Below, piece after piece: positions 1-36,543 of a stretch of DNA of 36,543 bases. Both the position numbers and the translations under genes were made by a program. This stretch comes from Syntrophomonadaceae bacterium (GTDB lineage: Bacteria > Bacillota > Dethiobacteria > DTU022 > PWGO01), in contig PWGO01000103.1 in assembly GCA_003554525.1 (NCBI GenBank), positions 1-36,543 on the forward strand, given 5' to 3'. The notes below the pieces were generated by a model. That model saw only the letters and a list, made by a program, of their open reading frames with translations, searched no databases and was not told the origin of the DNA. Each line of letters starts with the position of its first letter. The first letter of the stretch is position 1.

Positions 1-260
1 AAAAAAGCTTCTCCTTCTTCCACTACCTCTAACGTACGTACCTTGCCCCGGTAAAACTCTTCGTCCCCTTCAACCCGGTAACCGTCTTCCTCCATTTCTT
101 GTGACTCCGGTACTACTTCCATCTCTTCTTTCTCTACTAACTTCCCTTGCGCCACTTCCCCCGGGAATAGAAACTCATTTCCCGCATAAAAAAGTGCAGC
201 CAACAGCAGTATAATAACCGCGTATATAAATTTCTTTTTCCATCCTCTATTTTCCACCAC
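1..260 (-). CDS. YibE/F-like membrane protein, N-terminal fragment cut by the window edge
   Basis: An open frame on the minus strand begins at tandem GTG codons (260 or 257) behind a GGAGAGG ribosome site at 267-273 and stays open to base 1, giving 86 codons of a longer protein. The product has a basic start, one hydrophobic helix at about residues 11-27, then an acidic linker and a segment reading GKVRTLEVVEEGE, which resembles the first extracytoplasmic part of YibE/F family proteins. That family is multi-spanning and of unsettled function. It follows tatC in the same direction after a gap of about 100 bases. The family call rests on a short fragment and is tentative; that a gene is present is fairly sure. 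Confidence 0.5.
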   Translation of the reverse strand, partial: MVENRGWKKKFIYAVIILLLAALFYAGNEFLFPGEVAQGKLVEKEEMEVVPESQEMEEDGYRVEGDEEFYRGKVRTLEVVEEGEAF

Positions 261-363
261 AAACAACCTCTCCGGCCTTATTCAATAGTAAATCAAACCA
301 TTCCAGTAAATTTATTCTGCATGTTCATGCTTTTTACCTTCTATAATAAACTGGAATTTGAGC

Positions 364-1152
364 TTATTCTACCTGGTTTTTTATCTTGCGTTTGTAAATA
401 ATACCTGATATTATCACACTTATTTCATACAACAGTAAAAGCGGTCCCGCCATAAATAATTGTGAAATCATGTCCGGCGGGGTAAAGAAAGCAGCCATAA
501 TAAATATTACAAAAATAATGTACTTCCGGTTCTTTCTCATAAAATCCGGGTTAACCAAACCCACCCCGGTCAAGATCATTACTACCAGGGGCAACTGAAA
601 AACCAGCCCGAAAGGAATTACCAGCCCTAAAGCAAATGAAATATAGTTGTCCACCGTTACATTAGGTTCTACAGTGTCCCCACCAAAGCCTATAAAAAAA
701 TCAAAAGCCAGTTCCAGGATAACGCTGTACGCAAAAAAAACTCCCAGTGCAAATAAAAATACAGACAAAGGCAGGCCTGTTATCACGTATTTTTTTTCTG
801 TAGAAGAAAGGCCGGGCAATAAAAAAGCAATAATCTGGTATATTATCATGGGCAGGGAAATAACTAATGCCAGGATAAACGCCACCTTTAAAGTGGTAAA
901 AAACATTTCCGTAGGGTGGATAAAAATAATATTTTCCGGGCCGGGGACGGCCAGTATGGCATCCAACACGTACTCGTTTGACAGGTAGAACCCGGCTATC
1001 AAGCCTATCACCAGGTTAATTATAACCACCATCAAGCGGCGCCTGAATTCCTCCAGGTGTTCCATAACAGACATTTGCCTGCCTTCTTCTTGTACTGGTT
1101 CTTCTTTTTGTCTTCTGCGTAGAAACCTGTCTCTTAATGACGTTTTAAACAC
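364..1152 (-). CDS. tatC: Sec-independent protein translocase TatC
   Basis: The 262-residue product is the core membrane receptor of the twin-arginine pathway, which exports folded, often cofactor-bearing proteins. It carries the family start MSVMEHLEEFR at residues 27-37, six hydrophobic segments, and the conserved FTPPD at 223-227. The longest start (GTG at 1152) adds about 26 charged residues ahead of MSVMEHL. TatC proteins often begin close to that motif, so the ATG at residue 27 is an alternative. The 5' end overlaps mobB by 8 bases, so the two are probably co-transcribed. No tatA/tatB gene is visible here. Its place after moeA and mobB fits export of molybdenum enzymes, which is an inference from context. 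Confidence 0.96.
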   Translation of the reverse strand: MFKTSLRDRFLRRRQKEEPVQEEGRQMSVMEHLEEFRRRLMVVIINLVIGLIAGFYLSNEYVLDAILAVPGPENIIFIHPTEMFFTTLKVAFILALVISLPMIIYQIIAFLLPGLSSTEKKYVITGLPLSVFLFALGVFFAYSVILELAFDFFIGFGGDTVEPNVTVDNYISFALGLVIPFGLVFQLPLVVMILTGVGLVNPDFMRKNRKYIIFVIFIMAAFFTPPDMISQLFMAGPLLLLYEISVIISGIIYKRKIKNQVE

Positions 1153-1651
1153 CCCCGATTATTTTCTTTTCCAGTAGCTCCACCAGTTCCTGAATCTGGT
1201 CCCAGCCAAACAGCGGGATTTCCCACAAATTAAGTTTTTCCCGATCTATTTCCCCTACCAAAGCCAGCAAATTATCTTCTTCCTGGCAAAGCAGGGGGGC
1301 ATCTCCACGGACAACTTCTACCTTCGGCTTGTTTTCTCTTTTGTAACCTTCGGTAATGATTATATCCACTTCTCCGGCTTTTTTGGCCAGCTCTTCCAGG
1401 GGGATTTCCGAATCTACCTTTTCTATAATAGCCAGTTTCGAAGCAGAAGAAATCATTACCACATCAGAACCTGCCTGGCGGTGCTTCCAGGTATCCTTAC
1501 CTGGTTTATCCATTTCAAAATCATGCACGTCATGCTTGACAGTACATACCCGGTATCCCTTTTGTTTTAATTCGGGAAGCAGCCTGCAAATCAAAGTTGT
1601 TTTTCCGCTGTCAGAATGACCCACAATAGAAATTATGGGGAAAAAACCCAT
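1145..1651 (-). CDS. mobB: Molybdopterin-guanine dinucleotide biosynthesis adapter protein MobB
   Basis: A small P-loop GTPase of 168 residues. The Walker A motif GHSDSGKTT lies at residues 11-19, followed by KHDVHDFEMD and ITEGYKRE, the usual MobB landmarks. MobB binds GTP and assists the step that attaches GMP to molybdopterin. Its ATG shares a base with the TAA stop of moeA (TAATG), a typical sign of translational coupling, and its 3' end overlaps tatC by 8 bases. A mobA gene is not in the window. Length is normal for a stand-alone MobB. Confidence 0.94.
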   Translation of the reverse strand: MGFFPIISIVGHSDSGKTTLICRLLPELKQKGYRVCTVKHDVHDFEMDKPGKDTWKHRQAGSDVVMISSASKLAIIEKVDSEIPLEELAKKAGEVDIIITEGYKRENKPKVEVVRGDAPLLCQEEDNLLALVGEIDREKLNLWEIPLFGWDQIQELVELLEKKIIGGV

Positions 1652-2880
1652 TACTTCACCTCCGGAAGCCTGGTTAACTCTACTTCTATGGTATCCCCCG
1701 TTTCCAGGGGAGAATTATCCCGGGGAAGATAAATTAAAGAATTTGACTTTAACAATGAAGAAAGCACACCGGCCCGCTCAAACCGGGGATCCCTGACATA
1801 GTAATATCCTTGCCGGTAGGTACACCAGCTACGTATAAAGCGGGGGTCTCTCCCTCCTCTTTGTACAGGGTGCTCCAGGAAAGCGTTAACCAGTGGACGG
1901 CGCCAGTTTTTCCGCCCGGTCATCCTGTAGAAAAAAGGGCGCACAAACAAGTCAAAAGTGAGCGAGGCCGCACCCGGGTTACCCGAAAGACAAAACAGCA
2001 TTTTCTTTTCCTTTCGCGCAACCATCATGGGGGTGCCCGGTTTCATGTCCAGCCCGTGAAACATTTCTCCGGCCCCCGTTTCTTCTGCTACCCGGGGTAG
2101 CAAATCATAATCGCCAGCAGAAACCCCGCCGGTAGAAACTACTACATCGCATTCACTGATTGCACGGTTAAATGCCGGTACCATACTGTCTACATTGTCA
2201 GGTACCGGCCCATAATTTACAGGTATTCCACCGCAGGCTTCCACCATGGCTCCAATCATTACAGTGTTACTATCGTAAATTTGAAATTCCTTTCTGGGAG
2301 CACCAGGTGGAACCAGCTCAGAGCCCGTGGAAATCACTGCTACTACTGGCTTCTGGTAAACCAAAGCTTCCACCCTTCCCAGCGAAGCAAGGACACCCAG
2401 GTGAGCTTCCTGGATCACGGTACCGTTGGTCATAATGCGTTCGTTTTCTTTTATGTCTTCACCAACCCGTACAATATTTTCTCCACTTTGAAAGGCTTTC
2501 TGCAGTAAAACCTGGTCACCTTCCGTACTTACTTTTTCCCGGGCTACTACAGCATCAGCCCCTTCCGGGACAGGTGCGCCCGTCATTACCCGCACACAAC
2601 AACCCGGGGTCACTTTACCGGCAAAAAAAGAACCGCTGCCCACCGTATCCAGCACCTTTAAGATAGCCGGGCTGCCGTTTTCCTCAAACCTCACGGTATC
2701 TGCAGCCCTGAAAGCATACCCGTCCAGAGGCGAACGTTCAAACGGGGGAATGTCCATCTCTGCCAGTACATCTTCCGCCAACACACGGCCCCTGGCTTCT
2801 TCGAGGGGAACCTTTTCCGGCAATTTATGGTATGGACATTCCAGTATCAATTCCCTGGCCTTTTTAATATCCGTTCCCAT
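1651..2880 (-). CDS. moeA: Molybdopterin molybdenumtransferase MoeA
   Basis: The 409-residue protein inserts molybdate into adenylylated molybdopterin, the last common step of molybdenum cofactor synthesis. Family landmarks appear in order: SPLDGYAFR near residue 49, MTGAPVPEGADAVV near 100, STGSEL, STGGVSAGDYD in the MoCF-binding domain, GLDMKPGTPM, and CLSGNPGAA before the C-terminal domain IV. Length is typical of bacterial MoeA. It is the first gene of the moeA-mobB-tatC run. An AGGGG stretch lies about ten bases before the ATG. A dispersed repeat (family A) sits about 50 bases upstream of the start. I see no molybdenum-cofactor riboswitch in the leader. Confidence 0.96.
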   Translation of the reverse strand: MGTDIKKARELILECPYHKLPEKVPLEEARGRVLAEDVLAEMDIPPFERSPLDGYAFRAADTVRFEENGSPAILKVLDTVGSGSFFAGKVTPGCCVRVMTGAPVPEGADAVVAREKVSTEGDQVLLQKAFQSGENIVRVGEDIKENERIMTNGTVIQEAHLGVLASLGRVEALVYQKPVVAVISTGSELVPPGAPRKEFQIYDSNTVMIGAMVEACGGIPVNYGPVPDNVDSMVPAFNRAISECDVVVSTGGVSAGDYDLLPRVAEETGAGEMFHGLDMKPGTPMMVARKEKKMLFCLSGNPGAASLTFDLFVRPFFYRMTGRKNWRRPLVNAFLEHPVQRGGRDPRFIRSWCTYRQGYYYVRDPRFERAGVLSSLLKSNSLIYLPRDNSPLETGDTIEVELTRLPEVK

Positions 2881-2929
2881 ATATCAAAAACCCCTGCTTT
2901 CCACTATTAAGTAAATTCATTAAGTATAT

Positions 2930-2942
2930 GTAACTACTCAGG
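2930..2942 (-). repeat. Dispersed repeat family A, copy 1
   Basis: GTAACTACTCAGG on the plus strand, i.e. CCTGAGTAGTTAC on the minus strand. The identical 13-mer recurs at 11291-11303 and 16817-16829, with weaker copies at 3061-3080, 22738-22750, 22915-22927, 22994-23004, 23433-23444 and 36370-36394. All lie between genes or at a gene end. Confidence 0.75.
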
Positions 2943-2960
2943 CATCCACTGCTGCGCCAG

Positions 2961-3026
2961 GGGGACGGTTCCATCGTCTTCCCTTCGGCCTTGCGCACAG
3001 CTAAAGGTGACGCTCGAACCGTCCCC
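2961..3026. repeat. Inverted repeat GGGGACGGTTC / GAACCGTCCCC
   Basis: Perfect 11-base arms at 2961-2971 and 3016-3026 enclose 44 bases. RNA from either strand could fold into a long stem. It sits between two oppositely oriented family A copies, so the 2930-3077 stretch may be one compound element. No T-run follows on either side, so a terminator role is not supported. Confidence 0.75.
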
Positions 3027-3060
3027 GCTAAGCACAACATGCCTCTTAACTTACCCTTAC

Positions 3061-3080
3061 TTGGCTTGAGTATTTACAAG
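3061..3080 (+). repeat. Dispersed repeat family A, divergent copy
   Basis: TTGGCTTGAGTATTTACAAG aligns with the stretch at 11287-11306 with about three differences. It is inverted relative to the copy at 2930-2942. Confidence 0.55.
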
Positions 3081-3208
3081 TATATTAAAAACTCGCCAGC
3101 CCGGGCCAAGCAGTTTCTGCTAAATTATAATTCCACTATAATATAATAACAGATTTTTTTCCTTTTCCATAGAGTAACTACTAAAACCTCAACATCCTCA
3201 TAAAAAAA

Positions 3209-3250
3209 CAAGAGACAAGACCCCCATTCAAGATGCAAGATAAAAGATAA
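3209..3250. repeat. CAAGA-rich repeat, similar to the alaS 3' end
   Basis: Contains ACAAGAGACAAGA, then CCATTCAAGA (3224-3233), CAAGA and TAAAAGATAAAAG. The same CCATTCAAGA and the following words occur on the minus strand in the last codons of alaS (18671-18717). Confidence 0.5.
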
Positions 3251-3268
3251 AAGCTCCTCCACCAGGGC

Positions 3269-3304
3269 TGATCGTTATACCCACTTGACACCGGCAAGTG
3301 GGTA
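3269..3304. repeat. Dispersed repeat family B, copy 1, forming a hairpin
   Basis: The 26-base core TGATCGTTATAC..CACTTGACACCGG (3269-3294) matches stretches at 15082-15107 and 36434-36459. In this copy TACCCACTTG (3278-3287) pairs with CAAGTGGGTA (3295-3304), a 10-base stem with a 7-base loop. Confidence 0.7.
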
Positions 3305-3352
3305 CCCCCCATTCAACTAGCAAGTTTCCTGAGGCAAGTAACTGGATAAAAG

Positions 3353-3369
3353 CCCCCCCTACCTTAATT
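3353..3369. repeat. Repeat family D, C-run plus CCTTAATT module
   Basis: CCCCCCCTACCTTAATT resembles the complement of AATTAAAGGTGGGGGGG at 15194-15210. In both places it lies within about 100 bases of a family B copy. Confidence 0.45.
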
Positions 3370-3400
3370 GCATTCAATCCCTCAAAAGAGTATTATATTA

Positions 3401-3435
3401 GTAGAGTAGAGTAGAGTAGAGTAGAGTAGAGTAGA
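3401..3435. repeat. Seven tandem copies of GTAGA
   Basis: A perfect pentanucleotide microsatellite of 35 bases, located 140 bases before the M28 peptidase start. Such tracts can change copy number by slippage. Distance to the start makes a coding phase-variation role unlikely; an effect on promoter spacing is possible but unproven. Confidence 0.9.
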
Positions 3436-3574
3436 TTAAGCTATATTAAATAAAGCTGCCATATACAAATACTATTTAATTTGAGAACTATTACTGCTTC
3501 TAATCTTTTCAAATTCTAAGAAAAACGGAAAGATAGGGAGCATGATTACACAATATTGAGATAGGAGGTCAATA

Positions 3575-4465
3575 ATGTCCCTGCAGGAAAAAGCAAACCA
3601 ACAAAAACTTTATTCCCACGTGGAATTCTTAACCGGGTTAAACCCGCCCCGCAACTACCACCACCTGGACTCACTCCACCGTGCGGCTGATTATATCGCC
3701 CGGGAACTGAGCGATTATGGTTGCAGAACCTGCGAACAAGCCTTTGAAGCACAAGGAAATACATACCGCAATATAATCGGAAACCTGGGCCCAAAAACCG
3801 GTGAACGAATAATAGTGGGTGCCCATTACGACGTAGCCGGTTACCAGCCAGGAGCCGATGACAACGCCAGTGCCGTAGCCGGGCTCCTGGAAACAGCCCG
3901 GCTACTTTCCGCCCATCGCGGTTTAAATAAAAGAATCGAGCTGGTTGCTTTCTGTCTGGAAGAGCCCCCCTTTTTTGGAACCAGTAAAATGGGAAGCGCC
4001 GTTCACGCCAATAGCCTGAAAGAAGAAGGAGCCAGGGTAGAACTAATGATCTGTTTTGAAATGATAGGTTATTTTACAGATATGCCGGGCTCTCAATCTT
4101 ACCCGGAACTTATGGACGGTGCATCATATCCCAACAAAGGAAATTTCATTGCCGTGGCAGGGATTGGCAGGTATTCCCATCTCAACGAAAGACTGTGCTG
4201 GTTGATGAATAAATATTCACAAATAGAGGTTCTGGAGGCTACTTTTGCTACACCGCACGGCCTGGTAGGCCTTTCCGACCACAGCAGCTACTGGCGGAAC
4301 GATTATCCGGCAGTAATGATCACCGATACCAGTTTTTTACGCAACCCCCATTACCACCAGGTCACGGACACTATCGATACACTGGACTTTTCACGTATGG
4401 CTGAAGTAGTAAATGGAGTAGCGGGAGCCATACTGGAGATGGCCGGCACGGATGAAAAAAAGTAA
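3575..4465 (+). CDS. M28-type zinc aminopeptidase-like protein
   Basis: The 296-residue product has the M28 peptidase fold pattern: GAHYD (His84), GADDNAS (Asp95), EEPPFFGT (Glu129/130), CFEMIGY (Glu162) and NPHYHQVTDT (His259/261), the expected two-zinc ligands and catalytic acid. No signal peptide or membrane helix is seen, so it is probably cytosolic, unlike many secreted M28 enzymes. Substrate is unknown; the family cleaves N-terminal residues or removes acyl and glutamyl groups. The ATG follows a good AGGAGG site. It stands first in a plus-strand run before the DUF134 gene, 106 bases away, but no shared function is evident. Confidence 0.88.
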   Translation: MSLQEKANQQKLYSHVEFLTGLNPPRNYHHLDSLHRAADYIARELSDYGCRTCEQAFEAQGNTYRNIIGNLGPKTGERIIVGAHYDVAGYQPGADDNASAVAGLLETARLLSAHRGLNKRIELVAFCLEEPPFFGTSKMGSAVHANSLKEEGARVELMICFEMIGYFTDMPGSQSYPELMDGASYPNKGNFIAVAGIGRYSHLNERLCWLMNKYSQIEVLEATFATPHGLVGLSDHSSYWRNDYPAVMITDTSFLRNPHYHQVTDTIDTLDFSRMAEVVNGVAGAILEMAGTDEKK

Positions 4466-4571
4466 CTGACTTGTTTTATTCCACCTCCACACTTTGATTT
4501 TAATCACTCTAAAATGAACTTGCTAAATTGCCGTATTTCTATTATTATCTATTAAAAGGAGAGTAGTAACC

Positions 4572-5000
4572 ATGCCCAGGCCACCCAAATGGCGTAAAAT
4601 ATCGTTTCTGCCCAACTTTACTTATTTCAAGCCGGCGGGAATACCTTTAAAAAAAATGAAAGAAGTGCATATAGAGGTAGAAGAGCTGGAAGCCATCCGC
4701 TTGAAGGATATGGAGGGCCTTGACCAGGAAGAATGTGCTCAAAAAATGGGGATATCCAGGGCTACTTTCCACCGTATTATTAACTCGGCCAGGTCCAAAA
4801 TTGCAGGCGCGCTGGTAGAGGGAAAAGCTATCCGCCTGGATTACGGCAAAGATGTTCTGGAAAATATAAATTGCGAACACTGTGGCACACGCGTAAAATT
4901 TAACCAGGGTCACCCGGAAAACAACCTGGAATTCTGTCCCCGAAGCATGAGGATAAAATGCCCCTCCTGCGGCCATAAAATATCCACCCGGCAACTTTAA
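4572..5000 (+). CDS. DUF134 (UPF0251) DNA-binding protein
   Basis: A 142-residue protein starting MPRPPKWRKI, the family signature. A helix-turn-helix like sigma-factor region 4 spans roughly residues 58-88 (LDQEECAQKMGISRATFHRI). A C-terminal zinc-ribbon-like part contains CEHC, a further Cys in EFCPRS, and CPSC. The family is widespread in anaerobic bacteria and archaea and presumed to regulate transcription; its targets are not established. AAAGGAGAG precedes the ATG. An IS200/IS605-like hairpin lies only about 20 bases after the stop. Confidence 0.9.
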   Translation: MPRPPKWRKISFLPNFTYFKPAGIPLKKMKEVHIEVEELEAIRLKDMEGLDQEECAQKMGISRATFHRIINSARSKIAGALVEGKAIRLDYGKDVLENINCEHCGTRVKFNQGHPENNLEFCPRSMRIKCPSCGHKISTRQL

Positions 5001-5010
5001 CCTGAATTGC

Positions 5011-5040
5011 CAAGAAGTCGCCCACTTCTTTAAGTGGGTG
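5011..5040 (+). repeat. Hairpin resembling an IS200/IS605 right-end stem-loop
   Basis: CCCACTT (5021-5027) and AAGTGGG (5032-5038) pair around a CTTT loop, preceded by CAAGAAGTCG. The order AAGAAG, C-rich arm, CTTTAA loop, G-rich arm, TGA is reminiscent of the subterminal hairpin at IS200/IS605 right ends. No tnpA or tnpB is nearby, so at most this is a remnant. There is no T-run, so it is a poor terminator. Confidence 0.35.
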
Positions 5041-5122
5041 AATATAAATCGAAATAAAATAAAGGTCAACTATTACCATAACCGGCAACACCAATTTTCA
5101 TATTTTCCCTGGGAGGAAAGAG

Positions 5123-7378
5123 ATGCTGGAAGAGATAATAAACCAGTGGAAAAACGACCCGGAAATAATATCTAATATAAGCCGATGGGAGATTCTGCCG
5201 GAAAAAAAAGCGGAATACGCCAGTTTTCCAGAGTGGGTAGAACCTCAATTAAAAAAAGCCCTGCAAAACCGGGGCATTGATAAGCTTTACACCCACCAGG
5301 CGGAAGCGGTGGAAACCGTGTACCGGGGCAATAACGCAGTGGTAGTAACTCCTACTGCTTCTGGCAAAACCCTGTGCTACAACCTGCCCGTGCTGAACCG
5401 TATTATAAACGAACCCCACGCCAGGGCCCTGTACCTTTTCCCTACCAAAGCCCTGTCCCGCGACCAGGTTGTCGAGCTCCTGGGGCTGGTTGAAGAAACG
5501 GGTATAGAAGTCAACACCTATACTTACGATGGAGACACCGGCACCAGCATACGCAATCACATACGCCAGAAAGGTCACCTGGTGGTTACCAACCCGGACA
5601 TGCTTCATTCCGGCATTCTTCCTCACCACACCAAGTGGATGAGGTTGTTTGAAAATTTAAGATATATCGTGATAGATGAAATGCACCATTACCGGGGTAT
5701 CTTTGGCAGCCACCTGGCCAACGTAATCCGCAGGCTAAAGCGCATATGCCGCTTTTACAAGAGTAACCCCACCTTTATTCTCTGCTCAGCCACCATAGCC
5801 AACCCCCGGGAGCTGGCGGAAACGCTCCTGGAAGAACCGGTGGTGGAAATATCCCAAAACGGTGCGCCTCATGCCCAAAAACACTTCCTGTTTTATAACC
5901 CCCCCGTAATCAACCGGGAACTGGGTATCCGCCGCAGTGCCATGCTGGAAAGCCAGAAACTGGCGGCTCGCCTGATCCAGGAAGGAGTGCAAACCATAGT
6001 ATTTACTCGCAGCCGCCTGGGGGTAGAAGTGCTCCTTTCCTACCTGCGCGAAAAGTTCAAAAGCCTGCCCGGTCACGATTCCGGCCTACGGGGTTACCGT
6101 GGAGGTTACCTGCCCAACGAGCGACGCGCTATCGAAGAAGGCTTGCGCCGGGGAGAAATTAAAGGAGTAATATCCACCAATGCCCTGGAGCTGGGTATTG
6201 ACATAGGCCGGCTGGACGCCTGTGTTATCACCGGTTATCCCGGCAGTATAGCCGGTACCTGGCAGCAATCCGGCCGGGCCGGAAGAAGAACAGGTCAGTC
6301 GCTGGCCGTACTGGTAGCCAGCAGCGCGCCACTGGACCAGTTCATGGTAAACCACCCTGATTATTTCTGGCAGAACCCCCCGGAAAAAGCAATGGTCAAC
6401 CCCGACAACCTTATAATTTTAACCAACCACTTGCGATGTGCCGCCTTTGAATTGCCCTTTAAAGAAGGAGACACTTTTGGAAACGCACCGGTGCAAGAAA
6501 TCCTTGATTTTTTGGCCGAAGAAGAAGTCCTTTACCGCAGCGGCGGACAGTACCACTGGATGGAAAATTCTTTCCCCGCCGAAGAAATAAGCCTGCGCAG
6601 CGCCACCAGCGAAAACGTGGTAATTGTAGATAATACCGAAGCCCAACCCCGGGTTATAGGAGAAGTAGACCGCTTCAGCGCCCCTATGCTGGTCCATGAA
6701 GAAGCCATTTATATGCACGGAGGGCAGCAGTATCAGGTAGAAAAACTGGATCTAGAAGAAAAAAAAGCCTACGTGCGTGCTGTTTCCGTTAACTATTTTA
6801 CTGACTCCAACCTTTCCGTAGACCTGAAGGTAATGGAAGTATTTGAAGAAGAAAAAGAGAAAGTGCATCGCCACTGGGGAGAAGTAAGGGTAAACGCCCT
6901 GGTTTCCATGTTTAAAAAGATAAAATTCAACACCCACGAAAACATCGGTTCGGGGCCGGTTAACCTGCCGGAAACAGAAATGCACACCACTGCTTTCTGG
7001 ATTTCCTTCCCGGAAGGAACTCTCAAGGGAATGTCCAGGTCAGAGGTGCAATCCGGGCTCATTGGCCTTTCCCACCTGGCTTCCCACCTGGCGCCCCTGT
7101 TCCTTTTGGGCGACCCGCGGGACATGCGCGCCGTTTCCCAGGTAAAATCCCCCTTTAACGAACTGCCCACCCTCTACCTTTACGACAATTACCCGGGAGG
7201 AGTGGGATACAGCCAGGAACTCTTCAAAAAGTGGAAAGAAATATTTAATACTGCCCGGCAGCGAATCTATACCTGCGGGTGCCTGGAAGGCTGCCCTTCC
7301 TGCGTGGGGCCCGTAGAAGAAGTCGGAGAAAAAGGTAAAGAACATACTCTGCAGCTTCTGGAGGTGCTCTGCCCATGA
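5123..7378 (+). CDS. mrfA: DEXH-box helicase with DUF1998 domain, MrfA (YprA) type
   Basis: A 751-residue superfamily 2 helicase. Motif I PTASGKT is at residues 77-83, motif II DEMH near 187, motif III SAT near 222, and motif VI with GRAGRRTG near 385. The C-terminal DUF1998 region ends with a zinc-binding C-x-C-x3-C-x2-C cluster near residues 717-728 (CGCLEGCPSC). Length and domain order match Bacillus subtilis MrfA (about 750 residues), which works with MrfB in nucleotide-excision-independent repair of mitomycin C lesions. Here too the exonuclease partner follows, overlapping by ATGA, which makes the assignment strong. GGGAGGAAAG precedes the ATG. Confidence 0.93.
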   Translation: MLEEIINQWKNDPEIISNISRWEILPEKKAEYASFPEWVEPQLKKALQNRGIDKLYTHQAEAVETVYRGNNAVVVTPTASGKTLCYNLPVLNRIINEPHARALYLFPTKALSRDQVVELLGLVEETGIEVNTYTYDGDTGTSIRNHIRQKGHLVVTNPDMLHSGILPHHTKWMRLFENLRYIVIDEMHHYRGIFGSHLANVIRRLKRICRFYKSNPTFILCSATIANPRELAETLLEEPVVEISQNGAPHAQKHFLFYNPPVINRELGIRRSAMLESQKLAARLIQEGVQTIVFTRSRLGVEVLLSYLREKFKSLPGHDSGLRGYRGGYLPNERRAIEEGLRRGEIKGVISTNALELGIDIGRLDACVITGYPGSIAGTWQQSGRAGRRTGQSLAVLVASSAPLDQFMVNHPDYFWQNPPEKAMVNPDNLIILTNHLRCAAFELPFKEGDTFGNAPVQEILDFLAEEEVLYRSGGQYHWMENSFPAEEISLRSATSENVVIVDNTEAQPRVIGEVDRFSAPMLVHEEAIYMHGGQQYQVEKLDLEEKKAYVRAVSVNYFTDSNLSVDLKVMEVFEEEKEKVHRHWGEVRVNALVSMFKKIKFNTHENIGSGPVNLPETEMHTTAFWISFPEGTLKGMSRSEVQSGLIGLSHLASHLAPLFLLGDPRDMRAVSQVKSPFNELPTLYLYDNYPGGVGYSQELFKKWKEIFNTARQRIYTCGCLEGCPSCVGPVEEVGEKGKEHTLQLLEVLCP

Positions 7379-8625
7379 CCGCTCCAAACCAGTTACAACG
7401 ACGCCTGCAGCGCATGAAAGACACGGGGATGATCACCAGCGGAAGCGAGCTAAAAAAATCAGCAATCTGTGAAGAAACCCTGGGCCTTTTCCCCGCGGAA
7501 GAAAAGGTTGAAGAAACCCCTTCCGGGAATTGCTTTTTTCGAGAAACAGTTGTTCCCTTGAAAAAACACCACGGAGGCGTCTTGCTGGAAAGTTCCCTGG
7601 AGTGCACCTCCTCCGTACTCCAGCTGTTAATGAATGACCCGCCGGATGATTTTCAGCCCTACCGGAGCCTGTTTTTAGATTTGGAAACTACTGGCCTGGC
7701 CTGTGGCACCGGAACCTGGGCCTTCCTGATGGGGGTGGGATGGTTTGAAAACGGTTTGCTGAGGGTGAGACAGTATTTCCTGAAGAGCCCCCCTGAAGAA
7801 AGAGCCCTCCTGGAACACTTCACCGCTACATTACAGAACTTTGACAACCTGGTTACCTTTAACGGTAAATCGTTCGACCTTCCCCTGGTGCATACCCGCC
7901 AGGTACTTAAAGGGATATCCCCCGTTACCTCTCCCGACATTCACCTGGATTTGTTCCACTGCTGCCGCAGGATGTGGAAAAACTGCCTGCCGGATTGCAG
8001 CCTGGTTTCCATGGAAAAAAATCTCCTGCAGTTCCACCGCAGCGGCGACATACCTGGGGAAGAAATCCCGGAAGTATACTTCCGCTACCTGCGCCGCGGG
8101 GAAACACAGCAGCTAAAGCAGGTCTTTGAACACAACCTCCTGGACATTGTTTCGCTGGTAGCGCTGCTGGGTCTGGTAGCTAAAATAGAAAATATAGACT
8201 TTTTGGAAGAAGCAACACCCCGGGAATGCTGCAACCTGGGGATTTTACACTGGAAATACGGGGACATATCCCGGGCGGAAATATGCCTGCAACAAGCCAT
8301 GGAAAAAGGAAACCGCGAAGAAAAAAATAAAGCCCTTTATTCCCTGGCACTGCTGCACAAACAGATGCGCCGCTGGGAGAAATCCGCGAGCTGCTGGGAA
8401 GGGCTCATCCACCAGGGATATCCCGGGCCCGCTCCTTACGTAGAACTGGCCAAAATTTACGAACACCGTATAAAAAACCTCCCGCAAGCCTTGCGGCTCA
8501 CCAGGGAGGCTTTAAACGCGGAACTGCGCCGCTACCAGATGGGAGTCGGCGGGAAAGAAATCAATCCCCTCAAGCACCGCCTCCGGCGCCTGGAAGCCAA
8601 ACTAAAAAGCAACTGCCCGGGATAA
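7375..8625 (+). CDS. mrfB: DEDDh exonuclease with TPR-like tail, MrfB (YprB) type
   Basis: A 416-residue partner of the helicase. The RNase H-like nuclease domain shows FLDLETTGL near residue 100 (Asp and Glu metal ligands), TFNGKSFDLPL near 160 (Asp), and HNLLDIVSL near 252 (His and Asp), a complete DEDDh set. The last third (about 275-385) is alanine- and leucine-rich helical repeats of TPR type. Bacillus MrfB has the same architecture and is about 413 residues. The ATG overlaps the mrfA stop (ATGA), so translation is coupled. The following 140 bases to the convergent hydrolase gene hold no gene. Confidence 0.92.
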   Translation: MTAPNQLQRRLQRMKDTGMITSGSELKKSAICEETLGLFPAEEKVEETPSGNCFFRETVVPLKKHHGGVLLESSLECTSSVLQLLMNDPPDDFQPYRSLFLDLETTGLACGTGTWAFLMGVGWFENGLLRVRQYFLKSPPEERALLEHFTATLQNFDNLVTFNGKSFDLPLVHTRQVLKGISPVTSPDIHLDLFHCCRRMWKNCLPDCSLVSMEKNLLQFHRSGDIPGEEIPEVYFRYLRRGETQQLKQVFEHNLLDIVSLVALLGLVAKIENIDFLEEATPRECCNLGILHWKYGDISRAEICLQQAMEKGNREEKNKALYSLALLHKQMRRWEKSASCWEGLIHQGYPGPAPYVELAKIYEHRIKNLPQALRLTREALNAELRRYQMGVGGKEINPLKHRLRRLEAKLKSNCPG

Positions 8626-8765
8626 TATTGTTTCCGCAACACCAACACCGGCACGGGAATATACAATTATCTTCTTATCTTCGATACCATTGCGGGGATT
8701 CTGGTTTGTTCGTTAAAAGGGAAATGCTTTCAACCCCAAATGTAGGTGCTACCGCCGGCACTTCG

Positions 8766-9452
8766 TTAGAAAAACATGCTTTTTATAGCCGAAATGTTGC
8801 GCTGTACATTCTGTTCCCCTTCCACAAGGTCCATATGCCCCGGCAAAAGCCATTTCACCCCTTCCAGGTTGGACAGCCTGCTGACGGAATTGGCCATGTC
8901 TTTCATGCTCCCGCCGGGAAGATCGGTTCGCCCTATACTACCACGGAAAATCACATCTCCGGTAATAAGAGCCCCTTCTTCGGAAAGGAAAAAAGTCACC
9001 GCGCCGGGAGAATGTCCCGGGGTATGTATGACTTCAATAACCATATCGGAACCTACTTCCAGGTTGCCCTCTTCCAGCAGTATATCCGGCTCCAGGAAAG
9101 GTTTATCTTCACTCCCCGGGGATTTTAAACCAAACATGCGGGCTACCGCCTCAATTACCTGTACTTCTTCGTGATATATGGCCGTTTTGGCTCCATTTTG
9201 TTCGGCAATAACCCCGGCAGCCTCACAGTGGTCGGGATGACCGTGGGTTAAAAGCACCAGGTCAACTTTATCCAGGGAATTACCGTCAGCCTCCATTTGA
9301 GTTTTTAAGTTCTCCAGGCAGTTTTGCCCAAACTCGTTGCGGACATGGCCAGGGTCGATCAGTACATTTTTTTCTCCCTTTAAAAAGATCGAATTGCAGT
9401 TATTTCCCGCGCCCTCCCAGGGATACCAGTAGATTTTTTCCGTCAGTTGCAT
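8766..9452 (-). CDS. Metallo-beta-lactamase-fold hydrolase (glyoxalase II-like)
   Basis: The 228-residue protein carries THGHPDH at residues 69-75 (zinc ligands), HTPGHSPGAV near 142, and TGDVIFRGSIGRTDLPGGS near 163, ending with PGH near residue 210. The GRTDLPGG stretch is typical of the glyoxalase II-like hydroxyacylglutathione hydrolase group in bacteria, many of whose members act on unknown thioesters. It is cytosolic, with no signal peptide. An AAGGAGG ribosome site precedes the ATG. It is transcribed convergently with mrfB and divergently from the 187-residue gene, so it is probably monocistronic. Confidence 0.9.
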   Translation of the reverse strand: MQLTEKIYWYPWEGAGNNCNSIFLKGEKNVLIDPGHVRNEFGQNCLENLKTQMEADGNSLDKVDLVLLTHGHPDHCEAAGVIAEQNGAKTAIYHEEVQVIEAVARMFGLKSPGSEDKPFLEPDILLEEGNLEVGSDMVIEVIHTPGHSPGAVTFFLSEEGALITGDVIFRGSIGRTDLPGGSMKDMANSVSRLSNLEGVKWLLPGHMDLVEGEQNVQRNISAIKSMFF

Positions 9453-9643
9453 ATTATATCCTCCTTTTTACCCAGTTTTCCCATAAAAGGTATAGTGTTA
9501 TAATATCTATAGGAATTTTGGCTACAGTATATAATTCATCACGATTAAGGAAAATTCCTTTAAATATATTCTTAGCTCTTGAATATTTTAAATAACTTTC
9601 CATTTGAATTGTTTTAGCAATTTCATACCTGGAGGTGTTTTAA

Positions 9644-10207
9644 ATGAGTGAAAAAATCAAATCCGCCAAGGAGTTAGCCATGGAAAAAGCCAATAAAATG
9701 GATAAAAATAATACGTCTGGCGGCAAATCTGCAGAACTGGAAACATATACAAAGGCTGCCCGGACGTTGGCGGAAAATGTGGCAGAAGGCAGCACAGAAC
9801 CGGCCAAGATAAAAGAGAGCCTGCGCCATTATCCCGGGGAAGTAATGCCCGAAGTAACCAAAACCATGCTGGAGATATTTTCCCACCGCCTGAACCTGGA
9901 TAATACCTCCTGGATCCTGCGGGCCATACCATACTTGAAAGATGATGAAACTACCCAACAAACCCTGGAAGAGGTAAAAAAAATATACCGTCGTTATTAC
10001 CACCAGCGAGAAAAACAGTTGCAGGAGCTGCAAGATAAAGCCCAGGAAAAACTGTTGGATTCCCTGGAAAAAGAAGGCATTAAGGGCTCGGCCATATACC
10101 AGGTTAAAGCCAAGGATTACCACAGCGAAAAACAAATAAAAAATAATCTTGACCAGGAATACCGGCAAAACATTTCCGGTTTCCGCTCTTTCCTGGAAAG
10201 CAGCTAG
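9644..10207 (+). CDS. Uncharacterised highly charged helical protein, 187 residues
   Basis: I do not recognise this protein. It begins MSEKIKSAKELAMEK, lacks cysteines, membrane helices and a signal peptide, and is rich in Lys, Glu and Gln. Residues about 105-150 look like a long amphipathic helix or coiled coil, and the protein ends with FRSFLESS. GGAGGTG sits six bases before the ATG, so expression is credible. It is a lone plus-strand gene whose stop (TAG, 10205-10207) lies one base from the stop of the convergent ThiF/MoeB gene. Composition gives no sign of recent transfer. The gene is likely real; its function is unknown. Confidence 0.8.
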   Translation: MSEKIKSAKELAMEKANKMDKNNTSGGKSAELETYTKAARTLAENVAEGSTEPAKIKESLRHYPGEVMPEVTKTMLEIFSHRLNLDNTSWILRAIPYLKDDETTQQTLEEVKKIYRRYYHQREKQLQELQDKAQEKLLDSLEKEGIKGSAIYQVKAKDYHSEKQIKNNLDQEYRQNISGFRSFLESS

Positions 10208-10208
10208 G

Positions 10209-11003
10209 TTATATTTCTATCTGGTAATTTTCATCTTTCATGGTATGTATAGAGGGATCGTCGCCACAGACCGGGCATTCCGGGTTATGCGAAAAAGATA
10301 CTTCCAAAAAACTCATACGCTGGCCGTCATATATTAGCAGCCGGTTGTAAAGGTGTTCGCCAGTATTTGCAATAATTTTTATAGCCTCCGTTGCTTCAAT
10401 AACTCCTATAATCCCGGGAGTAACCCCCAACACACCGGCTTCTTTGCAGTCAGGCACTGTACCTGGACCAGGGGGGTCCCTAAACAAACAGCGATAACAG
10501 CCGCTGTAAGGGGAATGAAAAACTGAAGTCTGGCCTTCAAAGCGAATTACGCTACCAAAAACATAGGGCTTAAGCTGAAGTACACATGCATCATTAATTA
10601 TATAGCGGGTCTTAAAATTATCACAGCCGTCCACCACCATATCGTATTCGTTAATTATATCTTCCACGTTATTTGCTTCCAGCCTTTCCTCTATAGCCAC
10701 CACACTTATTTCCGGATTTAATTCACTTAATGAACGCATGGCCGACAGGGCCTTGGCTTCCCCCAGGGAGTGACTCCGGTGCAGGATCTGCCTCTGCAGG
10801 TTGCTCAACTCTACACGATCCGAATCTACTATCCCAATAGTTCCCACTCCCGCGGCAGCCAGGTAATACGAGGCGGGAGAGCCAAGCCCTCCAGCACCTG
10901 CAACCAGGATACGGGCCCGGTAAAGTCTTTCCTGTCCTTCTTCACCAATTTCCGGCATCACCAGCTGCCTGCCGTAACGTTTTCTTGCACTATCGCTTAA
11001 CAT
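10209..11003 (-). CDS. ThiF/MoeB/HesA family E1-like adenylyltransferase
   Basis: The 264-residue enzyme has the nucleotide-binding GAGGLG at 36-41, NLQRQ at 68-72, and PDC near residue 186 with CYRC (169/172) and CPVC (near 241) as zinc-binding pairs. Such enzymes adenylylate the C-terminal glycine of a small sulphur carrier (MoaD or ThiS). The moeA/mobB cluster nearby makes MoeB an attractive reading, but ThiF or a cysteine-biosynthesis homologue cannot be separated by sight, and no carrier protein gene is in the window. AGAGGTG precedes the ATG. It is convergent with the 187-residue gene. Confidence 0.9.
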   Translation of the reverse strand: MLSDSARKRYGRQLVMPEIGEEGQERLYRARILVAGAGGLGSPASYYLAAAGVGTIGIVDSDRVELSNLQRQILHRSHSLGEAKALSAMRSLSELNPEISVVAIEERLEANNVEDIINEYDMVVDGCDNFKTRYIINDACVLQLKPYVFGSVIRFEGQTSVFHSPYSGCYRCLFRDPPGPGTVPDCKEAGVLGVTPGIIGVIEATEAIKIIANTGEHLYNRLLIYDGQRMSFLEVSFSHNPECPVCGDDPSIHTMKDENYQIEI

Positions 11004-11146
11004 GCTTCCACACCTCTTTCTTTATTAAGGATAACATATTTTATAAGCTGATTCATTAACAAAAATTTCACCTGATAATCAGGGTATTTCCTGCTGTACA
11101 CCACCATCCCGGTAATTACGTAAAAAAATCATTAATTAAAAAATGC

Positions 11147-11174
11147 ACACCGATAGGGTTAACCACATACAATA
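11147..11174 (+). promoter_or_regulatory. Possible sigma E/sigma K-type promoter for sigK
   Basis: CATACAATA at 11166-11174 matches the -10 shared by the mother-cell sigma factors (CATAnnnTA), with AC at 11147-11148, 17 bases upstream, as expected for a sigma K -35. In Bacillus, sigK is transcribed by sigma E and then by sigma K. The leader to the ATG would be about 170 bases. Match by eye only. Confidence 0.35.
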
Positions 11175-11186
11175 GTAAAGCAATAT

Positions 11187-11211
11187 CTAACCTCTAACCT
11201 CTAACTTCCAA
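11187..11211. repeat. Repeat family C, copy 1
   Basis: TCTAACCTCTAACCTCTAAC-type units; the complement reads GAAGTTAGAGGTTAGAGGTTAGA. Related stretches lie at 15221-15251 and 29176-29202. Confidence 0.6.
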
Positions 11212-11286
11212 TAAGCTCCAGGGGGGAAAAAAGGCCTTACTAAAACAATGCCCGGGCATTTGTTACTCCTGGCGTCAAGTTGCTTA

Positions 11287-11306
11287 TTGGCCTGAGTAGT
11301 TACAAG
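11287..11306 (+). repeat. Repeat family A, copy 2
   Basis: TTGGCCTGAGTAGTTACAAG, holding the exact 13-base core at 11291-11303. It lies 46 bases before the sigK ATG and reads in the direction of sigK. Confidence 0.75.
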
Positions 11307-11351
11307 CAAACAGCGTTTATTTTATTAACCTCCAAAGGGGGAAGGAAAATT

Positions 11352-12038
11352 ATGCTGCTTACTCTGGCAGCAGCAGTGAAAGAAGTTATTTTGTTGGTGG
11401 GGTATTTCAATAACAGCTCTTTTCCACAGCCTCTGCCTCCTCAAGAAGAAAAAAAATACCTGGAAAAACTAAAACACGAAAACGACGAAGAAGCACGACA
11501 GGTATTAATTGAAAGAAACTTGAGGCTGGTAGCCCACGTAATAAAAAAATTTGACGATCCCGGGGTAGATAAAGAAGACCTGATATCCATAGGCTCCATA
11601 GGGCTTATTAAAGCTATCAATACTTTCAACCCGGATAAAGGAGCCCGGTTGGCAACATACGCTGCAAGGTGCATAGAAAACGAAATTCTAATGTTTTTCC
11701 GGGCCCGGCAGAAAAACCAGAAAAGAGAAATATCCCTGCAGGAACCGCTGGGCACCGATAGCGAAGGAAATGATATAAAAATGGAGGATATTCTAAGCAG
11801 CGAAGAAAACCTGCTGGACAAAGTGGAAGTATCCCTGCTCAAAGATCAAGTGCTGAAAAACATGGGTAAGTTAAACTTCCGCGAACAAAAAGTTCTAAAC
11901 CTTCGTTTTGGCCTATCCGGGAGCAGGAGATACACCCAAAAAGAGATCGCCAATCTGTTAGGCATTTCCCGCTCCTACGTCTCCCGCATAGAAAAAAGAA
12001 TTATTCAAAAACTAGAAGAAGAATTCCAGGGACAATAG
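11352..12038 (+). CDS. sigK: RNA polymerase sporulation sigma factor sigma K, with pro-sequence
   Basis: The 228-residue product is the late mother-cell sigma factor. Region 2 (NLRLVAHVIKKF, DLISIGSIGLIKAI, ARLATYAARCIENEI) and region 4 (YTQKEIANLLGISRSYVSRIEKR) are complete. The start is placed at the ATG at 11352 behind GGGAAGGA, not at the open frame's first start codon at 11280. The N-terminus LAAAVKEVILLVG then YFNNSSFPQPL lines up with Bacillus pro-sigma K, predicting SpoIVFB-type cleavage near Gly17/Tyr18. The gene is uninterrupted, so no skin element is needed. It faces the transpeptidase gene convergently, 26 bases away. Confidence 0.95.
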   Translation: MLLTLAAAVKEVILLVGYFNNSSFPQPLPPQEEKKYLEKLKHENDEEARQVLIERNLRLVAHVIKKFDDPGVDKEDLISIGSIGLIKAINTFNPDKGARLATYAARCIENEILMFFRARQKNQKREISLQEPLGTDSEGNDIKMEDILSSEENLLDKVEVSLLKDQVLKNMGKLNFREQKVLNLRFGLSGSRRYTQKEIANLLGISRSYVSRIEKRIIQKLEEEFQGQ

Positions 12039-12064
12039 ATATGTGACAGCCTTCTGGATTAATT

Positions 12065-13714
12065 TTATTCCAGCTCCTGAAAGGCCCGGGCCACTTCAGA
12101 AAAAACTTCTGCAGCACTTGCTCCTTCCCTGCTTTCTTCTATAAAAACTACAATTACCGCCCCGGGATGCTTCAAAGGGGTCATACCGGCAAACCAGTGG
12201 AGGTATTCTGCCTGCTGGCTGCTACTGTATTGAGCCGTGCCGGTTTTGCCCCCTGTTTCCGTACCCGTAACCGCCGCTTCTGTACCAGTGCCGTCATCCA
12301 CCACTCCCTGCAGCATGAGCTTTAAATAATAAGCAGTAGATGGACTTAAAACCTGCTTTCCTTCACCCTGTAAAAACTGCCTTGTAGTTATCCCTTTTTC
12401 ATTTTCTATTTGCTTCACCAGTTGTATTGGCTTTAACCTGCCTTCATTGGCTACGGCCTGCATCATTTGCGCTATTTGAAGCGGAGTAGTTTCCACATGT
12501 TCCTGGCCTATAGAGGCATGCGCCATTCCGGCTTCAACAACAGTATCTTCGCGGGCGGGCAAATAACCGGGATGTTCACCAAGAGGAAGCCCTGCAGTTT
12601 CCCCCATTCCCAGGGAACGTGCATAGTATTCAATCTTTTCCGCTCCCAGCTTTAAACCCTTTTTAATAAATACAGTATTGCACGAATAAGAAAAGGCTTC
12701 TTTAAAGGTAATCTCACCTCTGGAATGGAGCTGCATACAGCTAACCGGAGTATCCCTGCCTTCTACTTCTATTTCCCCTACACACTCGAAAATATCAAAA
12801 ATCCCGGCTTTACCTTCTTCCAACGCTGCAGCAGCAACCACAGTTTTAAATATTGACCCCGGATAAAAAGCCCTTAAAGCCCGGTTATGAAATTCACCCC
12901 TGCTACTATCCAGGTAATCGAGAATTCTTGATCGGTCGTAATCGGGTCGGCTCGCCAGGGCCAGAAGATCGCCACTGCCGGGTTCAACTACTACTACCGC
13001 GCCTTTTTCTATTTTTTCCGTCATGATGCTCTCCACTTTATTTTGCAGGGAATAATCCAGGGTTAAAATTACGTTTCGGGGAACACTCCTGCCCCCGCTC
13101 CTGTTTAGCCGGTAACCCAAGCCTTCTATAAGCCGGTTTCTCCCGTCAACTACAGCCATAAGCCTGGTAGGCCTGTCCCCGGACAGTTCTTTGTCAAAAT
13201 ACTTTTCTATTCCCTTTATGCCTCTCCCGCTGCTGCCCTCCAGGTGACCTACTACATGAGTGGCAACTGCCCCGGGGCCGTAACGAACTTCTAATTGCGC
13301 AGGAACTATACCCGGCAGCGTTTCCACCGGGAGTTTCAGTTCCTGCTCCGGGGGAATAGTTTTAACTACAAAAGGATCGCGTGAATGTGGGGAACTTTCC
13401 AGTAAACGCTCAAGCAGTAAAGAAGAAGAAATGTTTTCCCGCAGGACCTGTTCCTCGGCCCGGTAAAGCGAAGGAAATGCCACATAAACATTTTTTTCTC
13501 TGTTGTCCAGTAAAGATATACCTTCCCGATCCAGTATATCTCCCCTTCCAGGCTCCAGGACAAACCCGGGAGAACGCTGGCGTACAGCTGCCCGGGAAAA
13601 ATCACTTCCGCGGACAATTTGCAGGTAAAATAAACGGCAGGCCATAAATGAAAACAATACCATCAAGAGCAAGAGCAAACCCAGTATTCTTCTTTGGCGG
13701 TAAGAACGGCGCAT
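12065..13714 (-). CDS. Penicillin-binding transpeptidase (class B, PBP2/FtsI-like)
   Basis: A 549-residue peptidoglycan D,D-transpeptidase anchored by one N-terminal helix (LGLLLLLMVLFSFMACRLFYL). The dimerisation domain is followed by the catalytic domain with PGSIFK near residue 286 (active-site Ser), SYSCN near 344 (SxN) and GGKTGTAQ near 491 (KTG). The start is set at the ATG at 13714 behind AGGGGG; a longer frame to 13747 has no better site. The U32-mltG-DUF1292-ruvX neighbourhood resembles the Bacillus yrrL-yrrO to yrrR (pbpI) stretch. Its substrate role (elongation, division or spore wall) cannot be told; closeness to sigK is only suggestive. Confidence 0.92.
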   Translation of the reverse strand: MRRSYRQRRILGLLLLLMVLFSFMACRLFYLQIVRGSDFSRAAVRQRSPGFVLEPGRGDILDREGISLLDNREKNVYVAFPSLYRAEEQVLRENISSSLLLERLLESSPHSRDPFVVKTIPPEQELKLPVETLPGIVPAQLEVRYGPGAVATHVVGHLEGSSGRGIKGIEKYFDKELSGDRPTRLMAVVDGRNRLIEGLGYRLNRSGGRSVPRNVILTLDYSLQNKVESIMTEKIEKGAVVVVEPGSGDLLALASRPDYDRSRILDYLDSSRGEFHNRALRAFYPGSIFKTVVAAAALEEGKAGIFDIFECVGEIEVEGRDTPVSCMQLHSRGEITFKEAFSYSCNTVFIKKGLKLGAEKIEYYARSLGMGETAGLPLGEHPGYLPAREDTVVEAGMAHASIGQEHVETTPLQIAQMMQAVANEGRLKPIQLVKQIENEKGITTRQFLQGEGKQVLSPSTAYYLKLMLQGVVDDGTGTEAAVTGTETGGKTGTAQYSSSQQAEYLHWFAGMTPLKHPGAVIVVFIEESREGASAAEVFSEVARAFQELE

Positions 13715-13793
13715 AAAAATAACCCCCTGATGTTTAATTATTACCACGTGGGGATATTTTTATGCTTAAACCGGTTTTGCTCAACCATTTTGC

Positions 13794-15044
13794 TTAATCA
13801 ATGTAAATCCTCAATAAATCCCATTTCTTTAAAGGAACGTTTACCGGTAAAATCAGACGCTGCTGCGGGTGGGGAGCTTTTTCTATTTCCTCCCCCTCCA
13901 CAGTATACAAACGGTTTACTTCTATCTTAAAAGGCTCACTCCCGGGGGTTAGCACTTCCAGGCGATCGCCCACTCCAAAGCGGTTCCTCTGCTCCACTAA
14001 AGCACAATCCTGCTCCGAAAAATAATCCAAAACCACCCCGGCAAGAATACATTTCTTGAAGTAATTTTTTTCACTGGAAGGCTCCACCTGCAGGGGAGAA
14101 CCAAAATAAAAGCCGGTACTGTAAGGACGGTGACTTACTTTCTCCAGCTCTTCCTTCCACCGGGGAAAAATCCGGTACTCTGTCGGGTCCCTTTCCAAAC
14201 TGTCCAATGCTTCCCTGTAAATTTTTGTAACCGAAGCAACATAGTGAATGGTTTTCATGCGCCCTTCTATTTTTAAACTATCCAGGCCAGCCCTCCAAAG
14301 GTCCGGTAGATACTCAAGCATACATAAATCCCGTGAACTAAGTATGTAAGTACCTTCTTCATCTTCTATAACCGGCAATGGTTCCCCGGGGCGATAATCT
14401 TCCACCAGGTGGTATTGCCACCGGCAGGGATGAGTGCAGGCACCACGGTTAGCTCCCCTCCCCGTAAAATAAGAACTCAATACACACCGTCCGGAGTAAG
14501 CAAGGCACATGGCACCATGCACAAAAGATTCCAGTTCCAACCCCGGTATTTTTTCTCTTATCTCTTTTATTTCCTCCAGGGTCAGTTCCCGGGCCAGGTT
14601 TACCCGTTTAAACCCCTGTTGAAACCAAAAGTATGCGCTCTTCCAGTTAGTAACATTGGCCTGGGTGCTAAGGTGAAGAGGAATCCCCGGGGTAATTTTC
14701 TTAGCCATTTCCGCTACTCCCGGGTCTGAAATTATTAACCCGTCCACGCCACTTTCATTTAAAAATGCCAAAAGCGCTTCCGCCTGGTTTAAATGATGGT
14801 TGTGGGCCATAACATTTACTACTGCATACACCCGCACCCCATGACGGTGAGCAAAGTCAACGCTTTCCATAAACTGTTCCCGGTTAAAATTATTGGCCCC
14901 GGCACGCAGGTTCAACTCCTGCAAACCCGCATATACCGCATCGGCACCATAATGTACCGCTACATGGAGCCTTTCGGCATCACCGGCGGGCACCAGTAGT
15001 TCGGGCAACCTGGAGCTGGAAGCCATTTCACCGTAGCTCTCCAC
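13794..15044 (-). CDS. U32 family protein, TrhP-like tRNA hydroxylation enzyme
   Basis: A 416-residue U32 'peptidase' family protein. The signature ESFVHGAMCLAYSGRCVLS lies near residue 170, followed by GACTHPCRW, giving the four cysteines that bind an iron-sulphur cluster in characterised relatives (RlhA, TrhP, UbiU). Bacillus counterparts YrrN/YrrO act in prephenate-dependent uridine hydroxylation of tRNA, so that role is more likely than proteolysis. The start is the GTG at 15044, eight bases after AAGGAGG. The open frame continues to a TTG at 15143, but that stretch is a dispersed repeat. It lies between mltG and the transpeptidase; a possible second U32 partner is absent. Confidence 0.88.
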   Translation of the reverse strand: MESYGEMASSSRLPELLVPAGDAERLHVAVHYGADAVYAGLQELNLRAGANNFNREQFMESVDFAHRHGVRVYAVVNVMAHNHHLNQAEALLAFLNESGVDGLIISDPGVAEMAKKITPGIPLHLSTQANVTNWKSAYFWFQQGFKRVNLARELTLEEIKEIREKIPGLELESFVHGAMCLAYSGRCVLSSYFTGRGANRGACTHPCRWQYHLVEDYRPGEPLPVIEDEEGTYILSSRDLCMLEYLPDLWRAGLDSLKIEGRMKTIHYVASVTKIYREALDSLERDPTEYRIFPRWKEELEKVSHRPYSTGFYFGSPLQVEPSSEKNYFKKCILAGVVLDYFSEQDCALVEQRNRFGVGDRLEVLTPGSEPFKIEVNRLYTVEGEEIEKAPHPQQRLILPVNVPLKKWDLLRIYID

Positions 15045-15081
15045 AGACCAAACCTCCTTCAATTCTTCTACCTCCAGGGGG

Positions 15082-15144
15082 TGGTCGTTATATACACTTG
15101 ACACCGGCAAAACACAGACTTTTATTCTTACCTCCGGTGTCAAG
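15082..15144. repeat. Repeat family B, copy 2, with inverted CTTGACACCGG ends
   Basis: The core TGGTCGTTATATACACTTGACACCGG occupies 15082-15107. CTTGACACCGG (15097-15107) is repeated inverted as CCGGTGTCAAG (15134-15144), enclosing 26 bases. The inner sequence beside the second arm (CCGGAGGTAA) is close to that beside the arm at 36449-36459 (CCGGAGGGTAA). Confidence 0.75.
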
Positions 15145-15172
15145 CAGCACCCACATTAGTGCGAAACATCTT

Positions 15173-15210
15173 CCTCCCCCCTGGTGGGGGAGGAATTAAA
15201 GGTGGGGGGG
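15173..15210. repeat. Repeat family D, G/C-run hairpin plus AATTAAAGGTGGGG
   Basis: CCTCCCCC (15173-15180) pairs with GGGGGAGG (15186-15193) around a 5-base loop, followed by AATTAAAGG and an eight-base G run. A similar hairpin CTTCCCCCC/GGGGGGAAG is at 36515-36535. Neither strand shows a clean terminator T-run. Confidence 0.65.
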
Positions 15211-15220
15211 GTCTTTTCTT

Positions 15221-15251
15221 CCAACCTCTCACCTCTAACTTCCCACCTCTC
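15221..15251. repeat. Repeat family C, copy 2
   Basis: Made of ACCTCTC, ACCTCTAACTTCCC and ACCTCTC units. On the minus strand it starts 11 bases after the mltG stop. Confidence 0.6.
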
Positions 15252-15262
15252 AAAAAGCTGTT

Positions 15263-16351
15263 TTACTTCTCCTGGTTTACTTCCATGCGGTTGCGTAAAT
15301 GCCCTTCGTAAGTTTCCGCAAACAAATGCTTTCCACTTCCATCACCCCTGGATACAAAATACCTGTAATCCGTATCTTTGGGATTTAAAGCGGCACGTAT
15401 AGAAGCTCTTCCGGGGGAAGCTATAGGACCAGGGGGTAGTCCACGCTTTTGGTAGGTGTTGTAGGGCGAATCCGTCTCCAGGTCTTGAAATAAAAGAACT
15501 TCTTTATACTCTCCCAGGGCATAGTTAACAGTAGCGCAAGATTCCAGGGCCATCCCGGCCTCCAGCCTGTTGTGAAATACCGAGGAAATTACCTGTCTTT
15601 CCTGATCAACTACCGCTTCTTTTTCAATAATTGAAGCCAATGTAATTATCTCCTCCGGGGTCATCCCCGTCTCTTCTATTTTTTCCCACTTTTCCTCAAT
15701 TACTTTTTTCATCTGGTCCAGCATAACCCGAATTATATCTTCTTCCGCCGCCTCTGCATCAACCTCGTAAGTCTTGGGAAAAAGATATCCTTCCAGGTAA
15801 TATTCCCGGGAAGAAATCTCCCCTTCCAAAAAAGGGTAATCATCTATTAACTCCGGTGCCGGAGAATAAACCAGTTCCAAAAACCGCTCTTTATCCACCA
15901 GGCGTTGTTCATCAAGATGGCCGGCCATTTGTTCAATATTCCAGCCTTCAGGTATAGTAAAAACAATGGTATCTAGATCTTCTACCTCTCCTCCGGCCAG
16001 GTAACCCGCAATTTCCGGGACATCCATGGAAGGGCTCAGGGCATAACTACCGGCTTTTATATCCTTATCCATGCCGGTTAAGCGCAGGTATTGAGTGAAA
16101 ATAAAAGCACTACGGATAAGATTTTTATCTTCAAGTTTTACTCCGATATCTCCAGTAGTCGTGCCGCTTTCAATATCCACTAACACGTTCTCTTCTTCCG
16201 CTTCCATATCCACAGGCACAAAAATACAGCGGTATAACATGAATCCTGCTGCCAAAATTAGCAGCATTACAACAAGAAACGCCAAACCCCACTTGCCGGC
16301 TCTGCCGCGGATCGCACCTGATAGCCCGGCCGTAGTAAACCCAAATAACAA
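15263..16351 (-). CDS. mltG: Endolytic murein transglycosylase MltG (YceG)
   Basis: A 362-residue, single-helix membrane-anchored lytic transglycosylase that cuts growing glycan strands. The N-terminal cytoplasmic tail is followed by a helix at about residues 21-40, a LysM-like subdomain, and the catalytic motif ASIIEKEA near 240-247 with the essential Glu. RGLPPGPIASPGRASIRAALNP is close to the family consensus. The start is a TTG (16351) behind GGGAGAG. The alaS-ireB-ruvX-DUF1292-mltG order is conserved in Firmicutes. The 3' end runs straight into repeat families C and D. Confidence 0.94.
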   Translation of the reverse strand: MLFGFTTAGLSGAIRGRAGKWGLAFLVVMLLILAAGFMLYRCIFVPVDMEAEEENVLVDIESGTTTGDIGVKLEDKNLIRSAFIFTQYLRLTGMDKDIKAGSYALSPSMDVPEIAGYLAGGEVEDLDTIVFTIPEGWNIEQMAGHLDEQRLVDKERFLELVYSPAPELIDDYPFLEGEISSREYYLEGYLFPKTYEVDAEAAEEDIIRVMLDQMKKVIEEKWEKIEETGMTPEEIITLASIIEKEAVVDQERQVISSVFHNRLEAGMALESCATVNYALGEYKEVLLFQDLETDSPYNTYQKRGLPPGPIASPGRASIRAALNPKDTDYRYFVSRGDGSGKHLFAETYEGHLRNRMEVNQEK

Positions 16352-16422
16352 GGCATCTCTCCCACCCGTCTGCCTCTATTTATTCTTTATGCCTGTTTCA
16401 ACAGGCTTTCCAGCATTCCTGG

Positions 16423-16746
16423 CTATTCTTCGGATTCCTCATCCATATTTTCCAGCTGACGAACCCGGTTTTCCCATTCCGCTGCAACATTTTCCCATTC
16501 TTCTTCGCTTTCCACTTCTACCAGGGTTTGCTCCCCGTCTACTTCATCGATCCTGAAAATATAAGCACTTTCAAACTCTTCTTGTATTTCTTCCGCCTCT
16601 TCACTTTCCACTTCTATCTGACCCTCCAGGGGAGCCAGGACCGCGTAGTCGCTTTCTTTTACCGAAAAAATATCCACCACCGCAAAACGGTGCTCTCCTC
16701 CGTTTTCGTCCACCAATACCACCACATCATCACGTTCTTCCGTCAT
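16423..16746 (-). CDS. DUF1292 acidic protein (YrzB-like)
   Basis: A 107-residue, very acidic protein with the DUF1292 layout: a beta-rich N-terminal half (VVVLVDENGGEHRFAVVDIF, YAVLAPLEG) and a glutamate-rich C-terminal half. Function is unknown across the family. The ATG at 16746, six bases after GGGTGGTG, is preferred to the GTG at 16758. The gene keeps its usual place between ruvX and mltG. The Glu-rich tail is normal for the family. Confidence 0.88.
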   Translation of the reverse strand: MTEERDDVVVLVDENGGEHRFAVVDIFSVKESDYAVLAPLEGQIEVESEEAEEIQEEFESAYIFRIDEVDGEQTLVEVESEEEWENVAAEWENRVRQLENMDEESEE

Positions 16747-16816
16747 TTTTGACACCACCCTTTCCAGAATTAATATAATACCAGCCTGTATTTTTCCCTT
16801 TACCAGGCCTTAAAAT

Positions 16817-16829
16817 GTAACTACTCAGG
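16817..16829 (-). repeat. Repeat family A, copy 3, overlapping the ruvX stop codon
   Basis: Exact GTAACTACTCAGG. Read on the minus strand as CCTGAGTAGTTAC, its TGA at 16825-16827 is the stop codon of ruvX. Confidence 0.75.
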
Positions 16830-17235
16830 ATAAAGAAGAAAGGTAAGACTGCAATATAAAAACTGCAGACAGCTTATCCCTGACCTTTTTCCTCTTGTTC
16901 CTGCTTAAATCCGCTTCCAGCATGGTTTTTTCCGCCGAAGCGGTAGTAAGCCTTTCATCCCAGAGGTGTACCGGGATTCCGGTTTGTTCTTCCAAATATT
17001 TTTTAAACATCTCCGCCTCCCTGGCAGCCTCTCCCCTGCTTGCGTTCATGTTCAAGGGGTAACCCAAAACAATTTCCGAAACCTCGTATTCCCGGCAAAT
17101 ATTTTTCAACGGCGACAAATCCCGCCCTAATTCTTTCCTGCTTAAAACTGTCAAGCCCTGTGCAGTAAGATAAAGCTCGTCACTTATGGCCACACCTACT
17201 CTTTTCTCCCCCAGGTCAATTCCCAGAACGCGCAT
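16825..17235 (-). CDS. ruvX: RuvX/YqgF family RNase H-fold nuclease
   Basis: The 136-residue product has GIDLGEKRVGVAISDE at its start, VLGYPLNMN near 57, and WDERLTT near 90, the RNase H-like family landmarks with the acidic active-site residues. Homologues are implicated in pre-16S rRNA 5' processing and called putative Holliday junction resolvases. The ATG follows TAGGAGA. It lies 9 bases after the aldo/keto reductase gene. Its stop codon is contained in a dispersed repeat, so the exact C-terminus may have been set by that sequence. Confidence 0.94.
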   Translation of the reverse strand: MRVLGIDLGEKRVGVAISDELYLTAQGLTVLSRKELGRDLSPLKNICREYEVSEIVLGYPLNMNASRGEAAREAEMFKKYLEEQTGIPVHLWDERLTTASAEKTMLEADLSRNKRKKVRDKLSAVFILQSYLSSLS

Positions 17236-17244
17236 AATAATCTC

Positions 17245-18201
17245 CTAAACTATCCGCAGGCAAAATGAAGAGCAGTAGGCACCACAGTACCCGCAGAGAA
17301 TGCACCTGCTGTGATCTATCACCGGTCCGTTATCCCAGCTAACCGCATCCTGTGGGCAGGCCTGCACACAGTTCATACAAAAACTGCAATCTTCCTTGAG
17401 GTAAAATAGCTTTCTTTTCCGGTTTCCCGCTTCCTGTTTTAAGCTTTCCGGCACTTCCTTATTTCCAAACAGGGCCACGGCATATTCAACTTCCGCTTTA
17501 CTACCCATACCTACCGCTACCGCATCAGCCAGGCTAAAATCCCGGGCAAAACTAAGAGCTTCTTCCGCCAGGTTAACCAGGTGGCCGCCAGCCAGCGGCT
17601 TCATTATAAAAATACCCTTACCCTTCTTTTTCGCCATCTCTATAGCGTTTATCATATCCCCAGCACTACCGTCCCTTATGCCTATTCCCGGTTTGTTTAA
17701 AAGGGGATGAATTACCTGCACCTCTTCCATGCTTGCAGCAGCCCTAACCACCTCCTGGTAATGTGTGGATACTCCCGCTGCCTTAATAATACCTTTTTCC
17801 CGGCACTCTACCAGATATTCCAGGGCCGGACGGTGCCCCTCCAGGGTAAGGCGTGATTCCTGCTCATGCAGGAGAAATATATCAATTACTTCCCGGTCCA
17901 GTTTTTTTCGGGCCTCCTCAACACTTCGAGCCGCCTGATCCCTGCTGTAAGCGTAAGTCTTGGTGCAAACAACTACTTCGCCGGGCCATTTTCTCAGTGC
18001 TGCTTTGATATGAGAATATGTTTCATACAGCTCCGCGGTGTCAATAAAATTAACACCGTTTTCCAGTGCGTGGCGAATTAAAGAAGCACCGTATTCCGTC
18101 GAATAATTTCTCTGTAAAGCCCCCAGCGTAAGAGAGCCAAAACACAGGTGGGATACCTTCAGCCCGCTTTCACCTAATACCCGGTACTGCAAAACATCCA
18201 A
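17245..18201 (-). CDS. Aldo/keto reductase with C-terminal two-cluster ferredoxin domain
   Basis: A 318-residue fusion. The first part is an aldo/keto reductase barrel: FIDTAELYE (catalytic Asp and Tyr), a Lys in VCTKTY and His in FLLHEQ. The end (about 272-318) carries CSFCMNCVQACP and CILCGYCGAYCSSFC, enough for two [4Fe-4S] clusters, the ferredoxin tail found in a clostridial AKR group. Substrate unknown. The TTG start (18201) follows AGGGG. It is inserted between ireB and ruvX, which are usually adjacent; spacings of 9 bases on each side mean it is co-transcribed. Whether this links to redox or is chance insertion is open. Confidence 0.9.
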   Translation of the reverse strand: MDVLQYRVLGESGLKVSHLCFGSLTLGALQRNYSTEYGASLIRHALENGVNFIDTAELYETYSHIKAALRKWPGEVVVCTKTYAYSRDQAARSVEEARKKLDREVIDIFLLHEQESRLTLEGHRPALEYLVECREKGIIKAAGVSTHYQEVVRAAASMEEVQVIHPLLNKPGIGIRDGSAGDMINAIEMAKKKGKGIFIMKPLAGGHLVNLAEEALSFARDFSLADAVAVGMGSKAEVEYAVALFGNKEVPESLKQEAGNRKRKLFYLKEDCSFCMNCVQACPQDAVSWDNGPVIDHSRCILCGYCGAYCSSFCLRIV

Positions 18202-18210
18202 ACCCCTGGA

Positions 18211-18534
18211 TTATAGATTATCATTATTGCCGGAATCCTCTTCTCCAGAACCGCCGCCCTGGTTTTCTTTTTCGGCAAGCTCGATATAACTGCGCACCAG
18301 TTCTTCCAGCAGTTCATCCCTTTCCACCCTTTTTATCAGGCTGCGGGCACTCCGGTGACTGGTGATATAGGCCGGTTCACCGGATAAAAGGTAACCCACC
18401 AGCTGGTTCAGCGGGTTATAGCCTTTTTCCTTCAGGGCAAAATACACCTCCAGAAGTACCCGGCGCGCCGGATTATCTTTTTCTTCTTTCCTGGTAGTAA
18501 ACCAAACGGTATGGTCCGAGTTGTTTTCTTTCAA
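18211..18534 (-). CDS. ireB: IreB family regulatory phosphoprotein (DUF965)
   Basis: A 107-residue protein matching Ire[36 protein letters not shown] is the conserved core, followed by [18 protein letters not shown]. In Enterococcus IreB is a substrate of the Ser/Thr kinase IreK and tunes cephalosporin tolerance. The N-terminus keeps threonines (HTVWFTTRK) like those phosphorylated there. The C-terminal 20 residues are Gly/Glu/Asn-rich and look disordered. TTG start behind GGAGGGGTG. It follows alaS after 136 bases, as in other Firmicutes. Confidence 0.93.
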
Positions 18535-18670
18535 ACGGTCACCCCTCCTTTAACCGGCAAATCCCGGGCTAATATATATACATATATACACTCCAGCTCC
18601 TCAGATCGACCGCAGCAATCTCCCTTTTTTTGGTTAATACTCTGGCTAAATAATATTTCTCCACCGCATC

Positions 18671-18717
18671 TTATTCTTTTCTTGTATCTTTCTTTTTATC
18701 TCTTGTTTCTTGAATGG
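18671..18717 (-). repeat. Repeat-like sequence forming the alaS 3' end
   Basis: On the minus strand CCATTCAAGA, then CAAGA and TAAAAAGA occur in the same order as at 3224-3250. It encodes the last 15 residues of AlaS. Confidence 0.45.
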
Positions 18718-21343
18718 CACCACTTTTCTGCCGTTGTACTATATGCTCTACTTCGTCAAGGGCTGCTCTTAAACCTTCCGGATTTTTACCACCCGCCTGG
18801 GCCATTTCGGGGCGACCTCCACCACCCCCGCCTACTTTACCGGATATCTCTTTTACCAGGTTTCCCGCATGAATGCCTTCATTTAATATATCGCGAGTCG
18901 CAGCAGCAATAATCATTACTTTTCCATCTTTAACTGCTCCCAGCACAACTACTGAACGGTTTGTTCTCTCTTTAACACGGTCGGCAAGTTCCCGCAGGGC
19001 TTCCATATTTTCCGCTTTCACTTCAGCGCTTATTATATTTACATCACCGTTCCGGTTTATCTTGTTTAAAAGGTTGTCTGCCTGGTATTCCGCAATCTTG
19101 CTCCTCATCTCCCTGTACTTCTCTTCAAGTTCGCGGTAATCCTCTAACCATTCCTCGACTTTTTCCCTTAATCCCTGCGGGGAGGATTTAAATGCTTCCG
19201 CAGTTTCCTTAAGTATAAGCTCCTGCTCCCGCACATGCTTCCAGGCTTCTTCGCCGGTTAAAGCTTCTACCCTGCGAATTCCGGCTCCTACCCCTTCTTC
19301 TCCAGTAAATTTAAAAAAACCAATCCTGCCGGTAGAGTCAAGGTGAGTTCCACCACATAGCTCCAGGCTGTATTCACCGGTTTTCAACATCCTTACCTGT
19401 TCCCCGTATGTACCTTCAAAAAGAGCCAGAGCACCCATTTCTCTTGCTTCATCCAGTGAAACATGATTTACTTCCACCTGCAGGTTCTGCCGCACCAGTT
19501 CGTTTATTGTTTTTTCCAGGTGCTCCAGGTCTTCTCTGGATAGAGAACTGAAGTGAGTAAAATCAAACCTCAGTCGATCTGGAGCTACCAGGGAACCTGA
19601 CTGGTTAACATGTTCTCCTATATAATTTTTAAGGGCCCGGTGCAGCAGGTGCGTGGCCGTATGGCTGCGACAAATAGCCTGTCTCCTTTCCCCGTCAACC
19701 CGGGCCAAGGCCTCCTGGCCTTCTTTTACCGCACCTTCTTCAACGTTGCATTTTAGCACAATCTGCTCAAACTGGTTGTAGCAGGCATCCTTTACCCGTA
19801 GTACAAAATCATCTCCTTCAATATAACCTGTATCTCCAACCTGGCCGCCTGATTCGGCATAAAACGGGACCGGAGAAGCCAAAAGTTCTACTTCTTCTCC
19901 CTTTTTTGCTTCCCCCTTCCTGGTTCCTTCTGCGGTAACCACCAGTATACGGGTTTCGGCTTCCAGGTGATCGTATCCTACGAAGCTGGTTTCCAGCTCA
20001 CTACTTCCTTCCCAGGTTTCCCTGGAAAAACCGCCCGTGCTCTTTAACGCTTTCCTGGCTTTTTCCCTCTGCTCTTCAAGGTAACTTTGAAAAGTTTCTT
20101 CTTCAATTTCCATACCTTTCTCCGCGGCAATCTCCCTGGTTAAATCCAGCGGGAAGCCATATGTATCATAAAGGCGAAAAGCCATTTCCCCCGGGAATAT
20201 TGTTTCTCCCTTTTTATCCAGGTCCTGCAGGCTATCTTCGAGTATCCTGCATCCCTGATTAAGAGTTTCTTTAAACCGGTCTTCTTCTATTTTTATTATT
20301 TGAGTTATATAGTCGGCTCTCTGCTTGAGTTCCGGATAAGCATCCCCCATGGTTTCTATAATTACTGGAACCGCTTCATAAAGGAAAGATTCTTCAATTC
20401 CCAGCAGGCGCCCGTGACGCAGTGCCCGCCGCAACAACCTTCTTAAAATGTAGCCCCGCCCCTCGTTGGAAGGCAGGACTCCGTCAGCCACCAGAAAAGT
20501 TACGCCCCGCAGGTGCTCGGTAACAATTCGGAGGGATAAGCTGTCTTTGCCGGGTTTCCCTTGCCCCTTTTTTTCGGCAATTGAAGATAGTTCCTTAACC
20601 AGCGGAGCCACCGTGTCAATTTCGTATATGGAGCCCACGTTCTGCAAGGCCATGGCCAGCCTCTCCAGGCCAGCACCGGTATCTATATTTTTCCTTTCCA
20701 GCTCTTCCATTCTCCCGGAAGGAAGTAAATTATACTGGGTAAATACAAGGTTCCAGATCTCCAAAAAACGGTCGCAGTCGCAACCCACCTGACAGTCAGG
20801 CTTATCGCATCCAAACTCCGGGCCCAGGTCGTAATAAATTTCCGAACATGGTCCACAGGGGCCAACTCCTATTTCCCAAAAGTTGTCCTCCTTGCCCAGG
20901 CGCACAATTTTTTCATGGGGTACCCCAATTTTTTCTCTCCATATATTATAAGATTCTTCATCGTCTTTATATATACTTACCCACAGCCGGTCTAAAGAAA
21001 ATTTGTACCCTTTAGTTACCAGCTCCCAGGCCCACTTGATAGCTTCTTCTTTAAAGTAATCACCAAAAGAAAAATTTCCTAACATCTCAAAAAATGTTGC
21101 ATGCCTTCCCGTTTCTCCTACCCTTTCTATATCAGGAGTGCGCACGCATTTCTGGCATGTTGCCACCCTGGGATATGGAGGTTTTTTCTCCCCGGTAAAA
21201 TAGGGTTTTAGTGGAGCCATTCCCGCTCCAATCAAGAGCAGGGTAGGGTCATTTTGAGGAATTAATGAAAAACTTGGCAGCACCAGGTGATCTTTTTCAG
21301 TAAAAAACTCCAGGAATACTTTTCTAATTTCTCTACTATCCAT
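18671..21343 (-). CDS. alaS: Alanyl-tRNA synthetase
   Basis: An 890-residue class II synthetase: aminoacylation domain from the N-terminus, editing domain with HTATH near residue 560 and CGGTH near 662 (zinc-binding His/Cys), and the C-terminal DHHA1 domain with GGGGGGRPEMAQAGGK. The family normally ends a little after this; here about 15 further residues (IQETRDKKKDTRKE) are encoded by a stretch that resembles an intergenic repeat at 3224-3250. A consensus promoter is upstream and no T-box leader is visible. It heads the alaS-ireB-AKR-ruvX-DUF1292-mltG run. Confidence 0.97.
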   Translation of the reverse strand: MDSREIRKVFLEFFTEKDHLVLPSFSLIPQNDPTLLLIGAGMAPLKPYFTGEKKPPYPRVATCQKCVRTPDIERVGETGRHATFFEMLGNFSFGDYFKEEAIKWAWELVTKGYKFSLDRLWVSIYKDDEESYNIWREKIGVPHEKIVRLGKEDNFWEIGVGPCGPCSEIYYDLGPEFGCDKPDCQVGCDCDRFLEIWNLVFTQYNLLPSGRMEELERKNIDTGAGLERLAMALQNVGSIYEIDTVAPLVKELSSIAEKKGQGKPGKDSLSLRIVTEHLRGVTFLVADGVLPSNEGRGYILRRLLRRALRHGRLLGIEESFLYEAVPVIIETMGDAYPELKQRADYITQIIKIEEDRFKETLNQGCRILEDSLQDLDKKGETIFPGEMAFRLYDTYGFPLDLTREIAAEKGMEIEEETFQSYLEEQREKARKALKSTGGFSRETWEGSSELETSFVGYDHLEAETRILVVTAEGTRKGEAKKGEEVELLASPVPFYAESGGQVGDTGYIEGDDFVLRVKDACYNQFEQIVLKCNVEEGAVKEGQEALARVDGERRQAICRSHTATHLLHRALKNYIGEHVNQSGSLVAPDRLRFDFTHFSSLSREDLEHLEKTINELVRQNLQVEVNHVSLDEAREMGALALFEGTYGEQVRMLKTGEYSLELCGGTHLDSTGRIGFFKFTGEEGVGAGIRRVEALTGEEAWKHVREQELILKETAEAFKSSPQGLREKVEEWLEDYRELEEKYREMRSKIAEYQADNLLNKINRNGDVNIISAEVKAENMEALRELADRVKERTNRSVVVLGAVKDGKVMIIAAATRDILNEGIHAGNLVKEISGKVGGGGGGRPEMAQAGGKNPEGLRAALDEVEHIVQRQKSGAIQETRDKKKDTRKE

Positions 21344-21372
21344 ATATACTGGCCCTCCTCTTTGTTAAGATA

Positions 21373-21401
21373 ATTATAAAGGCTGCATATTGGCGTGTCA
21401 A
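21373..21401 (-). promoter_or_regulatory. Sigma A-type promoter of alaS
   Basis: On the minus strand TTGACA (21401-21396), 17 bases, TATAAT (21378-21373): both boxes and spacing match the housekeeping consensus exactly. The -10 lies about 30 bases before the ATG at 21343, leaving a short leader with GAGGAGGG. The rest of the 295-base gap up to 21638 has no gene; it contains one weak inverted repeat TGAGAAA/TTTCTCA (21527-21559). Confidence 0.85.
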
Positions 21402-21638
21402 CAAAACAGGGCTTTACTAAACCGTCAATTCTCCTAACTTTTCAAGAAATAAAAATAGCGCCAGCGCAAGAGGTAAGGCAAAATAAAAGCCCACCCGATT
21501 AGAAGCTAAAAATAAAATGTTTTAAGTGAGAAAAGAATCCCCCTGACCCTGATTTCTCATTGTTCAGTCTCAACGTTCATGCTTAACAAAAGGTAAATGC
21601 TATTCAACGCTTTTTCAAATGAGAAGTTATTTCAACGG

Positions 21639-22709
21639 TTATCTAATATGCTTCTGTAAATAAATCCAGGCGTGCCTTCCCAGTATGCGAAGGACCAGGG
21701 CTACAGGTAAAGCCAGAATCAGACCTGCAAAACCAAACAATTTCCCACCCAGCAGAAGGGCGAAGATAATGGCCAGCGGGTGAAAATTAATGCTTCTACC
21801 CAGGACCAGGGGTGACAATAACTGGCTCTCCAGCTGCTGTACTATAATTATCAATATCAAGACTTTAAGGGCAAGAGCAGGTGAAGCAAGCAGGGCCACC
21901 CCAATTGCCGGAACAGCACCTAAAAAAGGTCCCAGATAAGGTATGAGATTGGTTACCCCGTTTATAATGCCCAAAATTAAGGGGAACTCCAGACCCAAGA
22001 TTAAAAACCCCAGGTACGTAGTTAACCCAACACTAAGGCTAACTATAAGCATTCCCCGGACGTAAGCTCCCAGCTGGCTATCAATTTCCCGGGTAATTTC
22101 CAGGAACCCTTTGCGGTAGCTTACAGGAACCAGTTTTAACAGTTGTTTTTTTAAATGCCTTTCATCATACAATAAATAAAAAGCCAGGACCGGCACCAGA
22201 AGCAACATTACCAAACGTCCGAACATATCAATAATGAGAGCATAACCTTTTTCCAGCTTGGAAACCATCATTTGCTGCATACCTTCCAGGTTTTCATCTA
22301 CAATTTCACGAACCGCGGGAGGAAGGTTAAAGCGGCGATAATCTTCCTGGATTTTTTCCATGAAACCCTGGATCTTTTCCACATAAAAAGGGATTTGCTG
22401 CGCCAGCCCCTGCAAATCATCCATAATAGTAGGAAGAAAACCGGCAACAAACAGGTATATAATCATGAATATGCCCAAATAAATCAAAATAATTGAGATC
22501 AAGCGCGATACACCTTTATTTTCCAGTAGATGAACTACCGGGCTAAGCACGTACGCAAGTATAAAAGCCCCTATAAAAGGGCTCGCTACAGAAATAAAGT
22601 CTCCCCGTCTTGTATAAAACCACCATAAAATAGAAAATAGGATTACCACTAAAAAAATAATATATACTACTTTAAAATAAGACCAGCCATGGGCCCTGTG
22701 CTTTTTCAA
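21639..22709 (-). CDS. AI-2E family transporter
   Basis: A 356-residue polytopic membrane protein with about eight hydrophobic segments: helices in the first 95 residues, a central amphipathic stretch (about 100-160), then GRLVMLLLVPVLAFYLLYDE and the conserved C-terminal block with GVTNLIPYLGPFLGAVPA and GLILALPVA. This is the PF01594 (YtvI/YdbI/TqsA) layout. Members have been linked to export of small molecules or Na+/H+ exchange; the substrate here is unknown. The TTG start (22709) follows GGAGG. It lies before alaS in the same direction but alaS has its own promoter. Confidence 0.92.
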   Translation of the reverse strand: MKKHRAHGWSYFKVVYIIFLVVILFSILWWFYTRRGDFISVASPFIGAFILAYVLSPVVHLLENKGVSRLISIILIYLGIFMIIYLFVAGFLPTIMDDLQGLAQQIPFYVEKIQGFMEKIQEDYRRFNLPPAVREIVDENLEGMQQMMVSKLEKGYALIIDMFGRLVMLLLVPVLAFYLLYDERHLKKQLLKLVPVSYRKGFLEITREIDSQLGAYVRGMLIVSLSVGLTTYLGFLILGLEFPLILGIINGVTNLIPYLGPFLGAVPAIGVALLASPALALKVLILIIIVQQLESQLLSPLVLGRSINFHPLAIIFALLLGGKLFGFAGLILALPVALVLRILGRHAWIYLQKHIR

Positions 22710-23195
22710 TTTTAACCTCCAGCTCCAAATAAAATTTGTAACGGCTCAAGGCTGGTTCAGGCCGGCAATTAAATTTACGCCGGGATAAAGACTTTTCTCA
22801 GGCAGCCTGATATTGTGACGGCAGCACCCTTAGGGCCTGACCCGGGTCCAGTCTATATTCAAGGGAAACGAGAGAACCTCTCTGTTACTACAGTATTTTA
22901 ATGTGCCTGTTAAGCCCGAGCAGTTACAAATTATCCGGACAGTTTTTTTGTTCTTTATTTAGGAATATGCATTTCAGGTAGCTTTTATTTTTTGTAACTG
23001 CTCACAGCGTGAAAACATAAAGAACCTTTCAAGTTTAACAGGAAATATGCATAGTTTTCATGGGAATGTAACTATGGTACCAGGGGATATGGCTCCCATT
23101 TTTGGGTTGGAAATTATCGGGGAAAAACAAGTAACACTTTTGGTTATTTACATTACCTGGAGCAAAGATACGGACAGGGAGTAAAAAGGAGGAAA
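22710..23195. other. Spacer with several family A repeats; no gene recognised
   Basis: This 486-base gap lies between the zinc-ribbon gene and the AI-2E transporter gene. No frame with a ribosome site stands out. It contains at least three family A copies (22738-22750, 22915-22927, 22994-23004) and a perfect 13-base inverted repeat (22918-23003). A stable small RNA such as 6S RNA would fit the size but I cannot demonstrate one. Confidence 0.6.
22918..23003. repeat. Inverted pair of family A repeats
   Basis: GAGCAGTTACAAA (22918-22930) and TTTGTAACTGCTC (22991-23003) are perfect 13-base inverted arms around 60 AT-rich bases that include a seven-base T run. The 31 bases from 22994 also resemble 36385-36415 (about 24 identities). 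Confidence 0.7.
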
Positions 23196-23378
23196 TTACA
23201 GCTGAAGCTCTTTTACTTCATTCTTCTCCACTTCGATTAAACTACCGTCCGCTTCCACATAATATAGCTTTGTTTCACTGCTGTCGGTAATACGAAACTC
23301 GATCAGGCAGTTCCAGCAATAATACTGCCGGCAACCTACCCTACCGGTATTTTTTTCTTCACATACCGGGCACCGCAT
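23196..23378 (-). CDS. Small zinc-ribbon protein
   Basis: A 60-residue protein beginning MRCPVCEEKNTGRVG, with a second pair YYCWNCLIEF, a CxxC...CxxC zinc ribbon, followed by a short beta-rich tail (LYYVEADGSLIEVEK). The start is placed at the ATG at 23378, six bases after GGAAAGGTG; the frame is open to 23435 but lacks a better site. Function unknown; such ribbons often bind nucleic acid or serve as protein adapters. It lies about 150 bases after mnmA in the same direction. Confidence 0.75.
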   Translation of the reverse strand: MRCPVCEEKNTGRVGCRQYYCWNCLIEFRITDSSETKLYYVEADGSLIEVEKNEVKELQL

Positions 23379-23432
23379 GCTCATCACCTTTCCCATCTTT
23401 AGTTCTACCTGTATATTTCCCATATATGGAAA

Positions 23433-23444
23433 CAACTATTCAGG
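23433..23444 (-). repeat. Repeat family A, divergent copy
   Basis: CAACTATTCAGG, two differences from the core, upstream of the zinc-ribbon gene. Confidence 0.45.
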
Positions 23445-23531
23445 GTTTATCGCTAAAACTCAAACAAATACAGCACCAGCGCCAAATCAAAAAACAACGC
23501 CATAATTGCTCTAACCACATTTAGATATTTT

Positions 23532-24623
23532 CTACTTCATGACTTCAAGTATTGTGCCCCCACCCAGGACATTTTCTCCTTCGTAAAACACCGCGGATTG
23601 CCCTGGGGTAACCGCGGACCGCGGTTCCTGCAACTCTACCCGGGCCACTTTTTCTTTATCCGGTGGATAAAGCACGGCAGGAACTTCAGGTGAACGATAC
23701 CTGATGCGGGCCATTAATGAAACCGGTTCCCGGGGTTCTGGCATGCTCACGAAATTTAACTTGTTAACCGTAAAATTGCTGGCATATGTTTCCTCTCTGG
23801 TTCCCACTACCAGTGTATTGGTGTCAACTTCCATGTCTATTACATACATCGGCTTTTGGGTGGTTAACCCCAGCCCCCTGCGCTGCCCTATGGTATAAAA
23901 CGGGAGTCCACTGTGTTGGCCCAGTACCTTTCCCGCTTTATCTACAACAGGACCCGGCTTAATATTTTCATACTGCCTGGTTAAAAATTCACGGTAGCCC
24001 CCCTCTGGAATAAAACAAACCTCCTGGCTTTCTCCTTTTTGAGCCACCGGAAGCTTCAACCCGGCTGCTTTTTTGCGAACTTCTTCTTTCTGGAATTCTC
24101 CCAGCGGAAACAGGCTGTATGACAGCTGTTCCTGGGTAAGGTTGTATAACATATAGGACTGATCTTTTTGTACATCCAGCCCTTTTTTCATAAAATATCT
24201 CTTCCGGTTAATATCCCACCCCGAGCGAACATAATGGCCGGTAGCAAGATAACCCGCGCCTATGGCCAGCGCTTTTTCCAAAAACAGGCCGAACTTTATT
24301 TTTCGGTTGCATATTACACACGGATTAGGAGTGCGCCCCTGCAAATATTCTTCTACAAAATAATCTACTACTTCTTTTTTAAATTCATCCCTTAAATTAA
24401 GTACGTAGTGAGGTATGTCCAGCTGGTCAGCAATTTTCCTTGCATCGTTTACTGCTTCCAAAGAACAACAGCTCTTGCCGGGAACCATTTCTGCCTCCGG
24501 GTCAAACCACAGGCGCATGGTGAGCCCTATCACCTCATAACCTTTTTCCAGCAAAAACGCAGCTGTTAAAGAACTGTCAACTCCGCCACTCATGGCTACT
24601 GCTATACTTCTGGAGGAATCCAC
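23532..24623 (-). CDS. mnmA: tRNA-specific 2-thiouridylase MnmA
   Basis: A 363-residue enzyme that thiolates U34 of Lys, Glu and Gln tRNAs. The PP-loop SGGVDSS is at residues 12-18, the first catalytic Cys in NPCVICNRKIKFG near 100-112, the second in GESQEVCFI near 197, and GQRRGLGL follows. Length is typical. The GTG start (24623) is two bases after the stop of the IMPACT-family gene, with AGAGGTG lying within the end of that gene. The cysteine desulfurase that usually supplies sulphur is not in the window. Confidence 0.96.
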   Translation of the reverse strand: MDSSRSIAVAMSGGVDSSLTAAFLLEKGYEVIGLTMRLWFDPEAEMVPGKSCCSLEAVNDARKIADQLDIPHYVLNLRDEFKKEVVDYFVEEYLQGRTPNPCVICNRKIKFGLFLEKALAIGAGYLATGHYVRSGWDINRKRYFMKKGLDVQKDQSYMLYNLTQEQLSYSLFPLGEFQKEEVRKKAAGLKLPVAQKGESQEVCFIPEGGYREFLTRQYENIKPGPVVDKAGKVLGQHSGLPFYTIGQRRGLGLTTQKPMYVIDMEVDTNTLVVGTREETYASNFTVNKLNFVSMPEPREPVSLMARIRYRSPEVPAVLYPPDKEKVARVELQEPRSAVTPGQSAVFYEGENVLGGGTILEVMK

Positions 24624-24625
24624 TA

Positions 24626-25243
24626 TCAGTTCACCTCTTTTAAAACTCCGTGTCCACGAGTAATATCCCGCAGGGTTACCTCAAGATCTTTTGCCGCATC
24701 GGGACTTGTTTTAAAATAAACGAGAGCATTTTCATGATAATCTATTTCTATTATTTCCCCTCTGGCTTGAGAAATAAGTTTCATGACTTCCCCTAGATAC
24801 TGGTAAGGAGTTTCTACCCCGAATTTTAATTCCGGCTCTAAAGGTGTGGTGCAACAGGCCCGAACTGCTTCTTCAGTACACCGGCGATATGCCCGGATTA
24901 AACCACCAATACCCAGTTTTACTCCACCGAAATAGCGCACTGCAACTGCCAGGGTATTAACCAGACAAAAGCGGCGCAACACCTCTAAAACCGGCTTGCC
25001 GGCAGAACCCGCAGGTTCCCGGTCATCACTGCTCTTTTCTTTTATTTCTTTTCCCTGCAATAACCTGTAGGCGTAAACATGGTGATTGGCATCAGGATAT
25101 TCTTCTTTTAACAAAGACAGTTTTTCTTTAATTTCTTCTGCACTGCAAACCGGAATTATAATTAAATAAAACCGGCATGCACCTTCCGGTACGCGCACCC
25201 TGCTTTCTTCCGTTATGGTAAAATTAACGCCTTTTTCCTCCAT
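24626..25243 (-). CDS. IMPACT/YigZ family protein
   Basis: A 205-residue protein with the UPF0029 N-terminal block: FYLIIIPVCSAEEIKE, ANHHVYAYR, DDREPAGSAGKPVLE and VAVRYFGGVKLGIGGLIRAY. The C-terminal third is the DUF1949 domain. Eukaryotic IMPACT regulates GCN2; the bacterial role is not settled, with ribosome or translation links proposed. AAAGG precedes the ATG. It sits between rarA (55-base gap) and mnmA (2-base gap), so it is likely co-transcribed with both. Confidence 0.9.
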   Translation of the reverse strand: MEEKGVNFTITEESRVRVPEGACRFYLIIIPVCSAEEIKEKLSLLKEEYPDANHHVYAYRLLQGKEIKEKSSDDREPAGSAGKPVLEVLRRFCLVNTLAVAVRYFGGVKLGIGGLIRAYRRCTEEAVRACCTTPLEPELKFGVETPYQYLGEVMKLISQARGEIIEIDYHENALVYFKTSPDAAKDLEVTLRDITRGHGVLKEVN

Positions 25244-25298
25244 TGTAACCTTTCCCCTGTAAGGATTTAGGGAGCTTGTTTACAGGTTGAACTTCGGT

Positions 25299-26645
25299 TT
25301 ATTTTTCCTCTTTATTTTTATACCTCTGCGGATGCAGCTTTTCCAGGCGCTGCTTGATTTTGCTTTCCACCCCTGTATCTTTGGGGCGGTAAAATACTTT
25401 ATCTGTAAGCTCCGGAGGAAGATACCTCTGCTTTACATATCCACCCCGGTAATCATGGGGGTACCGGTACCCCTTCCCGTGCCCCAACCTTTCAGCTCCC
25501 CGGTAACCTGTCCCTTTTAAGTGAGGCGGCACTTCACTTGAAGGATGAGCTTTTACTTCCTCTATTGCCTGGTTTATAGCCTGGTAAGAGGCGTTACTCT
25601 TGGGCGCAGAAGCAAGATAAGTAACCGCCTGGGACAACAGTATCTTCCCTTCCGGCATTCCTACCAGCTGCAATCCCTGGGCAACTGCATTGGCAATTTC
25701 TATAGCCCTTGGGTCGGCGTTTCCTATATCTTCGGAAGCACTAATAACCAGGCGCCTGGCTATAAACAGGGGATCTTCACCCCCCTGTATCATTCGGGCC
25801 AACCAGTATAAGGCCGCATCCGGGTCCGAGCCGCGGATGGATTTTATTAAAGCGGAAGCAATATCGTAGTGGGTATCCCCGTCACGGTCGTAATTAAATA
25901 CAAGGTGGGAAGCGGCCTCCCCTGCTATGTCGGCGGTTATCCGGCAACTTTCCCCTTCTTCCCGTGCACTGGCAGTTTGAACCGCCAGTTCCAGGGAATT
26001 AAGCCCCACCCTGGCATCTCCTCCCGCCCTGCTTGCCAGGAGTTCCAGCGCCTCTTCTTCAACTTCTACTTTCCAGTCCCCCAGGCCTCTTTCGGAATCC
26101 CGGAGGGCTTTCTGCATTAGTTCTTTTATATACCCCCGGTTAAGTGATTTAAAGGTAAAAATACGTAGTCTGGATAGCAACGGCGAAGTAAGGTGAAAAA
26201 AAGGGTTTTCGGTAGTAGCACCAATAAAAAGGAGTGTGCCTTCTTCCACCGCGGAAAGAAGGGCATCCTGCTGGGCCTTGTTAAACCGGTGGATTTCATC
26301 CAGGAAAAGGATGGTCCTTTTGCTTTCCCCGCCCCACCTTTTTTTTGCTTCGCTGATTACTTCACGCACTTCCTTTACTGTAGCCGATACCGCGTTTAGC
26401 TGCACAAAAGCCGCCCGGCTAAAAGAAGCGATGATGCCGGCCAGGGTAGTTTTACCCGTTCCCGGAGGGCCGTAAAACAATGAAGAAGGAAGCCTGTCTT
26501 CGGTGATGGACCGGTAAAGAGGTGCATCTTTACCTAATATCTCCTCCTGGCCCAAAAATTCTTCCAGGCTGCGCGGGCGCATGCGGACTGCCAGGGGGCC
26601 TTCCCGGTTAACTTTTTCCTGCCACTTATGAGTAAAAAGGTCCAC
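25299..26645 (-). CDS. rarA: Replication-associated recombination protein A (RarA/MgsA)
   Basis: A 448-residue AAA+ ATPase of the clamp-loader clade that acts at stalled forks. Walker [11 protein letters not shown] is near residue 60, Walker [16 protein letters not shown] near 112, sensor 1 ATTENP near 140, followed by the tetramerisation domain with [17 protein letters not shown] and GYRYPHDY near the end. The GTG start (26645) is only three bases after the stop of scfB, whose last codons contain the GGAGGA site, so the two are translationally linked. Confidence 0.96.
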
Positions 26646-26648
26646 AGG

Positions 26649-28007
26649 TTATTCCTCCTTCAGGCAGGCTTTTATATAAAGGGCGCACTCCAGGCGTTTC
26701 TGCTGCAGGGCGCATTCCAGGTTATACGGGATTTTCGGGTCGCCGTTAACCACCAGCGAAGCTGCACGACACCCTCCACCACAGTGGTAGCGCGCCCAAC
26801 AATTTCTGCAGGAATCCAGAGTGGGACCAACCGCCGGAAATTTCTCCTCGGGCAAAATATGTTTAACCCTTTCCGGGGCCAGGACATTTCCCATCACGTA
26901 TTCTTTCATACCCACCAGCTGGTGGCAAGGGTAAATATCCCCATCCGGAGTAACCGCCAGGTACTCACTTCCCGCCCCACACCCGGACAAGCGCTTAAAC
27001 AGGCAGGGGCCTTCTTCCAGGTCTATTTCAAAGTGAAAGAAAGTAAAAGGATCTCCTGCCCAACAGCATTCCAGGTAAAACTCGGCCAGCTTTCGGTACT
27101 GCCCGGCCAGCTCATCCAGGTCTTCCTCTTGCAGGGCCCAATCCTGGTGTGGTTCAGATACAACCGGTTCCAGGGATATATGACGAAAACCTTCCTGGTA
27201 AAGGTGATATACATCGTTAAAGAAATCCCGGTTAAACCTGGTATAAGTTCCTCTTACATAGTAGCTGCCTTCCCAGCTGTTAACAAAATTGCTCAGGCGT
27301 TTTATTACCCTGGGGTAGCTAAAAGATCCGTCAGGAAAAGTTCGCATACGGTTATGTACCTCCGGGCGGCCGTCCAGGCTCAATATCACGCTAAAATTTT
27401 CCCGGGCCAGGTATTCGCGCACTTCGTCATTTAATAACAGCCCGTTAGTGGTGAGGGTGAATCTGACCTCCGTTCCTTTTTCCTTCCCTTTTTCCCGTGC
27501 GTATTCCGTAATTTTTTTTACATTTTCCAGGTTGAGAAGCGGTTCTCCCCCAAAAAAATCAATTTCAACATGGCGTCGGCCTCCGGACTGTTCCAACAAA
27601 AAATCAACTGCAGATTTTCCCACCTGGTAAGACATTAGCGGTTTTCCGCCGCCGTATTCTCCTTTGCCGGCAAAACAATAACGGCAAGTCAGGTTACAGA
27701 TATGCGCCGCATTCAAGCATAAAGCTTTTACTACCGGTTCTGCAGGAGTGTTTTCCAGATGCGGCGGCGGACTCCAGAGATGCCCCGCAGATTTTAGTTC
27801 TTCAATTTCCTGCAATACTTCACCTATATCCTCCCGGGAATATTGGTCTGCAAGTAAGGAATATAACCTTTCCCGGGAATAACCCTGGTCCAGTAAATTA
27901 ATTACGTTCCAGGCCAGCCCGTCTACTACGTACAGGGAATCACTTTCTACATCAAAAACTATTTTTTTGTCTCCCATTTGAAACAGGTGCAGTTCGCCCT
28001 GCGACAA
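26649..28007 (-). CDS. scfB: SCIFF peptide radical SAM maturase
   Basis: A 452-residue radical SAM/SPASM enzyme that forms sulphur-to-carbon thioether crosslinks on the SCIFF peptide (ranthipeptide class). An N-terminal precursor-recognition (PqqD-like) domain spans about residues 1-85, then the radical SAM motif CNLTCRYC (Cys104, 108, 111), FFGGEPLLN, and a SPASM region with GCGAGSEYLAVTPDGDIYPC and CRNCWARYHCGGGC for two auxiliary clusters. The TTG start (28007) follows AGGAGGT. The peptide gene lies 134 bases upstream, confirming the assignment. rarA follows after three bases. Confidence 0.96.
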   Translation of the reverse strand: MSQGELHLFQMGDKKIVFDVESDSLYVVDGLAWNVINLLDQGYSRERLYSLLADQYSREDIGEVLQEIEELKSAGHLWSPPPHLENTPAEPVVKALCLNAAHICNLTCRYCFAGKGEYGGGKPLMSYQVGKSAVDFLLEQSGGRRHVEIDFFGGEPLLNLENVKKITEYAREKGKEKGTEVRFTLTTNGLLLNDEVREYLARENFSVILSLDGRPEVHNRMRTFPDGSFSYPRVIKRLSNFVNSWEGSYYVRGTYTRFNRDFFNDVYHLYQEGFRHISLEPVVSEPHQDWALQEEDLDELAGQYRKLAEFYLECCWAGDPFTFFHFEIDLEEGPCLFKRLSGCGAGSEYLAVTPDGDIYPCHQLVGMKEYVMGNVLAPERVKHILPEEKFPAVGPTLDSCRNCWARYHCGGGCRAASLVVNGDPKIPYNLECALQQKRLECALYIKACLKEE

Positions 28008-28068
28008 CGTACTACCTCCTTTTACAGGCCTGACAAAACATTGTATAATTTACACGGGCCTCCTGCAT

Positions 28069-28097
28069 AAAAAGGCCAGGTTTTAAATATAACCTGG
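28069..28097 (-). terminator. Terminator or attenuator between scfA and scfB
   Basis: On the minus strand CCAGGTT (28097-28091), an 8-base loop, AACCTGG (28082-28076), then CCTTTTT. A modest 7-base stem with a short U run. A further CCAGGTT copy lies upstream (28121-28115). It would let most transcripts end after the peptide gene with some readthrough into scfB. Confidence 0.6.
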
Positions 28098-28141
28098 TCC
28101 TCTGGAAATACTTTAACCTGGAGGCTAAATGTGTTTATGAT

Positions 28142-28288
28142 CTACTGGTTTTTCTTGCGCTCACAAACTTGATTGCCTACTGTGCATGAGGTTTTGCAAG
28201 CCGACTGACAAGAGGTGGCACATTCCCTGCATCCTTCTTCCCTGTGTGTTGAAATATTTTTCTGATTTACTGCTTTTATATGCTTCAC
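28142..28288 (-). CDS. scfA: SCIFF ranthipeptide precursor (six cysteines in forty-five)
   Basis: A 48-residue peptide starting at GTG (28288), three bases after GGAGGTATA. It begins MKHIKAVNQKNIS and has exactly six cysteines at 20, 23, 27, 31, 35 and 42, with the highly conserved core CQSACKTSCTVGNQ, ending in a basic tail ERKKNQ. This is the SCIFF family, substrate of ScfB, in which Cys side chains are linked to downstream residues. It has its own promoter and a terminator-like hairpin. SCIFF peptides are nearly universal in Clostridia and have been linked to quorum-type regulation in some species. The identification is very secure; its biological role here is not known. Confidence 0.96.
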   Translation of the reverse strand: MKHIKAVNQKNISTHREEGCRECATSCQSACKTSCTVGNQVCERKKNQ

Positions 28289-28339
28289 CTGTATACCTCC
28301 TAATTATAGTTGCTACTAACGATTTTAATTTCCTCAGTA

Positions 28340-28368
28340 ATTATAACAGATCTGCCTCAAGTGTGAAA
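28340..28368 (-). promoter_or_regulatory. Promoter of scfA
   Basis: On the minus strand TTTCAC (28368-28363), 17 bases, TATAAT (28345-28340), about 50 bases before the GTG start. The -10 is perfect, the -35 matches four of six consensus bases (TTGACA). Confidence 0.65.
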
Positions 28369-28454
28369 CACCGTCTTTAAATTTCAGCGTTTTAACTGTC
28401 CAGGCAGGAGGTATAATTGCCAGGGCCGCATGTACCCCCGCCTAACCCTTATCT

Positions 28455-28469
28455 TAATCAGCCTGATTA
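28455..28469. repeat. Palindrome TAATCAG-C-CTGATTA
   Basis: A perfect 7-base inverted repeat with one central base, just after the transaldolase stop and upstream of scfA. It could be an operator, but no T-run supports a terminator. Confidence 0.5.
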
Positions 28470-28476
28470 GATACTC

Positions 28477-29121
28477 TTAAGGCAGTGCACCGCCGGGAAG
28501 CGAGCGAAAATCTTCTACTGCTTCTTCGGTTAAGGGACTGTGCAGCATGTCCCTTAAGACCCAATAAGGGGCGGTAAGGTAACTTGCCCCGGCAATATAA
28601 GCTCCAACTAACTCTTCCGGGGATTTAAGGCTTGCCGCCAGTATATTCCCCTTTCCCCCGGCCCGGATAACGCTCGATATTTCCTGTACCAGCTCCACCC
28701 CATCTTTTCCTCTGCGGGTGGAGCGGTTGACGTAAGGAGCTACGTAGTCAGCCCCGGCGTGGAATGCCGTCAGCGCCTGCGAAGAAGTAAAAACAGAGGT
28801 CATGCAAACCGGTACACCCGCTTTGCTTAAAGATCCGATTAGATTGACACCGTTCCAGGTGCAGAGAACCTTGATCACCACCCTTTCCGGGGCTAATGAC
28901 CAGTAATGTACCGCCCAGCGGTACATATCTTTCTGCTCTCCTTCCGGAACCTGCAGCCATACCGGCAGGGTCATTTCCTTGATTAATTCTCCGGCAAACT
29001 GTGCAGGTTCTACCCCTGCATCATACATCAACCGGGGATTAGTAGTTATTCCGCTAATTATTCCCAGCACCAGTGCTTTTTCAATTTCATTCCTGTCCGC
29101 AGAATCCAGCAACAAAGGCAT
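28477..29121 (-). CDS. TalC/FSA-type transaldolase
   Basis: A 214-residue short transaldolase. MPLLLDSADR opens the barrel, GITTNP (residues 24-29) binds phosphate and substrate, VVIKV holds the Schiff-base lysine (Lys84), and TSVFTSSQAL and YVAPYVNR follow. Members are transaldolases or fructose-6-phosphate aldolases; sight cannot separate them. The start is placed at the ATG at 29121, since the GTG at 29133 overlaps the AAGGAG ribosome site. It stands apart from scfA by 188 bases and follows the CDF-like membrane gene. Confidence 0.9.
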   Translation of the reverse strand: MPLLLDSADRNEIEKALVLGIISGITTNPRLMYDAGVEPAQFAGELIKEMTLPVWLQVPEGEQKDMYRWAVHYWSLAPERVVIKVLCTWNGVNLIGSLSKAGVPVCMTSVFTSSQALTAFHAGADYVAPYVNRSTRRGKDGVELVQEISSVIRAGGKGNILAASLKSPEELVGAYIAGASYLTAPYWVLRDMLHSPLTEEAVEDFRSLPGGALP

Positions 29122-29175
29122 CTGTGTTTCCACTCCTTATCCGTTTATATTTTACATTTCAACATTGACCGAAAA

Positions 29176-29202
29176 CATCTTCCTCCACCTCTCACCTCTC
29201 AT
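29176..29202. repeat. Repeat family C, copy 3
   Basis: CATCTTCCTCC, ACCTCTC, ACCTCTCAT. On the minus strand it starts just after the stop of the membrane protein gene ending at 29206. The CATCTTCCTCC part is also present at 15168-15177. Confidence 0.55.
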
Positions 29203-29205
29203 AAA

Positions 29206-29811
29206 TCAACCTGCCGAACTACCGGGCATTTCCCTGGCTGCAACACAGGATAAGCCTTCCATGCACATCTCCAGCGACAACCTCTTTATTTGTAAACATA
29301 TACCCAGGGCAACAATAACATCAAAAATGGCATGGCCGTAAAATCCTGCCGCAGCCGAGCTCAAAACTAAAAGAGCCGCTATAGCCTCGAAACCGAAAAA
29401 AGTATATATAACCCGGCCGGTAACGGAATTAGCGGATAACCCCCTGAACCTGAAATATAGCATCAAATAAATAGCCCCAAGAACCAGCGATACGTAAAAT
29501 ACGGAAACATTCGGCGCCGCCCTGGCAGCATCCCTCAACACGCTTACAAAATAAGTATTCATACAAAAGGCAGCAAAGAGATGGAAAAGTCCCACCGCCA
29601 CAAGGAAACAGCTGCAGGTATACCTGAAAAGGCCCCTTGAATTTAAAGGTAAAAATAAAAACGCAAACAGCATTAAAACTACGACAAAAGAGTGAACTGC
29701 AAAACCAAACAGCGCATAACTTTCCCCGACGGCTGCTAAATATAACTTGATCAAACCCAGCACAAAATATGTAAACAACACCAGGAGATATTCTTTTTTA
29801 GATTTCTCCAA
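29206..29811 (-). CDS. Six-helix membrane protein with cation-diffusion-facilitator-like layout
   Basis: A 201-residue hydrophobic protein with about six membrane helices. I do not recognise a named family with certainty. The first pair (LYLAAVGESYALFGFAVHS) and the last part (AAGFYGHAIFDVIVALGI then a basic amphipathic end) recall helices 1-2 and 5-6 of cation diffusion facilitators, but the paired metal-binding Asp/His residues are mostly missing and the cytoplasmic domain is absent. If related, it has lost transport chemistry or works differently. TTG start behind AGGGGTG. It precedes the transaldolase gene. Confidence 0.7.
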   Translation of the reverse strand: MEKSKKEYLLVLFTYFVLGLIKLYLAAVGESYALFGFAVHSFVVVLMLFAFLFLPLNSRGLFRYTCSCFLVAVGLFHLFAAFCMNTYFVSVLRDAARAAPNVSVFYVSLVLGAIYLMLYFRFRGLSANSVTGRVIYTFFGFEAIAALLVLSSAAAGFYGHAIFDVIVALGICLQIKRLSLEMCMEGLSCVAAREMPGSSAG

Positions 29812-29942
29812 GAAATCACCCCTTTTTCCCTTTATTATATGGCAAAAAGGGGTGTCAGTGAGACAGTTTAAAAATTTTGCCTGGTTAGCTTATTGCTACA
29901 CACTTTACACCCAACAAATAAACAGCTATTGCCAGGTAATTA

Positions 29943-30362
29943 TCAAGAATTTACTCCCCACATCCCTCCGACAGCACCCAACACGAAACCCAGGAATAGC
30001 TTGGAAAACAGACTTAAACCCGGTAAAAACCCTTCAAGATAAAACCCGCCCAAAATTACTACCACCAGGACATACAAAACGCCTACCAGCCCCCCGTTCA
30101 ACCATCCTTTAACCCCCAGCGTTTTTCCCGTCTTACACGAACCCAGAAGTATTCCCGCCAGGCTTGCTAAAAATACCGCCGCCGGCATATATTTTTCTGG
30201 AAACGGGGTAAAAAACAACAGTGCACTGATTATAATCAGCAATAACACCGATACCAGGAGAGCCACCAGCACTCCTGAAGTTAATACTAAAGCTGTATTG
30301 ATTTCCCCTTCTCCCTCGCCGTTATAAACCGGAGCCTGAGAATAACTTTTTTCCGGGCACAT
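29943..30362 (-). CDS. TIGR04086 family membrane protein
   Basis: A 139-residue protein with four hydrophobic helices and glycine-rich turns (GILLGSCKTGKTLGVKGWLNGGLVGVLYVLVV), the TIGR04086/YrzE pattern found in Firmicutes downstream of yajC. Function is unknown. The ATG at 30362 lies seven bases after GGGGAGG; the GTG at 30368 would overlap the site. The gene is the last of the ruvC-to-yajC run. Confidence 0.82.
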   Translation of the reverse strand: MCPEKSYSQAPVYNGEGEGEINTALVLTSGVLVALLVSVLLLIIISALLFFTPFPEKYMPAAVFLASLAGILLGSCKTGKTLGVKGWLNGGLVGVLYVLVVVILGGFYLEGFLPGLSLFSKLFLGFVLGAVGGMWGVNS

Positions 30363-30416
30363 GAACACACCTCCCCAGGTTTTCTTTATATATATGCCCG
30401 GAAAAACAAACGTATT

Positions 30417-30692
30417 CTACTCTTCATCTGTAACAATATGGTCAATACCCTGCTTGGCAACTTTTATGTTCACGTTGTCTGCAACCCTTAAAGTTAAGGT
30501 CTCCTCTTTTATTTCTTTTATCACCCCGTGAATTCCACCAATGGTAACTACCCGGTCACCTTTCTGCAAACTGTCCAGCATCTGCTGCCTCTTTTGCTGC
30601 TGTTTCTGCTGCGGCCTTATCAGCACAAAATAGAAAACCGCAAACAGGAGCACAATCATTATAAGCGTTCCATACTGTTCAAACACTTCCAT
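30417..30692 (-). CDS. yajC: Preprotein translocase subunit YajC
   Basis: A 91-residue accessory protein of the SecDF-YajC complex: one N-terminal membrane helix (LIMIVLLFAVFYFVLI), the RPQQKQQQKRQ basic stretch, then GDRVVTIGGIHGVIKEI, the family core. It sits directly after tgt, the order seen in most bacteria. secD and secF, often next, are not in the window; a TIGR04086 gene follows instead. Good GGAGGTG site seven bases before the ATG. Confidence 0.95.
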   Translation of the reverse strand: MEVFEQYGTLIMIVLLFAVFYFVLIRPQQKQQQKRQQMLDSLQKGDRVVTIGGIHGVIKEIKEETLTLRVADNVNIKVAKQGIDHIVTDEE

Positions 30693-30719
30693 TAACGTAC
30701 ACCTCCATAATAATTTTTA

Positions 30720-31817
30720 CTAATTATCTTTCCACAGTTTTTCTATTTGCTCCCAGTTGTCTTCTTTAACACAGTTTCTAACCAATTCCATAAATTTTTT
30801 TATAAAATAAAGATTGTGATACGTGGTTAGACACAGTCCAAGTACTTCACCCGCCTGCAGCAGGTGCCTTATATAAGAACGGGAATATTTAGAACAAACG
30901 TTACAAAAACACCCCGCATCCAGGGGGCCCAAATCTTTAGCATAAGCGGAATTACGCAGATTTAAATATCCCCCGGCCGTAATTATTTTCCCATTTCGGG
31001 CCATGCGAGTGGGCATAACACTATCAAACAGGTCCATACCTCTTTTCACCGCTTCCAGAAGAGCATCCGGTGAACCTATACCCATAAGATAGCGCGGCCT
31101 GTCTTCCGGTAAAACAGGTGCGGTATGTTCCAAAACTTTATACATTTCTTCCCTGGGCTCCCCTACACTCAGGCCTCCTACAGCATAACCGGGAAACTCC
31201 AGCTCCAACAGTTCATGTGCACTCCTTTCACGCAGCTCCAGGTTTACCCCACCCTGGATAATGCCAAACAGGGCCTGGTCATCCCTCATGTGGCTATTAC
31301 TGCAGCGGTGTGCCCAGGCAGTAGTTCTTTCAACTGCTTTTTCCAGTTCATCGTGCGGGGCCGGATAAGGGGGGCACTGGTCAAGCTGCATTATAATATC
31401 GGCCCCCAGGGCATTCTGTAGCCTGGTTACTTTTTCCGGGGTAAGGTAATGCAGTGAGCCGTCCACGTGCGATTTAAAAGATATTCCACGGTCATCTACC
31501 TTGCGGAAACTCTCCAGGCTGAAAACCTGAAAACCCCCGCTGTCAGTAAGTACGGCCCCGTCCCAACCCATAAAACGGTGCAGCCCGCCATGCCGGGCAA
31601 TAACTTCTATCCCGGGACGCAGGTAGAGGTGGTATGTATTGCTTAATATAATACCGTAACCCAGCTGATGCAGTTCCTCTACGTGCAAGGCCTTAACACT
31701 GGCCTGGGTCCCTACGGGCATAAAAGCCGGGGTTTCTATAACCCCGTTTGGAGTATAAAACAGGCCCGCCCTGGCTTTATTCCTCTTGCTCTTCCCGGTA
31801 ATTTCAAATTCAAACAT
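30720..31817 (-). CDS. tgt: Queuine tRNA-ribosyltransferase
   Basis: A 365-residue enzyme that replaces guanine 34 with preQ1 in Asp, Asn, His and Tyr tRNAs. LTDSGGFQVFSL near residue 90 includes the active-site Asp; FIGIIQGGV-type FGIIQGGVN, GGLSVGEP, PRYLMGIGSPD and the zinc site CFCNVCSKYSRSYIRHL near 305 are all present. The AAGGAG site is 11 bases from the ATG, slightly distant. It follows queA, making a queuosine pair. Confidence 0.97.
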   Translation of the reverse strand: MFEFEITGKSKRNKARAGLFYTPNGVIETPAFMPVGTQASVKALHVEELHQLGYGIILSNTYHLYLRPGIEVIARHGGLHRFMGWDGAVLTDSGGFQVFSLESFRKVDDRGISFKSHVDGSLHYLTPEKVTRLQNALGADIIMQLDQCPPYPAPHDELEKAVERTTAWAHRCSNSHMRDDQALFGIIQGGVNLELRERSAHELLELEFPGYAVGGLSVGEPREEMYKVLEHTAPVLPEDRPRYLMGIGSPDALLEAVKRGMDLFDSVMPTRMARNGKIITAGGYLNLRNSAYAKDLGPLDAGCFCNVCSKYSRSYIRHLLQAGEVLGLCLTTYHNLYFIKKFMELVRNCVKEDNWEQIEKLWKDN

Positions 31818-31898
31818 TAACCAAAATACTCCTTCAGCTTAGCATTACAGATATAGTATGTCAAACCTCAGTGTGGTATATTGTTCTAATCATGACAC

Positions 31899-32963
31899 TT
31901 AACCTATAAACATGGCATCACCAAAACTGTAAAAGCGGTAATTTTTTTCTACCGCTTCCCGGTAAGCCTCCAGAAGCCGCTCCCTGCCTGCAAAAGCGGA
32001 CACCAGCATAAGCAGCGATGAACGAGGTAAATGAAAGTTGGTAATAAGCCCGTTTATAATTTTAAAGCTGTAACCGGGGTAAATAAACAGGTCCGTCCAG
32101 CCTTTTCCTTCCCTTACCATTCCCTTTTCATCAGCCACCGATTCCAGCACCCGGCAACAGGTAGTCCCTACTGCAATTATCCTCCGTCCTTCTTCCCTGG
32201 CCCGGTTAATACAGCCTGCTACCCCTGCGGAAATTTCATAGTATTCCTCGTGCATCCGGTGCTGCGTTATATCCCCGGATTTAACCGGTAAAAACGTTCC
32301 CGGACCTACGTGAAGGGTAATATATGCTTGCTCAATACCTTTTCGGCTCAACCGGTCTAACAGGCGCGGGGTAAAATGCAGCCCCGCAGTAGGTGCAGCT
32401 ACGGAGCCTTCCCGGTAAGCAAAGACCGTCTGGTAGCTCTCCGGTTCTTGAAGCTTCTTTCTTATATAAGGCGGTACTGGCATGCTACCAATATGGGGAA
32501 GAATTTCCTGCAGGGGGCGGGGGGACTCGAATAAAAATTCCCGGTAGCCTTCTTTATCCCAAATGCTTTCTACACGGCCAGTAACCCCATTTCCAACTTT
32601 AATACGCTGCCCGGGCCTTGCCCGGCGGCCCGGGCGAGTCATGGCCAGCCACTTCTCTTTCCCTTCTTCAACATTTTCCAGGTGTCTTAATAAAAGAATC
32701 TCCACCTTACCACCAGTATCTTCCCTTCTTCCCTTTAACCTGGCGGGAATAACCCTGCTATCGTTAAAAACAAGTAGGTCGCCTTCTTTAAGTATCCCGG
32801 GAAGCTCATAAAAATAACGGTGTTCCCTTTTTCCCGTTTCCCTTTCTATTAGCATCAATCGGGAACGATCTCTTTCTCCAAGGGGCTCCTGGGCAATCAG
32901 CTCCGGCGGAAGGTGGTAATCGTAACTCTCCAGTAAAATATCACCATTATTGCTTCTATTCAT
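31899..32963 (-). CDS. queA: S-adenosylmethionine:tRNA ribosyltransferase-isomerase
   Basis: A 354-residue enzyme that turns preQ1 into epoxyqueuosine on tRNA using the ribosyl part of SAM. Landmarks: YDYHLPPELIAQEPL, LLVFNDSRVIPARLKG, VAAPTAGLHFT, HVGPGTFLPV and ITNFHLPRSSLLMLVSAF. Length is typical. GGGAGAA precedes the ATG. It lies 16 bases after DUF2905 and 81 bases before tgt, in a conserved ruvB-queA-tgt order. Confidence 0.97.
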   Translation of the reverse strand: MNRSNNGDILLESYDYHLPPELIAQEPLGERDRSRLMLIERETGKREHRYFYELPGILKEGDLLVFNDSRVIPARLKGRREDTGGKVEILLLRHLENVEEGKEKWLAMTRPGRRARPGQRIKVGNGVTGRVESIWDKEGYREFLFESPRPLQEILPHIGSMPVPPYIRKKLQEPESYQTVFAYREGSVAAPTAGLHFTPRLLDRLSRKGIEQAYITLHVGPGTFLPVKSGDITQHRMHEEYYEISAGVAGCINRAREEGRRIIAVGTTCCRVLESVADEKGMVREGKGWTDLFIYPGYSFKIINGLITNFHLPRSSLLMLVSAFAGRERLLEAYREAVEKNYRFYSFGDAMFIG

Positions 32964-32979
32964 AATTTCTCCCGGCGAT

Positions 32980-33198
32980 TTAACGCCTTATCAAAAAGTT
33001 TAAAACCAGCGTAAGTATCAAGCTAATAATTATAGCTGAAGCCAGGGGAAAATAAAATGAGATATTTTCTCTTTCTATATAAATATCACCGGGCAATTTC
33101 CCCAAGCCCAGCTTGCTTCCCAGGAAAAACAAAATGCCCACCAGCACAAACAGGCCACCCAAATAAAGCAGAATCCTGCCCAGCGTTTCCAGGTCCAC
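32980..33198 (-). CDS. DUF2905 small membrane protein
   Basis: A 72-residue protein with two helices (ILLYLGGLFVLVGILFFLG and the C-terminal ASAIIISLILTLVLNFLI) around GKLPGDIYIERENISFYFPL, the diagnostic DUF2905 signature. Function unknown. The GTG at 33198, six bases after GGGGAGGG, is chosen over the frame's first start codon at 33228. Its position between ruvB and queA is conserved in several Firmicutes and Proteobacteria. Confidence 0.9.
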   Translation of the reverse strand: MDLETLGRILLYLGGLFVLVGILFFLGSKLGLGKLPGDIYIERENISFYFPLASAIIISLILTLVLNFLIRR

Positions 33199-33258
33199 AC
33201 CAAGCCCTCCCCGAATACCCGAATACATTTAAAAAATAAAATAATGCTTGCCAGCTGT

Positions 33259-34278
33259 TTAACTCCAAAAACGCTTTTGTTTTTCTTCCGGGGCCTCGAG
33301 ATTTAAATACCGGTATCCATCCGGGGTTACCTCCCTGCCTCGCGGAGTTCTTTTAATAAAGCCCAGCTTCATCAAATAAGGCTCATAAACATCCTCAATA
33401 GTCCGGGTTTCTTCACTAATGGAGGTGGCAATTGTCTCTATCCCTACGGGGCCTCCCCCAAACTTGTGAATTATGGTTTCCATGATCCTTCTATCAATAT
33501 GATCCAGCCCCATGCGATCAAGTTCCAACATTTCCAGCGCTTCCCTGGCCACTCTATAATCTATGTGCCCCGAAGCTTTAACCTGCGCGTAATCACGAAT
33601 GCGGCGCAACAGGCGATTTGCTATCCGTGGGGTGCCGCGAGAGCAAATCGCCACTTCCCTGGCACCTTCGCTGTCAACGGAAATCCCCAGTATGTTTGCC
33701 GATCTTTTAATTATCTTTTCCAGGTCTTCCGTAGAATAAAAGTCAAGACGGTCAACAACTCCAAAACGGTCCCGCAGGGGGGAAGACAATAAACCGGCCC
33801 TTACCGTAGCGCCTACCAGGGTAAAACTGGGGAGTTCCAACCGCAAAGTGCGTGCTCCAGGACCTTTTCCAATTACCACATCCAGTGCATAATCTTCCAT
33901 GGCCGGGTACAGTACTTCTTCTACAAACCGTGGCAACCGGTGAATTTCGTCTACAAAGAGAACGTCTCCTTTTTCCAGGTTGGTAAGTATAGAAGCCAGG
34001 TCTCCCGGGCGTTCCAGGGCAGGCCCGGAGGTCACTCTTATATTTACTCCCATCTCCCTGGATATTATGTTAGCCAGGGTAGTTTTCCCCAGGCCGGGCG
34101 GACCGTACAGTAAAACGTGATCCAGGCTTTCTTTCCTCTCCCGTGCAGCTTCTATGTAGATTTTTAGTTTGTCTTTCAGCTTCTGCTGGCCCACGTAATC
34201 TTCCAGGGTAACGGGACGAACGCCCTGCTGAAAATGATCTTCTTCCTGATTATTTGACGAAACTATCCTTTCCTCCAC
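33259..34278 (-). CDS. ruvB: Holliday junction branch migration ATPase RuvB
   Basis: A 339-residue AAA+ motor. It opens with a short acidic lead, then [16 protein letters not shown], Walker [11 protein letters not shown] near residue 60, Walker B FVDEIHRL near 110, sensor and arginine finger in [20 protein letters not shown], and the winged-helix end with [11 protein letters not shown] and RTPRGREVT. The GTG start (34278) follows CAGGGGG, 30 bases after ruvA. It works with RuvA and RuvC, both encoded upstream. Confidence 0.97.
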
Positions 34279-34308
34279 TAATATTTACCCCCTGTTAAGC
34301 CTGTATAA

Positions 34309-34911
34309 CTATCGGTACGATAAATACTTTAATGATACCTTTAACAACTCTTCAGGCGAACCCTTTTCAACCGAAGCCTTGGCGTGCTCCACTGCCGCAG
34401 TAGCTTCTGCACCGGAAAAACCAAGAGAAGTCAAGGCTTCAACCGTTTCCGATTCAGAAGAAGCCATAACCGGTGCTTCTAACGCTTCCCCGGCAGAAGG
34501 AGAAAACGAGGCAGGCAGTTTCTCTTTCAACTCCAGGATTAACCGCTGCGAAGACTTGCGCCCTATTCCCGGCACCCCCGACAGTGCCTTCACATTTTCT
34601 TCAATAACTGCAACATAAAACTGGGAAACTGTAAACTTCCCCAGTATAGAAAGCGCGTTGCGGGGGCCAAATCCTCCTACCCCCAGTATCAGGTTGAAAA
34701 GGTTTCGCTCCTCGGCGCTCCCAAAACCGTATAAAAATAGCCCGTCTTCTTTCCACAGCAGGCGGGTGTAAAGCACCGTCTCTTCACCCTGCCTGTATCC
34801 ATGGTCAGAGCTGGATACAGGAACTTCTACCCGGTATCCCAGTCCGTTGTTTTCTACTACTACCCACCCGGAACCATCTTCAATAATTTTTCCTTTTATA
34901 AAATCAATCAA
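34309..34911 (-). CDS. ruvA: Holliday junction branch migration protein RuvA
   Basis: A 200-residue protein. The start is a TTG at 34911 (MIDFIKGKI), two bases after the ruvC stop, with GGGAGAGGG inside the end of ruvC; the longer frame from 34965 overlaps ruvC and adds residues absent from the family. Domain I (OB fold) is followed by helix-hairpin-helix motifs in LILGVGGFGPRNALSIL and LSGVPGIGRKSSQRLILELK, then a linker and domain III (EALTSLGFSGAEATAAV) that binds RuvB. Confidence 0.95.
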   Translation of the reverse strand: MIDFIKGKIIEDGSGWVVVENNGLGYRVEVPVSSSDHGYRQGEETVLYTRLLWKEDGLFLYGFGSAEERNLFNLILGVGGFGPRNALSILGKFTVSQFYVAVIEENVKALSGVPGIGRKSSQRLILELKEKLPASFSPSAGEALEAPVMASSESETVEALTSLGFSGAEATAAVEHAKASVEKGSPEELLKVSLKYLSYR

Positions 34912-34913
34912 TT

Positions 34914-35423
34914 TTACCCTCTCCCGGCTGCACCGTTTTTCCACTTCCACTGATGCAGGTGACATAAAGCTACCGCCAGCGCATCCGCTTCATCATCCGA
35001 ACCAAACCTGTACTCTCCCAGCTGTAGCTGCAAACTCACCATTTTACGCATTTGAGTTTTATCCGCACTTCCATCTCCCGCCACGGTATTCTTTATCTGC
35101 AATGGGGCATATTCCTCCACCGGCAACCCGTTGACAGCCGCTGCAAGGATTATTATCCCCCGTGCTTCTCCTACAGTTAAAGCCGAGCGAACATTACGGT
35201 TAAAGAAAACCCTCTCCAGTGAAACTGCTTGAGGAGAATACTTGTCTATAAGAGCCTCAACCTCTTCGTATATTTTCTTTAACCTTTGGGGATGTTCCAT
35301 TTCTTTCCCCGTTTTTATGATACCCGAATAAACCCGCCGGCAGACACCTCTTCCCTGATCTTCCACTATCCCGTAACCCGTTAAAGCAAGGCCCGGGTCA
35401 ACTCCCAGTACTGTTTTTATCAT
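34914..35423 (-). CDS. ruvC: Crossover junction endodeoxyribonuclease RuvC
   Basis: A 169-residue Holliday junction resolvase. The four acidic catalytic positions are visible: Asp in VLGVDPGLALTGYG at the N-terminus, Glu in SLERVFFNRNVRSA, and the Asp pair in DDEADALAVALCH. Length is typical. It is the first gene of ruvC-ruvA-ruvB with tight spacing. The 244 bases upstream contain a terminator for the BofC-domain gene and no recognisable gene; yebC, often found here, is absent. Confidence 0.96.
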   Translation of the reverse strand: MIKTVLGVDPGLALTGYGIVEDQGRGVCRRVYSGIIKTGKEMEHPQRLKKIYEEVEALIDKYSPQAVSLERVFFNRNVRSALTVGEARGIIILAAAVNGLPVEEYAPLQIKNTVAGDGSADKTQMRKMVSLQLQLGEYRFGSDDEADALAVALCHLHQWKWKNGAAGRG

Positions 35424-35610
35424 TTTTTTATACCCCGGTTTATTAAACTGCCTTACAACTTGTTCAAACTTGATAAAACTTTATTTACTACCAGTATTGG
35501 AACTACCTGTATTGGAATCGGCAGAAGGCATATATTAACATCTAGTTAACAGGATGATGGGTGGTTCCTTCCCCAATTTTAATTCTTCTACTTCCCCCCT
35601 AATTCCTGCC

Positions 35611-35644
35611 CGAAAATAAAAATGCCGGTTTCTTTTAAACCGGC
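35611..35644 (-). terminator. Rho-independent terminator after the BofC-domain gene
   Basis: On the minus strand GCCGGTTT (35644-35637), a 5-base loop, AAACCGGC (35631-35624), then ATTTTTATTTT. A strong 8-base stem with a T-rich tail, 24 bases beyond the stop codon. It separates this gene from ruvC. Confidence 0.85.
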
Positions 35645-35667
35645 ACCATAATCTATGTCAACCAGCA

Positions 35668-36249
35668 TCAGGTAGTATAGGTTTCCAGCAGCTTAATTTT
35701 TTCTTCTTCGGTCCGGTAAGGCACTCCTTTTTTTAACTCCTCTTCATAAACTTCTTTTACCTCATGTTCCAGCTCCTCCAATAGCACACCGTCGGGTGGA
35801 ATCCCTTTATAAATAGCAATTTTACCATTATGCTCTCCAAGGTATCTTTCTTCCGAACAATCTTCACACAATTCATCAACTACGGTGATATATATTTCTT
35901 TTCCATCCCCTGCTTCTGTATGGGCCAAGTGCCAGTTTTCTGGAAATTCACTGCCAGACAAATCTCCGCCCAGGTACGACATAACATCTTCTTCTTCAAA
36001 TTCAGGGGGGAGTTGTTCCATTGTTTCCAGTGAATGATGTTCACAAATTTCATTCAAGCGCTGGACAATAAACCGCTTTTCAATTTCCCGCCGGCTTTCC
36101 GGTTTTTCCCGGTTAAGATGCTCTGATATAAAATCAATTCCGTGTTGTTGCCACATAAGTGCAAGCAGCATACCAACACCAGCTATTATTAAAGCATACG
36201 CAGTCCAACGCAAATAACGCATTTTTAAATAACCCTTTTTTTTGCTCAA
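35668..36249 (-). CDS. BofC C-terminal-domain protein, membrane-anchored
   Basis: A 193-residue protein with a membrane helix at about residues 14-33 (TAYALIIAGVGMLLALMW), a charged middle part, and a C-terminal BofC-like domain: RYLGEHNGKIAIYKGIPPDG and GVPYRTEEEKIKLLETY. In Bacillus BofC is a forespore protein that inhibits the SpoIVB protease controlling pro-sigma K processing, and bofC lies just upstream of ruvAB, as here. A CEDC pair precedes the domain. TTG start (36249) behind GGGAGGTGG. Family membership is likely; identity of role with BofC is inferred. Confidence 0.8.
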   Translation of the reverse strand: MSKKKGYLKMRYLRWTAYALIIAGVGMLLALMWQQHGIDFISEHLNREKPESRREIEKRFIVQRLNEICEHHSLETMEQLPPEFEEEDVMSYLGGDLSGSEFPENWHLAHTEAGDGKEIYITVVDELCEDCSEERYLGEHNGKIAIYKGIPPDGVLLEELEHEVKEVYEEELKKGVPYRTEEEKIKLLETYTT

Positions 36250-36543
36250 CTGTCCACCTCCCGGGGTTTTTGCTTTCCGTTTTTGCTTTCCATATTTTTC
36301 GAATTTTATTTTTCCCCGGAAAAAGCTGCAATATACAAAATAAAGGGAGAGAAATTAGTAATTTTATTCGCAACTACTCTGTTCGCAACTACTCATAGTG
36401 TGAAAGCATAGAGCAGACCCCCCACCTTTTTGCTGATCGTTATACACACTTGACACCGGAGGGTAAAACTACAATTTTGGGGTTATTTTATACTCCCTTG
36501 CCGCGGGCTTCTTTCTTCCCCCCACCGGGGGGAAGATTAAGAT
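36250..36543. repeat. Terminal spacer carrying families A, B and D together
   Basis: No gene is seen in these 294 bases. TTCGCAACTACTC occurs twice in direct order (36367-36379 and 36382-36394), family B is at 36434-36459, and a hairpin CTTCCCCCC/GGGGGGAAG at 36515-36535 is followed by ATTAAGAT to the window end. The set of modules resembles those at 2930-3369 and 15082-15251. Confidence 0.65.

Follow-up and report, generated by a model that had tools for sequence, protein, structure and literature searches.

The 36,543-nucleotide stretch of DNA analysed here (the window) carries a standard SCIFF ranthipeptide locus which most probably heads an operon that is specific to the bacterium's class and runs into housekeeping genes, rarA being a passenger there by position. 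The precursor and maturase pair is a plain member of an already described family; what is new is the answer for rarA, whose adjacency to the maturase gene is kept in one class and missing from the other genomes and loci compared. The window's minus-strand genes are arranged as ruvC-ruvA-ruvB-o82-queA-tgt-yajC-DUF3792-o201-fsa-scfA-scfB-rarA-yigZ-mnmA-o79-ytvI-alaS-ireB, continuing to ruvX and mltG (Table 1).

Table 1. Coordinates of the SCIFF locus, its signals and the genes behind it
Feature	Position	Strand	Description	Evidence
scfA promoter	28340-28367	-	TTCACA-16 nt-TATAAT, TG-extended	11/12 consensus match
scfA ribosome binding site	28295-28301	-	AGGAGGT	read directly
scfA	28142-28288	-	SCIFF precursor, 48 aa, GTG start, six Cys	TIGR03973, PF13165
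Terminator-like hairpin and T run	28066-28097 (stem 28097-28076)	-	scfA-scfB spacer, putative attenuator	
scfB ribosome binding site	28014-28020	-	AGGAGGT	read directly
scfB	26649-28007	-	radical SAM/SPASM SCIFF maturase, 452 aa, TTG start	TIGR03974, 5wgg/5why
rarA ribosome binding site	26654-26660	-	AAGGAGG, inside scfB 3' end	read directly
rarA (mgsA)	25299-26645	-	AAA+ recombination factor, 448 aa, GTG start	PF12002, PF16193, PF00004
yigZ/IMPACT family gene	24626-25243	-	behind rarA	PF01205, 110 bits
mnmA	23532-24623	-	tRNA 2-thiouridine synthase	NF001138, 445 bits (cut-off 284)

The SCIFF precursor and its maturase

A short, unannotated precursor gene with a maturase downstream had been proposed in a preliminary description of this DNA as a SCIFF pair, and the family models agree on both members. 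The scfA product scores 72.4 bits against TIGR03973 (cut-off 50) and 74.1 bits against PF13165, which excludes chance. Its cysteines, at positions 20, 23, 27, 31, 35 and 42, keep the conserved spacing within about 45 residues. An alignment of 126 precursors was assembled from the window, class loci and named loci, the latter being the best 80 of 574 confirmed matches; the six columns hold cysteine in 124 to 126 of these rows, exactly six cysteines are present in 112, and the core SCQSACKTSCTVGNQxC is nearly invariant. The scfA product of locus L122 (genome G048) has serine in place of one core cysteine, at the position of Cys35. No match to the precursor was found in the PDB, and in the window genome a single scfA and a single scfB score above the cut-offs. 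Small size and a GTG start, taken alone, would favour a chance open frame with no gene behind it. The TIGR03973 score stands 22 bits above its cut-off, promoter, ribosome site and maturase are all present in family order, and the SCQSACKTSCTVGNQ core is nearly invariant in the aligned precursors (named rows from the best 80 of 574), leaving this reading practically no probability; it was rejected, the family scores having already refuted it. That SCIFF genes are small and easy to overlook in annotation, as the preliminary description remarked, is already in print in a passage of PMC5300114.

The maturase gene scfB lies 134 bp behind scfA, inside the 500 bp between precursor and TIGR03974 maturase that serve as a rule in PMC5300114. 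Its product reaches 532.2 bits against TIGR03974 (cut-off 425), stays below the cut-off of the not_ScfB exception model and contains PF04055 and PF13186. Cysteines 103, 107, 110, 342, 360, 399, 402, 408, 412 and 431 are invariant in 17 aligned rows, giving the radical SAM CxxxCxxC and the SPASM cysteines, which we take to be the motifs of such maturases. The protein aligns to PDB 5wgg/5why at 442 bits over residues 5-447, the alignment to 5wgg beginning at residue 5, in the N-terminal part where a leader-binding RRE would be expected; the match names just a radical SAM domain protein, which is presumably CteB. Compared with CteA/CteB of Clostridium thermocellum (PDB 5wgg/5why) and with Tte1186a/Tte1186, the window has the same precursor and maturase families in the same order and the same conserved six-cysteine core, whereas the leader residues differ and the maturase gene is followed by rarA. 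ScfB would bind the peptide's leader and, judged from its homology to CteB, is predicted to install a radical SAM thioether from Cys31 to a nearby threonine. In known SCIFFs, according to passages of two reviews, the thioether links Cys32 to Thr37 in vitro and Cys32 to Thr34 upon expression in E. coli (PMC8326336, PMC8172795); the counterparts of these residues in the window would be, by position, Cys31, Thr36 and Thr33.

Gene order inside and outside the class

The rarA product has the AAA+ core, AAA_assoc_2 and MgsA_C domains (PF00004, PF16193 and PF12002) above cut-off, the last at 239 bits, as befits RarA/MgsA. Three bases separate the scfB stop from the rarA start and the rarA ribosome site, 8 nt ahead of the GTG, lies within scfB, both exactly as claimed before. 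Two genes between DUF3792 and scfA, a divergent transaldolase/fructose-6-phosphate aldolase-like gene (28477-29133, minus strand), which reaches 131.8 bits against TIGR00875 where the cut-off is 246, and an ORF of 201 aa that matches no family (29206-29811, minus strand), each have a tblastn match in only one of 188 loci, a piece of the window being among these loci.

The class was sampled with 97 genomes, in which scfB (E 1e-80 or better) was found in 53, scfA in 50 of those 53, and PF12002 in 80. According to positions and gene maps, 43 of the 53 scfB genomes, window included, have rarA as the next gene after scfB. Among the ten exceptions, the contig of G048 ends inside scfB while another of its contigs opens with an scfB tail before rarA, the contig of G025 ends after scfB, and G024 has the pair elsewhere. 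In six genomes (G061, G076-G079 and G088) scfB is followed at once by yigZ or mnmA, with rarA missing at that place; the tenth is G055. In G055 (L128, 1-12600) the order is scfA-rarA-scfB-yigZ, and in G056 of the same genus scfA-scfB-rarA. The loci L148-L151 (G076-G079) and L158 (G088) have no rarA between scfB and mnmA or yigZ; the gene is found elsewhere in G076 and G078, and none was detected in G077, G079 and G088 despite 93-99% completeness.

Where at least 1.5 kb of downstream sequence is available in the class, scfA is followed by scfB in 46 of 47 loci, scfB by rarA in 40 of 47, rarA by yigZ in 32 of 39 and yigZ by mnmA in 29 of 31, so that the scfB-rarA adjacency is not unusually well kept within its backbone. 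(The window is left out of the class counts for neighbours, promoters, strict hairpins and gene spacing, and all spacer counts use loci in which both genes are whole.) Over the 97 genomes, 48 have both scfB and rarA, 5 only scfB, 32 only rarA and 12 neither (p = 0.03), a weak link drawn from a table blurred by incomplete genomes; G086, counted as having only rarA, carries a piece of scfB at a contig edge, so that the table makes the two genes look a little more separate than they are. Family f2 has scfB in 5 of 43 genomes. Nineteen scf-less loci of this family were examined, of the 32 class genomes with rarA only, and rarA is directly preceded by yajC in 13, by DUF3792 in 5 and by a contig end in 1. 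These empty sites show that rarA keeps its place in genomes that lack the pair.

The adjacency disappears outside the class. No rarA at all lies within reach of scfB in any of 79 named loci (best 80 of 574; at least 1.5 kb downstream in 74, at least 8.5 kb in 52), L044 having been left out because its length and gene spacing are those of the contig of class genome G054. Nor was the adjacency found in any of 61 genomes among the matches listed, which are the overlap of two match lists of about 150 of 315 and about 150 of 371 genomes. The comparison across Clostridia that the preliminary description had put forward as a check thus answers in the negative for Clostridia at large, and the adjacency in related genomes holds within the class but nowhere beyond it in these two sets. 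In 4 of the 61 genomes among the matches listed, a rarA domain follows scfB on the same strand at a distance of 12.5 to 31.6 kb. Between scfB and rarA, the genes of G140 include secD, secF, relA, dtd, hisS and aspS, with an ABC1-kinase gene where recJ is expected; among the genes scanned, G222 has secD, secF, recJ and relA, and G323 has secD, relA and aspS. In the outgroup genome G265, where the distance is 12.5 kb, a GAPDH gene and not secDF is near scfB. In 41 of 77 loci (best 80 of 574) the gene directly after scfB is a member of the SecDF cluster, a count that omits L062, L085 and L107, which gave no scfB ORF, and includes L044; the sole in-class locus is not among the 41.

These arrangements can be set against a clostridial backbone ruvCAB-queA-tgt-yajC-DUF3792...secDF-recJ-apt-relA...hisS-aspS-rarA. 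Of this backbone the window carries the genes from ruvC to yajC on the upstream side, and rarA, mnmA and alaS on the downstream side, all in one direction, but in its class the part from secDF to aspS does not separate scfB from rarA. In G092, a closed genome of the class, secF and aspS are 9 kb apart and both about 325 kb from rarA. The simplest history, its direction read from gene order, would be a departure of the secDF-aspS block from between yajC and rarA in the ancestor of the class. The order in B. subtilis, presumably with secDF to aspS before rarA, fits such a departure. The displacement of the block, which separates scfB from rarA in some outgroups and is located elsewhere in the class, would have left scfB and rarA both in the yajC-mnmA backbone.

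Promoter and hairpin of the probable operon

The peptide gene was described as having its own promoter, and comparison upholds this. In the window this site ranks first among seven matches in the stretch scanned, level with one on the opposite strand, and seven against 5.8 expected is not above chance as a count; its position and strength, however, recur. A sigma-A-type site, taken as at least 10/12 matching positions within 120 nt with the expectation derived from shuffles, is found ahead of scfA in 39 of 47 class loci (1.1 expected) and in 46 of 74 named loci (best 80 of 574; 2.5 expected). Family f6 has the form TTTACC-17-TATAAT with TG and family f5 the form TTGACG-17-TAGAAT (class loci, e.g., L143, L153 and L130). 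Such sites are rare before scfB (2 of 50 class loci, 1 of 78 named loci from the best 80 of 574). Within 120 nt, none precedes rarA in 47 class loci with scf, which include the separate rarA contigs of G024, G048, G076 and G078, or in 18 scf-less class loci, and none precedes yigZ in 38 class loci. The check for a separate strong rarA promoter has thereby been run, and extension to 500 nt gave 2 of 47 (a count without shuffles). A separate rarA promoter was therefore rejected, no sigma-A-type site being above chance in the 120 and 500 nt upstream. As a control, alaS has a site upstream in 22 of 22 class loci; among the upstream class genes, tgt has one in 12 of 22 and yajC in 0 of 24. The strong promoter-like site of alaS (18671-21343, minus strand) is also present in 14 of 14 f2 loci tested. 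In an Rfam scan for structured RNA, the window gave no family at gathering score, T-box included.

A hairpin with a T run in the scfA-scfB spacer had gone unmentioned in the preliminary description. It is modest in the window, with a 7-bp stem, but under strict conditions such structures are enriched in this spacer, in 10 of 47 class loci (1.4 expected) and 34 of 76 named loci (best 80 of 574; 2.3 expected). None was found in 44 scfB-rarA, 37 rarA-yigZ and 34 yigZ-mnmA class spacers; 4 of 22 yajC-DUF3792 spacers have one. A looser folding test, with expectations from single-base shuffles, gave 19 of 40 class (3.7 expected) and 39 of 74 named scfA-scfB spacers (best 80 of 574; 8.3 expected), 8 of 22 yajC-DUF3792 spacers, and 4 of 17 of the longer scfB-rarA spacers (0.3 expected); some lineages may terminate transcription before rarA. 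Leaky terminators follow precursor genes in other RiPP operons, and the window likewise has its putative attenuator between precursor and enzyme; no paper on a leaky terminator in SCIFF loci was found in the literature searched.

A joint scfA-scfB-rarA-yigZ-mnmA transcript is likely in the class, since scfA has a promoter, rarA has none and the order is kept in 43 of 53 genomes. Such comparison speaks for the joint transcript with rarA that had been suggested. RNA polymerase would start ahead of scfA, the hairpin and T run would probably terminate some of the transcripts, so that precursor is made in excess of maturase, and read-through would yield scfB, rarA, yigZ and mnmA.

The standing of rarA in the probable operon

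Could the hairpin instead be a full terminator, with scfB-rarA-yigZ-mnmA transcribed from a promoter of a type outside the consensus scan? The structure in the window and its enrichment in scfA-scfB spacers are compatible with this, but the 37 of 47 class spacers without a hairpin in the strict test, together with the rarity of sigma-A-type sites before scfB (in the class and in the best 80 of 574), make it unlikely.

A tie of another kind was claimed in the preliminary description, for which rarA was translationally coupled to the maturase gene. In a fuller form of this reading, ribosomes ending scfB would restart on rarA, making fork repair follow the synthesis of the peptide maturase, and the peptide or its regulation would have a role in replication stress. 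The geometry in the window permits translational coupling, the ribosome site being inside scfB, and the adjacency in most scfB genomes of the class and the lack of a rarA promoter in the sigma-A-type scan agree with it. Distances between scfB stop and rarA start, estimated by alignment to the window RarA with loci omitted where either gene is cut, are at most 15 nt in 19 of 44 class loci but range from -2 to 329 nt, and the spacing is tighter between rarA and yigZ (at most 15 nt in 31 of 36). Nearly all class rarA genes carry their own ribosome site, a strong one in the window, so that the translational tie is weakly supported. Against a functional one stand the absence of the adjacency outside the class (0 of 79 from the best 80 of 574 and 0 of 61 among the matches listed), the 32 class genomes having rarA without full scfB and the 5 with the reverse, when scfA accompanies scfB in nearly every case, and the six genomes in which yigZ or mnmA takes the place behind scfB. 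Because the adjacency is absent from the loci and genomes outside the class and each gene persists alone within it, a functional tie is not supported, and we hold the coupled reading to be distinctly unlikely; no evidence supports a peptide-repair function or a functional scfB-rarA link, and no paper treating rarA and SCIFF together was found in the open-licence literature.

We favour the passenger reading: absence elsewhere, empty sites and reciprocal losses are best explained by inherited position. The link of rarA to the SCIFF pair would then be a shared transcript, probably real in the class, inherited by position and separable both ways. Against this view, the adjacency has persisted across most of the class and G055 kept the three genes together through a rearrangement, which could hint at selection.

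Passages of reviews name quorum sensing as a role of SCIFFs, citing Chen et al. 2020 (PMC8326336, PMC8172795). It is doubtful, but conceivable, that in this class rarA, yigZ and mnmA are driven mainly by the SCIFF promoter, which may respond to cell density as is reported of other SCIFFs; if so, a peptide-signalling promoter would set fork repair and tRNA thiolation through attenuator read-through. The arrangement of a promoter before scfA, a hairpin after it and none before rarA provides a testable operon model for a peptide family of unsettled role.
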